Shown: positions 1-64,000 of the stretch, piece after piece
Layout: each line of letters starts with the position of its first letter
How positions within the stretch are numbered: position 1 is the first letter of the stretch
Program-made: the position numbers and the translations under genes
From: Enterococcus silesiacus
Lineage (GTDB): Bacteria; Bacillota; Bacilli; Lactobacillales; Enterococcaceae
Assembly (NCBI GenBank): GCA_001465115.1
Contig: CP013614.1
Coordinates: 2,356,001-2,420,000, forward strand
Length of the DNA: 64,000 bases
Reading direction: 5' to 3'
Notes under the pieces: generated by a model
What the model was told of the DNA's origin: nothing
Database searches by the model: none
The model's input: only the letters and a program-made list of their open reading frames with translations

Positions 1-590
1 AATGGTTATACTGGAAATTTCAATCCACTAGCTCTAAACAGAGCTAGACCCCAATGTATTACTTTATCGAGAATCCACGTGGAGATTTCAATCCACTAGC
101 TCTAAACAGAGCTAGACATCGGCTATCACATTTTTAATATACACGAAATTATTTCAATCCACTAGCTCTAAACAGAGCTAGACCACTAAAGGATGGATAG
201 TCACTTGCTTTGAATGACATTTCAATCCACTAGCTCTAAACAGAGCTAGACATTAAGTGAGGAAATACTAAAACGTGTGTGGATTCATTTCAATCCACTA
301 GCTCTAAACAGAGCTAGACATACTTAATGCAGCTAATGTAAATATCATCAATATATTTCAATCCACTAGCTCTAAACAGAGCTAGACAATCGTGCGATCG
401 TCTTTTAAAACGATATTACAGGGATTTCAATCCACTAACTCTAAACAGAGCTAGACGTTGTATAGATTATCTTCTGCAATGTTGTACATACATTTCAATC
501 CACTAGCTCTAAACAGAGCTAGACATAAACTTAGCAACAGACAAAACCAATTGGGAAATTTCAATCCACTAGCTCTAAACAGAGCTAGAC
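1..590 (-). CRISPR. Type I-C CRISPR array, nine repeats visible, truncated at left edge
   Basis: Nine 33-nt repeats lie at 17-49, 85-117, 151-183, 219-251, 287-319, 355-387, 424-456, 492-524 and 558-590, separated by 33-36 nt unique spacers; bases 1-16 are part of a further spacer. On the minus strand each repeat starts GTCTAGCTCT, forms an 8-bp hairpin (CTAGCTCT/AGAGCTAG, GTTT loop) and ends GTGGATTGAAAT, the classic I-C 3' end. That end yields an 11-nt crRNA handle TGGATTGAAAT after Cas5 cleavage at the base of the stem. Transcription is leftwards from the leader next to cas2. The seventh repeat has one substitution at 438 that breaks one stem pair. The array continues outside the window. 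Confidence 0.99.
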
Positions 591-702
591 TGTGAAAATG
601 ACATAAATACATGTCATTTCTTCACCTTTTCACAAATAAACCGCAATTAAATTAAATTCAGATGAGAAAAACGGCTTTTTTTAAATAAAATATACCTAAA
701 AT
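591..702 (-). promoter_or_regulatory. CRISPR leader
   Basis: AT-rich sequence between the leader-proximal repeat (ends 590) and the cas2 3' region. It contains a 7-bp inverted repeat ATGACAT/ATGTCAT at 598-604 and 611-617, eight bases from the first repeat, where adaptation and transcription signals are expected. Leader function is inferred from position and array orientation. No clear -35/-10 pair was pinned down. Confidence 0.75.
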
Positions 703-752
703 TTGGTGCGGATCCCCCAGTGATTTCATGTGCACTTGGGGTTCGCACCAAT
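703..752 (-). terminator. Hairpin between cas2 and leader
   Basis: A long imperfect hairpin starts a few bases after the cas2 stop codon, with arms 703-722 and 733-752 (GGTGCG/CGCACC base, CCCC/GGGG middle, AGTG/CACT top) and about a 10-nt loop. On the minus strand it is followed by AAATTTTAGG, only weakly U-rich. It could end the cas transcript, process it, or be part of the leader. Confidence 0.55.
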
Positions 753-757
753 TTTAC

Positions 758-1048
758 TTAAAATATCAAAGGAGCTTCTACATCAAAGCTTTCTTTTGCA
801 CCAATATGCTCTACTTTATTTTGATAATTATTTCCCAAGCGGTAAATACGTAAACTATCTAATTCTTCATCAATTAAATCAACCAGTTCTTTCTTCAACT
901 TAGTTAACTCCGTTGCATCAACAACACATTCAAAAACAGAATTCTGAACACGTTGTCCATAATCTTGACATTTTTTTGCTACTTTCCTCAAACGACGAGT
1001 TCCATTCTTAGAACTTGTTGCGACATCATAAGTGATCAACACTAACAT
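758..1048 (-). CDS. cas2: CRISPR-associated endonuclease Cas2
   Basis: Cas2 forms the adaptation complex with Cas1 that inserts new spacers at the leader end. The N-terminus MLVLITYDV is the typical Cas2 ferredoxin-fold first strand with the conserved Asp, followed by a basic helix and the QNSVFEC strand. I start at ATG 1048 (96 aa), which has GGTG six bases upstream and gives the usual family length; an in-frame GTG at 1057 would add three residues. It is the last gene of the cas operon, nine bases after the cas1 stop. Confidence 0.96.
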   Translation of the reverse strand: MLVLITYDVATSSKNGTRRLRKVAKKCQDYGQRVQNSVFECVVDATELTKLKKELVDLIDEELDSLRIYRLGNNYQNKVEHIGAKESFDVEAPLIF

Positions 1049-1057
1049 ACTTTTCAC

Positions 1058-2086
1058 CTACTTCCATAAAAACGGTGGATAACCATCTAAATCATCTCTT
1101 AAAAAGCGACTTAATAACAATGCCTGAGCGTAAGGAACTAACCCCCAATTGATTTTCTCACCTAAAAATGGATGCTGAATTTGCTCTTGTTTCTTTTCTT
1201 GCCATTTTTGAAAGAAAGTACGTCTACCATCATCCGTCAAAATTACTGCACCGCTCTCTTTTTTCACAAAATCCTTTTCAGTCACTATTTTTTTATTGAT
1301 CAAGGTTAAGACAAAACGATCCGCATAAATGCCTCGCAACTCTTCCATCAAATCTAGTGCTAAAGAAGCTCTACCCGGTCGATCTTGATGCATAAAGCCA
1401 ACATAAGGATCAAGTCCAACAGTTTCTAATGCAGCAGCACATTCTTGCGCTAACAAAGTATAAGCTAAGGAAAGCATTGCATTTACATTATCCAAAGGTG
1501 GTCGGCGGTTTCTACCATAAAAACCGAAATCACTTTTTTGCTGTAAAATCATTTGATCAAACAATAGAAAATAACGATTTGCTGCTTGTCCTTCGATTCC
1601 TCTTAATGATTCTAAATCCCCGACTTCGCGAATATCTTCAATGTATTTTTTTAATTCGCCAGAAATTTGTTTAAAACGTTCGACATCAACTCGCATCGTA
1701 TTCTCTCTTGTCATTCGTTCCAACATCCAGCGTTGATTATATAATTTGCCAATAATAAAATGACGGGCAATTTCCAAGCTATCGGCTTCAATATCAGATA
1801 AACGATATTGCTTTTTCCGCAATGTGACATTGCCAGTTGTACCACCAGTCACTCGACTGCCAAACTTACCAGAATTCGTTAAAAAAGTAATTCCAATATT
1901 TTTTTCAGCACATTTGCGCATTAGCGCAGGGCTAGCACCTAAATAACCAGAAGTGACAATGGCTTCTATATTATGAAGTGGAACTCGATTTTTCTTTTCA
2001 TCTATTTTGACAACAATATTCTCACCATCTAAAGCTAAATAGGCATCTGAGGATGTTATAAATAAGGTATTCAACAGCTTTTTCAT
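1058..2086 (-). CDS. cas1: CRISPR-associated integrase Cas1 (type I-C)
   Basis: Spacer integrase, 342 aa, usual length for Cas1. An N-terminal beta domain precedes the helical catalytic domain. Likely metal ligands are Glu165 (in LRGIEGQAANRYF), His233 (in FMHQDRPGR) and Asp245/Glu248 (in LALDLMEELR). The start overlaps the cas4 stop by 4 nt (ATGA), indicating translational coupling. Nothing suggests inactivation. Confidence 0.98.
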   Translation of the reverse strand: MKKLLNTLFITSSDAYLALDGENIVVKIDEKKNRVPLHNIEAIVTSGYLGASPALMRKCAEKNIGITFLTNSGKFGSRVTGGTTGNVTLRKKQYRLSDIEADSLEIARHFIIGKLYNQRWMLERMTRENTMRVDVERFKQISGELKKYIEDIREVGDLESLRGIEGQAANRYFLLFDQMILQQKSDFGFYGRNRRPPLDNVNAMLSLAYTLLAQECAAALETVGLDPYVGFMHQDRPGRASLALDLMEELRGIYADRFVLTLINKKIVTEKDFVKKESGAVILTDDGRRTFFQKWQEKKQEQIQHPFLGEKINWGLVPYAQALLLSRFLRDDLDGYPPFLWK

Positions 2087-2736
2087 TCACATAACCTCCG
2101 ATCTAAGTAGCCTTTGACTGTTTGAACATTCATTAATTTAGGTAAACAGATATTTTGTAATGAACACTTTTTACAAAAATTTCCAGTTTTAACCTTTGGT
2201 GTATAGCGTCTTTTCCAATATTGATGCATTTCTGCTACATTTTTTTGTAATTCTTCTCGTAAAGCAGGCGTAATTTCGATTTCTTCTCGGCGTTTTGTTT
2301 CATGATAATATAAATAGCCTTTCGGTACTTCACATACTAACATCTCTTCTAAGCAAACGGCTTGAGCTGTTAATTGTAATATATCACTAAGCTCTTGTTT
2401 GGGTTTACCATGCTTGTATTCAACTGGTACAGGTAAATAAGTTCCCGTTTCTCCGTTTAATGTTACACCGTTTGGATCTTGCACAAATTCCACCACATCA
2501 CAGATTCCAGTAATTCCTAAAGTTGGTGAATGGATTGGCAATGCGCGAACAATCAAACGATCTTTGCGCTTTTCACGAATTGTTGGTTGATCGGCTTTTT
2601 CATGTAAATATTGACCTTCCAACGTCAGCACATTTTCTTGCCATTGCTGCTCAATATGGATCAACGCCCATTGACGACGGCAGAACAGAAAATGTTGAAT
2701 ACCTGAAATCATTAAATAATCTTGTTCATCGTACAT
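2083..2736 (-). CDS. cas4: CRISPR-associated exonuclease Cas4
   Basis: Cas4 of the PD-(D/E)XK family trims prespacers and sets PAM and orientation with Cas1-Cas2. The 217-aa protein starts with MISGIQHFLFCRRQWALIH (first cluster Cys and the conserved FCxRQ), carries VPVEYKHGKPK (catalytic E/K strand) near residues 125-135, and ends with the cluster cysteines FCKKCSLQNIC. It lies between cas7 and cas1, one base after the cas7 stop, the standard I-C position. Confidence 0.97.
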   Translation of the reverse strand: MYDEQDYLMISGIQHFLFCRRQWALIHIEQQWQENVLTLEGQYLHEKADQPTIREKRKDRLIVRALPIHSPTLGITGICDVVEFVQDPNGVTLNGETGTYLPVPVEYKHGKPKQELSDILQLTAQAVCLEEMLVCEVPKGYLYYHETKRREEIEITPALREELQKNVAEMHQYWKRRYTPKVKTGNFCKKCSLQNICLPKLMNVQTVKGYLDRRLCE

Positions 2737-2737
2737 G

Positions 2738-3601
2738 TTATAGCCCTTCGATGACAGATAGCTCGATTCCTTCTAGTGGTTCAACAGTTACTGTGTAATC
2801 GTCAAATGATTTTGCACGATCAACTTCAGGAATTTTTTCGATTTTTACAGAGCGATGGACTTTCGCGGATGATGCTTTGCCCATTTTGCTTGGGTGTTCC
2901 CACCAGTAAACCTTTTCGACTGCCATACTGCCATCTGGACGAGCGGATGATGCGTCGTTTTCGAAAAGAGTTGTTAGGGCTTCTTTGATTTTTTCTGCAT
3001 CCGCTTCGGTAAAACCTGTTTTTTCTGCTAGTTGGACGTTGATGCTGCCGTTGAAGACATAGACGCCAAAGTCGACGAAATGTTTGGTTCCCATGGTGTC
3101 AGAGCTTTTTCCGCCACCCTCACTGACTGAATTGACACTTTTTGTGATTTGCATTGTATTAATGTCGATTGGTTCAAGGCTGACTGCAGTTTGTATGGAA
3201 ACTGGACCACGAACACCTACAGAAAGTTCCAATCCTTTAAATGCAAATACCTGTCCAAAACTACGCGTATCGATCCACGTTTCACAAGCTACTTCACTAA
3301 ATCGGTTCACATCTGCTTTCTTTTTATCAGCAGCAATTTTATTTAATTCTTCGACAGAATCTACGCGGTCTTTCAAGCTCTTCAATCCATCATCTGCCCG
3401 ATCATCAGATTGCACAAAAATTTTCTCTCCCATATCTTGTAGACGATTGCGTATTTTCCGTTTGATCGCTACATCCGAAATCTCGCCATAACCTTCAAAA
3501 TTTTGACGTGGTCGGTTGCCGTTTAACGGATCTCCGTTTGGATTAGCATTTGTTACTGATGTGATTACCTTAAAGTCGATTTTGTGTGTTAAAACTGTCA
3601 T
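2738..3601 (-). CDS. cas7c: Cascade backbone protein Cas7 (Csd2, type I-C)
   Basis: Cas7/Csd2 coats the crRNA spacer in the I-C effector. The N-terminus has the hallmark ITSVTNANPNGDPLNGNRPR, and the rest fits the RAMP-type Csd2/Csh2 family at the expected length of 287 aa. It follows cas8c by three bases and is probably the most abundant subunit. By analogy with known CreTA systems, this complex would also be what a crRNA-like CreA RNA loads onto. Confidence 0.98.
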   Translation of the reverse strand: MTVLTHKIDFKVITSVTNANPNGDPLNGNRPRQNFEGYGEISDVAIKRKIRNRLQDMGEKIFVQSDDRADDGLKSLKDRVDSVEELNKIAADKKKADVNRFSEVACETWIDTRSFGQVFAFKGLELSVGVRGPVSIQTAVSLEPIDINTMQITKSVNSVSEGGGKSSDTMGTKHFVDFGVYVFNGSINVQLAEKTGFTEADAEKIKEALTTLFENDASSARPDGSMAVEKVYWWEHPSKMGKASSAKVHRSVKIEKIPEVDRAKSFDDYTVTVEPLEGIELSVIEGL

Positions 3602-3604
3602 GAT

Positions 3605-5530
3605 TTATTCCTCCGTTTTCTCTTCTGTTTTTTTCTTCAAATCTGCTCGTTGGCTATAATAACCTAATAAATATTTCCCGTCTAAAGCTTTATCTGTATA
3701 GTCTTCAAACTCAAAAGAATCACCAATTTCATCTAATAATTTTTGATAATAACTTCCTTTTCCTCTTAACCTTGCTTGATACGGAATCAAATTTTCTTGA
3801 ATGATCCTCCAAGTTTTTAACGGATGATTACTAAAAGCATTCATATAGCGAATCGCATTTGTACTTCTATTAATACCTGCTTTATATAAGGCACGTTCTT
3901 CCAACACATCAGCAACTGCCAACATTCTTCCAAATAAGTAACTTCTATCTTTCTGATTTTTATCTAGAGCCACATTTTTTTCCTCCTTTTTAAAATTAAA
4001 GTGTTTTTTCATTACTGCACAGGCAATACTTAATGTTTTTTCCCATTCCCATTTTTCCATGCTTACAGGATTTGACGCTCTTTGTAGGAGATTTCGAACT
4101 AGATTTATTGGAATCCTTTTTCCATCTACAACACAAGGAAATAGTTCATGAATTGTATTTTTTATCAGCGTATCACTCGCTCGTGAACCATAGGCTGCTT
4201 CGGCGATATCCCTCAAAGATGGCGCTCCCCAAAAAGTATAACGCTGCTTATTTTTACTGCCATAAGTATGTCGCCAGAAACAAGTTTGATGCCAGTCTTC
4301 AATTCGAGCAAAGTATTGTTCTTTTTCAATCGAACGATAGTACAGAATCCCCATTCTGCCTGGAGTAGCTGCATCTAGAATCATGATGTAAATTGGTTCG
4401 TGATAAGCAAGCTTTACACTATAACCATTCAAGGCTTTTTTAAACAACTCAGAAAATTGTTGATGGGTTGTATCTGGGTTTAGTAAAACTTCTGCTTCTT
4501 CATCTTTTGCAAAAATAGCATCGAAATCAAGAAAATCAGCACTGGATTCTTCTGGATTAGGAACATTCGTTTCTTTTTTCCCCCAGGTTAAAAAGACTCG
4601 TCCATCTAAAATAAATGCTTGTTTGCCAATCAACCATTTTAAGGCGTTATGGCCTTTTTGAGAGACTTCATAACTGATCGAAGCCACTTGATTTTTATCT
4701 GTAAAACGACCTTTATAGGTGAAATTCACCGAATCATTGCCAGAAATTATTTTCGCCATATCACCGCCATAACGCACTTTCGAAGGATGATTTTCTGTCA
4801 GAGGTAACATTTTGCCCGTCACATAATCCAGCCCTTCGTTCGTCAGTTCGTTTGTATAATAAGCGACAAAGGAGTCAATGATTTCTGAATCTCCCCAGAG
4901 TGGTCGTTTTCCTGTTCCTGGTTCTTGAACAGCAAATCGAACGAAAGAGGTTGCTTGTTCTCCAACTACTACACTGAATAATGCTGGTTTCTCGCCAAAT
5001 TCTGCTTCTAGTTCTTTTGACCATTTGGGAATAAGTTGATGATTTTTCTCAACCATTACCTTTGCCTGTATTAAATCTTCAATTAGTTTGCCTTTTTTTA
5101 AATAACTTAAAACACTTTTAACGACTGGCTGAGAATAATCTGATTCACACCAAGCCTGCAAGTTTTCTAAATACATCTGATAAGAATTTTTTCCAGCTTT
5201 ATTCTTTTTGTAAACACCACCATAGTGCTCAAAATCACCCGCAACATAAACTAAATTGTCATGGATTAAATGTGGTGCAGACGTTGAACCTGCTCTTCCA
5301 GCAGATTCGATCGTTACAGGAATCATTGTTTGAGCGTCTTCTTTTGGAACGACGCTTGCTGAATAAAATTCACCTTCTGGCATTATCGTTACTTCGATTT
5401 GAGCATTTTGATACGCATGTGCAATGGGTAAAAGTACAATTTCTTTTCCAGCCGAAGTTCGTTGGACTTTTCCTACTTGGTCGGCATTTTCTCTGTACGT
5501 TTCATATAAGTCATTCAACCAACTCATCAT
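3605..5530 (-). CDS. cas8c: Cascade large subunit Cas8c (Csd1)
   Basis: Cas8c (641 aa) is the large I-C subunit that reads the PAM and recruits Cas3. It begins [20 protein letters not shown] and contains the Csd1-type middle region and a lysine/glutamate-rich end. In I-C systems an internal start in cas8c often yields the small subunit Cas11c; the C-terminal part here could do the same, but I did not pin an internal ribosome site. The start overlaps the cas5 stop by 4 nt. Confidence 0.97.
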
Positions 5531-6258
5531 TCGACCTCCTGTTCCAAGGATTCAAATAACTGATCGACGGGTTCTATTTCTGAAAGTTCAAATGTTTTAG
5601 CTTGCATCGTTCTAAGCGGTCGAACTAAGGTACATGCTTCTGGGCGAGGAAACTGAATAATCCCTTTTTCCATAATCGGGTGCCACAAACGAACAGCTAG
5701 TTCGTCTCTCCCTGTTTCATCTGGATAGGATAACCCATGCACCATTGTGCCAAAATGTAGCTCACCTTCATACGCATCATAGTCCCCTTTTGCCACACCA
5801 AACTCAACAGGTTCCACATATCCCTGACATTCTCGCGTACCTAGAAAAATATCCCTTCTTCCGCCAGCTTTGATTGAACGTTTTAAAATTTGATAATGTT
5901 TATCTTCATTCCAATCGCCTTTTAAATCAGGACGATGTTGATTAAACTCAAAATGGACTTTCACTTCATAAACAGGCTTTTTCAAATACGTATAATAAGC
6001 TAAATCACTTGCACTGCTGTCATTGTATTTCATTGGGCGCATGCCTTTAGATTCCATTTGAATTGATTTAATTACACGTACTTCATCAATGTAATAAACA
6101 ATTGATGGTTTCCAGTAGATACTTTCGGTAATTCCTTTTAAGGCTTGATAGGTAGGAACTTGATAGGTCATCTTTTCTCCACCCATTTTTGTCAAAGGAT
6201 CAGTAAAAAGAGCATACTCACCTTCAACTCTAAAAGAAATTTGATTTTTATATTTCAT
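5527..6258 (-). CDS. cas5c: Cas5 (type I-C), pre-crRNA endonuclease
   Basis: In I-C systems, which lack Cas6, Cas5 cuts the pre-crRNA at the base of the repeat hairpin and stays on the 5' handle. The N-terminus [21 protein letters not shown] is typical of Cas5d/Cas5c. I start at ATG 6258 (243 aa) because a strong AAGGAGG lies just upstream; an ATG at 6288 would add ten residues that translate this ribosome site. It sits between cas3 and cas8c. Its processing rule (cut after the stem, 11-nt handle) is what makes the crRNA-like RNA at 9136-9225 meaningful. Confidence 0.97.
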
Positions 6259-6276
6259 TGATGCTTCCTCCTTTTT

Positions 6277-6302
6277 GAATGAGCCCATGCAGCTAGATAA
6301 AA
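6277..6302 (-). repeat. Remnant of a structured leader repeat before cas5
   Basis: On the minus strand the cas3-cas5 gap reads TTATCTAGCTGCATGGGCTC directly before AAGGAGG. This resembles the start of the leader repeats at 12544-12662 and 12805-12923 (TTATCTAGCTACGCGGGCT). Only one arm is present. Similarity over about 19 nt with 3-4 differences could be chance. Confidence 0.3.
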
Positions 6303-8732
6303 CTAAAATTCTAAATAGCCGCTCGCAGCCTCAGCTTCTAAATCGATACCAAATTTCAAATCGTATGCATTACTTGTAAGTGCTAGAATATCTCCATTCA
6401 GAAGCGGATAAATACTACCCGTTTTTTGAAGTTCCATCAGTTCGTGCTGAAACACATTGACCATATATTGTTGTGCTTTTTTTAAAGTAGGGGCATACTC
6501 TTCTGGTCTCAACTCTCCATTTAAATCAGCGATTAGATCGTTGCCTTTTTTATACGGAACAAGTACTGATGTTGTTGGGCTATCAATGACCTGAAAATAT
6601 TTTCCTACTGTTTTAGGACTACTTCTAAAAGCCAATAGAGGAGCAGAGCCATGTGTTCGTTTGTAGTGCTCTAGAGCATTAGCCCCTTCACCTAATAGAC
6701 TAAAGAGATTGAGGGATGTCCTTTTTACGGGATAATTTAATTCATCCTTAAAACAATCATAATATCGATCAAAATACCGTTTTTGAACATCATGAGAAAG
6801 TAATTCCTTTTGTTCTAGTTCACTGCTTTCTTTAAGAATATCTAGCGTAATTTCTTGACCTTGTTTAATTTCTGGTAAATGAGTCAGATTTTCAAGGTCT
6901 GCTGAAAGATTGATTAGATAGACTGGTTGCTGTTTGATTTCGCCGTGACGATTACAACGTCCTGCCGCTTGCGCAATTGAGTCTAATCCTGCTACTGAAC
7001 GAATAACGGATTGGAAACTGATATCCACACCAGCTTCAATTAATTGCGTTGTGATACAGATGAGTTTTGTGTCGTTCCTTTTTAGCTTTTCACGCAGCTC
7101 ATCCAATAAATTTTTCCGATGCTTGGCACACATTGAAGTACTCAAATGATATAATTCAATATTCTCTAATTGCTTATTTTCCAAATACTGATAGAGACTT
7201 CGAACAGCTTTTTTTGTATTTAAAATAATCAGCAGGTTTTCTTTTTCTGCTAAAATTTCTTCGCTAAACTCTGCTAGCTCTTCAAGCGTCCATGCTTCAT
7301 CTGTTGTCCGATCAATAACCTCTACTCGTTTAAACTTTGATTCTACTTCTGATAAGTTAGAAACCATTTCGCCATCGGATTCTTTGGCTAACGCTCTACC
7401 GACATTTTCTAAAGATGGCTGAGTTGCAGTGCATAAAACACTTGTCGTTGTGCCGTAATTTTTTAAGAAGTTCAAGCTTTCATTAAATAAATGAGTGCAG
7501 TTTGTTGGAACACCTTGTGCTTCATCAAAAATAATCACCGCATTTGTTAAGTTATGAAAACGACGTGGATTTCGCGTTCCTCGGCTGTATATCGTATTTA
7601 GAAACTGCACCATTGTGGTAAAAATTACTGGACTTTCCCAATTGTCTTTCATTAATGCTTGTTTCTGCTCTAAGGCTTCTTTTTCTGCTTCTGATTCTTC
7701 CGACTGTCTTTCTTTCGTTTCTTCCTGATCCGTAAAAATGTTGGAATGATGCTCTAGAATATTTACTTCGTCTTTTAAAATTTCTCGAACGGTTGCAGCA
7801 TTTTGCTCAATAATAGTCGTGAAGGGCACGACATAAATAATGCGTTCTTTTCCATGTTTGATAGCGTGATTCAAGGCAAAACGTAAACTTGCCAACGTCT
7901 TCCCGCCTCCTGTTGGAATCGACAGGGTGTAAATCCCTGTTTTTCTTTCAGCAAAATTTTTACACTGTTCTGACATTTGACTACGAAGTTGATTGATTGG
8001 CGTGTCAGCTGTAAATGTTGAGATATATTCTTCTAAGCTTTGGCTATAGGATTGAAGTAATACGTCATTTTCATGCTGTTTAAATATTTTATTTTCTTCA
8101 AATAACATCGTATTTGTTCGGTCTGCATCAAGAAGGCAACTATAGATGAATTTCAAAAGGAAAAAGGTGTCGTTTTGTTTGACTCGGTTCTTTCCGTCAG
8201 TTTGATAAAACCCTTTCAATTCTTTTGTTGCTTCCAACAGTAATTTCTGAAACTGTTCTTCTGACATTACTTCTTGGAAAAAACGACCTTTGATTAGTTC
8301 ATACTCAACGACCTCAATTTCATCTACTCGTCTGAGATAATCTGAAGTCGCTTCTCCTTCTGGGGTAAAAAAGTCTTGTAGACCTCGGCTACTATGATGA
8401 GAAATAATTGCATTACCTACCAATTCAGCAAGAATATATGAAAATGGATCACGACTATTTTTGTGACAATAATCAAACAGAAGCTTACCGCCAGCTGTTG
8501 AATGATCGACACTGCCACGTGTCACGCTTTTCGGATCAGCCACTGCTTTTTTTAAATACACTTGGAATTCATTTGAATATTTTCCTAGATCGTGAAGCAA
8601 ACCAGCTAAATAGCTAGTTTTTCTCAGTCCTATTTTTTCGCCCCAATCAGCGCTTAATTCGGCACATTCTGCTAGATGATCTTTTAAATATTGGTTCTCT
8701 TTATCTGATTTCCTCACATGTGCTATATACAT
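6303..8732 (-). CDS. cas3: CRISPR-associated helicase/nuclease Cas3
   Basis: Cas3 (809 aa) degrades targets found by Cascade. The HD nuclease domain is N-terminal, with LLHDLGKYS (His47, Asp48) and the SHHSS motif near 111-115. The SF2 helicase has Walker [10 protein letters not shown] at 271-279, motif II FDEAQ at 402-406 and motif [13 protein letters not shown]. All key residues are present, so interference should be active. Start ATG 8732 has AAGGAGA seven bases upstream. It is the first gene of the cas operon. Confidence 0.98.
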
Positions 8733-8738
8733 ACTTAA

Positions 8739-8800
8739 TCTCCTTAATTGATTTCTAATTGTCTTAAATACATTATATCATTTATAAAAAAAAGAACTAT
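8739..8800 (-). promoter_or_regulatory. Probable cas operon promoter and cas3 ribosome site
   Basis: A perfect -10 TATAAT lies at 8772-8777 on the minus strand; 17 bp upstream (8795-8800) the -35 is poor (ATAGTT) and overlaps the terminator hairpin of the upstream small gene. The predicted start near 8765 gives a leader of about 30 nt before AAGGAGA (8739-8745) and cas3. Confidence 0.6.
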
Positions 8801-8818
8801 CTAAAATTTTAAATAGTT
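8786..8818 (-). terminator. Intrinsic terminator after the creT-like gene
   Basis: On the minus strand AACTATTTAAAA pairs with TTTTAGATAGTT (8795-8818, up to 12 bp with one G-U) and is followed by an eight-T run at 8786-8793. It sits three bases after the stop of the small gene and separates it from cas3. Confidence 0.85.
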
Positions 8819-8821
8819 GAG

Positions 8822-8992
8822 TTAATTTTTTGATTGATAGAGAAAAAAGTAGACGACTAACAAAATTACTAATGCTAGTATGAATAAAGTAGAAAGTTTA
8901 ATTTGATACTCCCAAAATTTATCTATAATAACTGGAATTAGTCCACTAATAACGACAAACAATAACTTTTCGAAAGACTGCTTATTTTCCAC
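8822..8992 (-). CDS. Small membrane peptide, candidate CreT-like toxin
   Basis: A 56-aa ORF starting at GTG 8992, with GAGG at 9000-9003 seven bases upstream and an in-frame TGA four codons before the start. It begins VENKQSFEKLLFVV. It has two hydrophobic stretches, about residues 10-24 and 35-53 (STLFILALVILLVVYFF), and a short polar tail ending QSKN. I recognise no family. Its size, two membrane segments, own promoter (TTGACT/TACAAT) and own terminator fit a small toxic membrane peptide. A protospacer matched by the adjacent crRNA-like RNA covers its 5' untranslated region, so the I-C Cascade probably represses it, as CreA represses CreT. Toxicity is inferred. Confidence 0.75.
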   Translation of the reverse strand: MENKQSFEKLLFVVISGLIPVIIDKFWEYQIKLSTLFILALVILLVVYFFLYQSKN

Positions 8993-9006
8993 ACTTCTAC
9001 CTCACA

Positions 9007-9031
9007 TTCGATTCAATATATACTATTTTCA
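9007..9031 (+). promoter_or_regulatory. Cascade target: TTC PAM plus protospacer in creT leader
   Basis: TTC at 9007-9009 is the I-C PAM. The next 22 bases (9010-9031) match the guide at 9169-9190 at 20 positions, with mismatches only at guide positions 6 and 11; pairing stops after position 22. The match starts exactly at the PAM edge and at the end of the crRNA-like handle. The site lies between the creT-like promoter (-10 at 9055-9060) and its GTG at 8992, where a bound Cascade would block transcription. Partial pairing fits binding without cleavage. Confidence 0.88.
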
Positions 9032-9054
9032 GAAAAATTTGATTATATAGTCAA

Positions 9055-9083
9055 ATTGTAACAAATGATTTAAAGACAGTCAA
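9055..9083 (-). promoter_or_regulatory. Promoter of the creT-like gene
   Basis: On the minus strand -35 TTGACT (9078-9083) and -10 TACAAT (9055-9060) are 17 bp apart, a strong sigma-A type promoter. Predicted start near 9048, just upstream of the protospacer. Confidence 0.75.
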
Positions 9084-9120
9084 TACTTCTTTGAAATTCA
9101 ATTTATTTTAACAACTATTA

Positions 9121-9129
9121 TGGTATAAT
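9121..9129 (+). promoter_or_regulatory. Extended -10 promoter of the creA-like RNA
   Basis: TGGTATAAT is a perfect extended -10 (TGnTATAAT). No good -35 is seen, which is usual for this promoter type. Predicted start is near 9136, right before the degenerate repeat, and divergent from the creT-like promoter. Confidence 0.75.
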
Positions 9130-9135
9130 ACTTTG

Positions 9136-9225
9136 TAATTTGTCACATTTTAGTGTGTGGATTGAAAAGATTCTATATTTACTATTTTCATCTATCGTCA
9201 GCCCAGATTATATATTCTGGGCTGA
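9136..9225 (+). ncRNA. crRNA-like guide RNA, candidate CreA antitoxin
   Basis: A degenerate I-C repeat lies at 9142-9168. It begins GTC, has a short stem CACA/TGTG (9144-9147 with 9154-9157) in place of the 8-bp array stem, and then TGGATTGAAAA, matching the array handle at 10 of 11 positions. The guide begins at 9169 and matches a TTC-flanked site in the creT-like leader (9010-9031) at 20 of 22 bases. A second hairpin, 9198-9207 with 9216-9225 (core AGCCCAGA/TCTGGGCT), follows after 29 nt of guide, where a downstream repeat hairpin would sit; the U-rich bases after it suggest it also terminates the RNA. This is the architecture of CreA, a crRNA-like antitoxin that uses Cascade to silence a toxin. 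The sequence in front of the guide is not a PAM, so it should not target itself. Confidence 0.85.
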
Positions 9226-9376
9226 TATTCTTTATAAATACCTAAGCTTACTTAAACAATTTCATTAAGCCATTGCTGGAATAGTTCTAAGACTACTCCA
9301 ATAACTATTTACTCAACAATTATTTTCCACAAAATTATATATCCTATAGCAAAATAATAACCCAGGAGTGATAAAT
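9226..9376. other. Intergenic region before the MazE-like ORF
   Basis: AT-rich, no ORF. An imperfect hairpin TGGAATAG/CTACTCCA lies near 9276-9300. AGGAG at 9364-9368 serves the next gene. No confident promoter. Confidence 0.4.
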
Positions 9377-9604
9377 ATGTTATTTGCAAAATCAAGATTA
9401 CAAAGAAACTCTGCAATTACAGATTTTCCTACACATAACAGAGAAAAAACTGAATTAAATACTGAACTAAATAAAGAATATATAGTTGTCTATGCAATTA
9501 GCGGCTCAGTTGCATTAATACAAAAAATAGACGATCCATTTTCAGAAGGTTACGAGGGTGAATTTTACGAAGCTGATGAGTGGTCTGAATTAGCCCCTTG
9601 GTAG
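9377..9604 (+). CDS. MazE/AbrB-like orphan antitoxin homologue
   Basis: 75 aa from ATG 9377, which has AGGAG eight bases upstream; an in-frame GTG at 9368 lies within that ribosome site. The layout resembles the MazE/PemI-type small antitoxins of lactic acid bacteria: an N-terminal swapped-hairpin-like part (AKSRLQRNSAI, then KEYIVVYAISGSVALIQK) and an acidic toxin-binding-like tail (DDPFSEGYEGEFYEADEW). No PemK/MazF toxin follows; instead there is a structured RNA gene. Family assignment is by pattern only. It could be an orphan antitoxin or a small regulator. Confidence 0.55.
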   Translation: MLFAKSRLQRNSAITDFPTHNREKTELNTELNKEYIVVYAISGSVALIQKIDDPFSEGYEGEFYEADEWSELAPW

Positions 9605-9736
9605 AAGAGAACTTTTCCATTCGGCATAATTCAAAATCAACAAAAATAATCGACCATAAAAAAACTTTGTTATTTTTCCTTATATATAAGGAACCTAATT
9701 TCCCTGTTATTTAATCCCTTCCCACAAAAAAATTCG

Positions 9737-9765
9737 TTGTGAACAAGCCACTCTTTCTGTATAAT
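9737..9765 (+). promoter_or_regulatory. Promoter of structured RNA copy A
   Basis: -35 TTGTGA (9737-9742) and perfect -10 TATAAT (9760-9765), spaced 17 bp. Start near 9772, about 40 nt before the conserved RNA motif. Confidence 0.7.
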
Positions 9766-9771
9766 AAAACG

Positions 9772-10002
9772 CATAGGATAGAAATAACTAACATTAAAAA
9801 TAAATAAATTGGCTCTTCGTGGTCTGGCGCCAACCAAACCAGAAGCCTTGTTTAAACAGCAGTATCTGTAAAACAACTTTGCCAATAGCGTAAGGATGGA
9901 TCTATTTTTGTTGTACACTTCTATAGTGACGACACATTTTATAGTTTCTTTATCTTGCCTATTTGTAGACGATTACAGGTCACCTGTGGATCGTCTTTTT
10001 TT
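9772..10002 (+). ncRNA. Structured small RNA, copy A of a two-copy motif
   Basis: A transcription unit of about 230 nt with a promoter, no credible ORF, and a strong terminator (GACGAT 9968-9973 with ATCGTC 9990-9995, inner ACAGG/CCTGT, T7). The core 9811-9880 shares a fold with copy B at 10187-10260. Helix P1 is CTTC-TGGT with ACCA-GAAG around the loop TGGCGCCAACC. Helix P2 is TTGTTT with AAACAA plus ACAG/CTGT, capped by loop CAGTAT. Then comes CTTTGCC. Stem sequences differ between copies while pairing is kept; loop sequences are the same. I do not recognise the family. Confidence 0.7.
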
Positions 10003-10046
10003 ATTTCTATCCTAGAAAATTTGAGACGAAGAAGAACTTTCAGGGG

Positions 10047-10080
10047 AACAACGTTCATTTTATTCACGTTGTACTTTTCA
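10047..10080. repeat. Short dispersed repeat (GTACAA/AACGTT motif), copy a
   Basis: GGGAACAACGTTC, then TTCACGTTGTACTTTTCATC after a short variable stretch. Similar strings occur at 12669-12710 and 12727-12763 next to the structured leader repeats. Function unknown. Confidence 0.4.
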
Positions 10081-10186
10081 TCATCCGCTATGTCTTATAG
10101 CCAGTCGCAGTCCTTCAATTCTTAAAGCTTTAGCTCTTAGAAATTGATGCGATCGAAACGACAGCGTAGTGATTCAAAGCAAAAAA

Positions 10187-10300
10187 GGCACTTCATTGTT
10201 CGGCGCCAACCGTTCAATGAAGCCCTGAATAGAAAGCAGTACCTCTCTATCCAAGTTGCCCATTTACCAGTACCGAAGCACTAGCTTCTTTATTGTACCT
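10187..10300 (+). ncRNA. Structured RNA motif, copy B
   Basis: Second copy of the motif at 9811. P1 CTTCATTG with CAATGAAG (8 bp) encloses CGGCGCCAACC; P2 ATAG with CTAT encloses AG-CAGTAC-CT; then GTTGCC, and a later TATTGTAC resembling TGTTGTAC of copy A. No convincing own promoter or terminator is seen, so it may be the 5' leader of the ORF at 10449, which starts 150 nt downstream. The region 10003-10186 before it holds no gene that I can support. Confidence 0.6.
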
Positions 10301-10448
10301 AATTCTTGTAAGAATTTCTAGACACTTTTTGAATTTTTCTCTGGTTACACAAAGAAGTTCCCTACATACTGGCCTAATTCAACGATAGAGACGGACAGCT
10401 TTCATTTTTTCTTTTGTTCTACATCCCAATAAGAAAAGGAGAACTATC

Positions 10449-10721
10449 ATGAATAATTCCGTCATCTGCATTAAAACGGTCCCGTATCAAGAGATTCTAA
10501 ATCTTCGAGATTCACTGGAACGTTTAGAATCTTGGAAAGAACCCTTGGAAGTTTTGGAAAAGTATTTTACCAATCCAACGACACCAATCAACAAAAAACA
10601 GGTCGTAAAACAATATTACGCTAGTGCCAAATTGTTTGAAACATTTAATAAAGAATTTGAGTTATTGATAGCAGAGTCGCAAAAACAATTGGCTATTATT
10701 ACACAAAATCAAAATAGTTGA
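10449..10721 (+). CDS. Hypothetical protein, 90 aa
   Basis: ATG 10449 is preceded by AAAAGGAG seven bases upstream. No signal peptide or membrane segment. The protein is helical in character (EILNLRDSLERLESWKEPLEVLEKYF, then a KQYYASAKLFETFNKEFELLIAE helix), so it may be a small helical bundle or coiled coil. I do not recognise it. It lies 150 nt downstream of structured RNA copy B and between antitoxin-like ORFs, in an accessory stretch next to the CRISPR locus. Confidence 0.65.
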   Translation: MNNSVICIKTVPYQEILNLRDSLERLESWKEPLEVLEKYFTNPTTPINKKQVVKQYYASAKLFETFNKEFELLIAESQKQLAIITQNQNS

Positions 10722-10820
10722 TTAAAAAAATGAAAGGAATGATCTTTTGCGTATTTAGATAGTGTCAGGAACAAAAATATGATTGGACTATTTTAAGTCA
10801 CATTAAAAATGGGAGGGATT

Positions 10821-10958
10821 ATGTTGGATTTACTAAAAGCAACAAAACAAGGAGAGAGAATTGTTATTATCTTTCCAAAAAAATTAGCTATAAAAGAAAA
10901 TCAAGAATTCTACTACTATAAAAATAAAGAAGGGATTATTTCATTTATTCCAAAATAG
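10821..10958 (+). CDS. Short MazE-like antitoxin N-terminal ORF, 45 aa
   Basis: Starts at ATG 10821 after GGGAGGG; an in-frame ATG at 10809 is less well placed. MLDLLKATKQGERIVIIFPK, then IKENQEFYYYKNKEGIISFIPK, is close in pattern to the AbrB/MazE-type N-terminus of small antitoxins (KxxKQGNS...IPK...GQEYY...DGSISLVPK). It stops where the toxin-binding tail would begin, so it is either a truncated antitoxin or a stand-alone DNA-binding half. No toxin follows. Confidence 0.5.
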   Translation: MLDLLKATKQGERIVIIFPKKLAIKENQEFYYYKNKEGIISFIPK

Positions 10959-11030
10959 AACGTCTTTCTCACGAAACAATTCATTAAAAATTTTAATAGG
11001 CGCTTGTTTTCAAGTAGTTTTCGTATAAAA

Positions 11031-11072
11031 GCGAAAGACCTAGAAATGAATACTATTTTCTAAGCCTTTCGC
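11031..11072. terminator. Hairpin between convergent small genes
   Basis: GCGAAAG (11031-11037) pairs with CTTTCGC (11066-11072), with an inner TAGAAA/TTTCTA pairing. It lies between the plus-strand 45-aa ORF and the minus-strand RelB-like ORF and may end one or both transcripts; the T-runs are weak. Confidence 0.45.
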
Positions 11073-11168
11073 TACTATTACTGATAAACAGTTTTCCTAT
11101 GCAAAATCACTGTGATAAAAATTGTTATTATCTTGTCCTATCACGATAAACAACCTGTCCACTTATCA

Positions 11169-11387
11169 TTAAATAAGCTCCTGCATCATTTCAGCATGAG
11201 AAATACTTTCGTCATTTATTTGATGCTTTTTCATCAGATTATTGTATGTTTCTAAATCAATCTGATTTTCTAGGCTTTCCAAAATTGTTGTCTTAGCAAG
11301 TTCAGATAAGGATATCTCTTTAGAGTCAGCCAGCCTTTGCATAAAATCTTTTTCATCGTTAGATAATCTAAATGACACTGTATTCAT
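11169..11387 (-). CDS. RelB/DUF6290-like orphan antitoxin
   Basis: 72 aa with AGGAGG upstream. MNTVSFRLSNDEKDFMQRLA, then KEISLSELAKTTILESLENQ, is a ribbon-helix-helix of the RelB/DUF6290 type, followed by a short helical tail (ISHAEMMQELI). The ribbon binds operator DNA and the tail would bind a RelE toxin, but no RelE-like ORF follows in 10959-11168. Such orphan copies are known in enterococci. Third antitoxin-like ORF in this 2-kb stretch. Confidence 0.65.
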   Translation of the reverse strand: MNTVSFRLSNDEKDFMQRLADSKEISLSELAKTTILESLENQIDLETYNNLMKKHQINDESISHAEMMQELI

Positions 11388-11499
11388 TCAGTTACCTCCT
11401 CTTCAAACATTCGTCTTACTGATTATCGTAATACATTTACATACATTTTTCAATTGTACTAAAACTACATTTTGGATTGTTCCGCTACTAATAAACACT

Positions 11500-11913
11500 T
11501 TACTTCTCAATCCCATAATCAATCTCAATAACCAAATTAGCTCCATCTAAAAAATACTTACCCGTACCTTGAATTCCTGAAAGTTCTTCCGTTCCAGTGT
11601 TCTCTTTTATCACTAATTCATTGTGCGGAAGTCCCTTTTCAAAAGTCCCTCGTTCTTCTAAGACAAACGTGCCTTTGCGGCCTTTTAGCACCCCTTCAAA
11701 GAACAGATACCCTAAATAGGTCGCTTCTGATAGATGAGGGTTTTCTTGATTGTACTGCGAGTAATGCAATAAATAATCTGCTTTGAAACTGCCTGTGATT
11801 TCTTGTAAGGCTTTATACCAAGCAGAAGCTTTCGCCACTGGTTGTTCTGTTGGGATATCTGCCAATAATTCTTCCTCCCATGAAACAAGCTCAAAGGTAC
11901 TTTTAGCCAACAT
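11500..11913 (-). CDS. DUF3224 domain-containing protein
   Basis: 137 aa from ATG 11913, preceded by GGTGAGG; an in-frame ATG at 11928 lacks a site. The single domain matches the DUF3224 pattern: an early GSFKADYLLHYS strand, then FEGVLKGRKGTFVLEERGTFEKG, and the end ELSGIQGTGKYFLDGANLVIEIDY. It is probably a small calycin-like beta barrel of unknown ligand. It overlaps the DJ-1/PfpI gene by 11 nt, so the two are co-translated, and is likely controlled by the WYL regulator at 13010. Confidence 0.85.
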   Translation of the reverse strand: MLAKSTFELVSWEEELLADIPTEQPVAKASAWYKALQEITGSFKADYLLHYSQYNQENPHLSEATYLGYLFFEGVLKGRKGTFVLEERGTFEKGLPHNELVIKENTGTEELSGIQGTGKYFLDGANLVIEIDYGIEK

Positions 11914-12523
11914 GATCCTCACCTGCATTTCTTAATTCTTGTTTGATTGCTTCATAGTAACCTAACTTGTAAAAGTTATACCACTGTTCCACTTCTTTTT
12001 CAGGCATTACTTGAAGTGCCAACAAAATTTCTCTTGCAAACTCTAAATGCCCAGTCCCATTGGCTGTAATCAGGTTACCTACTCTGATTGCTTGGGTTTC
12101 TACATACAAATTCCCACCAGTATAGCACGCGCCAGCATACTCTTGTAAGTCTTGTAATTGGTTGCTCGTATGCTTGTGATCATTTAGTAACCCTAGACTT
12201 CCCAGATAGACAGTCGCATCACAAATCGCTGCAATCACAGCACCTTGTTGCTCCGCTTTGGCTACTAAAGCATCGACTTCTTTTGCTTTATCCGTTCGCC
12301 AAGATTTTCCACCAATTAAAATCAACGCAGCAAACTCTTTTTGACACGCTTCGGCAAGCGTATAATCTGGTAATGTTGAAAAACCGCCCATTGAATGAAT
12401 CGCTTGTTTTTCATTTGAAACAGTTTTAACCGTGAACCCCTCTTGCTGATTCAGGGCTGCTGCAATCGATGCTGCTTCCCAATCTGCATAATCTTCTAAT
12501 AATACAAAAAATACTTCTGTCAT
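11903..12523 (-). CDS. DJ-1/PfpI family protein
   Basis: 206 aa, cytosolic, class I glutamine-amidotransferase-like fold. The nucleophile elbow is AAICDATVYLGSLGLL with Cys101; Glu16 (DWEAA) is the usual partner. LILIGGKSW near residue 70 is the conserved turn. Family members act as glyoxalase-, hydratase- or chaperone-like stress proteins; the reaction here is unknown. Start ATG 12523 has AAGGAGG upstream, directly after the structured leader repeat at 12544-12662. Forms an operon with the DUF3224 gene. Confidence 0.9.
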   Translation of the reverse strand: MTEVFFVLLEDYADWEAASIAAALNQQEGFTVKTVSNEKQAIHSMGGFSTLPDYTLAEACQKEFAALILIGGKSWRTDKAKEVDALVAKAEQQGAVIAAICDATVYLGSLGLLNDHKHTSNQLQDLQEYAGACYTGGNLYVETQAIRVGNLITANGTGHLEFAREILLALQVMPEKEVEQWYNFYKLGYYEAIKQELRNAGEDHVG

Positions 12524-12543
12524 GATTTATTCCTCCTTAATAT

Positions 12544-12662
12544 AAAAGCGAAGCGGGCTCATTTAACTCTGAAAGGAAAATAGGAAAATCTAACTGAGGT
12601 GCTTTTTGCCTCATTTAGATTTTATCTTTTTCTCGAAGAGTTAGCCCGCGTAGCTAGATAAC
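12544..12662 (-). repeat. Structured leader repeat, copy 1 (upstream of the DJ-1 gene)
   Basis: In the mRNA sense (minus), TTATCTAGCTACGCGGGCTA opens an outer stem closed by GAGCCCGC just before GCTTCGCTTTT and AAGGAGG. Inside are conserved AAAAAGATAAAAT and ATTTTCCTATTTTC strands and a central hairpin TGAGG/CCTCA with loop CAAAAAGCA. Copies at 12805-12923 and 28762-28877 keep the pairing with different stem sequences. It ends at the ribosome site, so it is either a cis-acting leader RNA or a mobile palindromic repeat. Confidence 0.65.
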
Positions 12663-12668
12663 TTACGG

Positions 12669-12763
12669 TAACAACGTTCCGCTATGCTACACCTTGTACT
12701 TTTCAACATCTTAATAACAGGAGGAAGCAACGTTCCTTTCAGTCACCTTGTACCAATCAATAT
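12669..12763. repeat. Short dispersed repeats, copies b and c
   Basis: Two tandem-like copies (12669-12710 and 12727-12763) of AACAACGTTC, a spacer, then CACCTTGTAC. They resemble 10047-10080. In the minus sense copy b lies directly upstream of leader repeat copy 1, and a partial copy (12924-12945) lies directly upstream of copy 2, so motif and repeat may move as one unit. Confidence 0.4.
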
Positions 12764-12804
12764 CAACTCATAACTTCGTTGTATTTCTTGGCATGTTTCA
12801 AAGC

Positions 12805-12923
12805 AAAAGCGAAGCGGGCTCGTTCAGCTCCGACTGGAAAATAGGAAAAATCGATTGTGGTGCTTTTTACCACAAACTATTTTTGTCTTTTTACTGAGGA
12901 GCTAGCCCGCATAGCTAGATAAC
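12805..12923 (-). repeat. Structured leader repeat, copy 2
   Basis: Same architecture as copy 1: outer GCGGGCT/GAGCCCGC stem, conserved AAAAGACAAAAAT and ATTTTTCCTATTTTC strands, central GTGGT/ACCAC hairpin with AAAAAGC loop. It lies between the WYL regulator and copy 1 and is not followed at once by a ribosome site. Confidence 0.6.
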
Positions 12924-13009
12924 GGTAACAACTTCCCGCTTTGATGGAAAAAGGATAAGCTAGGTACCTGTTGGAGTTCATCATACAACAGAAGTGTGAC
13001 AACTGATTG

Positions 13010-13948
13010 TCAGCTTTTGTAAAGAAAATACATTTCTTCGATTTTCGCTTTGACTGCCTCTACTATGCTCGGCGGTTCAACAACTCGTACCTTATCCTGT
13101 AAACGTAAAATAAAGTCTACTGATTTTTTATGATTTATCAGTGGAAATACAATTGTTCCAATAGTTGAATCCTTTTCATGTTCCTGAAAAAATTCTGCCC
13201 CTAGTTTATCGATCAAGTATAATTTATCTTTTCGCTCGTAAATTAAGACGATTTGCTGAACGTCTGGCGATACCATCGCTTCTAAATAATCAATTTTGGA
13301 CTCTCTGGTTAGCTCTACAGGGTCTAGTGGTCTAGATTCAAATGTCTCGCCTAACAGCGCGTATGTTTGAATCCTTGTCAGTTTAAATATGCGAAATGCC
13401 TTTCTTTTTAAACAAAAACCATACAGATACCAATGTGAAGCTTTAAAAATAAGCTTGTATGGTTCTATTTTCCGTTCAGAATAGCCTTTCTTGGAATGGT
13501 ATTGAATCACAATGATTTGCTGCGTTGCTATCGCTTGTCGTAAATCATCCAATTTATTGTTTCCTTCATTTGGTTTATACCAAGAAGATAGATCGATCAA
13601 CAAATCACTTTGCGGTTGTTGCCTGCTCGTATTCGGGGCAATTTTTGCCAACAAAGGACTAATTTCAGAAGATGTTGAAATACTTTGAATCGCTGAAAGT
13701 CCTGTCATAATCGTCGAAATATCCTCAGTTGAGAAAACATGTTTACTTACTTTGTAACCATCGACAATACCGTAACCACCATGAATCCCTGAATAAGAAA
13801 TAATCGGAATCCCCGCTAAATTCAAGGTTTCAATATCACGATAAATGGTTCGCTTAGATACTTCCAGCCGTTCTGACAACCCTTTGGCGGTCATTCGGTC
13901 ATTTTCCGTCAATAAATTTACCAAGCTGAGCAAGCGATCGATTTTCAT
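13010..13948 (-). CDS. YafY-type HTH and WYL domain regulator
   Basis: 312 aa. An N-terminal winged helix-turn-helix (residues 1-60, MTAKGLSERLEVSKRTIYRD) is followed by a WYL domain with SHWYLYGFCLKRKAFRIFKL near residues 172-191 and a C-terminal extension (WCX-like). WYL regulators sense small molecules or nucleic acids. The gene shares its strand with the DJ-1/DUF3224 operon, 486 bp upstream of it, and may control it. Start ATG 13948 follows AAAAGGAG. Confidence 0.9.
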   Translation of the reverse strand: MKIDRLLSLVNLLTENDRMTAKGLSERLEVSKRTIYRDIETLNLAGIPIISYSGIHGGYGIVDGYKVSKHVFSTEDISTIMTGLSAIQSISTSSEISPLLAKIAPNTSRQQPQSDLLIDLSSWYKPNEGNNKLDDLRQAIATQQIIVIQYHSKKGYSERKIEPYKLIFKASHWYLYGFCLKRKAFRIFKLTRIQTYALLGETFESRPLDPVELTRESKIDYLEAMVSPDVQQIVLIYERKDKLYLIDKLGAEFFQEHEKDSTIGTIVFPLINHKKSVDFILRLQDKVRVVEPPSIVEAVKAKIEEMYFLYKS

Positions 13949-14115
13949 AATTTCTCCTTTTCACTGTATCTATATAGATAAAAAAGGAATCCATTTGCTA
14001 AATGCTCATCGATTCCTTCTTTCTTGATTTTTATATCATTATACTTCGTAACTGGTTATCACACAATTTAATCCAGTAAGCAAACAGTCCAAAATCAGAA
14101 TTTCTCTACGTGACT

Positions 14116-14772
14116 CTACAAAATAATATTATCCTTCAAAATCTCCAGATCTGTAATGACAATCTTCCGTTCCTGAATCTTAATTGCTCCTAAATCCTTC
14201 AACTGCTGCATCATTCGATTGACGCTACTAGCAGAAGTAATGCCACAAAAATGAGCAATCTCTTCATTTGTCACCACAAAATCAATCAATAATCCGTCAT
14301 CTATTTGCACACCAAACGTATCATATAACTCATAAATCTGAGTGCAAACCGCACCAAATTTCCCATTCATCAACATCTGCTGCATCTTTTTCATTGAATA
14401 CATCAAACGCACACGATAATAATCTTTCACATACATCTGCAGTTCTTTGCTTTGATTGATATCCTTCCAAAACTGAACACGATCGATCTGATACAACTCT
14501 GCCTGCTCTGACTCGATTCGAATATTAAACGGCGCATCGATAAACTGAGAATATTCATCCCTTAAAAGCGAAACGATTTCCAAGCTATTGATATATCTAA
14601 GATTGAATTCTCGTCCATCTGGCGAAATAACGCTGGTTTTGATAATGCCGCTTTTTAAAATATAAGCATAACGGTCTTGTAACCCTTCATAAGTAAGGTA
14701 CGTTCTCTTTTTCTTCACTACGACTGGAAACGAATGATCGTCTAAGTATTCTTGTAACACGTGGCTATCCAT
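14116..14772 (-). CDS. Crp/Fnr family transcriptional regulator
   Basis: 218 aa: an N-terminal beta-roll (about 20-110), a dimer helix (VKDYYRVRLMYSMKKMQQML) and a C-terminal HTH (NEEIAHFCGITSASSVNRMMQQLKDLGAI). No Fnr-type cysteine cluster. Divergent from an MFS transporter gene with 252 bp between the starts, so it probably controls that transporter; the ligand is unknown. Start after GAGGAGTTACTAG. Confidence 0.9.
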   Translation of the reverse strand: MDSHVLQEYLDDHSFPVVVKKKRTYLTYEGLQDRYAYILKSGIIKTSVISPDGREFNLRYINSLEIVSLLRDEYSQFIDAPFNIRIESEQAELYQIDRVQFWKDINQSKELQMYVKDYYRVRLMYSMKKMQQMLMNGKFGAVCTQIYELYDTFGVQIDDGLLIDFVVTNEEIAHFCGITSASSVNRMMQQLKDLGAIKIQERKIVITDLEILKDNIIL

Positions 14773-15024
14773 CTAGTAACTCCTCACGGTTTATATGAAA
14801 ATTTTCTATAAAAGCTATTCTTATTTAAGATGATAACACATCGAACAGCAACAACAAATGTATATGACTTTTGTTGTTCTTTTTTGTTAATGACTTTTTT
14901 TAGAAACAAATCCACATTTTTTTTAATGGCTTTTTTCGTATAGTATCTATACAACTAGCTTTCAGAAAAGAATTGTAATTTGCAATTTAAGCTTATCCTA
15001 ACAAGAAAGAAGGAACGTGCAACA

Positions 15025-16233
15025 ATGACGGAACATTCAGAAGAAAAATTATTCAATAAAGGGTTTATCAGCATTACGTTGATCAATTTTGTGGTCTATC
15101 TCGTTTATTACTTATTGATGGTGATCATCGCAGTGATTGCGCAAGATACCCTTCATGCTTCATTAGGTCAAGCCGGTCTGGCCTCTGGTATTTATATTAT
15201 TGGGACTTTATTTGCTCGGCTATTTATGGGAAAAATGTTGGAGTTACTTGGTAGAAAAGCGGTCTTGCGATATGGCGCTTTGTTTTATCTGATCACAACG
15301 ATTGCTTATCTTTATATTCCAAGTATCGGAATTCTTTATTTTGTTCGTTTACTCAATGGCTTTGGTTATGGAACGGTGTCGACTGCGACAAATGCGATCG
15401 TGACGGCCTATATTCCTAAATCAAAACATGGTGAAGGAATCAATTATTATGGGCTAAGCACTAGTTTAGCAGCCGCAATTGGTCCATTTATTGGGATGAT
15501 TTTGTTAAATACAACGAGTTTTTATTTTATTATTCTGTTTTCGATCGTGCTGATTTTCTTGACAACGATTGCCTGTTTTATCTTCCCTGTAAAAAATATT
15601 CAATTAAGTGCAGCTCACAAAGCTAGTTTATCTCGTTGGACAGTTGATAGTTTTATTGAAAAAAAAGTGCTGTTTATTTCGTTTATTGCCTTTTTAATGG
15701 GACTTTCTTATTCAAGCGTCCTTTCATTTCTTTCCTCTTATGCCAAAGTGATCGATCTAGTCGGTGCTAGTTCCTTTTTCTTTGTGGTCTATGCGCTGGT
15801 GATCACAGCGACTCGGCCAATGTCTGGCAGAATCTTTGATGCGCGTGGTGAAAATGCGGTGATGTATCCTAGTTTTGTCTTTCTAACGGCAGGATTACTC
15901 TTATTGAGCGTAACCACAAGTGGTTGGATGTTGCTTGTTTCAGGTGGATTGATTGGTTTAGGTTATGGTACGTTCATGTCTAATGGTCAAGCAATTTGTT
16001 TAAAAGCTAGTCCCAATAGTCATCGCATCGGTATTGCGTTGTCTACTTACTTCATTGGCTTAGATCTTGGTTTGGGTGTTGGCCCTTACGTTTTAGGAGA
16101 ATTACAGAGAGTGCTATCATTCCAAGGATTATACTTCGTTGCAGGGTTGATTCCAGTGATTTGTACAATTCTTTACGCCTTGTTTTACCAATCAAAAGCA
16201 CCCACTTACGAAAATAAATTGAACGAACAGTAA
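15025..16233 (+). CDS. MFS transporter
   Basis: 402 aa with 12 predicted membrane segments; the family signature GRKAVLRYGALFY follows segment 2 and SGRIFDARGENAVMYPS is the second-half counterpart. Start ATG 15025 has AGAAGGAA upstream; an ATG at 14980 would add a polar stretch without a site. Drug- or metabolite-efflux type; substrate unknown. Followed 12 bp later by a 59-aa ORF and divergent from a Crp/Fnr regulator. Confidence 0.92.
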   Translation: MTEHSEEKLFNKGFISITLINFVVYLVYYLLMVIIAVIAQDTLHASLGQAGLASGIYIIGTLFARLFMGKMLELLGRKAVLRYGALFYLITTIAYLYIPSIGILYFVRLLNGFGYGTVSTATNAIVTAYIPKSKHGEGINYYGLSTSLAAAIGPFIGMILLNTTSFYFIILFSIVLIFLTTIACFIFPVKNIQLSAAHKASLSRWTVDSFIEKKVLFISFIAFLMGLSYSSVLSFLSSYAKVIDLVGASSFFFVVYALVITATRPMSGRIFDARGENAVMYPSFVFLTAGLLLLSVTTSGWMLLVSGGLIGLGYGTFMSNGQAICLKASPNSHRIGIALSTYFIGLDLGLGVGPYVLGELQRVLSFQGLYFVAGLIPVICTILYALFYQSKAPTYENKLNEQ

Positions 16234-16245
16234 AGGAGATACAAG

Positions 16246-16425
16246 ATGAATACAGATGAACGTATGCTTGAGGTTTTACAACAAACTTTAGCTAAAATAG
16301 AAGAATTGAACGCACGCTTAGGTCATATCGAAAAAGACCTTACATCGATCGATAAGTATCAGATGAATATGAATCACTACGCACAAGCAATCGAGATGGC
16401 CACAGAAAATAATAATATCATGTGA
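16246..16425 (+). CDS. Small coiled-coil protein, 59 aa
   Basis: ATG 16246 has AAAGGAGAT seven bases upstream, 12 bp after the MFS stop. MNTDERMLEVLQQTLAKIEE, then LNARLGHIEKDLTSIDKYQM, is a regular heptad pattern, so a short coiled coil. No membrane segment. Probably co-transcribed with the transporter. Function not recognised. Confidence 0.7.
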   Translation: MNTDERMLEVLQQTLAKIEELNARLGHIEKDLTSIDKYQMNMNHYAQAIEMATENNNIM

Positions 16426-16437
16426 TAAATCAATGAT

Positions 16438-16485
16438 GAGAAAAGAAGCTCGGGAAACTAAGCTTCTTTTCTCGTCATTTTTTGT
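16438..16485 (+). terminator. Terminator after the MFS operon
   Basis: GAGAAAAGAAGCT (16438-16450) pairs with AGCTTCTTTTCTC (16461-16473), 13 bp, followed by T-rich GTCATTTTTTG. Confidence 0.9.
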
Positions 16486-16571
16486 TTTTTCTCATTTAAT
16501 TATTGTATATTTTTATTTATTATTTATTATTTAATAATAAGCAGTATGATTTGCAGAGGAGGTTATAAACT

Positions 16572-18068
16572 ATGAAAGGTTTTTTTATGAGGAAAAGTGA
16601 TCAGCACAAATTTGAACTATTCAAACTGATTTTATTTAGTAAAAATGGTATTTCTGTCAATCCACTCTCAGAGAAATCTGATATATCATTGAATCTAATT
16701 TACCAAAAACTTAAAGCACTTAACAATGATTTAGCCGAAATTTTTTCTTCTAACAAGGTTCGTCTAATTAAAAATAATACTTTTTTCACCATTTTGATAG
16801 ATGAGTCGTTAAATATAAATTTTGTTATTGATACGTTAAGACTCCATTATATACAACAATCCCATGAGTATTTGATTTTCCATTCTATTTTAACGAACTA
16901 TTTTAGCAGTGTGGAAGCACTTTCTCAAAAAATCAATTTAAGCGTTGCTCAAACTTATAAAAGCTTAAATGCGATCAATAGAGCCTTAGGTTATTTCGGT
17001 GTAAAACTCATTTTTACAGGTGAAAAATCCCATTCAAATTTTCAGGGTTTAGAAATAAATATTCGATTATTTCTTTTTTATTATTATTGGGCTATTTTTA
17101 AGGGAATCATTTGGCCGTTCAGGGAATCTTTAAGCTACCTTAAAGAGATCGATGTGCCTATAGACAATATTTCCGAATCCCAAAAAGTACGTTTAAACTA
17201 TTATCAAACTCTCAGTACATGGAGGATTTTTTATAGGAATAAACTAGTAACCCTTGATTCTGATTTTTTAGAAGTCGCTCAGTTAATGAATACAATTCAT
17301 CCAATAAAATTTTCAGTTGACATGAATATTTCTGAAGCAGCCCTTATTCAAGAAGAAAGTTATTTTGGCTTTTTATGTCGGTTTTACATCTACAATAGTG
17401 ACACAAAAGCTCAGAAGCTAGACATTGCAAGAGCTTTTATTCAATCTGATTTGCCGATTTCTAAGAGTTGCACATTTATATTAGATAGAATTTATACAAC
17501 TTATTCTATTGAACCTACTTATGAGGATTACCTTTTTTCTTATCACTCACTCCTAGTTATGTTGACCTTCATTACGTATCTAGATATTGATAATACTGAC
17601 TTGTTTGAACATAACCAGAATCTCACCGAATTAGGTACTGATTTTGCTGACTTTCCGCAAATGGAAGCCGAACTTTCAGAGCTTGCGAAACAATTATTTT
17701 CTGAAGCACCTTATCTCGGTGAATTAAAATCAAAAGGTTCTTTCACATACATGGTCTATTTATTCTATTTCATTATAGATTATTCTAAAAAGCCGCAACA
17801 ACTAAAAATTTTTATTCAATATTCAAAAAATCATATTACTACTGCAGAAATAGAGCGAAGTCTTTCAAGTTTCTTTAGCTCTGAATCGATTGCTTTCGTT
17901 GACGATATTAACCAATCGGATTTTCTGATTTCTGACTGCTATGAAAAAGGCTATCCAAATGAGAACTTCTTTTATTTTGATAACCCTTTAAATCAGAACG
18001 AATGGGCATCATTGGTTAGTTATATTAGTACTCAATTATATAAGAAGGTCTTCTACAAACAGGTCTAG
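16572..18068 (+). CDS. Mga-like helix-turn-helix regulator
   Basis: 498 aa. Two N-terminal HTH segments (about 25-65, and 110-150 with LSQKINLSVAQTYKSLNAIN), then helical regions resembling the PRD-like part of Mga/AtxA regulators and a C-terminal EIIB-like part. Start ATG 16572 has AGGAGG nine bases upstream. Stands alone between two terminators, so its targets cannot be told from context. Confidence 0.8.
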   Translation: MKGFFMRKSDQHKFELFKLILFSKNGISVNPLSEKSDISLNLIYQKLKALNNDLAEIFSSNKVRLIKNNTFFTILIDESLNINFVIDTLRLHYIQQSHEYLIFHSILTNYFSSVEALSQKINLSVAQTYKSLNAINRALGYFGVKLIFTGEKSHSNFQGLEINIRLFLFYYYWAIFKGIIWPFRESLSYLKEIDVPIDNISESQKVRLNYYQTLSTWRIFYRNKLVTLDSDFLEVAQLMNTIHPIKFSVDMNISEAALIQEESYFGFLCRFYIYNSDTKAQKLDIARAFIQSDLPISKSCTFILDRIYTTYSIEPTYEDYLFSYHSLLVMLTFITYLDIDNTDLFEHNQNLTELGTDFADFPQMEAELSELAKQLFSEAPYLGELKSKGSFTYMVYLFYFIIDYSKKPQQLKIFIQYSKNHITTAEIERSLSSFFSSESIAFVDDINQSDFLISDCYEKGYPNENFFYFDNPLNQNEWASLVSYISTQLYKKVFYKQV

Positions 18069-18137
18069 TCAGCTCCTGAATCTCTACATCAGCCATACAG
18101 CGTATGGTAAATACTTGGACAAATAATTCTGGTTCTA

Positions 18138-18195
18138 AATAAAGAGTGTACGGATCTTAGCCATCAAATAATGGAAGATCAGCACACTCTTTATT
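18138..18195. terminator. Bidirectional terminator between the mga-like gene and metQ
   Basis: AATAAAGAGTGT (18138-18149) pairs with ACACTCTTTATT (18184-18195), with inner GATCTT/AAGATC pairing. It lies between convergent genes with T-rich flanks on both sides. Confidence 0.8.
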
Positions 18196-18200
18196 CTGAT

Positions 18201-19022
18201 TTAAAATGCTGGCGTTAATGTTTCACTATATTTAGTTTCCAATAATTCACGCACTTTATCACTTGTCATGGCTTTTTTAAGTGCTTTGATTTTATCTGAA
18301 TCTTTGTTATCTTCTCTAGCAACTAAACTAATCGCAAAACGATCATCAACTTTTTGCTCTAATAAAATTGCATCTTTCGGTGTTAGACCGATTTTAGCAA
18401 TATAGGTCGGGTAATTGTAGACCATGGCAATATCTTTTTCGTTGTATGCTTCGGCTAAGTTTAATAAGTCGACAGATACCCATTCAAATTTTTTCGGATT
18501 CTCTGTGATATCTTTGATTGTCCCATTAAACCCTACTTCTTCTTTTAATTTGATCAAACCAGCTTCATTTAAAATAGCTAATGCACGACCTTCATTGGAA
18601 ACGTCACTTGGCAAAGCAATTTTAGCCCCTTCAGGAAGATCGCTGATATCTTTAAACTCTTTAGAATAAAAACCAACTTTTGCATTATAAATTTTTTGTA
18701 CGATGACTAAATTACCGTCTTTTTCTTCATTGAATTTTTGCATAAAAGGCTCATGTTGCGCAAAGTTTGCATCGATTTCTTTGGCATTCAGTAATTCATT
18801 GTATTGAATATTGTCATTGACTTGAACTAGTTCCACTTTGTAGCCAGGTTCAATCTCTTTTGCCGCCAACTCAACTACTTCAACCGTTGATGGGATGTGT
18901 GAAGCAACTTTGATGATTTTATCTTCTTTTTTCTCTGTATCCGCAGCTTTTTTCTGACCACCGCATCCAACAATTGCTACCCCTGCCAACACTAACATAC
19001 TGATCAATAATTTTTTTTTCAT
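18201..19022 (-). CDS. metQ: MetQ/NlpA family substrate-binding lipoprotein
   Basis: 273 aa. Lipoprotein signal MKKKLLISMLVLAGVAIVGC with the lipobox Cys at 20, then an NlpA-type binding domain (KVASHIPSTVEVVELAAKEI and the FAQHEPFMQKFNEE motif). Last gene of lplA-metN-metI-metQ, 17 bp after metI. Family members bind methionine, but the lplA neighbour, the short MetN and the lack of a visible methionine riboswitch make another ligand possible. Confidence 0.9.
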   Translation of the reverse strand: MKKKLLISMLVLAGVAIVGCGGQKKAADTEKKEDKIIKVASHIPSTVEVVELAAKEIEPGYKVELVQVNDNIQYNELLNAKEIDANFAQHEPFMQKFNEEKDGNLVIVQKIYNAKVGFYSKEFKDISDLPEGAKIALPSDVSNEGRALAILNEAGLIKLKEEVGFNGTIKDITENPKKFEWVSVDLLNLAEAYNEKDIAMVYNYPTYIAKIGLTPKDAILLEQKVDDRFAISLVAREDNKDSDKIKALKKAMTSDKVRELLETKYSETLTPAF

Positions 19023-19039
19023 GATTTTGCTCCTAACTA

Positions 19040-19714
19040 TTATTTTTTATTTATTTTTTTCGCTAACCAACTACCGCTAATTTGAATCAAACTGACAAAG
19101 ATAATCATAAGTACAATGGCTGTATACATTACAGCATATTCATACCGTTGATAACCATAACGCAGTGCAAAATCACCGATACCACCGCCACCGATCACGC
19201 CCATAACCGTTGAATAAGAAACCATGCTGATAATCACCGAGGTCAATGAAAGGACCAAGCCAGAGCGCGCTTCAACATATAAAAAACGGACAATCAGCTG
19301 AAACTTCGTACTGCCTAAAGATTGGGCAAGCTCTAAAATATCGTTTGGAATCTCCAATAATACTTGTTCAACAAGTCGGGCATATAGCGCAACAGCGACA
19401 AAACTTAGTGGCAATGCTGCTGCATAAGTCCCAAAAGCTGTCTTTAATACCAAACGAGTAAAAGGAATTAGTGCCACTACAAACAATAAAAATGGAAATG
19501 AGCGCACAATATTGATATACCCATTTAATAAAAGCCCTAGCCAATGATTCGTTTTTGTTGGTAATTTTTTGGTTAAATAGACAAAAGTCCCTAGTGGTAA
19601 GCCAATGATCAGCGCGGCGCTGATCGAAATCAAAATCATGATGCCACTTTCTGACAAAGCCTTGCTTAATTCGGGGAGGTAATAGCTAATTTTATCAATA
19701 TATTCAGTCATCAT
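19040..19714 (-). CDS. metI: MetI family ABC permease
   Basis: 224 aa with five predicted membrane segments and the EAA motif region LELAQSLGSTKFQLIVRFLYVEARSG. It pairs with the MetN ATPase and MetQ lipoprotein. Its start overlaps the metN stop by 4 nt. Confidence 0.92.
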   Translation of the reverse strand: MMTEYIDKISYYLPELSKALSESGIMILISISAALIIGLPLGTFVYLTKKLPTKTNHWLGLLLNGYINIVRSFPFLLFVVALIPFTRLVLKTAFGTYAAALPLSFVAVALYARLVEQVLLEIPNDILELAQSLGSTKFQLIVRFLYVEARSGLVLSLTSVIISMVSYSTVMGVIGGGGIGDFALRYGYQRYEYAVMYTAIVLMIIFVSLIQISGSWLAKKINKK

Positions 19715-20442
19715 CCCAAACTCTCCCGAACTCTTTCATAATAAGAACTAAATTGTGGCTGTTGTTGTGCTTTTTGAATTGCTAGCGTTTCTATAACTTT
19801 GCCATGTTCTAAAATTGCCGTCCGATTGCACAATTGTTTGATCAAATTTAATTCATGGCTGACGATGACCATCGTAGTCCCAAACATTTCATTGATTCTC
19901 CGCAACAATGCCAAAACATCATACGCATTTTGTCCATCCAATGCCGAAGTTGGCTCATCACAAAGCAAAATCTCCGGCTTTGTGATCAGTGCTCGAGCAA
20001 TCCCTACACGCTGTTTTTCACCACCGCTCAGCTGTCTAGGGTAATGGTTCCCTTTATCTGACAAACGGACAAATTCCAGAACTTCCCGGACTTTCTGTTG
20101 ATCATAGGTTTTATTCAAGCGTAATGGCAGTCCGATGTTTTCATTCACGGTTTGATTGTAAAGTAAATTAAATTGTTGAAAAATCATACCGATATTTTTT
20201 CGGCTTTGTCGCCTTTGTGCATCACTTAACTGCATTAAATCAGTTCCGGCGATTTTGATCTGCCCTTGGCTTGGTAGCTCTAAGGTATTGATCATACGCA
20301 ACAATGTTGATTTACCAGAACCACTTTCACCGATTACGCCAAATATCTCATGCTCCTGAATTTTCAAATCAACATGATCCAATGCTGTAACGAAAGTACC
20401 ATCATGACTGTAACTTTTTGAAACCTGTTCAAATGTAATCAT
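19711..20442 (-). CDS. metN: MetN-like ABC transporter ATPase lacking the NIL domain
   Basis: 243 aa: Walker A GESGSGKSTLL near 37-47, Q-loop QQFNLL, signature LSGGEKQRVGIARAL, Walker B ILLCDEPTSALD, switch His in VSHELNL. Methionine-type MetN proteins are usually about 340 aa with a C-terminal NIL/ACT-like domain for methionine feedback; that domain is absent. Start 15 bp after the lplA stop. The transporter may import something other than methionine, possibly lipoate-related. Confidence 0.9.
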   Translation of the reverse strand: MITFEQVSKSYSHDGTFVTALDHVDLKIQEHEIFGVIGESGSGKSTLLRMINTLELPSQGQIKIAGTDLMQLSDAQRRQSRKNIGMIFQQFNLLYNQTVNENIGLPLRLNKTYDQQKVREVLEFVRLSDKGNHYPRQLSGGEKQRVGIARALITKPEILLCDEPTSALDGQNAYDVLALLRRINEMFGTTMVIVSHELNLIKQLCNRTAILEHGKVIETLAIQKAQQQPQFSSYYERVRESLG

Positions 20443-20457
20443 TTTATATCCCCCAGC

Positions 20458-21471
20458 TTAATCGACCAGCAACTGAACAAATTCGTCTTTAGTAATATTT
20501 GCAAAATAATCCCCGATTGCGACTGGTGCTAAGACTTGCTTGATTGCTTCTTGTTCATATTGACAGCCAATCAATAAGTTCGCTATTTCCTGCGTATCTT
20601 TTTGACTAAAGTAATCCCCATAAATTGTGAGTGCTGTGATTCGGTCTTTTTCCACAGAAATATTCGCTTCGATTAGTCCGCCTTTAAACTTCTCTTCTCG
20701 TTTGATCGTATAGTTAGGTTCTTCACCAAATACCCAAGCATCATTGGCATAAATATCTGCGACCAGTTGATCGATCGCCAATTCATCCACTTTGGTCAAA
20801 TGATATTCCTGTGTTTTGATGGATTCCATCGTCTTAGCCTTAAATAAATGCAATAATAAACGATCTCGAAACGCTTCAGTGGTAATATTTTGATATTCTT
20901 TCGCTAAATATGGCTTAAGATTGGTCACACGACTTCTAACTGATTTTGTGCCTTTTGAGGCTAATTTTTTTTCAGAAACAGTTAAAACTCGACTGACTTC
21001 CTCCAAATCAACATCTAGCATCAGGGTACCATGGGAATACATTTTTTTATTTTTTGTATACATAGCATTTCCAGAGAATTTTTTCCCATCGATCATTAAA
21101 TCATTGCGACCACTGACCTCAGCCCCTGTTGCTCCCATTTCATGTAAAGCATCAATGATTGGCTGGGTAAAAAGCTTAAAATTACCGAAAGAAGCATGGT
21201 CAGCATTCACAACAAAACTAAAGCTCAGATTTCCTAAATCATCATAGACTGCTCCGCCACCAGATAATCTTCGCGTAATCGTGACTTGATGCTCTTTGGC
21301 ATACTTTAGATCAACTTCCGCGCGCACATTCTGATTGCGCCCGACGATAACACAAGGTTTTTGGATATAAAATAAGACAAGTGGTTCATCAAATGTTCGC
21401 TGATTCAACAAATATTGCTCCGTTGCTAAATTTCGACGAATATCGTGAGAGGGCATAATAACATAATACAT
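20458..21471 (-). CDS. lplA: Lipoate-protein ligase A
   Basis: 337 aa. Activates lipoate with ATP and attaches it to E2/GcvH lysines. It carries the signatures [33 protein letters not shown] (lipoate pocket) and [18 protein letters not shown] (catalytic Lys region), plus a C-terminal accessory domain. First gene of an operon with metNIQ-like transporter genes, which suggests linked uptake and use of one cofactor. Confidence 0.95.
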
Positions 21472-21700
21472 TTTATTCCTCTTTTCTTAATTGTATAGCT
21501 TTCCTATAAAAGTGCTTTCAATCGAAAAGCTAAAAAATTTCTGATTATTCCAACAATAGGTTTAGTCTAGCATTCCTAATTATAATATTACACATATTTG
21601 CTCAAAAAAGCTTTATATTGTGAGGAAAATCGATATTTTATATAACAGAAATTTTCATTTAGAACAGATTTTGGTACACATGCACTAGTAAAAAGTCGAA

Positions 21701-21742
21701 AGAGCTCGAAACAAAACTAAAAATCAGTTTTGCTTCGAGCTC
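21701..21742 (-). terminator. Long hairpin after the first bgl operon
   Basis: AGAGCTCGAA-CAAAACT pairs with AGTTTTG-TTCGAGCTCT (17 bp with one mismatch). It lies between the bglA gene (ends 21859) and lplA (starts 21471); in the minus sense T-rich sequence follows. It probably terminates the bgl operon. The interval 21472-21700 holds nothing else that I can identify. Confidence 0.6.
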
Positions 21743-21858
21743 TACTTCAGAAGAAACAGTGGTAAAAAATCAGTGCTTTTTTGGCGCTCTATTTTCAGTA
21801 GGTAATGTCACTATTTCTTACACTTCTGGTTTTGTTGTCGCTTGAGATCACTAAAGTA

Positions 21859-23286
<1,428 letters not shown>

Positions 23287-23385
23287 TTAAAAATCCCCTT
23301 GATCCTTTAGTAAAAAACGTCTACTTGATTCTTATTATACTAGAAAGCGAAACGTAAAGAAGCACTTCTTTTTCTAGTAACTCAT

Positions 23386-25245
23386 TTATAAAATAACTGT
23401 TAAACACTCATCCTGAGCCTCTAAATCTTCTTTCACTGCTGGAATCACATCTAGATAATCCATCGTATTTGTCACGACCACGATTACCGTTGGGTCATAC
23501 CCATCTTTTTGAATTCCTGCAAAATCAACAGTTGACAACAATTGTCCTTGTTTCACTTTGTCCCCTTGTTCTACGATCGTGTCAAAGTACTGACCATCCA
23601 GCTCCACCGTATCAATCCCAATATGAATCAGCACTTCGACTCCTTGTTCTGTTTTAATACCAATTGCGTGTTTGGTCGGAAAAACAGCTGACACTTCACC
23701 CGATACTGGCGCAACGATTTTATCATCTGCTGGTATGATCCCCAAACCTTTGCCTAACGCACCGGTCGAAAATGCTTGGTCATTGATTTCAGTTAAAGAA
23801 ATAGCTTTCCCTTCAACTACTGATGCTAATGGAACCTTCTTTAATTCAATGTTTTTTTCAACTGTCGTCCCTTCTAACTCTTCTTTAACGACGACTTCTT
23901 TTTCCTCTTGTGGAATCCCTAAAATATAAGCCGAAACCGCAGCTGCAATAAAACCAATTACAACGCTAATAATCATGAAAACTAAGTTAGAAAAATCTTG
24001 ATTATCCGCATAAGAAGGTAATCCCATCAATCCCCAAACGATCGAGTAGGTTTTAACATTCATCAGTCCTGCAAACAAGCCACCGATTCCCCCACCAATC
24101 ATCACTGCAACAAATGGTCTTCTATACTTGATAAACACACCATAAATCGCGGGTTCTGTTACCCCCATCAAAGCACTAAAACTAACTGTTCCAAACAATT
24201 GTTTTTGTTTAGAATCTTTCGCTCTTAAGAAATATCCTAGCATTGCACCAGATACCGCTAAATCAGAAATAGTTGCCGCTGCTAAAAAGATTGGATCATA
24301 GCCCATTTTATTCACAAAGTTCAACGCTAACGGCATCATGAAATTCCCTGCACCCAACATAATCAAGAATGGCTGAAACGCAGCATACAGCATCACAACG
24401 ATCCAGCTACCAAATGTATTATGCAGCACTTCAAAGAACCAGCCGATACCGTCGCCGATCCAAATGCCGATCGGGCCAAAAATCAATAACGTCACAGGTA
24501 AACAAATCACCATGATCAACAACGGATTTAAAAAATATTGTAAAAATTTAGGCACATATTTCTTTAATAAAACTGTTAATTGCCCCATAAACCAAACGGC
24601 CAAAATAATTGGAATAAATGAGTTTGCATACGCCATTTGCGGCAGTTGAATTCCAAAAATACTTAGTCCAGCTACGTCATTGATCGAACTTGAAACAAGT
24701 GTTGCAGCTAGTGCCACAGCTAAATACGGACTTGCTTTCAAACGCTTTGCACAAGACATCGCGATGAAAATTGGTAAAAAGAAGAAGACGGCTGAACGAA
24801 TCGAATCCAATAATTGATACGTTGGGCTGTCAGCTGAAATCAGTCCTGTGATTGAAAATAAGGATAAAAAGCCAGCTAACAATCCAGAAGCAATAATCGG
24901 TTCGATCACCGGTGTCATCGTTTCAGAAAGTAGATCCATGGCAGCTTTGAATGGATTTTTCTTTTCTTTTTCTTCCGTTTCTTCATCTGTATTAGATGCT
25001 AATCCGAGCATATTGATCAATTCTGCATGCACTTCACTAACATGAGTGCCAATGATGACTTGATATGCCACATTATTTGAAACAACATCGATTACACCAT
25101 CGACGACTTTCAGTTCTTCGGTATTCGCTTTTGAGCGATCGTTCAACGTAAAACGTAAGCGAGTCATACAGTGAACGACTGCTTGGATATTTTCTTTTCC
25201 GCCTACCAAGCGGATGATTTCTTCATTGAATGATTGATATTTCAT
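23386..25245 (-). CDS. bglP: Beta-glucoside PTS transporter EIIBCA (first operon)
   Basis: 619 aa. An N-terminal EIIB with the phospho-Cys in VVHCMTRLRFTL, a membrane EIIC of about ten segments (about 110-450) with the MGVTEPAIYGV motif, and a C-terminal EIIA with the phospho-His in VEVLIHIGIDTVEL. Imports and phosphorylates beta-glucosides. Starts 4 bp after the antiterminator gene. Confidence 0.96.
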   Translation of the reverse strand: MKYQSFNEEIIRLVGGKENIQAVVHCMTRLRFTLNDRSKANTEELKVVDGVIDVVSNNVAYQVIIGTHVSEVHAELINMLGLASNTDEETEEKEKKNPFKAAMDLLSETMTPVIEPIIASGLLAGFLSLFSITGLISADSPTYQLLDSIRSAVFFFLPIFIAMSCAKRLKASPYLAVALAATLVSSSINDVAGLSIFGIQLPQMAYANSFIPIILAVWFMGQLTVLLKKYVPKFLQYFLNPLLIMVICLPVTLLIFGPIGIWIGDGIGWFFEVLHNTFGSWIVVMLYAAFQPFLIMLGAGNFMMPLALNFVNKMGYDPIFLAAATISDLAVSGAMLGYFLRAKDSKQKQLFGTVSFSALMGVTEPAIYGVFIKYRRPFVAVMIGGGIGGLFAGLMNVKTYSIVWGLMGLPSYADNQDFSNLVFMIISVVIGFIAAAVSAYILGIPQEEKEVVVKEELEGTTVEKNIELKKVPLASVVEGKAISLTEINDQAFSTGALGKGLGIIPADDKIVAPVSGEVSAVFPTKHAIGIKTEQGVEVLIHIGIDTVELDGQYFDTIVEQGDKVKQGQLLSTVDFAGIQKDGYDPTVIVVVTNTMDYLDVIPAVKEDLEAQDECLTVIL

Positions 25246-25249
25246 TGTC

Positions 25250-26098
25250 TTATGTCCTCTCTTTTTGACTCCGATTCGTCACTCGGTGAATATGGAGCAT
25301 AAGATAGGTTTCTTCGTCGATCGTTAGATCACAGGCATACTTTTGCTTAATATAGACTCTGATTTTCTGCACACATTCAAATGAACTGGCATACATCAAT
25401 TTAATTTGCTCATTTAAAATCGTGTCACTTTCTTCATAACTATTTTTAGTCATGATTCGTTGAATAAAATATTGCAGATGGGTCATCAGTCTCATATAAT
25501 TTATAGAGCCTTCATCTAATTTGAGTTGAAAATGATACTGAATGATCGATAAGATATCTCTTAAACTTTCCATTGAGCGGATCGTTTCGTCCAGATTATT
25601 CTTATCCTCCTGCAGATTGACGAAGTGCAATGCGATTGAAACGGCTTCATCTTCTGGAAATGTTAGTTGAAATTGTTCATTGATCAAATTCAATGCATAC
25701 ATGCCAATGTCAAAATGCTGCGGATAAAATTTCTTTACTTCCCAAGTCAATGGGCTGCGAATAAATTGTCCTTTGGCTGCACGTTTCAATGCAAATTCAA
25801 TATGATCCAGTAAGGTCAAACTTAGATAATCATTTGATTTTTCACCCAACTTTTCTTCCCCGTAAGCAATGATCTGATTGATTAAAGTAATATGACTGGC
25901 ATCAGAATGAGACAACAAATAACTAAAATGCTCCAGCATATCGTTTGAATCCAAAACATAGGTCTTTTCGATTTCATTGTCATAGATCACCTGACCAACT
26001 TTTTTTCTAAATGCCAGACCTTTCGCATAGACAATGACCTCACTGTCTCCACGATTTACGATTGCTACGTTGTTGTTTAAAATTTGACTTACTTTCAC
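25250..26098 (-). CDS. licT: BglG/LicT family antiterminator (first operon)
   Basis: 282 aa. An N-terminal RNA-binding CAT domain (MKVSQILNNNVAIVNRG) and two PRD domains with phosphorylatable histidines (near LLDHIEFALKR and LHFVNLQ in PRD1; MTHLQYFIQR and LMLHIHRV in PRD2). Binds the RAT element upstream of its own gene and prevents termination when substrate is present. Confidence 0.96.
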   Translation of the reverse strand: MKVSQILNNNVAIVNRGDSEVIVYAKGLAFRKKVGQVIYDNEIEKTYVLDSNDMLEHFSYLLSHSDASHITLINQIIAYGEEKLGEKSNDYLSLTLLDHIEFALKRAAKGQFIRSPLTWEVKKFYPQHFDIGMYALNLINEQFQLTFPEDEAVSIALHFVNLQEDKNNLDETIRSMESLRDILSIIQYHFQLKLDEGSINYMRLMTHLQYFIQRIMTKNSYEESDTILNEQIKLMYASSFECVQKIRVYIKQKYACDLTIDEETYLMLHIHRVTNRSQKERT

Positions 26099-26112
26099 TT
26101 TTTTACTCCTTT

Positions 26113-26193
26113 CCAGAAAAAAAACTCAAACTACCCAGGAAAGGACATTCCTAGGTAATTTGAGTTCTGCCTGCATTATTCAGTAACATACTC
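26113..26193 (-). promoter_or_regulatory. RAT antiterminator overlapping a terminator, upstream of licT
   Basis: In the minus sense the RAT (26162-26192) reads TATGTTACTGAATAATGCAG, then GCAGAACTC, close to the LicT consensus. It overlaps a terminator: AACTCAAATTACC-TAGG with CCTGGGTAGTTTGAGTT, followed by at least eight T (26123-26166 plus tail). LicT binding to the RAT would melt the terminator. Confidence 0.9.
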
Positions 26194-26237
26194 TATAAAA
26201 TGACTACATCGCCATTAACGTTTTTTTTCTTGTTTTT

Positions 26238-26274
26238 AGTATAATGCATTTGATTTTAATATGCAACGCTTTCA
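26238..26274 (-). promoter_or_regulatory. Promoter with overlapping CRE-like site, first bgl operon
   Basis: -35 TTGCAT (26261-26266) and -10 TATACT (26238-26243), 17 bp apart on the minus strand. TGAAAGCGTTGCAT (26261-26274) matches the CcpA CRE consensus at 12 of 14 positions and covers the -35, consistent with glucose repression. Confidence 0.75.
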
Positions 26275-26300
26275 TTGGATTTACACTCAGAATTCAACGT

Positions 26301-27767
<1,467 letters not shown>

Positions 27768-27864
27768 TCATTGATTTAGTGTATAATTGACTTAATACAT
27801 CTATCTTAGCATGAGTAACGGAAAAGTTATTTTTTTGTTTCGCGTGTTATTTTCATTATTTCGC

Positions 27865-27890
27865 TTCATTTTCATGATTATGAAAATGAA
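27865..27890. promoter_or_regulatory. Palindromic operator candidate for the RpiR regulator
   Basis: Perfect inverted repeat with 11-bp arms TTCATTTTCAT / ATGAAAATGAA around GATT, in the divergent interval just upstream of the rpiR-type start. A further half site TTTTCATTATTTCG is nearby. Confidence 0.65.
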
Positions 27891-27911
27891 AGACTGCAAA
27901 GGAGTTTTTGG

Positions 27912-28706
27912 ATGCTTGATCTATTTGATTTTCTTCATTATCTGAACACAAATAAGCGTGATGCAACCTATTCACGAATCATCATTTATCTTTTTACACA
28001 TCTGAAGGAAATCCGGACACTGACCATTACAGAAATTGCGGAACGTTGTTTCGTTTCACCAGCTACTTTAACCCGTTTTTGTCGACACTTTGGTATTTCT
28101 ACTTTTGCTTCTTTACGGGATTCTTTAGTTTCATTAGGAGCGATGAAAAAGCATAGTGGATTACGTATGAAAGAACAAGAATTGCTAGAATTGAAAAATG
28201 ATCCTAAAGGTTACCTCACTTCTTATGGAGCAGAGATCACCACTGCCATAAATGATGTTTTACAAACAATCGATATCCAACAAGTTGATCAACTATTAGC
28301 TGATATTCATCAAGCCGAAGAAATCGTCCTGATCGGTTACAGCGCTACCTTAGACTTGGCAAAAGATCTACAGACTGCTTTTTTACTAAGTCAAAAATTA
28401 GTTTTTGTAGGGGAAACAGAAGAAACACAGCAAGCCTTTGTGGAGGAACTCTCTGAAAAATCAATCGTGATCGTGATTTCCTCATACGGCTCTTTACTTA
28501 ACAGAAGCAGTGAGCTAATGCGAAAAATCAGTGACAGCCCAGCAAAGTCGATTTTTTTGACCCAACATACACAAAACACCTTGACGAATCAATTTGACCT
28601 AGCTATTAATGTAACAACCACAAACTATGTACGGATCGGCAATTATCCGTTGACCTTCTTTTTGGATTATTTGGTGCGACGCTATGCAAGTTTGTATGTT
28701 AGCTAG
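27912..28706 (+). CDS. MurR/RpiR family regulator
   Basis: 264 aa. N-terminal HTH_6 (IAERCFVSPATLTRFCRHFG) and C-terminal SIS sugar-phosphate domain (VLIGYSATLDLAKDLQTAF). Senses a sugar phosphate, probably from a beta-glucoside, and controls the divergent GH1 gene. Start after AAAGGAG. Confidence 0.93.
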   Translation: MLDLFDFLHYLNTNKRDATYSRIIIYLFTHLKEIRTLTITEIAERCFVSPATLTRFCRHFGISTFASLRDSLVSLGAMKKHSGLRMKEQELLELKNDPKGYLTSYGAEITTAINDVLQTIDIQQVDQLLADIHQAEEIVLIGYSATLDLAKDLQTAFLLSQKLVFVGETEETQQAFVEELSEKSIVIVISSYGSLLNRSSELMRKISDSPAKSIFLTQHTQNTLTNQFDLAINVTTTNYVRIGNYPLTFFLDYLVRRYASLYVS

Positions 28707-28761
28707 ATGAGCTGACTTCATTTTGGTATTAATACACGTAAAAAACACAATGATGTTAAAA

Positions 28762-28877
28762 AACTAGCTGAACGGATTAGCTTCTCGGAAAAAAGATAAA
28801 ATATGTATGTGAAAAAGAGCTTCACATACATATTCCCCTATTTTTCATTCGAAACTAAACGAGCCAGCTACGCTTTT
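28762..28877 (+). repeat. Structured leader repeat, copy 3
   Basis: Same sense-strand plan as copies 1 and 2: an outer stem AACTAGCTGAAC...GAGCCAGCTACGC, AAAAGATAAAAT, a long central hairpin ATGTATGTGAA/TTCACATACAT with loop AAAGAGC, then CCCCTATTTTTC. It ends 8 nt before AGGAGG of the gene at 28895. The central stem has a wholly different sequence from copies 1 and 2 yet pairs perfectly. Confidence 0.65.
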
Positions 28878-28894
28878 AAATTTAGGAGGAAAAT

Positions 28895-29497
28895 ATGGCA
28901 TTGTTTGATTTTTTAAAAAAAGAAGAACCACAAAAAGGCGTCAATTTAGATGCTGAAGTAGCAAAGATCGTAGCAATTTATGAGACATATCCAGAGTTTC
29001 CGGTAATGTCGCCGGATCGAAATGTTGATGAATGGGTAGCATCGATCGCTAATGGAACTGGTAAAATCGTTCCAAAAGAAAGTATGATCCGAAATGAGGA
29101 TGGCTTACTGCCAGGAGAAGTGCTTTTGCTTGATTGGGTTAATGAAAAAGATTCCACCACTGGAGTTTTTCCAGAATTCTTTGAAATGGAGCTTGGGATC
29201 GATCCTGTAGCCAGTACCAATGAGTTATTATTTGCTGATTATCTGGATATTTTAAACGATGCTTCCGTTGTCGATTACTGGTCTTTAAGTCAATTGAATG
29301 AGGTCTTTGAAGATAACGGACTGAATAAATGCAGGACTAAAGAAGAAGCAATCAAATTGCTGAAGAAGGAATTCACTACTGATTATATCGTCAACATGGT
29401 CGATCCTGGTATTTATGTTTTGATGGATAAAGGACAAGTGATCGTTGATAAATATGCGGAGTTTATTCATGACTATTTAGATACACCTCCAGAATAA
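28895..29497 (+). CDS. Hypothetical protein, 200 aa
   Basis: Cytosolic and acidic, no signal or membrane segment. An N-terminal amphipathic MALFDFLKKEEPQKG precedes a globular part. LSQLNEVFEDNGLNKCRTKE, then EAIKLLKKEF, resembles an SAP-like helix-extended loop-helix, but this is weak. Start ATG follows TTAGGAGGAAAAT and the structured leader repeat. I do not recognise the family. Confidence 0.75.
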   Translation: MALFDFLKKEEPQKGVNLDAEVAKIVAIYETYPEFPVMSPDRNVDEWVASIANGTGKIVPKESMIRNEDGLLPGEVLLLDWVNEKDSTTGVFPEFFEMELGIDPVASTNELLFADYLDILNDASVVDYWSLSQLNEVFEDNGLNKCRTKEEAIKLLKKEFTTDYIVNMVDPGIYVLMDKGQVIVDKYAEFIHDYLDTPPE

Positions 29498-29630
29498 AAA
29501 AAGGAAGCTGTGATTGGGATATAACTCTACGAGTTACAACCCAATCACTTAGCATCCGAATAAACGTTGGAAGCAGAAGTAACCCCTTCGGAAGTAAGCA
29601 CTTCTGTCCCATCCTCAGCTTTCTTTTATT
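29498..29630. repeat. Palindromic intergenic repeat, copy 1
   Basis: Between convergent genes. Hairpin 1: GTGATTGGGATATAACTC pairs with GAGTTACAACCCAATCAC. Then CCGAATAAACG. Hairpin 2: CAGAAGT/ACTTCTG. Outer AGCTG/CAGCT pairing and flanking A and T tracts suggest a bidirectional terminator. A second copy lies at 62898-63035. Confidence 0.65.
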
Positions 29631-29632
29631 TT

Positions 29633-31918
29633 CTAGCCAACTAGTTCCCAAGGTCCCCATTGTTCTGTTCCAGGTACATTTCCTTGCGTCCACCATTTTG
29701 CTTTGTATGTTTTGCCTTGATACGTCACAACATCGCCACCATTATATGCTTTTGCTGCATCCCATGCGTTGGTTACAGGAGGTGTTGTACTTTCTTTTGT
29801 TTTCACTGCAAGAGCATTACTATCTGCTGAAAGATTTCCAGCAGCATCATAGGCCTTTACTGTATAACTATAGGTTGTATTAGCGGTTAAATTTGTGTCT
29901 GTATAACTTGTTTCAGCAACCGTTCCAACCAATGCGCCATCTCGATATACTTTATAACCAGCGAGTTTTACATTGTCTGTAGAAGCCGACCAGCTTAAGA
30001 CAGCACTATTTTCGGTAACCGTTCCAGCAACCAGATTCACTGGCGTTGTCGGAGGCGTTGTGTCTGTCGGATCTGGATTAACTGCACCTCCGCCATAAAC
30101 AGTTTGTTTGCTAAGTTCAGCACCGTTTTTGGCAATACGTTGTGTCAACGCGATGCTAGTGAGCCGATTGACGTCAACTGCAGCAGCACTGGATTTTAGT
30201 CTAAAGGTATAGCTTGAACCTTGTGGAATTTGTTGTGCATCATAAACCGAAGACAAATCTACGACTACATTGCCATTTTCTATTGTCACCGTTCCTGCTT
30301 TGTAATCGCCTGCTGATAACGTTTCTGCTGCATTGACAGGGATATATAATTTTGGTAGTTTCACTGTTTCAAAAGCAGATTCCACAGCTTTTAAAACGTC
30401 CCCAGCTTCATTAGATGTCTCATTGTTTTTAACTGTGATTTCATATCCTGCGCCATTTTCGTTGTATGGTGCAATAGTCGCTTTAACATTTAAATCAGCA
30501 TAAATTGTTTTATTACCTGGCAATGCAGTTGCTCCAAATAGACCTGTTTTGATTGCTTTGGTCAATTCGTCACGCTTGGTTGTATCTGTCGCTTTGTCTT
30601 GAGACTGCATCCATGAAATCACGCCGCCTAATTGGTTATTTTTTACATATTCAGCTTTATAACCGATTGAGCGAGGATTATCATACGTATAAAATTCACC
30701 TGTTTTTTGATTGTACATATATGGCGCTTTTGCTACATCATCCCAATATTCTTTTAAGTCTGGTGATTTCACTTTAAGATCTGCGATATTACGGTACGGC
30801 CAAACACCACCGGCGCGACCACCATCACCTGATTTTAATGGATTTTTATTATTAGCACCGTACGTTGGAGATAAATCAGCATCTTTGTTATTTTTTTCAG
30901 CCGCTTGGAATAATCCAGGATGCGCTGCATCTGTTCCAGCTGCTACTTTATTCCAACCACGCGTATAGAAGGCTGCTCCGATCACAATTTTACTTGATGG
31001 TGCCCCATTTGTTTGCAAATACTTGACTGTTTGATCAACAGAGAAGCCGCTAGCATAATTAGGATCCGCTGGATTGCCATAAAGCGCGCTATGATGAGCA
31101 CTATTTGGAGTCCAAGCACCATTCATGTCATAGGTCATCACATTGGCAAAATCGATTACTTTAAATAATTGTGCAACATCCACACCATTTTTCAAGGTAT
31201 TTTGTGAAGCAGGTAAAGCAACAGAAAGTTCATAGGTTTTCCCTAAATCTTTTCCTTGTTTATCGATAGCAGTCCGAATATCTTGTAAGAGTGTAATAAA
31301 ATTTTGTTTGTCGGCAGGTTTTGCATGAGGCGTGCCTTCATCATTAGTATTATCGACTTTATCTGGTTCGCGAACAGATGCAGGATATTCCCAATCTAAG
31401 TCAACAAAATCCATGTTGGTATATTTAATGAACTTAGCAATATTACTGACAAAATTTGCTCTAATGGATGGATTTGCTGCAACATCAGAGAAATCGCCTG
31501 ATTTAGACCAGCCACCGATCGAAATACCGATTTTCAAATTGGGATTTTTAGCACGGATGTCTTGGATTGCATTTAGAACACCTGCACTAGCACTATTCCA
31601 TTGAACACCCTCTTGCCCAACAGGTGCGCCAACTGCTGCATCTTTATCTGTAAACTTCAAATTCCCACTACTGTCAAAATCTAAAAAGGCATAATTTAAA
31701 TGAGTTAATTGATCCGCTGGAATATCTTTAGGATAAAAATTGTCTTCTCCACCCCAGATCGACCAATCACCATAATACATAACATTACGGTATTGGGAAG
31801 GTTCTGCGGCCTCCACAGTTTTATTTAGTGACAATGCAGATAAAGTTAAAACCAAACTAGAAGCAATAAGGACTAGAGCAGATAGAACGTTAACATTTTT
31901 TCTAAACACTTTTTTCAA
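29633..31918 (-). CDS. Secreted GH18 chitinase with FnIII and chitin-binding domains
   Basis: About 761 aa. Signal peptide (cut after TVEAAEP), then a GH18 barrel (to about 465) with IGISIGGWSKSG and the catalytic DFVDLDWE motif, a beta domain (about 475-640), an FnIII module (DTTPPTTPVNLVAG onward) and a C-terminal carbohydrate-binding type 5/12 domain (AWDAAKAYNGGDVVTYQGK). Hydrolyses chitin or related glycans outside the cell. I start at TTG 31918, which has GAGGTGG upstream; the in-frame GTG at 31927 lies within that site. No LPMO partner is adjacent. A CRE-like site lies upstream. Confidence 0.93.
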   Translation of the reverse strand: MKKVFRKNVNVLSALVLIASSLVLTLSALSLNKTVEAAEPSQYRNVMYYGDWSIWGGEDNFYPKDIPADQLTHLNYAFLDFDSSGNLKFTDKDAAVGAPVGQEGVQWNSASAGVLNAIQDIRAKNPNLKIGISIGGWSKSGDFSDVAANPSIRANFVSNIAKFIKYTNMDFVDLDWEYPASVREPDKVDNTNDEGTPHAKPADKQNFITLLQDIRTAIDKQGKDLGKTYELSVALPASQNTLKNGVDVAQLFKVIDFANVMTYDMNGAWTPNSAHHSALYGNPADPNYASGFSVDQTVKYLQTNGAPSSKIVIGAAFYTRGWNKVAAGTDAAHPGLFQAAEKNNKDADLSPTYGANNKNPLKSGDGGRAGGVWPYRNIADLKVKSPDLKEYWDDVAKAPYMYNQKTGEFYTYDNPRSIGYKAEYVKNNQLGGVISWMQSQDKATDTTKRDELTKAIKTGLFGATALPGNKTIYADLNVKATIAPYNENGAGYEITVKNNETSNEAGDVLKAVESAFETVKLPKLYIPVNAAETLSAGDYKAGTVTIENGNVVVDLSSVYDAQQIPQGSSYTFRLKSSAAAVDVNRLTSIALTQRIAKNGAELSKQTVYGGGAVNPDPTDTTPPTTPVNLVAGTVTENSAVLSWSASTDNVKLAGYKVYRDGALVGTVAETSYTDTNLTANTTYSYTVKAYDAAGNLSADSNALAVKTKESTTPPVTNAWDAAKAYNGGDVVTYQGKTYKAKWWTQGNVPGTEQWGPWELVG

Positions 31919-32039
31919 ATTTTCCACCTCGTTTAAGTTTTAGTTGTGCAGTAATGACCGATAAATCTTACGTTTCTGATTTTGAGTATCCCCTCCTGCT
32001 ATTCTACTGATTCTCATCATAAGAATATAACATTTAGTT

Positions 32040-32053
32040 TGAAAGCGCTAACG
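32040..32053. promoter_or_regulatory. CcpA CRE-like site upstream of the chitinase
   Basis: TGAAAGCGCTAACG fits the CRE consensus at 13 of 14 positions, about 120 bp upstream of the chitinase start, suggesting carbon catabolite control. The rest of 31928-32181 shows no gene. Confidence 0.7.
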
Positions 32054-32181
32054 ATATACACTTTGAAATGATATATTTTTATTAATAAAAATATATTGCA
32101 TAAAAAGACAGTAAAAAAGGGGTGAAATAAGCAAAAAATCTATCTTACTCCACACCCTAAACTAGATAAACGGAAATCCTA

Positions 32182-32892
32182 TTAGCAACTAGGGAACATA
32201 TACCCCTTCGAACGGACAGTTCGAATATATTTTGACTTGAAAGAATCATCATTTAGTTTTTTTCTCAAATGAAAAACTAAATTGGCAACGCGATATTTTT
32301 TATCTCCCTCTTCTTCTCCCCAGACATTCTCATACAATTCTTCGTAGGTAACAGCTTCGCCTTTTCGCTTAAGCAATAATTCTAGTGTTCTAAATTCTAG
32401 CCTCGTCAAGGTTACTTCATCTTTTCCATCAATCTTTACAGAAGAATTTCCAGAAATCAAGCGAATGTCAAAAGCGTTTGCTCCCTCTTCCGAACGGCTA
32501 GTAAATCCGATAGACTCTTGCGACTCTTGTCCACCGGCTCTTCTTTCAAGAGTCTTCATAATATAGAGTGAGAATTCCTCTAGATCGTTTTCATTGTCAA
32601 AAGTTCCATCTGCTCCAAGTTGAAGATGGATAATCCTATTTATTTTTGTTGCTTCTTTGGATAAAATCCAGATGAAACAATTTGATAAACTTCTGGTTTT
32701 AATGATCGCTTCGTATGTTTGACCGATATTTTCAATTGCTGACTCCATGATAAATACAGCATGAATTCCAGATATTTCTTTCATCAATTCGTCTAAATCC
32801 ATCTGGCGGATCACATATTTTTTTTCTTTTAAAGCTGTTATGTATGCAGAATTACTATTTTTATCATTGTTGACGATTGCTATGTTAAACAT
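32182..32892 (-). CDS. OmpR-type winged-helix regulator with pseudo-receiver (WxL cluster, distal)
   Basis: 236 aa from ATG 32892 (GAGGGAATGTAAA upstream). The C-terminal winged helix ends VRSKGYM, with LVFHLRKKL as recognition helix region. The N-terminal receiver-like domain (MFNIAIVNND, AVFIMESAIEN, LQLGADGTF) lacks the phospho-acceptor Asp, which is Glu at the end of strand 3, and lacks the acidic pair. Paralogue of the protein at 47077; the two bracket the WxL cluster. No histidine kinase is near. Confidence 0.85.
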   Translation of the reverse strand: MFNIAIVNNDKNSNSAYITALKEKKYVIRQMDLDELMKEISGIHAVFIMESAIENIGQTYEAIIKTRSLSNCFIWILSKEATKINRIIHLQLGADGTFDNENDLEEFSLYIMKTLERRAGGQESQESIGFTSRSEEGANAFDIRLISGNSSVKIDGKDEVTLTRLEFRTLELLLKRKGEAVTYEELYENVWGEEEGDKKYRVANLVFHLRKKLNDDSFKSKYIRTVRSKGYMFPSC

Positions 32893-33104
32893 TTTACATT
32901 CCCTCATTTATATTTTTTTGATTATTTCAGATCTATCACTTTATTTTTCCGTAATATTCACATTTTTTTTCCTTCCTAAAAACTAGTATAAGCAAAAACA
33001 TCACTTTTTTATTATTAAATTCGAGTGTAAATTTAATGTTTTTTTGATAAAAAGGGATTAAACTGCGCTTTTATTCCAGATCAATTTCATTTTATTTTTC
33101 GTAT

Positions 33105-33138
33105 AAATAAAAAAAGGAAACAAAAAATAATTGTTTCC
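33105..33138 (-). terminator. Terminator at the end of the WxL operon
   Basis: In the minus sense GGAAACAA pairs with TTGTTTCC (33131-33138 with 33116-33123) and is followed by a T-run. It lies 59 bp after the last lipoprotein gene. Confidence 0.85.
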
Positions 33139-33196
33139 CTCTTAATAATATCTGTTTGCGCTATACTCTGTTATGTCCTACTTATCCAATATATTT

Positions 33197-33946
33197 TTAA
33201 ATACGATAATCTCTAGCCACAGCATACATTTCCGATATTATTCCATTTGTTCCGTACTTCACACCAAAACTTTTCCCAAAAAGGCGCTTTTCCTTCGCTT
33301 CATCCAAATTTCTATAGAGGATTATTTCCTGATTTTCTAGCGATTCCTTGGCCTTTGTTTCTTCTTCAAATTTTTTCACGACTTTATCTTGATCGGTTAA
33401 ATCTAACCAACTGCTCATATTTTTTAAGGTAGCAATGACATCTTGTCCATGGAAAACTCCTTCGTCCGGTGCGTTGTAAATAACCAATTTTTCACTGGAT
33501 AGTTTGACTTTCTTTTGAATTGGAATATAGTTATACGTCAATTTTATTTCTCCATACGACAAATACTTTCCAGCTTTACTTTTATATTTTACAAAGCATG
33601 AAAACTCCAATGTATTCTCAGAGGTAAATAAACTATAGGAGTCAGGTTCTTTTTCGCTTCCTTCAACTGCCAGATCTTTTGTAATTAATTTCTTAGCAGA
33701 ATCGATATTCTCAGGTATTGTCACTTCAAATTTTTTTTCCATAAGTTCTTGCGCTTCTTGTTCTGAAATATTTCCATATTCAAAATCGCCAAAAGGTGTC
33801 TTACGATCTCCCCACCAAGCAAATTTTTGCTCACTTTTATCCAGTTTATGATTTGCAGTGGATGCTGGTTGTTGTTCTGCGCTTCCATTACAGGCTGTTA
33901 AAAACACTAATGGCAACAATACTAAGACAATCTTTGCTTGTTTCAT
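33197..33946 (-). CDS. Lipoprotein, WxL cluster
   Basis: 249 aa. Lipoprotein signal MKQAKIVLVLLPLVFLTAC with Cys at 19. The rest is a secreted globular domain with no family I recognise (WWGDRKTPFGDFEYGNISEQ, and an end GKSFGVKYGTNGIISEMY). Last gene of the cluster, 18 bp after another lipoprotein gene; probably on the outer face of the membrane. Confidence 0.8.
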   Translation of the reverse strand: MKQAKIVLVLLPLVFLTACNGSAEQQPASTANHKLDKSEQKFAWWGDRKTPFGDFEYGNISEQEAQELMEKKFEVTIPENIDSAKKLITKDLAVEGSEKEPDSYSLFTSENTLEFSCFVKYKSKAGKYLSYGEIKLTYNYIPIQKKVKLSSEKLVIYNAPDEGVFHGQDVIATLKNMSSWLDLTDQDKVVKKFEEETKAKESLENQEIILYRNLDEAKEKRLFGKSFGVKYGTNGIISEMYAVARDYRI

Positions 33947-33964
33947 ACTAAACCTGCTTTCTAT

Positions 33965-34915
33965 TTATTTTTTAATTGGCATAATAATCTCTGTTTTTCC
34001 TTTAAATTGCTCCTTATCAAACGAAAAAGTAATATCTGACAACGATTGATCATTTAGCTGATAAACCACTGCACTTTCTATAGAATCATTCTTTCCAATC
34101 AGCTGCTTGCCATTGTCTAATAAATAGGATAAATCTTCTGCTTGTGTATGTTCTGCTATCGGACTTTTATTCACTATTGTCCCATCTTGTTCCACGGTTA
34201 CTAACGTCTCCCATAGATTTGCAGAAACCTTGATATCACTTTTATTTTTAAAAACGTAACGCACGATCAAAAGATTTTGCTGATTATTTTCAGAAATAAT
34301 TTTGTAACCTGTTAAATCAAAAACATATGAATCATTTTCAATTTTGTGTATTTTCTCTGAAGCTTGTTCTGATGTCGTTGTTTGCTCTGTTATACTTTCT
34401 ACTGTTAACGTCTCGACCGATTGATCAAAGACTGTTCTTTTGTTTTCTTGATTATCTTGCGGTGTATAAAAAATATACTCGACTAAATGCTGTTTTTGAA
34501 GAATATAATAGGCTGATACCCAGACTGGGTTTTGCTTAAATACATATTTAAAAGAGAAACGTAGTGCTGCTTGGTCGTCTAATTTTATATTTTCCAAAGA
34601 AGTAGGATCAACACCAAAAGATTCTTTGACTAATTTTTTTGCTTCTTTTTCTAACGTGTTTTCTTTAAGACCTGCTCTATCGCGCACACGAATAAACATA
34701 TAAGCATTACTAGTTGTATCTTCTGCACCAAAAACTGCGGCTTCATTATATTGCTCTTGATAATCCTCTTGTCCCTTCCAACCAGCTGGCAGATTAAAGG
34801 AATATTCTACACCTTCTTTTGAAAAGTATTCTTTTTCTTCAGATAACTTTGGATGCACACAACTAGTCAAAAAAAATAGTAGTGTACAGAAAATGACTCC
34901 TTTCAATTGCTTCAT
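33965..34915 (-). CDS. Lipoprotein with DUF5067-like domain
   Basis: 316 aa. Signal MKQLKGVIFCTLLFFLTSC with lipobox Cys at 19. The first half (about 30-175) resembles a PsbP/MOG1-like fold (KEGVEYSFNLPAGWKGQ). The second half (about 190-316) fits DUF5067 (LIVRYVFKNKSDIKVSANLW). Follows yfhO by 31 bp. Confidence 0.78.
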   Translation of the reverse strand: MKQLKGVIFCTLLFFLTSCVHPKLSEEKEYFSKEGVEYSFNLPAGWKGQEDYQEQYNEAAVFGAEDTTSNAYMFIRVRDRAGLKENTLEKEAKKLVKESFGVDPTSLENIKLDDQAALRFSFKYVFKQNPVWVSAYYILQKQHLVEYIFYTPQDNQENKRTVFDQSVETLTVESITEQTTTSEQASEKIHKIENDSYVFDLTGYKIISENNQQNLLIVRYVFKNKSDIKVSANLWETLVTVEQDGTIVNKSPIAEHTQAEDLSYLLDNGKQLIGKNDSIESAVVYQLNDQSLSDITFSFDKEQFKGKTEIIMPIKK

Positions 34916-34946
34916 GTGACTTCTCCTTTGTCTCTTTGATTTGATT

Positions 34947-37550
34947 TTATACCTCGATCTTTACTTCAATTCTTTTTTTTAACCAATAGATATAGCCAAT
35001 AAATAGTAGTATACAAAGAATGAATAAAGCTGCTCCAAGCACAAATCCTTGCGGTAAGAAAACAAAATTGATCTCATGTTCACCAGCTGGTACTGGGATC
35101 GCTAAAAAGGCATCTTTGAATGTTGGAATCGTCACCTGTTTTCCATCAATATAGGCTTTCCACCCCTTATCATATGGAATCGTTGTTAACAACACTCTAT
35201 CTTTATCAAAAGAAGTTTGAGCCTGTGCTTTGCGGCCATTCGTTTTAAAGTCTACACTTTTTTCTTGAATCTTTTTCACCGATTTTTCAAATTCCTGTGT
35301 ATTTAAAAAGACAACATCTGGTTTAAACAACGTAGTTCTCTGTTTACCACCTGTAAAACTAGTCGTCACTTTTATTGTTTTTGTTTTTTCATAATAGCCT
35401 ATTGAATGATATTGACCATCATCACGTAAATCGGTTCTACGTGTTACACCATCGACTGTCACATGTACTTTGGTGTCTATTGCTGCACCTAAATCTGTTG
35501 GTACTAAGCTTAAATAGCCTTGTGAATGTGCTGGAACTGTGATTAGCCACGTAACGGATTTTATTTTATTTGGCTCTTCTTCACCAAAGCTGACTGTGTT
35601 TTCTTCCTCTGTAATAATGACATTTTTTGAGTCTACCATCGTGGCTTCTCCAAAACTAAATAATTCACCTTCAGAACCAGATAAATAATTGAAAAGTTCT
35701 GTTTGATTTCGGACTGCTTCTTTTTCGTAGATGCCGTTATCAGTCATAATTCCTAAAGGTAATGCATAGTCATTTTTATAAAGGCTATAGTCACCTGATT
35801 GACCAATTTTTTCATAGCCAAACTTGTTTAGATTTCCTTTAGCAACGGTATATTTCATCCCAATCAACGCATCCATCAGCAAAGTATTATTTTCATAATG
35901 AACCTGAAGATTGCTGCCTAAAGAACGAAATCCTAATGCATTCATATATTGCGAAGAATGTCTATTGCGAATCGATGAAAACATCCCGATGCCATGATAG
36001 CCAAAATTAAAACTATCGTCTAAAGAAATTGGATTTAAATTTTCCATTCTAAAAAAAGTTTCATTTGCTTTAGAGGCTTGATCTGACAACTCTTTGATTT
36101 GAGGATAGGGCTTAGCAATCAAGTCACGCGAAGGATAATTCCAATCCTGTTTAATTCCTTTTACTAAAGCTTGTGCATTTACAAAAGCCTCTCCACTCAT
36201 TAACAGAACAATTAACACAGGTAGCCACTTTTTCCACCTTGGCTGATACACATAAAAATATAAAAGTAAGACATACGCTGCAAGCAAACTAATCGTTACA
36301 ACTAACGACATTGTCGTGATAACACCATACCTTTTCTTATTAGACGCAATCAAAAAGACAATGAACAGACCTGCTATCCCCAGTACACCATTCAACAGTT
36401 GATTGAAGTCGCTCTTTTCAAATACTTCTAAACCATATCCAGCCAATAAAATCACTAAAAATGAAAATAAAAAGCTAAACCTAAACAACAACATATTTGG
36501 TGAATGCATGCCATGCCACGCTAGATTAAGTGGTAAAATGTAGACACTTGCAATCAATAAGATAAATAAGCTCCCATAAAGCAATTTATTTTTAAGTGCA
36601 ATCTTGTTGCTGATAAAGTAAAACGTACAAAAAATCAATGCAAATAAACCAATATAAATAAAAGGCATACTTTCAAATTTAGACGTATCATAAACACCCA
36701 CTAAACTTTTTGCTACAAAATCCCATGGGCCAGTATCAGGTGTTAAAAAAGTCGTAATCGCCGACAAACTTTCACCATTATTACTAAGATCAAAAATAGT
36801 CGGCAATATGGTGATCATTGAAGCACCACCAGCAAGTAGAGAAGTAATCAAATAGGTAGGAATCCTTTTTTTATAAACACTCCAATTACTGATTGCTCTG
36901 ACAAAAAAGTATAGAAAAGAGAAAACGCCTACCATAAAAGCCATGTAAAAATTAGATAAAAATAAAAGTAGATAACTAACAAACAATAGAATTGGTTTCT
37001 TACCGTCCATCAACCGATGGATACCTAGAATAATCAATGGTAAATACATAAAGGTATCCAGCCACATGATAACTTCCGAGTATCCTACACTATAAGACAT
37101 TAATGCATAAGATACACTTAAACCGGCAACGAACCAACGATTGATTTTAAACGTGTTGTGAGCGAATACCCAAAAAGCCAAGCCACTTGCCCCAAACTTA
37201 AGTAGCGTTAAATAATACAAAGCATCCGCCATATTTCCATTATCAAAAAAGAAAACGAGTGGCGTAAACAAGCCATTTAAATAATAAGCCATCAACGCCC
37301 AGTAATTTAAGCCTAATGAGCCGGACCAAGTATAAAAAATATTTTGCTTGCCATGCAAAACATTATTAAAGCTAGCATGAAAATTTGCATATTGTGTAAA
37401 TGAATCACTCGCTAAAACCGTTAATTTACTACCTGGATAAATATCGTTAAAATAATAAGTCACTGCCATTAATACAACTGGTATACTAAAGCTCAGCAGC
37501 ATCACCAAACTATTTTGTTTTAGAAACTCTTTTATTCTATGTTTTTTCAT
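34947..37550 (-). CDS. yfhO: YfhO family membrane protein (GT-C-like)
   Basis: 867 aa, about 13 membrane segments in the first 460 residues plus one near the C-terminus, and an extracellular beta region (about 470-840). YfhO proteins are putative GT-C glycosyltransferases that use lipid-linked sugars to decorate surface polymers. Located in the WxL operon, so it may glycosylate the cluster's surface proteins or their anchor polymer; this is inference. Confidence 0.9.
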   Translation of the reverse strand: MKKHRIKEFLKQNSLVMLLSFSIPVVLMAVTYYFNDIYPGSKLTVLASDSFTQYANFHASFNNVLHGKQNIFYTWSGSLGLNYWALMAYYLNGLFTPLVFFFDNGNMADALYYLTLLKFGASGLAFWVFAHNTFKINRWFVAGLSVSYALMSYSVGYSEVIMWLDTFMYLPLIILGIHRLMDGKKPILLFVSYLLLFLSNFYMAFMVGVFSFLYFFVRAISNWSVYKKRIPTYLITSLLAGGASMITILPTIFDLSNNGESLSAITTFLTPDTGPWDFVAKSLVGVYDTSKFESMPFIYIGLFALIFCTFYFISNKIALKNKLLYGSLFILLIASVYILPLNLAWHGMHSPNMLLFRFSFLFSFLVILLAGYGLEVFEKSDFNQLLNGVLGIAGLFIVFLIASNKKRYGVITTMSLVVTISLLAAYVLLLYFYVYQPRWKKWLPVLIVLLMSGEAFVNAQALVKGIKQDWNYPSRDLIAKPYPQIKELSDQASKANETFFRMENLNPISLDDSFNFGYHGIGMFSSIRNRHSSQYMNALGFRSLGSNLQVHYENNTLLMDALIGMKYTVAKGNLNKFGYEKIGQSGDYSLYKNDYALPLGIMTDNGIYEKEAVRNQTELFNYLSGSEGELFSFGEATMVDSKNVIITEEENTVSFGEEEPNKIKSVTWLITVPAHSQGYLSLVPTDLGAAIDTKVHVTVDGVTRRTDLRDDGQYHSIGYYEKTKTIKVTTSFTGGKQRTTLFKPDVVFLNTQEFEKSVKKIQEKSVDFKTNGRKAQAQTSFDKDRVLLTTIPYDKGWKAYIDGKQVTIPTFKDAFLAIPVPAGEHEINFVFLPQGFVLGAALFILCILLFIGYIYWLKKRIEVKIEV

Positions 37551-37585
37551 TTTTAGCGCTCACTTTCTTTAAAGTTCCCAGCATT

Positions 37586-38293
37586 TTATCGGACAACCCC
37601 TAGCTTGTTGAACGGATAATACCGATAGACAACGATTCCTTCAATTTGATTCTGATCAACCAAGCCAAATATCCGACTATCTTCAGAATGATTTCTATTA
37701 TCACCTAAAACAAAATAAGCATTTTCAGGTATCTTATAATATACTGATAATGCCTTTGCAACCTTGGTTGTAACATTAACCTGAATCGTTCCATCTGGTA
37801 GTTCTTTAGCTGCTAAGTTTTGGCCATAGAGATTTTTAGGATTGTTTTCTGCTTGATGATTGATATACAACGTATTTTCCTCTACCCAAATAACATCACC
37901 TGGCATTCCAATGACTCGTTTGATATAAGAGTCGCCCTGCGCCGTTTTCGGCTCAAAGGTAACAATCTCATATCTAGATGGATGCACTCCTTTAGCAACC
38001 AAAACACGATCCTTATCAGCAAAAGTCGGTGCCATAGAATGCCCCGCTACTTGATGTGTGGCCATCCGGAACAAGAACAGCATACAAACAATGAAAAAAA
38101 ACAGAAAAATCAAGTTCGAAAAATAACGACGTACTTTCCCAGCTCGACTTTCTTTTTGATTTTTTTTTCTTTCAAGCATTTGTTGCCTTTGTATGTAGCT
38201 AAATGTGTTCTTTTTTTTATGAGGTGTTCTTTTTCTTGCATGACCAGCAGGACTTTTTCTAAGTACTAGCTGCTCTGATTTTGGCTGTTTCAT
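37586..38293 (-). CDS. Type I signal peptidase (WxL cluster, canonical)
   Basis: 235 aa. A basic N-terminus and one membrane anchor (about 54-75), catalytic Ser in GHSMAPTF, catalytic Lys in SYIKRVIGMPGD, and the LGDNRNHSEDSR box. Presumably processes secreted products of this cluster. 23 bp after the second signal peptidase gene. Confidence 0.95.
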   Translation of the reverse strand: MKQPKSEQLVLRKSPAGHARKRTPHKKKNTFSYIQRQQMLERKKNQKESRAGKVRRYFSNLIFLFFFIVCMLFLFRMATHQVAGHSMAPTFADKDRVLVAKGVHPSRYEIVTFEPKTAQGDSYIKRVIGMPGDVIWVEENTLYINHQAENNPKNLYGQNLAAKELPDGTIQVNVTTKVAKALSVYYKIPENAYFVLGDNRNHSEDSRIFGLVDQNQIEGIVVYRYYPFNKLGVVR

Positions 38294-38316
38294 TTTTTCA
38301 CCTCGTTATTCATAGA

Positions 38317-39084
38317 CTAAAAATGAGTCATTTCATGAATTGGAAATATTCTCATTGTTACTACACCGATAATATCTTTTTCATCTACCAGCCCAAAGTA
38401 CCGACTGTCTGTTGAATAGCGTCGATTATCACCCAAAACAAGGTACTTCCCTTTGGGTATACTTGTTTCTTGCAATAGTTCCTGTAACGAAAAATCGGGT
38501 GTACTATTGGTATCTTTTTCCCCTCTAGCTTCTGTTTTTTGAGACATAAAGCGTTCCACTATTTCTTCTCCGTTTATATATAATTTATCTTTTTTATAGG
38601 AAAAATCTTCACCTGGTAAAGCAATTACACGGCGAATCATGACTTCCCGATTTTTAGGATCTTTGAAATAGACTAAATTGAACCGCTTGACCTGTCCCCA
38701 TTTATTCACGAACAAGCGATCCTTATCATTCACTGTTGGTGTCATGGAATAGCCTTCAACTTTAGGGATAGAGAACGTAAAATATGCAATGACTGAAATC
38801 AAGGACAAAGTAAGAACGATCGTAATGATCACTTCTAAAATCAGCTTTTTACGTTGTTGCTTCTTTAAAGTGATACGCTGTTTTTTTGTTAATCGCTTTC
38901 CTTTACCTCTCTGTTGCTTCTGTTTGTTTCGAGTTTTCGCGTCTATTGAAGATTTTGTTACTTTCGGTGCTCTAGCCTTTTTTCGTTTTTTAGAGAGATT
39001 AGTAGTATTCTTTTTCAAAGTTGGTTTCATTTTGGTTACTGGACGTTGTTTCTTCTTTTGATTGCCTTGTTCCATTTGATTCAC
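38317..39084 (-). CDS. Signal peptidase I homologue with Lys-to-Arg at the general base
   Basis: 255 aa. A strongly basic N-terminal tail of about 85 residues, one membrane segment, Ser retained in GYSMTPTV and the LGDNRRYSTDSR box retained. At the catalytic Lys site it reads MIRRVIALPGE, so Lys is replaced by Arg (codon CGC). The S26 dyad is therefore broken; the protein may be inactive, regulatory or chaperone-like. Next to a canonical signal peptidase. Confidence 0.9.
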   Translation of the reverse strand: MNQMEQGNQKKKQRPVTKMKPTLKKNTTNLSKKRKKARAPKVTKSSIDAKTRNKQKQQRGKGKRLTKKQRITLKKQQRKKLILEVIITIVLTLSLISVIAYFTFSIPKVEGYSMTPTVNDKDRLFVNKWGQVKRFNLVYFKDPKNREVMIRRVIALPGEDFSYKKDKLYINGEEIVERFMSQKTEARGEKDTNSTPDFSLQELLQETSIPKGKYLVLGDNRRYSTDSRYFGLVDEKDIIGVVTMRIFPIHEMTHF

Positions 39085-39097
39085 CTCAACCTAGCTG

Positions 39098-39763
39098 CTA
39101 CTTTTTGCTCTTCAAAGCAGCTTCATTGACTTTAAATCGTTTGAATACTTTCTTTTGACTATCTTTCACTTTTTTTACATCCTTTTGATAGCCTTCCATC
39201 GTATCAGTGTTTCCTAAGCTGTCTACGGTCTGACTACTTAAGTTTGTTCCAAGTTCTTTCAGCAAAATAAAGTGCCGATTCAACAGTATTTGTCCTTCTT
39301 CTGTTAAGCCTTGATACGCTCTTCTCGCACCATAACTAGATAAAGATAGCGAAAGCTCCCTTAGATTTTTAATTGATTTTTGTGGATTTTCATTATTTTT
39401 AATATTGCTTAATTGAAGCTCAACTTCATCCAGCAAATAATAACTTTGAACGATAGACTCTGAATCATTCGCATTCAAGTTATTCATTTGGTAATGACGA
39501 GTGTAAAAAGCGCCTCCCGTTGTCATCAACATTAAAACAAAAAGAATGATCCCACTATTTCGCTGGCGTTTGACTTGTTTTTCAAATTTACGGCGTTTCA
39601 AAATAAATTGTTTCCGTTTGCGCTTATTTTTGGGTGGTCGCTTTTTCAATGGACGTAATTTTCGTCTAGTCATTATCGAAAGAGCAACAGAGAATAGTGC
39701 AAACAGGAAAAAGAGCAGGGCACTAGATAGTAATGTTACAAAAGACCAATCCAACATACTCAT
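39098..39763 (-). CDS. Membrane protein of the WxL cluster, 221 aa
   Basis: Two membrane segments (about 7-30 and 72-90) around a very basic cytosolic loop (RRKLRPLKKRPPKNKRKRK), then an extracellular helical domain. I do not recognise a family. Between the DUF916 protein and the signal peptidases, so possibly part of an envelope assembly complex. Confidence 0.8.
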   Translation of the reverse strand: MSMLDWSFVTLLSSALLFFLFALFSVALSIMTRRKLRPLKKRPPKNKRKRKQFILKRRKFEKQVKRQRNSGIILFVLMLMTTGGAFYTRHYQMNNLNANDSESIVQSYYLLDEVELQLSNIKNNENPQKSIKNLRELSLSLSSYGARRAYQGLTEEGQILLNRHFILLKELGTNLSSQTVDSLGNTDTMEGYQKDVKKVKDSQKKVFKRFKVNEAALKSKK

Positions 39764-39794
39764 ATTCGGCTCTCTCTCCTTTAAGTTTTTTTAT

Positions 39795-40874
39795 TTAGCG
39801 TTTCCTTTTTTTAGCATTCTTTTTCTTTGGGGTTCTTTTTTTATTAAGCGTCCTAACTACAAAGAATATAATCACTCCTAAAACAAAGACACCTGCAACG
39901 ATTGGTACAATTAACTTCCAGTTAATCCCTTGTTCTTGAACTAAATTAACATCTTGCTTGTTATACTTATCGGCATCCTCATCTGTAATTGTAAATTCTT
40001 CATTCCATTCCCATTTTCTATCCTTTGAAGTCGCAAGAACGTGTGCTCGATACTTACCTGGCACCATTTTTTCACCATTCATTGAAATCGGAAAATCCAT
40101 CATACTATTTGGTGCAAAGCGCATACCTGCTTTTTTAGTATCATAAATAACACTATCTGATTCTTTTGACATGATTTGAACATCCAATGTTAATTCATCT
40201 AAAATTGCTGCTTCCGTATTCGAAAGATTCACAAAAATACTATTTCTGTAGTTACTTAATCCAGCATATACTTTGTTCAATTTCAATTCAGGTTGTACAA
40301 CGGCATCTGTTTCAGTCAGTACCATACCAACTAGAAACGCATACTCATTAACAACTCCCTTTTGTTTTGCCTGTTCTTCTTTGCTAATATGACGTTTCAT
40401 TTCAATACCACCAGAAATCATACCATCGTAACTACTTTCTGGCATTGTAATAGCTAACTTCAATGGCACTGTTGTTTTAGGTGGGATTTTTACAGATTCT
40501 TCTCCTTTGACGATATCTTCAAAATCATATTTCAATGATTTATCATTATCGATTGAACTCGGACCATATTCAATCACACCATTTCCATTTGTTTTGGCAC
40601 CACTAATCGAAACTTCTACTTCCACTTCTTGATCTCCATCATTTGTCAAATCAATTTGAACAGTCTGTTTTTGTCCAGGCGTCATCTTCAAATCATAATA
40701 ACCAACTTGTGGATTTTGTTGATTGTCTGGTTTAATCACTTTGTAACTGAAGCCTAACGGATTTTTTTGTTCCTCTTGTTTTTTTGAATCATCGGCGAAT
40801 GCCAGTTGCGTTGGCAAAACAAAACTAGCTATGTATATAAGAGAGAGTATAAATATAATTGCTCTTTTTTTCAT
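39795..40874 (-). CDS. WxL-interacting protein (DUF916 and DUF3324)
   Basis: 359 aa. Signal peptide (LAFADDSK), DUF916 (about 45-160, FSYKVIKPDNQQNPQVGYYD), DUF3324 (about 170-300), one C-terminal membrane segment and a basic tail. This family binds WxL proteins and peptidoglycan and holds the complex at the membrane. Typical core member of WxL clusters. Confidence 0.95.
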   Translation of the reverse strand: MKKRAIIFILSLIYIASFVLPTQLAFADDSKKQEEQKNPLGFSYKVIKPDNQQNPQVGYYDLKMTPGQKQTVQIDLTNDGDQEVEVEVSISGAKTNGNGVIEYGPSSIDNDKSLKYDFEDIVKGEESVKIPPKTTVPLKLAITMPESSYDGMISGGIEMKRHISKEEQAKQKGVVNEYAFLVGMVLTETDAVVQPELKLNKVYAGLSNYRNSIFVNLSNTEAAILDELTLDVQIMSKESDSVIYDTKKAGMRFAPNSMMDFPISMNGEKMVPGKYRAHVLATSKDRKWEWNEEFTITDEDADKYNKQDVNLVQEQGINWKLIVPIVAGVFVLGVIIFFVVRTLNKKRTPKKKNAKKRKR

Positions 40875-40979
40875 TACGGTTCTCTAACCTTTCTATGAAA
40901 TGAAATTCGCCGACTCATTGAGCCAGCGAACCTCACTCAGTACTTATTTTTTACTTTAAAATGAATTAATGGTTACGAC

Positions 40980-41762
40980 TTAAAGTACGTCAGCCATTGT
41001 CCAAGTGATTTTTGCAGAGTAATCTCCTTCACCAATTGCAGTAGTTGCTGGAATGTTTAAGACAACTGCATCTTTAGCAGTGTCATCAGAGTGTAAACCA
41101 AAATTAAGTTCAAATTTACCATAACCAACGCCGTCTGCTGCTTCTTTGTTATCAACAAAAATTACTGAGTCGCCTGCTGTTGCAGCTTCTCCTGCTGTAA
41201 GTTTCAATGTTCCTGCTTTTTCAGCTGGTTTTAAGCTTGGATCTGCTGTTGAAGTTACATTGATATTTTTGTAGGTAATGTTAGCACCTTTCAAGTAAGT
41301 ACCGCTTGTTTTTTCTTTGAAGTTTTCAGTGATTTTAGCACTTACTTGATATGGACGGCTATCAGTCGCACGTAAATCTTGGAACCATACAGCGTTTTGC
41401 ATGTCAAATTTCTCAGTATTAGTCGCTTTATCTGCTTCTGTACTGTCTGGATTTGCTGTGATAAGTAATGCATTATAATCACGTTGCGTTTGACTTGTTA
41501 AAATATCGTGTGAATCAAATTCTAATGGGCTAATACCGATAATTCCCATAGGTCCAGGGTTTGTTGTAGTGATCCCTGTTGTGATTGTTGTACCAGTTGA
41601 ATTACCTGGATCAGTGATGACTGGATCCTCATCTGAGTTATAAGTGAACTCAATGTGTCCAGACCCTTCAAGATCGTTTGCCTTTGTTGTGTTTGGCAAT
41701 GCTAAAGCTACTCCTGTTGCTGCTAATAAAGCTGCTCCGCATAATTTGTGTGTTAATTTCAT
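40980..41762 (-). CDS. WxL domain surface protein, 260 aa
   Basis: Signal peptide (ATGVALALPNTTKAN), a proline/threonine-rich stretch, then a WxL-type domain that binds the cell wall non-covalently. The C-terminal motif is ITWTMADVL (W-x-M); the proximal motif is degenerate, reading RPYQVSAKI where W-x-L is usual. Start ATG after TTAGGAGGAAATACAA. Confidence 0.92.
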   Translation of the reverse strand: MKLTHKLCGAALLAATGVALALPNTTKANDLEGSGHIEFTYNSDEDPVITDPGNSTGTTITTGITTTNPGPMGIIGISPLEFDSHDILTSQTQRDYNALLITANPDSTEADKATNTEKFDMQNAVWFQDLRATDSRPYQVSAKITENFKEKTSGTYLKGANITYKNINVTSTADPSLKPAEKAGTLKLTAGEAATAGDSVIFVDNKEAADGVGYGKFELNFGLHSDDTAKDAVVLNIPATTAIGEGDYSAKITWTMADVL

Positions 41763-41794
41763 TTGTATTTCCTCCTAAAATTGTGTGTTTTTAT

Positions 41795-42604
41795 TTATGG
41801 TAACTCGGCTAATGTCCAAGTTAGCACCGTAGTGTAAGGTACCGGATCTTTTTTCGTTGTTCCGGGTATTGACAACGTTATTGCGCTGTTTTCTTGTATT
41901 TGCTTATTTTCAAAGCTTGCATCAAGCATTGGCTTTCCGTCTGATTCGACTTTGGGTTTCAAGCTATTTTCTCTTCCAAGCGGATTATCAGATGATGCTC
42001 CGAATGAAATAGACCATGTGCCTGCTCCTGTGCCTGTTTTTGCTTCTGCTAAGTTATATGTTTCTCCAATATTTTCCAGACGAATAATATCACCTGAAAC
42101 AACTGGGGCATATGCTTTATCTACTGTAGAATTCGTCCATGATTTGTCCAAAGACAACACGGCGCCATTTAATTGATTGTTTGATGTTTTCGTATTTTGA
42201 AATTGTGTCTCTTGTTTTAAACGAAGAGTCCACCCCGTTGCTCCGCCGCGATAATCTGAAACTTGGATAAAATTCCCACGCGCTTCAGTTGCGTCATGAA
42301 ATAATTGAGCATTCACTGAATAAATCATATCTTTATCAGATATTTTATTGCGTCCAGTAAAATTGAACTGTGGAACAAAATCAATACGCAGTTTTCCAGA
42401 TGAACTTGGACTTTCTCCTGCATCGACAGTGTTATCCGGGTTTTCCGGATCTCTAATCCCTACATCGTCATAGTCACCAGTAAACTTGATAGAACCTGTG
42501 CCATCTAAACTTCCTTCAGCGGATACAGTCTGACTCCCTGTAATAAAAGGTCCTGCACCTAGAAGAATTGCGGCAAGTAAAGACAATGTCATTATTCGTT
42601 TCAT
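41795..42604 (-). CDS. WxL domain surface protein, 269 aa
   Basis: Signal peptide (GSQTVSAEGSL) and a WxL domain with both motifs intact: GWTLRLKQE (about 138) and LTWTLAELP at the end. Extracellular, wall-bound. 32 bp upstream of the other small WxL gene. Confidence 0.94.
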   Translation of the reverse strand: MKRIMTLSLLAAILLGAGPFITGSQTVSAEGSLDGTGSIKFTGDYDDVGIRDPENPDNTVDAGESPSSSGKLRIDFVPQFNFTGRNKISDKDMIYSVNAQLFHDATEARGNFIQVSDYRGGATGWTLRLKQETQFQNTKTSNNQLNGAVLSLDKSWTNSTVDKAYAPVVSGDIIRLENIGETYNLAEAKTGTGAGTWSISFGASSDNPLGRENSLKPKVESDGKPMLDASFENKQIQENSAITLSIPGTTKKDPVPYTTVLTWTLAELP

Positions 42605-42607
42605 TGC

Positions 42608-42964
42608 TTAATGCCCCTTTCCTTCTTGCTTTTCCTTTTTCCATTTCAAAAGAAAATAGGCTAAAACAATTACAACCACAACGACACCACTGATGGATAA
42701 ACTTGTTCTTACTAATTCACCAGTTGAAGGATATCTACCTTTAGGTTTGACTGGCATTTCCTTTTCAATTGGTTTTGAAAAACTAGTTGATGTTGATGGT
42801 TCAGTTGAACCATCTTCTTCATAAAAGCCAATTTCTCCATTTGTTTGAACAGCACCGCCGCCATTTTCATCTCCTTGTGCATTGACCATTTGAGCTGGCA
42901 AAATGAATAGCGTAAACCAAGCAATGAAAAAGATAAGCAGATATGTTACTTTTTTTGTTCTCAT
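42608..42964 (-). CDS. Small sortase-anchored protein with YPSTG motif
   Basis: 118 aa: a signal peptide (PAQMVNAQGDE), a short low-complexity body, the sorting motif RYPSTGE in place of LPxTG, then a hydrophobic segment (SISGVVVVVIVLAYFLLKW) and a positive tail. Small LPxTG-like proteins are a standard WxL cluster member. The leading Tyr is unusual. Confidence 0.88.
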   Translation of the reverse strand: MRTKKVTYLLIFFIAWFTLFILPAQMVNAQGDENGGGAVQTNGEIGFYEEDGSTEPSTSTSFSKPIEKEMPVKPKGRYPSTGELVRTSLSISGVVVVVIVLAYFLLKWKKEKQEGKGH

Positions 42965-42976
42965 TTTATCCCTCCA

Positions 42977-45900
42977 TTATTGGGTTTCGCTTAAGGTAAA
43001 CTTGATCGTTGCAGTGTATTCGCCAAGTTTTCTATATTGATTTGCTTCCAGAACCATTTTAAAACCATTTCCTTTTTTGACCCATTCTTCTTCACTCACA
43101 TTTTGGCTGCCTCTGGCTTTTTTGATAATGTCGTATGGTTCTTCTAATTTCAACACATTATCACGTGCACCATCTTTATAGATAAGCGCTTCTGGTAACT
43201 TATAAGATTGGTCATCTGTTGATTCCATCACTTTTGTTACTTTAGCTGATAGCTTCCAATCAGTTAAAATTTCTCGGCTATCACTAACAACAAGAGATTG
43301 ATCGTACTCTGGATCATCCGCAGAAAAATTACCATAGCTTCCCGATTCTTTTAGCCCAAAATCAATCATTTTGGGGGCTGAAACAAATGAAAGAACGCCT
43401 TCGACCTTTCCGCCCGGTAAGCCAACCTCATTAGAAGTTACTGTAAGAAGTTCATGTGCTGAGTCTGGATTGATCGGACCTTGGACAAATGGTTTTTCTT
43501 GCGGTGAATCACCAGTAGCTTTCGCTGTATTTTTAATGTCGCTACCGACAATCGCATTTTGTCCAAGTTTCACTTTAAAGGTTACTGTTACCTTCTTGTT
43601 GGCAGCTAAATCTCCAGCATAAATCTTCAATGTTCGGCTTTCTTCAACATAACTAAATTTACTTTGATCAGCACCAATAGACTCACCATTAATGGTAATA
43701 CCATGGTTTGTTGGATCAAACTGTAACCCCGCTGCAAGGACATCGACTAATTCAATATTTTTCCAAGGGGCAGATTCTGCTTTAGGGTTTTCAGCTTGCA
43801 ACGTATAAGTCAGCGTATCACCAATTGCCGTTTTATCAGAGCCGCCACTTGATGCTACTGTTTTAACCAGTTTTGATTGGTCTGGAATGACATCTTTAAC
43901 AACCAAACGATTTGCCGGATTAAAGCGGTCATCTTTGGTGCCAGATTTCACTGCATCATGATAGCCTGAATAAGCTTCATAGCCAGTAACTTCTTCACTG
44001 ATATTTCCAAATACACCATCTGGTTCTTGTGTATATGTTTTCGGTAATGTAAAGGCTGGTAAAGGACTAATCGTTGCCTTATCTTTAAAATAAATGTCAA
44101 CTGTAGCGGTCTTATCTAAATATTTAGGCAGGTCAAGTGTCCACGCTCCAGCATTTACTGTTGTTGTGATTGCTTGACCATCTGAACCTTTTAACCATTC
44201 CCCATTCACTTTAACGAAAACTTTTGCACCATCTTCACCGCTTGTCCCTGATAGTTGTTTTGTTGCGTTATTTAAATCTGTTGTTACTACTGCTTTGGTT
44301 GGTGGTGTAACATCAATCGTAGCGACTGATTCTGCCCAGTCTTTTAAATCTCCAGGAACTTCATCACCTGGCTTACCTAGATGGACAGTGTTAGGATCAG
44401 GATTTAAATCTCCAGCTTTTCCACCACGCCATGCTCTTACCACTTCAATTTTGTCACCTGTTTCAAAAAATTCAGTATCTCCATTTGCCATACGCTTATT
44501 TTCAGCTTGGAATAACCCCGGACGGGCACCTTCACCATAAATATTTAGCCCTTGTGAGTTCTCATCAGCACCAACTGTTTTTCCATTGATTTCATAGGTT
44601 TCGCCAGTATTCGCTTTGGTAACTTTTAAAACGACTGTTACTTCGTCTGTCCAAGCAGAACGAGAACCCTCAACACCTTCTGGAATAGTAACATGGCCAA
44701 ATGCATACTTATCAGCATTCGCTGGTGTTCGTAATTCATCGACAACTGGATTAGCATTATTTCCACTAATCCGTGCCATTGTTCGCATATTATTGGCAGT
44801 ACTTCCTAATACAGCATGAACTGAATCATCCGTCGTAAAGGTCCCTGGTAAATTTAGTTGACTCATTTCGAATGTGCGATATCTTGCCGCACGTGAGCTG
44901 TGATAATCATATCTAAAGCCAGTATCATAAAGTCCCATATCGATCAGTGTCCATGCACTATATGGATTACCTTCTAGTTGAGCAGCATTTCCCTGCTTCC
45001 AAACACTGACATCAGAGTAAACATTTTTTAAATCACCACTACCATTGAAAACTACGCTACCGCTATTATTTCTAAAATCGTAGTACAACATATTGTGAAA
45101 TTCCAAAATCGAATTTGATCCAAAACTAAACGTACCACCTGTACCGTACCCATCAATTGTAAACTCTGTTCCTGGATCACCAGCAATAACTGTTTGATTT
45201 CCTGAGCTGAATCCTCTTCCTAAAGTAGAAACTATTTCTACCTTAGAATTTTTGTCTTCCAATTTAAACGAATTACCCGTACCTGTATAGTTGATTGCCT
45301 CTTGGTTACCATTACCAATTATTTTAAATTTTGATCCTCCAGTAACCTTTACAGCATTGTTCCCACCAGACAAGCGCAGTGTTTCAGAACTTGAACTAGC
45401 GTCCTTAATGATTGAAAATTCTGAATCATTTTCAATATTAAACTGCATATCGCTTGATGTTCTAAAACGCATAACTGCTCCAAAACCATTTCCTCTTGCA
45501 TCATTTCTTATTTTTGCATTCAGTACAGCTTTATTTTTAATATTAAAAATGCTGCCGTTCCCTTGTAGAATTGTTGCTGGATGCGATTCTGAATCTAGAT
45601 AAAAATGGGCAGAATTCGTTACTTCTATTAAAGAATTCACTCCTTGTATACAAAGGATCCCCCCAAATCGATCTGTCCCAGTTTGTGAGCTATAAATGGT
45701 TGCTTTTGTTCCTTCACCATCAAATTTCATTGTTGCACGGTCCCCATCGATAGCAATCATGGTTGTTCTACTATTATTCAATTCTAGCGTTGAACCTTGA
45801 TTGACGAGAATCGTTGCATCATTTACTTGAGAGCCCATGAACATATCTGAGAATGTTCCACTAATCTTTGTTCCATTAGTAATAGTTATATTTTTAGCTT

Positions 45901-46942
45901 CAAACAATTTATGCCAGCTATCATTCATACTTGTTCCACCAGCACCGCCAGTACCTACCCCATTATGAGTCAGGTGGATGTTTCCTCCATCCATCAAAAT
46001 AGCGCCATTTTGCAGATATGCAATACGTTTAGTATGTCCTTCAATTAATGAAATATTATTAAAGGCCGCTGTCCAATTTGAACTGACAGCAGGTGCCGCA
46101 TAGACCAATGCATCAGCGCTAGTAACTGCACTACCAGAACCTTTCAGATTCACATTATTAAATCTGAGTTCTGAAGCTGTTCCAACTGATCCTAAAGTAA
46201 TTCTAAAATTAGCACCAGCGTTAGCCCCAAAATCTAAACTAAAATTATCTACTCCATTAGCACCATCGATTGTTACACTTCTGCTTACAGTACCTGGATT
46301 CAGCGCTGAGTTCCCACGAGCAATATCTTTAGACAACTTGATCGAACTGACTGCAGGATTTTGTAAAGCACTCACAAATGTCCCCCAGTCCTCAACAGTG
46401 ACTAAATTTCTTGCATTAAAAGTAACAGGTGAGGCAATTGCATTATTGTTACTTTTAGACTCAGCTACTTGCTTCTGATAGTTCAAATCAAAACTAGCTT
46501 TTGCAACCACAGTATCTTGTTGAGTGACTTTAAGTGTATCTGCTATATTTTTCCCAGCTGTCTGCGCCTTTAAAATTATTGGAAGTTCATATTCTCCTGT
46601 AGTCTCTTTAAATTGAATAGCTATTTTATTCATTTGGTCGTAATCTTTAATACTTAGCTCATTTACAACCTTTGATGGTAGAGACTCTATTAGCTCCTCA
46701 CCAAATAAAAGACCTACTTTTTTTTCATCTAAAGATAATACAATTTCTTCTTTTTGTGGATTTTTAACCTTCAAAAGAAACTCTATTTGATCTGTTGATT
46801 CAGAAATTTTTTCAAGAGTATATTGGCCTTTATTCTTCTCAGAAGCTTGTATCTTGGTTTGATTACTAACTATCAGAAATCCTAAAATACTAAACAAAGA
46901 AACCAACAAAACAACTAATATCGATTTTTTTCCGATCTTCAT
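42977..46942 (-). CDS. Giant WxL-cluster surface protein
   Basis: About 1321 aa from ATG 46942, where the signal peptide MKIGKKSILVVLLVSLFSIL begins; an upstream GTG at 46993 adds a polar stretch. It has a right-handed beta-helix-like region (about 180-620, many repeated NNxxLKGSG-type turns), beta-sandwich modules, a DUF11-type domain (DTLTYTLQAENPKAES), and a C-terminal WxL-like domain with LTDWKLSAKV and an altered second motif (IKFTLSETQ). Probably an adhesin. First gene of the cluster after the regulator at 47077. Confidence 0.9.
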   Translation of the reverse strand: MKIGKKSILVVLLVSLFSILGFLIVSNQTKIQASEKNKGQYTLEKISESTDQIEFLLKVKNPQKEEIVLSLDEKKVGLLFGEELIESLPSKVVNELSIKDYDQMNKIAIQFKETTGEYELPIILKAQTAGKNIADTLKVTQQDTVVAKASFDLNYQKQVAESKSNNNAIASPVTFNARNLVTVEDWGTFVSALQNPAVSSIKLSKDIARGNSALNPGTVSRSVTIDGANGVDNFSLDFGANAGANFRITLGSVGTASELRFNNVNLKGSGSAVTSADALVYAAPAVSSNWTAAFNNISLIEGHTKRIAYLQNGAILMDGGNIHLTHNGVGTGGAGGTSMNDSWHKLFEAKNITITNGTKISGTFSDMFMGSQVNDATILVNQGSTLELNNSRTTMIAIDGDRATMKFDGEGTKATIYSSQTGTDRFGGILCIQGVNSLIEVTNSAHFYLDSESHPATILQGNGSIFNIKNKAVLNAKIRNDARGNGFGAVMRFRTSSDMQFNIENDSEFSIIKDASSSSETLRLSGGNNAVKVTGGSKFKIIGNGNQEAINYTGTGNSFKLEDKNSKVEIVSTLGRGFSSGNQTVIAGDPGTEFTIDGYGTGGTFSFGSNSILEFHNMLYYDFRNNSGSVVFNGSGDLKNVYSDVSVWKQGNAAQLEGNPYSAWTLIDMGLYDTGFRYDYHSSRAARYRTFEMSQLNLPGTFTTDDSVHAVLGSTANNMRTMARISGNNANPVVDELRTPANADKYAFGHVTIPEGVEGSRSAWTDEVTVVLKVTKANTGETYEINGKTVGADENSQGLNIYGEGARPGLFQAENKRMANGDTEFFETGDKIEVVRAWRGGKAGDLNPDPNTVHLGKPGDEVPGDLKDWAESVATIDVTPPTKAVVTTDLNNATKQLSGTSGEDGAKVFVKVNGEWLKGSDGQAITTTVNAGAWTLDLPKYLDKTATVDIYFKDKATISPLPAFTLPKTYTQEPDGVFGNISEEVTGYEAYSGYHDAVKSGTKDDRFNPANRLVVKDVIPDQSKLVKTVASSGGSDKTAIGDTLTYTLQAENPKAESAPWKNIELVDVLAAGLQFDPTNHGITINGESIGADQSKFSYVEESRTLKIYAGDLAANKKVTVTFKVKLGQNAIVGSDIKNTAKATGDSPQEKPFVQGPINPDSAHELLTVTSNEVGLPGGKVEGVLSFVSAPKMIDFGLKESGSYGNFSADDPEYDQSLVVSDSREILTDWKLSAKVTKVMESTDDQSYKLPEALIYKDGARDNVLKLEEPYDIIKKARGSQNVSEEEWVKKGNGFKMVLEANQYRKLGEYTATIKFTLSETQ

Positions 46943-47076
46943 TATTTTTCTCAACTCCTCTCTATTTGTATAATTTTTGGTGTGTCGGATCACACTATAT
47001 TATTTCAATTTTTGAACCCAAGCTGAATTTTCCAGTCTTGAATAAAAAAATGGAAACCAGATTAATTACGTAACCA

Positions 47077-47772
47077 TCAACTAGACAACATATACCCCCT
47101 AGAGCGAACTGTTCGAATATATTTTGGCTTAAAGGAATCGTCTTCAAGTTTTTTTCTCAAATGAAAGACTAGATTGGCTACCCGATATTTTTTATCGCCC
47201 TTTTCCTCTCCCCAGACTTCTTTATACAATTCTTCATATGTGATTGCTTCACCTTTTCTTTGAATCAATGATTCCAGAGCTTTAAATTCCAATTTAGTCA
47301 ATCCAACTTCACCTTTTCCTTCGATGTTCACGGAGAAATTGTTGGGGACTAGTTGGATTGCTGGCCGCGCTCCTTCCGTTGTTTGAAGAATTGCAGTCTG
47401 CTGACCTTTCTTGTTCGATCTTCTTTCAAGTGTATTCATAATGAATAAGCAAAACTCATCTGACTCTGTGCGACGATCAAATGTGCCGTCTGCCCCAAGT
47501 TGAAGATGAACGATTCGATTTACTTTTGTTGGTTCACTAGACAAAATCCAGATAAAATGATTCGTTAAGCTTCTTATTTTGATAATTAATTCGCATGTCA
47601 GTCCAATATCTTCTAATGTAGGTTCTATGATAATCACTGCATCCATGATAGGGATTCGTTCAGCCATTTCATTTAGATTAATTTGATGAATTAGACATTT
47701 TCTTTCTTTTAAAGCAACTATGTACTCTGATTGATAATTTCCAACTGTATTTACGAGCCCTATGTTAAACAT
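47077..47772 (-). CDS. OmpR-type winged-helix regulator with pseudo-receiver (WxL cluster, proximal)
   Basis: 231 aa. Paralogue of the protein at 32182 with the same plan: a receiver-like N-terminus with Glu (VIIIEPTLED) where the phospho-Asp should be, and a C-terminal winged helix (LVFHLRKKLEDDSFKPKYIR). Start ATG with AAGGAGGAAACAA upstream. It lies between the giant surface protein gene and the invertible segment, 168 bp from the left inverted repeat, so its expression could depend on segment orientation. Confidence 0.88.
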   Translation of the reverse strand: MFNIGLVNTVGNYQSEYIVALKERKCLIHQINLNEMAERIPIMDAVIIIEPTLEDIGLTCELIIKIRSLTNHFIWILSSEPTKVNRIVHLQLGADGTFDRRTESDEFCLFIMNTLERRSNKKGQQTAILQTTEGARPAIQLVPNNFSVNIEGKGEVGLTKLEFKALESLIQRKGEAITYEELYKEVWGEEKGDKKYRVANLVFHLRKKLEDDSFKPKYIRTVRSRGYMLSS

Positions 47773-47940
47773 TTGTTTCCTCCTTCTTCTTGATGATAAT
47801 GCTTTGCTAATCCTTTTAAATTTATCCTGTATTTACTTTTAAATAAAAACTAACAATCTCATAGTTCAAAATTATTATTTTATTCTGTTTTATAGTAAAA
47901 TAGACTCTGATTGCCACTTTTTATGATTCATATCTGGGTT

Positions 47941-47969
47941 TCCTATTCTAAATAAGAACAGGAAATCAA
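47941..47969 (+). repeat. Left inverted repeat of the invertible segment
   Basis: 29 bp, exact reverse complement of 49420-49448. Just inside it lies the perfect palindrome AAATCGTTTA-TTA-TAAACGATTT (47975-47997). Confidence 0.9.
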
Positions 47970-48008
47970 TCGATAAATCGTTTATTATAAACGATTTGAT
48001 TTTTCTTT

Positions 48009-48030
48009 GACGGCGAATATGACGGCGAAT
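48009..48030 (+). repeat. Tandem GACGGCGA motif, left
   Basis: GACGGCGAATAT followed by GACGGCGAAT, period 12, just after the int stop codon. The same pair recurs in the same orientation and with the same period at 49172-49192, at the other end of int. Candidate arm-type binding sites for the recombinase N-terminal domain. Confidence 0.6.
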
Positions 48031-48043
48031 TTATTCCTCTATG

Positions 48044-49144
48044 CTAGATTGCCGCAATTGCTTCCACTGCAATTCTTTCTTCTATTAAATTAGAATTTGT
48101 ATAAATATCAAGCGTCATCTTGGTTGATGCATGCCCTAATAAGGAACTGATCACAGCAATATTTATCCCCTTTTCCAAACAGCGAGTTGCAAAAGAATGT
48201 CTTAACGCATGAAAAGAACACTCAACTAGTTTAAATTTTTGTAATAACCGCTTGAATTGATAGCGAATCGTTCGAGGTTCTGTGAAACTTTGATTTTTAG
48301 AAATAACATACTGACTATCACTCAATTCTTTTTTACTTAATAATTGTGTGATCAGATCAGAAGACAGGGGAATTATTCGCTCTGAATTTTCCGATTTTGG
48401 TTTCTCCTCAATAATTTGTGTCTTATACCCACTCTTCGTGTAAGTTTTCACCCTCTGAAGTGTACGTTTAACTGATAAGACTTTATTTGCAAAGTCAATA
48501 TCCTCCCATTTCAAACCAGCAATTTCTCCAATCCTCATTCCTGTTTCTAGTGACATCAATATGGCTAATCCATCAGATGATTTTTTTGCTACATTTTTCA
48601 AAAGTTTATGTTCAAATTGTGAAATAGTAGCGATTCTAGGCTTTCTTACTTTTGGAAGATCGATGTTTTCGTAAACTGCACTTCTAATAAAATGAAGTTT
48701 TTCAGCATACTTTAAGGCTGTTTTTAAGACTCTAAATACAGAATGAAGGGAGTTGATTGATATTTTTTTCTGTGTACTATCAATAAATTTGTAAATATGT
48801 GCCTCAGTTAAATTCCCCAGAGGCATATCGCCAATTACCGGACGAACATGACAATCCAACTTACTTTTATAACTATCAAATGTTCCTGGCTTTACTTTCT
48901 TACTGATAACTGTTTCTAGCCAGTAATCCAACCAGTTATTTAGGCTTCCGTAAAACTGCTCTGATTGCTCTTTAGTAGAAAACATGGTTGCTTTTTTGAT
49001 CGTCAATTTTATTTTTGCCTCTTTATATGATTGACAGTAAACATAGCCATAGTGGATACGTCCATCGGCCTTTCTTCCTTTGACATATCGGCCCTCCCAG
49101 CGCCCATCTTTTCTTTTATATATGTTTTCCCCTTTTCTCCCCAA
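48044..49144 (-). CDS. int: Phage-type tyrosine recombinase
   Basis: About 366 aa from TTG 49144, which has AAAGGAAG six bases upstream. A longer frame to 49213 would translate the GACGGCGA repeats (IAVIIAV) and is unlikely. An AP2-like arm-binding N-terminus (GENIYKRKDGRWEGRYVKG), a SAM-like core-binding domain (about 65-150), and a catalytic domain with Arg in ETGMRIGEIAGLKW, HALRHSFATR, LLGHAS and the nucleophile Tyr in TLDIYTN. All residues are present. No excisionase or phage genes are near; flanking inverted repeats suggest it acts as an invertase. Confidence 0.93.
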   Translation of the reverse strand: MGRKGENIYKRKDGRWEGRYVKGRKADGRIHYGYVYCQSYKEAKIKLTIKKATMFSTKEQSEQFYGSLNNWLDYWLETVISKKVKPGTFDSYKSKLDCHVRPVIGDMPLGNLTEAHIYKFIDSTQKKISINSLHSVFRVLKTALKYAEKLHFIRSAVYENIDLPKVRKPRIATISQFEHKLLKNVAKKSSDGLAILMSLETGMRIGEIAGLKWEDIDFANKVLSVKRTLQRVKTYTKSGYKTQIIEEKPKSENSERIIPLSSDLITQLLSKKELSDSQYVISKNQSFTEPRTIRYQFKRLLQKFKLVECSFHALRHSFATRCLEKGINIAVISSLLGHASTKMTLDIYTNSNLIEERIAVEAIAAI

Positions 49145-49171
49145 ATTAATCTTCCTTTCATAAAAATAATT

Positions 49172-49192
49172 GACGGCGATAATGACGGCGAT
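49172..49192 (+). repeat. Tandem GACGGCGA motif, right
   Basis: GACGGCGATAAT then GACGGCGAT, period 12, just upstream of the int start. Matches 48009-48030 in orientation and spacing. Confidence 0.6.
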
Positions 49193-49248
49193 AAAAAAAT
49201 CGATTTTTCTCAAATTATTCAGAAATTAACGAAAAATTTGATATGTTA

Positions 49249-49276
49249 TTGATAGAAAAATAAGTTATACTATAAA
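49249..49276 (+). promoter_or_regulatory. Promoter inside the invertible segment, pointing right
   Basis: -35 TTGATA (49249-49254) and -10 TATAAA (49271-49276), 16 bp apart on the plus strand. No gene follows in this orientation; the next gene is antisense. After inversion it would fire towards the gene at 47077-47772. Confidence 0.55.
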
Positions 49277-49419
49277 AAGATAAAAAAAAGATATTATAAA
49301 CACCTAATTAACGTTGATTTTATCTTCTAACAATCATTTTTGAATTATTTTAAAAATCATAAAACCTTTTTAAAGCGATAAAACATAAACAGTATCTATA
49401 TTTTCTCATTTTCCCCACG

Positions 49420-49448
49420 TTGATTTCCTGTTCTTATTTAGAATAGGA
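49420..49448 (-). repeat. Right inverted repeat of the invertible segment
   Basis: 29 bp, exact reverse complement of 47941-47969. The rest of 49145-49677 is AT-rich and holds no gene: int upstream region, outward promoter, this repeat, then the terminator of the next gene. Confidence 0.9.
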
Positions 49449-49573
49449 TTTTTTTATTATTATTCCTTTCATTAATATTATAAAAAAAAACAACTTTTTT
49501 ATTATTAAAAAAACGAGGAAAAAATTTATTTTTTAGATAAAAAAAGACAAATAGAACAAATTAATGAAACACA

Positions 49574-49615
49574 GTAAAAAATGAAGTCCTCCGTAATGTC
49601 TACAGAGTACTTCAT
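49574..49615 (-). terminator. Terminator after the YeiL-like gene
   Basis: ATGAAGT (49581-49587) pairs with ACTTCAT (49609-49615), plus inner CTC/GAG; in the minus sense T-rich sequence follows. It would also stop rightward transcription poorly, if at all. Confidence 0.65.
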
Positions 49616-49677
49616 TTGATTTGATTATTTATATTTTGACTATTTTGTATACATTTGTGTCAATAGCAATACGAAAA

Positions 49678-50358
49678 CTATGTGTTTTTATTCAATGCCC
49701 CTATAGCCAACTCGTTTAGTTTCTCTCGATTCACTTGATAAGCTTTCCCCTGTTTTACAATTAACCCTGCTTTTTGAAACTCATTAAGTGTGTGCATCAA
49801 ATGGCGGTAGCTTACACCTAAAAATTCAGCTGTTTCTGTTTGCTTCTCAGCATACATGCCCTGAACTTCAGTTTGCAACATATACGTTGCTAAGCGATGT
49901 TTTAGCTCATAATTTTGATTATTTGAAAAATGTTCGACTCTTAACAACACTTTTTTTCCTAAATATTTAGCAATTATTTTCAAAAAGTGATTGTCATTTA
50001 ACAAGGCTTTTTTCATTTTATGGTAGGGTAAAGCTATACACACACAATGATCAATTGCTTGTACGTCTTTGACCTGATCTTCAACTTCTAATAGAGACAG
50101 CTCGCCTATAAAATCCCCTTTGCCAAGAAATTGAATCAGGGAACGTCCACCATTTTCATGGATTTTATAGATTTTTGCTCTGCCTTCAATTAAAAGAAAA
50201 AGATGTTCTATTGGTTTATCAACGCGAATAATGTATTCTTTTTTTTCATAAACAAAAATCTGAGCTTGTTTTAAGAATGTATCCGCAAAGTAGTCAGACA
50301 AGTTGATGGCTGGCTTGTTAATTAATTCTGCTATGTTGTCAATAGGATATATTTTCAT
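49678..50358 (-). CDS. Crp/Fnr family regulator, YeiL-like
   Basis: 226 aa. Cyclic-nucleotide-like beta-roll (about 35-120, with GKGDFIGELSLLE) and C-terminal HTH (TETAEFLGVSYRHLMHTLNEF). Length and pattern fit YeiL-type regulators. Divergent from the YczE-like membrane protein gene with 138 bp between the starts, so it probably controls it. Confidence 0.85.
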   Translation of the reverse strand: MKIYPIDNIAELINKPAINLSDYFADTFLKQAQIFVYEKKEYIIRVDKPIEHLFLLIEGRAKIYKIHENGGRSLIQFLGKGDFIGELSLLEVEDQVKDVQAIDHCVCIALPYHKMKKALLNDNHFLKIIAKYLGKKVLLRVEHFSNNQNYELKHRLATYMLQTEVQGMYAEKQTETAEFLGVSYRHLMHTLNEFQKAGLIVKQGKAYQVNREKLNELAIGALNKNT

Positions 50359-50496
50359 TTTTCCTCCTTAAAATGTGAGATATCTCCTATTATTATGACT
50401 GAAAATCCGTTAAATTACTACTAAGAAATAGTATTTTCCTATCCAGGTTACTATGTCTTAGCTGACCGAATAGGATTTAACTTTAGGAGGATTATC

Positions 50497-51123
50497 ATGG
50501 TTAAAATTTTGTTTTCGCTTTTCTTTTATACACTCAGCGGTATTGGCATCAGTTTGACTTTAAAAGCGGACATCGGCGTCAGTAGTTTCAATTCATTAAA
50601 TGTTGCTATTGCTTCAATCAGTGATATTAAGGTTGGTACAATTACGTTTTTATTGAATTGCCTATTTTTGCTTTTTTCTATGTTGCTATCAAAGAACAAG
50701 CATTACTTGAAGTATCTACTAATGTTCCTTTCAATAGCGTGTCTAGGTAGTATCATCAACTTTTTTTCTTATACAATTTTAGCACCATTAAACTTGGAGA
50801 ATTATTTTCTTCGATTAGTTGTATTTATTTTTGGCACTTGCCTAGCTGGATTTGCTACAGGAATCGTGATTTCCCTTGGTGTCTTGCCATTTCCAATCGA
50901 AAGCGTCTGCATTGCTTTATCAGAATTGACGGGCTATACCTTTGCTAAATTCAGATATGGCATTGATCTGTTTTCAGTGACTATTTCTTTGCTTCTCTCT
51001 CTAACTTATGATTTGCCGATTTTCGTAAGAGAAGGCACACTGATTAGTCTGCTACTGTTGTCTGGAGTCATTTCTTTCACCAAAGTTCATTTTGAGGCTT
51101 ACTTACTCAATGAAAAAAATTAA
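50497..51123 (+). CDS. YczE/YitT-type membrane protein
   Basis: 208 aa with five or six membrane segments. The N-terminus GIGISLTLKADIGVSSFNSL is typical of the YczE/YyaS/YitT group, whose function is not established. Start ATG with TTAGGAGGATTATC upstream. Paired with the divergent Crp/Fnr regulator. Confidence 0.85.
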   Translation: MVKILFSLFFYTLSGIGISLTLKADIGVSSFNSLNVAIASISDIKVGTITFLLNCLFLLFSMLLSKNKHYLKYLLMFLSIACLGSIINFFSYTILAPLNLENYFLRLVVFIFGTCLAGFATGIVISLGVLPFPIESVCIALSELTGYTFAKFRYGIDLFSVTISLLLSLTYDLPIFVREGTLISLLLLSGVISFTKVHFEAYLLNEKN

Positions 51124-51133
51124 ACATCATAAA

Positions 51134-51176
51134 AAAAGCGAAAGAACCCTTTTTGATCATCTCTTCTTTCGCTTTT
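51134..51176. terminator. Bidirectional terminator
   Basis: AAAAGCGAAAGAA pairs with TTCTTTCGCTTTT, between convergent genes, with A-rich and T-rich flanks. Confidence 0.88.
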
Positions 51177-51179
51177 CCT

Positions 51180-51971
51180 TTATTTATTTACCTTGATAAA
51201 TGGCAAGGCACCATCAGTAAAAATTTCATCTCCACCACCATTGCGTCCATGATAGCTTGTTGTAAAGTGCTCGACTACTTCAATGGAAACCGATTGCTTC
51301 GATTGTTTGAATGTATTTAAAACAAAGTCTCGTTCTTGATCAATATCCGAATTGATTTTATGTGTGACTTGTCCAGTAAAAATAGAAAAACCAACTTTTT
51401 TATCATACGTTGCAGCACCAAGCCAGTCTGCTGCTTTTCCTCCTGGTAAATACCAGTTATCAGGCGTTTGCCAAAAACGGACATGGTGCCTTCTTCTTGG
51501 ATTATTTTCGATCTCTTTTTCAAAAGCTAGATCTTGTTTCCTATTGAATAAAAAGAGCGAACTAACGGGTGCACTTGGATAGGATTTTTTAAACACACTG
51601 GCCGTGACCATGTGTAAACTAGAACGTAAAGATAAAGCCTCTGCTTTCTTCCAACCTGCATTTATGAATAGCTGCTCTAGCTCAGCTTTAGATCCTATAA
51701 AAGCTAGATTGATTGGATCGCCAAGCAGTCCATCACTTGTTCGAGAACGTCCAATAAAATAATCTGGTAAATAACGACCCGTCATTAGTTTATTGATAAA
51801 CGGTAAAACTAAATAAGAACTAAATAACCATACAAGAATATATAAAAAAATATGGATTTTCCGTGTTAAAATTTCTGCAAATAATGACCTATAAACGACA
51901 TAACCAAAAAAGATGATAAAAGCAAACCGTAAGAACCTAAAGATGCTATTCAATAGCGTTTGTTTTTTCAT
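51180..51971 (-). CDS. LssY C-terminal domain membrane protein
   Basis: 263 aa. Two N-terminal membrane segments (about 10-28 and 38-58) and an LssY_C domain (about 85-250; INLAFIGSKAELEQLFINAGWKKA and WYLPGGKAADWLGAATYDKK). The domain also occurs fused to PAP2/DedA membrane enzymes; its biochemical role is not known. Monocistronic. Confidence 0.85.
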   Translation of the reverse strand: MKKQTLLNSIFRFLRFAFIIFFGYVVYRSLFAEILTRKIHIFLYILVWLFSSYLVLPFINKLMTGRYLPDYFIGRSRTSDGLLGDPINLAFIGSKAELEQLFINAGWKKAEALSLRSSLHMVTASVFKKSYPSAPVSSLFLFNRKQDLAFEKEIENNPRRRHHVRFWQTPDNWYLPGGKAADWLGAATYDKKVGFSIFTGQVTHKINSDIDQERDFVLNTFKQSKQSVSIEVVEHFTTSYHGRNGGGDEIFTDGALPFIKVNK

Positions 51972-52331
51972 TTAAAAATTCCCCTCCATTCACAAATTGC
52001 CGCTCATCTAACTCAGGCTTGTACGGTATTAGCCCGTCCTCTTAAAAGATATATTTGACACAATAGCTATCCGAACTCACATCTAGCAGACCTGCTTCTG
52101 TCATATTAATAACGATTTTGGCTTGATTGCTGCAGTGAAGCTTGCTCTTGTTTTGAGTTTTTATAAAAGCCAGTCATTTTCTTCATCCTTTCTTGAATAG
52201 TATTCATTTAATTAAATTATACTCACTTCTGAGATAAAGTCGCCTATTAACATATTGATTGTTACATAAAAAAAGAAGCAACCTTAACAGGCTGCTTCTT
52301 TCGGCTCTATAAATAATAGTGATTTTTTTGA
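51972..52331. other. Gene-free interval with a possible 26-codon ORF and a terminator
   Basis: A minus-strand ORF 52106-52186 (MKKMTGFYKNSKQEQASLQQ and six more residues) has AAAGG directly before its ATG, and a second short frame (MTEAGLLDVSSDSYCVKYIF) follows. These may be fragments of a decayed gene. The terminator of the LysM gene lies at 52267-52301 (AAAGAAGCA/TGCTTCTTT with T-run). Confidence 0.4.
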
Positions 52332-52916
52332 TTAATACCAGCCATTGGCCATCCAGAAAGCTTGTGCTGCTTCCCACGAACCATAGCGTCCTGCAACATA
52401 GCTATCTGCTACACTTTCTTGATTTGCTTCTGAATAATCACCATTTAGGTACGAAGCATCTAATTGATATCTACCAATATATTTACCATTTGTAGCGCTG
52501 TAAGAACCGCTAGATTCTTTTTGAGCGATCCATTCTTTTGCTGAAGAAGTTGTTGCAGCAGTTGTTTGGGCCGCTTCTTGTGCAACTGGTGCTGCTTGTA
52601 CTGGTGTTTCTTGTACAGGTTCTTGTGCTACTGGTTGAGCCGTCTCCTGCTGAGCTGGTGTTTGAACTGCTTCTTCGGCCGTTCTGATCGTTAATTGTTC
52701 TCCTTCAAAGATCATATTTATATTAGAAATATTATTATCTTTTGCGATTAAATCGATCATGCTATTGTCTCCGCTGAATTGATGAGAGATAGTAGATAAT
52801 GTATCTCCAGTTTTTACTGTATATAAGCTATCAGCGTGCGCGTCAGTCGTTCCCATAAAAATGCCAAATCCTGCAGTCAAAGTTGTTGCTAATAAAATCG
52901 TTTTAAGTGATTTCAT
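52332..52916 (-). CDS. Secreted LysM protein with transglycosylase-like C-terminus
   Basis: 194 aa from ATG 52916 (AAAGGAGAAACAAC upstream; an earlier in-frame ATG at 52979 lacks a site). Signal peptide ending TDAHADS, a LysM (about 30-75, YTVKTGDTLSTISHQFSGDN), a Gln/Ala/Pro linker and a C-terminal module (EWIAQKESSGSYSATNGKYI...YQLDASYL) like small lysozyme-type or resuscitation-factor-like hydrolases. Likely peptidoglycan remodelling. Confidence 0.88.
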   Translation of the reverse strand: MKSLKTILLATTLTAGFGIFMGTTDAHADSLYTVKTGDTLSTISHQFSGDNSMIDLIAKDNNISNINMIFEGEQLTIRTAEEAVQTPAQQETAQPVAQEPVQETPVQAAPVAQEAAQTTAATTSSAKEWIAQKESSGSYSATNGKYIGRYQLDASYLNGDYSEANQESVADSYVAGRYGSWEAAQAFWMANGWY

Positions 52917-53352
52917 GTTGTTTCTCCTTTGTAAAAAATATTTTTGTCGTTTGTTTATCGACTTTGCATACTTTAACATCTAAAAATATTTCATAGGTGA
53001 AGATACAATGACAATTGGTTACGAGTGTTTTCATTACGTGACAGCTTGTAAAATACAACGAAAGAAACACTTGTTCGTACTGGCTTCTTACCTAAAACAA
53101 TGTATGAAATAAATCAAGATTTTTTCTGAAATTAATCTAGCGCTACGTTTAATAACAAGTGTAATATTACAAGAATCGGGAATTGTTACAAAATTTTTAG
53201 CTGTTTTTCTATATTAATCAGCAATTTCCTCAGTAACAACCAGGAAGAGTAGCTTGTTAAAAATCACAGAAACAACTCTTTTCTTTCCTTATGAAACGCA
53301 AAAAACAGGAACAATTCTAGTTGCCTAGCGTTCCTGTTTTTCATATAGATGA
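52917..53352. other. Gene-free interval with operon terminator
   Basis: Upstream region of the LysM gene: AT-rich, with an inverted TGTAATATTACA near 53160 and no ORF. At 53301-53341 a strong hairpin AAAACAGGAAC/GTTCCTGTTTT with T-tail ends the minus-strand operon 57534-53353. Confidence 0.6.
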
Positions 53353-54588
53353 TTACGCATCAAACTCTTTTTGTTCAATCACGGATTCTAATAACCTATT
53401 TTCGGTTTGAATAATATCAAAAAAAGCACTGATTTTCTCTAATTGTTCATAATCAATTTGATAGAGTTTAACTCTTGGTTTAAAAAATAAGAAACCAGGG
53501 CGAATTCTAACTCGCTCATTGATCAAATGACATTGTTCCATCATTGATTGTAAATCCATTTCCGATACACTATTTTTGATTTTTTCAATTCGTGCTCGTT
53601 CGTAGATCCATTGATCCTTTGTTACCGTCATTTTTTCGGTAATAGTTACCAATTGGCGATTTAAACGCCATGATTGTTCAATAAATTTTGCTTTTTTATA
53701 AAGATCGTCATACTTGATTAGGTCGATCCGAACAGGTTTGTACCAATCTTCTTCCTCAATCGACGTTTTTTGATGCTTCTTAAATCTCTTTAATCCACTA
53801 ACGAGTAAACTGTTTTCGATGGCGAGCAGCTCGTACTCCAATTTTTCTTTTGCTACCCGCACTCGGTCCTTTGACGCTTTTTCTCGCTTTAAACTTTCTT
53901 TTAAGAAAATGACTTCGCTTTCCTCTGAACGAGGAACAAGTTTCCTTGTATCAAGTTCATCATTCGGCTCAATGTCAAAGCTTTCATCATCTACTTCTAT
54001 TTCATCATCGTCTAGAAATGAGCGTTTGCTCTTCCTTGGTTCTTCAACAGTTTCTTCTATAGATACTTCTACTGGAAAGCTAAGAGTTTCACCGAATAAC
54101 GGCAGCTCTTCTTCTTCTTGGAAGACAGAGAGCAATTTTGCTTCTAAGATACTGCTGACAGATTCACCTTTGGAGTAGCCCATCTGCTCTAAACTAGCTG
54201 AAACAATGAATTGAAGTGGCTCTTCATCAGAACTAAGAGAAACTGGTATTAATTCACATAAGTATGTACTAAAAGCACCGTCAACTTCTTCAACTATTTT
54301 TGTCCAAATAAATTGCGGAAATAGTTCTTTCAATTCTTCCAACAACACATCCCAATTCAATTGAGCTTGAAAAAATTGAATTTCCACATGTTTTTTGATA
54401 GACGCAGAAATAACTTTCCGAGAGAGTTCTTCATTCTCTCGAAAAGTCAAGAAATCTCCAGTTGAGCGCTCATAGAGTGCTTCACACGCTTCAACGATTT
54501 CTGCCGTATTATCTTTTTGATAGAGAACGGTCCCTAGAGTGAATGGGATTGCTTGTTGATGGAAAAACACATCGAAATAATCATTCAT
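53353..54588 (-). CDS. Hypothetical cytosolic protein, 411 aa, envelope operon
   Basis: No signal or membrane segment. An N-terminal globular part (1-150), an acidic linker (about 195-225, DDDEIEVDDESFDIEPNDE), and a helical, coiled-coil C-terminal part (about 235-411). I do not recognise it. Third gene of an operon with a coiled-coil protein and a secreted glucosaminidase, 24 bp after the latter, so it may link cytoplasmic scaffolding to wall hydrolysis. Confidence 0.78.
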   Translation of the reverse strand: MNDYFDVFFHQQAIPFTLGTVLYQKDNTAEIVEACEALYERSTGDFLTFRENEELSRKVISASIKKHVEIQFFQAQLNWDVLLEELKELFPQFIWTKIVEEVDGAFSTYLCELIPVSLSSDEEPLQFIVSASLEQMGYSKGESVSSILEAKLLSVFQEEEELPLFGETLSFPVEVSIEETVEEPRKSKRSFLDDDEIEVDDESFDIEPNDELDTRKLVPRSEESEVIFLKESLKREKASKDRVRVAKEKLEYELLAIENSLLVSGLKRFKKHQKTSIEEEDWYKPVRIDLIKYDDLYKKAKFIEQSWRLNRQLVTITEKMTVTKDQWIYERARIEKIKNSVSEMDLQSMMEQCHLINERVRIRPGFLFFKPRVKLYQIDYEQLEKISAFFDIIQTENRLLESVIEQKEFDA

Positions 54589-54612
54589 TAAACCGTTCTC
54601 CTTTCTTGTTGG

Positions 54613-56379
54613 TTACGATTGAAGATCATAAACTGGCGCTAAAATTAGCTGCTGTCCTTCCGTTAAGAAGTATTGATCCAGATCGTTCCACTCTTTTAAC
54701 GACCAAACTGAAACACCAGTCTTCTTGGAAATACTTGCTAACGTATCACCTTTTTTCACTTCATATGTTTCTTTTGTTTTCTTACGAGTTGCACTTACTT
54801 GATAATCTTTTGTTTCTTTTTTAGTTGTTGTTTCGCTTGTTGCTTTTGTTTCTTTTTTAGCTGTTGTTTCATTTGTTGTTTTTTTAGTTGTTGTTGTCTT
54901 TTTAGCTGCCGTTTTTTTAGTTGTTTCTTTATCTGTAAATGCGGTAGATAAATTTTGAACCAACTCTAATGAACGGTCTACTGCCTCTTCTTTTCGAACT
55001 ACAGTCGTTTTGTCTTCTTGTTTTGGCACACTCAATTTTTGACCAATAAACAACATCCGACGATCTAATTGATTTTTCTCCAAAATTGCCAACGTAGAAA
55101 TATTATATAATTCGCTGATTGATTTTAGTGATTCACCTTTTTTCACAATATGTGTAAGATATTCAAACGTTTGATCTTTTTGCTCATCCTTTTTCTCTAA
55201 CTTATCAAAAGAAGTGTTCAATGTGATTTTTTTAGCTTTTTTAGTATTCTTATTCGCTTTTAGCGTATCGTATTGAGTTAAATCATACGCATCAATTAAA
55301 CCATTCAATTTTGAGTTGTAGCTAGTATCGGTAGCGTAACGCCCCGTCAAATACTTCGTTGCCTCTTTATATGTTTTCGTATTGGTCTTCCATGTTCCAC
55401 TATAAAAAGAGCTACTTGAATCTGTTCCGCCTCTAAGGAGCTTCACATAATCACCTAATGACTCTTTATAAGATGGATACTTTCTAAAATTAGAACGAAT
55501 CGTAAACATACTTCCAGAACCATTGTCTTCACTCGTCAGAAAGTTGGCGCTGGCGCCTTCATAGCTTCCTTTAATACCAAATAAATTATAATTTGGTGCA
55601 GAGGCTAGTGCACTGTTTCCAGAAGCACTTTCTAAAATTGCTTGAGCAATCATCACTGATGCGTATAAATTGTTCTCACCAGCAATGGTACGAGCATCTT
55701 CACCAATGACTTTAACAAAACTTTTCGTTGTTAGGTTAGGACTGATATGGAATACCTGATCTGAACCACTCGCTGAACTTCCACCAGTATTGTTCCCAGT
55801 TGGTATCCCAACAGTTGTTCCAGTATTGGGTCTAGGTTGCGGAGTCGGTATACTCGGCTGTTGGATCGGTCCTTGAACTGGTGGTGTTGGTCTGCTTGGC
55901 GCAGGTTTTGGTTTCGGTTTACTTGGTTTTGGCTTTGGTTTGCTCGGTTTAGGTTTCGACGAAGTTGAGGTTTCCGTTGAATCCGTTGTTGTATCTGTTG
56001 TGCTTGTCGTTGTATCCGTTGAACTTGTTATTGTATCTGTAGTACTTGTCGTCGAATCTGTTGTAGAACTAGTCTCTTCTGTTGTACTTGATGAGTCACT
56101 GCTTGTCTCTTCTGTTGATTCTTCGGTCGAAGAAGTTGTGCTAGTTTCCGTAGAGGCGCTAGTTTCTAATCCTTCTACTGTACTTTCTGTTGTCTCATGT
56201 TCCGTAGTTGAAGATAATATTGCTACATCTTCATGTTCTTCGGAACCTGAAGTTGCTTGATTATCAATTTCTTTTGCAACAATTGGTTGAACATCGGTAA
56301 CAGAAAGGACAGCACTTGAAGTAAGCAACCCTACACTTAATAAGCGTAACTTTTTACTGTTCAGATTTCTTTTTTTCAA
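54613..56379 (-). CDS. GH73 N-acetylglucosaminidase autolysin with two LysM domains
   Basis: 588 aa. Signal peptide, a Ser/Thr/Glu-rich region (50-145), Pro/Lys repeats (SKPKPSKPKPKP), a GH73 domain (about 212-365) with catalytic Glu in IAQAILESASGNS and YNLFGIKGSY, a Lys/Thr-rich linker, and LysM modules at about 400-445 (VKKGESLKSISELYN) and 540-585 (VKKGDTLASISKKTG). Cuts peptidoglycan glycan strands, probably in daughter-cell separation. 18 bp after the coiled-coil protein gene. Confidence 0.94.
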   Translation of the reverse strand: MKKRNLNSKKLRLLSVGLLTSSAVLSVTDVQPIVAKEIDNQATSGSEEHEDVAILSSTTEHETTESTVEGLETSASTETSTTSSTEESTEETSSDSSSTTEETSSTTDSTTSTTDTITSSTDTTTSTTDTTTDSTETSTSSKPKPSKPKPKPSKPKPKPAPSRPTPPVQGPIQQPSIPTPQPRPNTGTTVGIPTGNNTGGSSASGSDQVFHISPNLTTKSFVKVIGEDARTIAGENNLYASVMIAQAILESASGNSALASAPNYNLFGIKGSYEGASANFLTSEDNGSGSMFTIRSNFRKYPSYKESLGDYVKLLRGGTDSSSSFYSGTWKTNTKTYKEATKYLTGRYATDTSYNSKLNGLIDAYDLTQYDTLKANKNTKKAKKITLNTSFDKLEKKDEQKDQTFEYLTHIVKKGESLKSISELYNISTLAILEKNQLDRRMLFIGQKLSVPKQEDKTTVVRKEEAVDRSLELVQNLSTAFTDKETTKKTAAKKTTTTKKTTNETTAKKETKATSETTTKKETKDYQVSATRKKTKETYEVKKGDTLASISKKTGVSVWSLKEWNDLDQYFLTEGQQLILAPVYDLQS

Positions 56380-56397
56380 TTCTGTGTCCTCTCTTTC

Positions 56398-57534
56398 TTA
56401 TTGATCTGAATCTTCTTTTACTAAGTTGATGATTTGGTTGAATGCTTGTTCTGATTCTTCCTTCACATCTTTGATTCGTTTATAATAATTTTGGTATTCT
56501 TGTTCAGCACGTTCTAAACGTTTTAAGACGCCAGCTTTTTTCTTCGTTTCTTCATTGATAAGTTGTACACGCTGATTCGCTTGGTTGACAATTTCTTTTG
56601 CTTGTCTTTTCGCATCTAGTAACACTTCACCAATATCTTCTTTCGATAATTGCTGATCAACATCGATCATTTTTTCAGCTAACTGACGTTTTGTACTTTC
56701 TAACTCTTGGCGAACTTTGGCTAGCTCTTCATAAGCACCTGTATCTGTTGGCATATCTGATGCCATGATCACAATTCGATCTTCAGTAAGTTTGTCGATT
56801 TCTTCTTGTTTAGCCAATAATTCTTGCTCGTATTGTCTGATTTTATTTGCAAAGCGCTCCGCTTTTTTGCGGTTTAAATCAGTTTCATCAATTTGACGAT
56901 TACTGTCACGCAATAGACTGTTATATTTACTTCTTATTTGTTCTAGTTCAGCCATCCGTGCATCGTAATCTTTTGGTACAGCTTGTACCATTGAGAGCTC
57001 ATTTTCCAATGATTCACTATTTTCACGTGCTGCTTCTACTTCATTTTGTAATTGAGTGATTTCTCTCTTACTTTTGCGAAGCTCTGCTTTTAGCTCTCGA
57101 AGTTCTCCTTGAAGTTGATCATTTTCTTCTTGAAGTTCTTCTAATTCATCATCATCAATAACTTCATTGATTGGCGGTCTCTTTTTCTTTGGTTTTGGTT
57201 TTCTAGCTGGTGCAGGTGCAGGCTTTTTCTTTTTGCGTGAGAATAACGAACGAGCGTCTTCTTCATCATCGTCGTCTTCTTCATCATAATCTTCGTCATC
57301 GTCGTCATAGTCTTCGTCGTCATCATCATAATCTTCATCATCGTCGTCGTAGTCTTCGTCGTCATCATCATAATCTTCATCATCATCGTAGTCTTCGTCG
57401 TCATCATCATAATCTTCATCATCGTCGTAGTCTTCGTCGTCATCATAATCTTCATCATCATAATCTTCGTCGTCATATTCATCGTAATCTTCATATTTTT
57501 TTCTTTTTTTACCTTTGCCAAAAATTTTTAGCAT
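56398..57534 (-). CDS. Acidic-repeat coiled-coil protein (DivIVA-like C-terminus)
   Basis: 378 aa, cytosolic. A short basic start (MLKIFGKGKKRKKYEDY), a long run of D/E/Y repeats (about 17-95, unit EDYDDD), a basic proline-rich patch (KKKKPAPAPARKPKPKKKRP), then a coiled coil (about 125-300) and a C-terminal helix region (LLDAKRQAKEIVNQANQRV) like that of DivIVA/GpsB relatives. First gene of the operon. It may scaffold division or wall enzymes; this is inference. Confidence 0.82.
   Translation of the reverse strand: MLKIFGKGKKRKKYEDYDEYDDEDYDDEDYDDDEDYDDDEDYDDDDEDYDDDEDYDDDDEDYDDDDEDYDDDDEDYDDDDEDYDEEDDDDEEDARSLFSRKKKKPAPAPARKPKPKKKRPPINEVIDDDELEELQEENDQLQGELRELKAELRKSKREITQLQNEVEAARENSESLENELSMVQAVPKDYDARMAELEQIRSKYNSLLRDSNRQIDETDLNRKKAERFANKIRQYEQELLAKQEEIDKLTEDRIVIMASDMPTDTGAYEELAKVRQELESTKRQLAEKMIDVDQQLSKEDIGEVLLDAKRQAKEIVNQANQRVQLINEETKKKAGVLKRLERAEQEYQNYYKRIKDVKEESEQAFNQIINLVKEDSDQ
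57249..57486. repeat. Tandem coding repeat for the EDYDDD tract
   Basis: About 240 bp of tandem GAT/GAC/GAA/TAT codons encode the acidic tract. Mixed synonymous codons (GAC/GAT) give 15-18-bp unit periodicity. Such DNA is prone to copy-number change that keeps the frame. Confidence 0.8.
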
Positions 57535-58475
57535 ATGCTCACTTCCTTCTATAAAAATCGGGCTATCTCTTTTTGATTATTTTTATCGTTCTAACTCTCT
57601 AAATACTAAGTAAAATATGTGAATTGTCTTATATGTAACCATAGTGACAAGTGCAGTAACTTTTTTATTCTAAAAATAATCAACTTCACTTCTAAGTGTT
57701 TTTTAGCAGATGAACAGTAGCTCATTCACCTTCTAGTTCGTTTGATAAAAAACAATGTACAATAGATCTCAAAAAACATGCCTACCTCTTTCTATTTTAT
57801 CAGATAAAGCTTAAACAAACAAACTGAATTGGCGGTTTATTTTCATTTTCGGGAAACTAAAATCATGCTCAACTGTATTTCTCAAACATATTTACTTACA
57901 ACCAATTAAAAACATGTTTTTTTATCATCACTATCCATATAAATATCTTTTTTCTTTTGTTTATATACCATATTATATGAATTTTAAAAAGTGGTTATCC
58001 ATTTCATTTTATACCTTAACATAAAAAAACAGTTTTTCCTTCTCTCGTCTTCATAAACACTGTTAATCCTTCATCTCCATTGGATAATACCATTTTAAAA
58101 TCTGTGGTTAAATGTTAAAAAAAGAAGTGGTTTCTGCTAAAACAAGAAACCACTTTTCTTAAAAATTCTATTTTTATTTTTTATTTCATTATTATTATTC
58201 AAAAAAGTGAATTTAACACCTTTTATCATTTGTTATTATTTCAATTAACAATAATAAACACTCGTAATTGTTTTTTTGATCATTCATCATTTTTTCACAT
58301 AAAATCCTCAATTTTTTCGTATTTTATGAAGGACTCTGCCACCTTAACTATAGAGATAAAGTAATTAAATAATTAATTCACCTTAATTGAGTTGGTGCTA
58401 TATCTCTTCTAGTCACATTTCCACCGTATAGACAGTGTGAGTAAAATAACCTTTTCTAGTCCATCTTATTTAAAA
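57535..58475. other. Gene-free AT-rich interval of 940 bp
   Basis: No ORF that I can support on either strand. It should hold the promoter of the 57534 operon. A hairpin AAGTGGTTTC/GAAACCACTT near 58126-58163, with a T-run in the minus sense, may be the distant terminator of the second bgl operon. Confidence 0.5.
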
Positions 58476-61768
<3,293 letters not shown>

Positions 61769-61789
61769 CTTTTTTCATCCCTTCTACGT

Positions 61790-61857
61790 AAAAAAGACCC
61801 AAAACAGCCCCGCTTTTGGGTACTGCTTTAGGTCATGCTCCTAACGGATAACAATCC
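61790..61857 (-). promoter_or_regulatory. RAT/terminator between licT and bglP, second operon
   Basis: RAT in the minus sense (61830-61857) begins AGGATTGTTATCCGTTAGGA. It is followed by terminator ACCCAAAA/TTTTGGGT (61797-61804 with 61814-61821) and a T-run. A second LicT-controlled switch inside the operon. Confidence 0.85.
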
Positions 61858-61864
61858 TATTTGC

Positions 61865-62698
61865 TTATAAATTTTTCGTGATTCTTCTGATATGTGCGGT
61901 AAGATACACTAACTCTGTCGAGCTTAAGCAGTAATCAAATGCCTTTTGAACATATTCGCTGATTTTTAATGAACAGCGATATTCTAGTTCATACTTTTTC
62001 TTGAGTGTATCAAGCAACTCAGAATCCTCATCTTCATAATGTTCTCCAATTAATAACCTTTGGGCAAAAAATTTAACGTGGGTTATAAATCGATAATAAT
62101 CTAAAGATGACTCATCAAATTCTGTATTGTATTCTTCTTTTACGATATCTTCGATATTTTTAGTGATTTCTGCGATTTCGTACGCTAGATCAAAACTTTT
62201 AGACTGTTCCGCATTAACAAAATGAATAGCAATAAATGCGGCTTCATCAATAACAAATTCGACTCCGAGTTCTTTGCGAACGATCTCCATTGCCTTTTCC
62301 CCTACTGCATATTCGTCTGGGTAAAAACGCTCGATATCCCATCGCAAGGGATTTTTCAAGATGATTCCATCTCGATAACGCTCAACCGCGGAATGAATAT
62401 GGTCCGTCAGATTGACGTAGATTGTTTCGCTTAAATTTTTTCCAAGCTTGATTTTACCGAAATTGATAATTTTTTCTGCGACCAAGATATGCTCCATCGG
62501 CACATCGATCAATAGCTCTGTAAATTTATTTTGTGTATCTTTATCTCTTAATAAAAAGGTTTTTTCGACCAGTTCCAGATCAACAGTTTGACCTTTTTTC
62601 TGCCCAAAAGCAATTCCTTTTCCCATTAAAAGAACTTCAACACCCTTACTATTGCTAGAAATGACTGTATTGTTGTTTAGTACTCGTTTTATGATCAT
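61865..62698 (-). CDS. licT: BglG/LicT family antiterminator (second operon)
   Basis: 277 aa from ATG 62698, with GGGGAC upstream; an ATG at 62728 would add ten residues. CAT domain MIIKRVLNNNTVISSNSKGV, PRD1 (about 65-170) and PRD2 (about 175-277) with histidines in NLTDHIHSAV, AIHFVNAEQ, ITHVKFF and LTAHIRRI. Binds the RATs at 62757 and 61830. Confidence 0.95.
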   Translation of the reverse strand: MIIKRVLNNNTVISSNSKGVEVLLMGKGIAFGQKKGQTVDLELVEKTFLLRDKDTQNKFTELLIDVPMEHILVAEKIINFGKIKLGKNLSETIYVNLTDHIHSAVERYRDGIILKNPLRWDIERFYPDEYAVGEKAMEIVRKELGVEFVIDEAAFIAIHFVNAEQSKSFDLAYEIAEITKNIEDIVKEEYNTEFDESSLDYYRFITHVKFFAQRLLIGEHYEDEDSELLDTLKKKYELEYRCSLKISEYVQKAFDYCLSSTELVYLTAHIRRITKNL

Positions 62699-62713
62699 AA
62701 TAAGTCCCCGATT

Positions 62714-62786
62714 ACAAAAAAATCCCATTTACCCGTCGCTAAATAACGGTGCAAATAGGTCCTGCTCACTTTCGTGATAACATCCA
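62714..62786 (-). promoter_or_regulatory. RAT/terminator upstream of licT, second operon
   Basis: RAT in the minus sense (62757-62786) begins GGATGTTATCACGAAAGTGA and overlaps a terminator CCTATTTGCACCGT/ACGGGTAAATGGG (62723-62759) followed by seven T. Confidence 0.85.
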
Positions 62787-62852
62787 GTTAACTAAAAATT
62801 AAAGCGCTGCGGCATGCTTACCCAAAGTAATAACATCCACTGCTTGATGCTT

Positions 62853-62881
62853 AGCATAGCAAACATTGGAAGGGCTGTCAA
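62853..62881 (-). promoter_or_regulatory. Promoter of the second bgl operon
   Basis: -35 TTGACA (62876-62881) and -10 TATGCT (62853-62858), 17 bp apart on the minus strand, with the RAT about 65 bp downstream. Confidence 0.8.
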
Positions 62882-62897
62882 TACTAAAAAAATCCCA

Positions 62898-63035
62898 AAC
62901 ACAAAAAAAGAGTGGTGGCTAGGACATAACTCTGCGAGTCACATCCTAGCCACATAAAGCCCGGATAAACGGCGAGAACCAAGTAGAAACAGTAACATAC
63001 AGTCTCTACTTGGTTCTCGCGGCAATACATTTTTA
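62898..63035. repeat. Palindromic intergenic repeat, copy 2
   Basis: Same plan as 29498-29630. Hairpin 1: GTGGCTAGGACATAACTC with GAGTCACATCCTAGCCAC. Then CCGGATAAACG. Hairpin 2: GCGAGAACCAAGTAG with CTACTTGGTTCTCGC. Stems differ from copy 1 but pair fully; ATAACTC and GATAAACG/GAATAAACG are shared. Lies at the 3' end of the ATPase gene. Confidence 0.7.
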
Positions 63036-63052
63036 TCTTGGTCTCATTTTCG

Positions 63053-64000
63053 CTATTCTTTGGATGGAATCAGTAATCGTAATCCATTCAAAATAACTAA
63101 TAACGTACTCCCTTCATGTGCGATAACACCGATCGTAATATCCATTTTCCCAAGAATATTCAATGTGATCAACAAAACCACAATAAACATTGAAAAGATG
63201 ATATTTTGCCAAACCACTCGATCTAAACGTTTAGAAACCTTGTGCGCATAGCTGAATTTCGTTAAATCATTTTGCATCAAAACAGCATCTGCAACATCAA
63301 TTGCAATATCCGTTCCATCTCCCATTGCAACGCCAATGTCTGCCGTTACTAAAGCAGGAGCGTCATTGACTCCATCACCTAGCATTGCTACATTACCAAA
63401 ACGAGCTTGTTGGTCTTTAATGATTGCTGCCTTATTTTCCGGCAAAACATTTCCAACCACTTCATCGATCCCAATTTGGCGCCCGACAGCTTGTCCAGTT
63501 AGCTCTGCATCTCCAGTGATCATCGTTGTATGAATACCTTGAGATTTCAGGTAGCTAATCACGGTTTTGGCATTTTCATTTGGTACATCCATCATAGCGA
63601 TCAAACCAATGACTTCATTATTTTTAGCAAAATAGACAACGGTTTTGCCTTCCTTCGCGTATTGTTCATTATGAGCATTGATTTTGGTATTGACTAGACT
63701 GAATATTTCCGGTTTACCGATTTGATACGTATCACCAAGATATTCTGTCACAAGCCCTTTACCAATTTCATTTTCAACCGTTAAAGTTAGTTCAGTTCCT
63801 GCTTTAAATTTAGCTAAAATTGCATTAGCTAATGGGTGGTTAGCTGTTTTTTCCATTGCCACAATTAGATCGATACACTTTTGTTCTGTTAGTTGTGCTG
63901 TATCGCTTAAGAAATAAAAATCAGTAACCGATGGTTTTCCTTTAGTCAAAGTCCCAGTTTTATCAAAAGCAACGGATTTAATTGTAGCTAAATTGGCTAA
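63053..64000 (-). CDS. P1B-type metal-transporting ATPase, 3' part
   Basis: 315 codons visible; the gene continues past the right edge. Phosphorylation motif DKTGTLT (codons at 63950-63964), HP motif NHPLANAIL, hinge MLGDGVNDAPAL, and two C-terminal membrane segments ending AHEGSTLLVILNGLRLL. The ending resembles P1B-4 (Co/Fe/Zn exporting) ATPases more than CadA, but the membrane metal-site motif is outside the window. Confidence 0.93.
   Translation of the reverse strand, partial: LANLATIKSVAFDKTGTLTKGKPSVTDFYFLSDTAQLTEQKCIDLIVAMEKTANHPLANAILAKFKAGTELTLTVENEIGKGLVTEYLGDTYQIGKPEIFSLVNTKINAHNEQYAKEGKTVVYFAKNNEVIGLIAMMDVPNENAKTVISYLKSQGIHTTMITGDAELTGQAVGRQIGIDEVVGNVLPENKAAIIKDQQARFGNVAMLGDGVNDAPALVTADIGVAMGDGTDIAIDVADAVLMQNDLTKFSYAHKVSKRLDRVVWQNIIFSMFIVVLLITLNILGKMDITIGVIAHEGSTLLVILNGLRLLIPSKE

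Follow-up and report, generated by a model that had tools for sequence, protein, structure and literature searches.

Introduction

CRISPR-repressed toxins are known for subtypes I-B, I-F and I-E. The CreTA modules of Acinetobacter (I-F) and of haloarchaea comprise a crRNA-like antitoxin with a degenerate repeat, which matches its target in part and is encoded among the cas genes, and a toxin that is an RNA, the I-F guide being accompanied by two pseudo-repeats (PMC10097628, PMC8501985, PMC9458426). Processing in these modules is of the Cas6 type. Positions 6, 11 and 18 of the I-F CreA are given as unpaired (PMC10097628), and repression without cutting by a short match has been reported for CreA. 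Protein toxins under CRISPR control are already published for other subtypes (PMC12055562; CrePA, PMC12737573). In the I-E system of Citrobacter rodentium, the 96-bp toxin needs translation, and Cascade is required for the function of the module while Cas3 is dispensable (PMC12055562). In CrePA, a protein toxin, typically of the KilA-N kind and acting on FtsZ, is repressed by Cascade together with a crRNA-like RNA and answers to anti-CRISPR, and CreR and other stand-alone repeats provide crRNA-like RNAs regulating genes inside the CRISPR locus, the chief targets described for them being cas promoters (PMC12737573).

Among the matches listed in our literature search, the scope of which was without the 2023 survey of stand-alone repeats and the 2021 founding paper, no such module was described for subtype I-C or for enterococci, and the term "I-C" is absent from the main text of the CreTA papers searched. 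The 2023 survey, by Shmakov et al., reportedly names toxin-antitoxin cargo among the targets of stand-alone repeats. Enterococcus cecorum has been listed with a type I-C system (PMC4393107).

Here we describe an enterococcal locus that is, in our judgement, quite probably a CRISPR-regulated toxin-antitoxin module of the CreTA type belonging to subtype I-C. Like the C. rodentium module, it combines repeat-like and spacer-like segments, its guide partly matches a site that is flanked by a PAM and close to a small ORF's promoter, and it stands beside cas3; unlike that I-E module, whose ORF is reported to be without relatives (PMC12055562), it belongs to I-C, has its target in a leader, encodes a member of a conserved membrane-peptide family and shows exchange with other toxins. 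The putative crRNA-like antitoxin with degenerate repeat and partial match among cas genes recalls the Acinetobacter and haloarchaeal modules, as do, for the I-F case, the unpaired positions 6 and 11; the differences lie in the RNA nature of their toxin, the two pseudo-repeats of the I-F guide and the Cas6-type processing. With CrePA it would share a protein toxin repressed through a crRNA-like RNA, the toxin candidates here being a membrane peptide or MazF, and with CreR the regulation of genes inside the CRISPR locus.

Results

A candidate crRNA-like RNA and its PAM-flanked target upstream of type I-C cas3

The window, i.e. the whole stretch of DNA that was analysed, comprises 64,000 nucleotides (G000:C1:2356001-2420000) of a host genome of 3.93 Mb in a single contig. 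Its features are the following, with the basis of each assignment in parentheses.

15-603, minus strand: CRISPR array, nine repeats listed, possibly extending past the window edge (repeat listing)
758-2736, minus strand: cas4, cas1 and cas2 (profile match)
2738-6288, minus strand: genes of the effector complex, cas7c (2738-3601), cas8c (3605-5530) and cas5c (5527-6288) (PADLOC)
6303-8732, minus strand: cas3, type I-C (profile match; PADLOC Cas3c)
8772-8777, minus strand: TATAAT, candidate -10 element for the cas operon, downstream of the hairpin at 8786-8818 (by eye; absent from the promoter scan list)
8786-8818, minus strand: A+U-rich hairpin with T-run, probable terminator behind the peptide gene (folding; the terminator scan, requiring G+C pairs, omits it)
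8822-8992, minus strand: creT-like gene for a 56-aa two-helix membrane peptide, GTG start (ORF list, homologues, codon comparison, structure model)
9007-9009, plus strand: TTC, PAM of the target (sequence; TTC or CTC in 10/10 loci)
9010-9031, plus strand: target, situated in the peptide gene leader between promoter and Shine-Dalgarno sequence (alignment, scans)
9055-9083, minus strand: promoter of the peptide gene, TTGACT-17-TACAAT (promoter scan; 10/12 consensus bases)
9121-9129, plus strand: extended -10 element (TG-G-TATAAT) of the creA-like RNA (by eye; absent from the promoter scan list)
9142-9168, plus strand: psiR of the creA-like RNA, a degenerate I-C repeat with short stem and 11-nt handle (sequence; folding)
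9169-9190, plus strand: guide, 20/22 identical to the target, constrained in its first ~16 nt (alignment, ten-locus comparison)
9197-9226, plus strand: intrinsic terminator ending the creA-like RNA (terminator scan; 1 found vs 0.2 in shuffles)
9377-9604, plus strand: orphan MazE/PemI-like ORF, probable mazEF relic (59% identical to the MazE-like protein of G010, E 9e-31)

The best-matching PADLOC models (Cas3c, Cas5c, Cas8c and Cas7c) bear out the type I-C neighbourhood proposed in an earlier note on this DNA. That note had also described a degenerate repeat followed by a guide that matches the leader of an adjacent 56-codon gene, and its coordinates hold at the level of single bases. The half-repeat at 9142-9168, GTCACATTTTAGTGTGTGGATTGAAAA, and the array repeat of the window, which reads GTCTAGCTCTGTTTAGAGCTAGTGGATTGAAAT on the minus strand, differ within the 11-nt handle solely in the last base, while the long stem of the array repeat is replaced by a short one (-5.1 kcal/mol, z -1.7 compared to shuffles). 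At the sequence level, this would suit a crRNA-like RNA with degenerate repeat as in CreTA. A second repeat was not seen in the unit. The pattern GTCACA..TGTGTGGATTKAAA matched 9 of the 105 genomes of the family and its backward control none. The stretch 9136-9235 folds at z = -4.9, and the terminator, which is strong, lies 28 nt past the guide start. The only hits to known RNA families, Rfam snoR99 (25.5 vs a cut-off of 41 bits) and mir-255 (20.6 vs 50), were below their cut-offs and were taken as chance. Of the extended -10 promoter that the note ascribes to the RNA, TGGTATAAT is present at 9121-9129 as judged by eye; a -35 element is not recognisable and the site is absent from the promoter scan list.

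Guide (9169-9190) and target (9010-9031) agree at 20/22 positions, the mismatches being positions 6 and 11, and the match starts exactly at the handle border and immediately 3' of the TTC at 9007-9009. Read along the minus strand, the -10 element (9060-9055) is followed by the target (9031-9010), the TTC (9009-9007), a Shine-Dalgarno sequence GAGG (9003-9000) and the GTG start codon (8992-8990), which places the target between promoter and start codon as had been stated. The promoter TTGACT-17-TACAAT was among 4 promoter-like sites retrieved by the scan, compared to 5.8 in shuffles. The target starts 278 nt upstream of cas3, with the ORF and the hairpin in between. It is the best site for the guide within 1.5 kb even when the PAM is ignored, and none of 300 shuffles of the first 17 guide nucleotides equalled the observed score. 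In addition, the entire genome (3.93 Mb) was scanned for TTC followed by 18 guide positions, leaving positions 6 and 11 free and allowing up to 3 mismatches. Four matches were obtained, i.e. the target with 0 mismatches and three sites with 3 mismatches, one of which is the guide itself. Since a backward control pattern also yielded 4 matches, the 0-mismatch match alone counts. A chance match was rejected on the basis of the shuffles and of this genome-wide scan.

Guide and target covary across the genus

A type I-C cas3 is present in 12 of 22 genomes of the genus, and in all 11 relatives carrying it the full set of seven cas genes was found, stop-free in the best aligned stretch. The same-genus relatives include E. 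plantarum LMG 26214 (G011), E. moraviensis ATCC BAA-383 (G009) and E. termitis LMG 8895 (G018). The plasmid collection searched gave no match to the region. Ten of the 12 I-C genomes carry a half-repeat in the 1.5 kb before cas3, and there, as in CreTA, the candidate module lies at the CRISPR-Cas locus, directly upstream of cas3. A first pass, with 10/12 loci oriented, had yielded 7 half-repeats; the later orientation of G013 and G004 and a looser handle in G020 raised the number to 10.

Divergence of guide and target without covariation in relatives, the outcome that the earlier note had named as speaking against its reading, was looked for in these loci and the opposite was found. Pairing is kept in 10/10 loci with about 7 different guide sequences, the guides of G008 and G001 being identical and that of G011 close to them, and those of G010 and G020 being equal over 17 nt. 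In each of the ten loci, the best guide site in 1.5 kb, determined with the PAM ignored, is flanked at the exact border by TTC (8) or CTC (2); its placement relative to a promoter is clear in 7/10. The observed score was reached by 0/300 shuffled guides in eight loci, by 4/300 in G020 and by 1/300 in G010. Guides score 12-15/15 in their own region and 8-12/15 in the regions of unrelated loci, the two ranges meeting at 12 (own score of G020; guide of G018 in G004). Exceptions are the cross-matches among G011, G008 and G001, which have guide and target in common (14/15), and those within the mazEF pair (12-13).

Over the ten loci, mismatches are entirely absent from positions 1-5, 7, 8, 10, 13 and 15; one occurs at each of positions 9, 11 and 14, and three at positions 12 and 16. 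Position 6 is mismatched in 7/10 loci, and positions 17 to 24 have 4-8 mismatches each. Thus, ~16 nt are kept apart from the sixth base, which is free, a pattern compatible with the tolerance of a Cascade R-loop.

The targets precede genes for membrane peptides or mazEF

The 56-codon ORF was confirmed at 8822-8992 on the minus strand. Over the ten loci, the genes that would be regulated encode membrane peptides of 50-62 aa (7), a membrane peptide of 27 aa (1) and MazEF (2). Alignment assigns peptides of 50-56 aa from six genomes (G000, G011, G009, G008, G001, G018) to one family, which was found in 6/105 genomes of the taxonomic family, all six with I-C cas3, and in none of the 105 without it, a count that refers to the six-member family only, the G013 and G004 peptides lying outside the search. 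In a collection of 5.8 billion proteins, seven matched at E 0.01 or better including the window's own, two of them being named Enterococcus. The structure model consists of two helices (mean pLDDT 73, pTM 0.41, from a shallow alignment). The 56-aa peptide gave no match to known families at the cut-offs applied, and the KilA-N domain of CrePA toxins is not among its features, as no Pfam family was found in it. An origin from a phage holin was set aside (E 0.087, in one relative only). G013 encodes a 62-aa peptide of similar layout and 23% identity, assuming an internal ATG start; its longer reading from a GTG start would place the target within the ORF. The 27-aa peptide of G004 has one hydrophobic stretch (by eye; hydropathy). 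A promoter-like pair is located just upstream of the target in 6/8 peptide loci; in G008 and G001, no convincing promoter was recognised between target and half-repeat. The hairpin behind the peptide gene in the window has a folding energy of -6.7 kcal/mol (z -2.0; 11/200 shuffles fold equally well).

In G010 and G020, the target is found in front of a mazE-mazF operon directed away from cas3. In G010, a perfect promoter directly adjoins the target with its -35 element, and at the G020 target no promoter is recognisable. MazF matches PF02452 (E 5e-23) and the MazE-like protein of G010 matches NF047400 (E 2e-30). A related MazF occurs in 46/105 genomes of the family (E 1e-15), 40 of which are without the half-repeat pattern. 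In these two loci, CRISPR control thus seems to have been extended to a toxin-antitoxin operon of a common type. De-repression of mazEF would raise MazE as well, and addiction is therefore less obvious there. In the window, the orphan MazE-like ORF at 9377-9604 is still open, and no mazF was found beside it. Given that mazEF stands here in two relatives, this ORF is probably the trace of an earlier mazEF stage.

Loss of cas genes, half-repeat or toxin candidate

G014 has no cas3, and the 16 kb around its relic yielded no match to cas genes below E 0.2. It keeps the half-repeat (L153 / L161; G014:C1:563912-563939) and an open mazE, and its mazF is interrupted by an in-frame stop at codon 26. 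A 1,336-bp segment beginning between target and mazE is common to G014 and G020 at 98%; G014 lacks the cas side together with the target and the part in which G010 has its promoter, and a weaker promoter-like stretch nearer mazE remains. In G012, the cas genes are present, but only the final 30 nt of the peptide gene align, followed directly by the mazE relic, indicating that creA and the remainder of that gene have gone, apparently in one deletion. G005 carries the cas genes with neither half-repeat nor peptide and has a 734-codon ORF in their place. Hence, 2 of 12 I-C genomes (G005 and G012) possess cas genes without half-repeat or peptide, which counts against an addiction reading. The loss events are few, yet each fits what addiction would predict.

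These observations also bear on a reading in which RNA-guided repression is real and the peptide is non-toxic, acting as a CRISPR-linked membrane effector or sensor that is turned on by occupation or inhibition of Cascade. It would fit the lack of toxin family matches and the two I-C genomes that do without the peptide. However, the same place is occupied by mazEF, a known toxin pair, in other loci, the peptide gene was apparently lost together with creA in G012, and mazF is broken where the cas genes are gone (G014). We regard a harmless peptide as unlikely.

Related arrangements beyond the genus and regulation of cas genes

Outside the genus, a cas3 match was present in 9 genomes of the family, 5 of which have a stand-alone handle within the 1.5-kb flanks. 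The raw score of the match to a TTC site is 14/15 in L133, L139 and L140 and 12/15 in L138 and L141 (a TTT-flanked site of L141 scores 13). The target is located in the cas3 leader in L139 and L140 and, weakly, ~180 nt upstream of cas5 in L141 (gene starts by eye). These three loci look like possible cases of CreR-type self-regulation, and RNAs of this sort may have two roles, control of cas genes and restraint of toxins. At L133 (4089-4290; G090), a promoter-like stretch coincides in part with the target, and its transcript would cross tiny ORFs and the guide gene, a possible RNA-type CreT.

Could the RNA of the window likewise guide Cascade onto the cas operon, with the 56-codon gene merely being the leader gene of the latter? 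The guides of L139, L140 and L141, from three other genera of the family, match a TTC site before cas3 or cas5 (just 12/15 in L141), and the peptide gene is co-directional with cas3 and immediately upstream of it. However, the hairpin with its T-run and a separate TATAAT separate the two genes in the window, the targets in G010 and G020 precede mazEF, which points away from cas3, and the peptide frame is conserved. CreR-like autoregulation is therefore improbable as an explanation of this locus.

Candidates for the preferred reading, a CreTA-type module, were also sought among 80 named I-C loci, scanning up to 2.5 kb upstream of cas3 (several were shorter, L060 and L118 with <200 bases), first in a strict run and then with positions 6 and 12 freed; 1,027 handles were examined. 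L043, L044 and L046 are contigs of G011, G009 and G018 and hence not independent, leaving 77 other loci. Two of them were kept, L059 (Pullulanibacillus pueri) and L113 (Paenibacillus sp. FSL H7-0326), each with a stand-alone handle and a TTC-site guide, whose mismatches within the first 15 positions are at 6 and 12 in L059 and at 6 alone in L113. Visual inspection led us to drop eight rows (L062, L064, three of L074, L081, L120 and L047) as matches due to arrays, repeats or chance, most of them with a shuffle p (0.002-0.014) the same or nearly the same as that of the kept candidates. As about 2 rows at p 0.002 are expected by chance from 1,027 handles, L059 and L113 are leads rather than proof. 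In L113 (~90-780 upstream of cas3), the target lies before a 96-aa cysteine-containing ORF with no family above cut-off, a candidate toxin of another kind; in L059 (~358-381 and 443-495 upstream of cas3), there is no clear ORF, and an RNA toxin or cas regulation could be involved. A separate observation concerns the L074 array upstream of cas3, in which two spacers match each other's opposite strand reciprocally at 17/18.

Reading frame and guide orientation

The reports on haloarchaea and Acinetobacter describe CreT molecules that act as RNA (PMC8501985, PMC10097628), and by analogy the creT transcript could be toxic itself, as in Haloarcula, the ORF being incidental. The comparison of G008 and G001 agrees with this, as all differences are nonsynonymous (5, with 0 synonymous), which runs against purifying selection. 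On the other side, the 50-56-codon frame is open in six genomes with the remaining frames closed, and dN/dS is below 1 (0.30, 0.37 and 0.57) for the pairs among G000, G009 and G011, which are not independent of each other. The coding signal in 3 of the 4 compared pairs thus favours a peptide over the RNA toxin by which CreTA was defined, and we consider a toxic transcript very improbable.

Relative to the regulated transcript, the guide is antisense in 4 of the ten loci, including the window, and of the same sense in 6. In these 6, an antisense RNA cannot work, whereas a DNA-binding Cascade can. A type I toxin-antitoxin system, in which an antisense RNA would act on the leader of the toxin mRNA and the likeness to a CRISPR repeat would be secondary, is consequently hardly credible and was rejected. 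In its favour, the window guide could pair with the mRNA leader right before the Shine-Dalgarno sequence, and the class typically combines a small hydrophobic protein with an antisense RNA (PMC6563280). In addition to the sense of the guide, the PAM at the border in 10/10 loci, the free position 6 and the conserved I-C handle speak against it. In view of target sense, PAM and free position 6, we uphold Cascade-guided repression as the more likely reading.

Discussion

The CreTA-type reading draws on the anatomy of the RNA, a PAM-exact target, covariation in ten genomes, an open conserved frame and intact cas genes. From these sequence data we infer transcription and processing of the RNA, repression without cutting, toxicity of the peptide and harm to the cell upon loss of cas genes. 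In subtype I-C, processing is carried out by Cas5c. An RNA extending from ~9136 to ~9230 would be cut by Cas5c at the pseudo-repeat, load into Cas5c-Cas8c-Cas7c and direct this complex to the TTC-flanked site at 9010-9031. Only ~16-20 bases would pair, presumably too few to call in Cas3, and the complex would sit on the leader of the 56-codon gene and block transcription without cutting. Upon loss or inhibition of Cascade by mutation, transposon or anti-CRISPR, the membrane peptide would be made and harm the cell. Loss of cas genes would thereby be penalised, and cells whose CRISPR is disabled by phage would be sacrificed.

The earlier note had viewed the locus as an addiction module guarding a type I-C system. 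Covariation and the presence of I-C effector genes support this view, with the refinement that the module is not bound to a single toxin: half-repeats alike in kind are found opposite either membrane peptides or mazEF. The creA-like RNA could be a re-targetable wiring element placed over unrelated poisons, with toxin-antitoxin genes being captured, rendered CRISPR-dependent, and broken or deleted when cas genes or guide go, a wider proposal for and against which we see the balance as even.

If the CreTA-type reading is true, CRISPR addiction would also occur with subtype I-C and in a Gram-positive genus, its toxin being a protein of membrane type, with evidence that the toxin part can be exchanged. 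The ten natural guide-target pairs show which bases matter, i.e. position 6 is free and ~16 nt are kept, and G014 provides a natural case of missing cas genes together with a broken toxin gene linked to them. The reading would also be a warning that deletion of Cascade genes, or inhibition by anti-CRISPR, may poison the cell in these bacteria.
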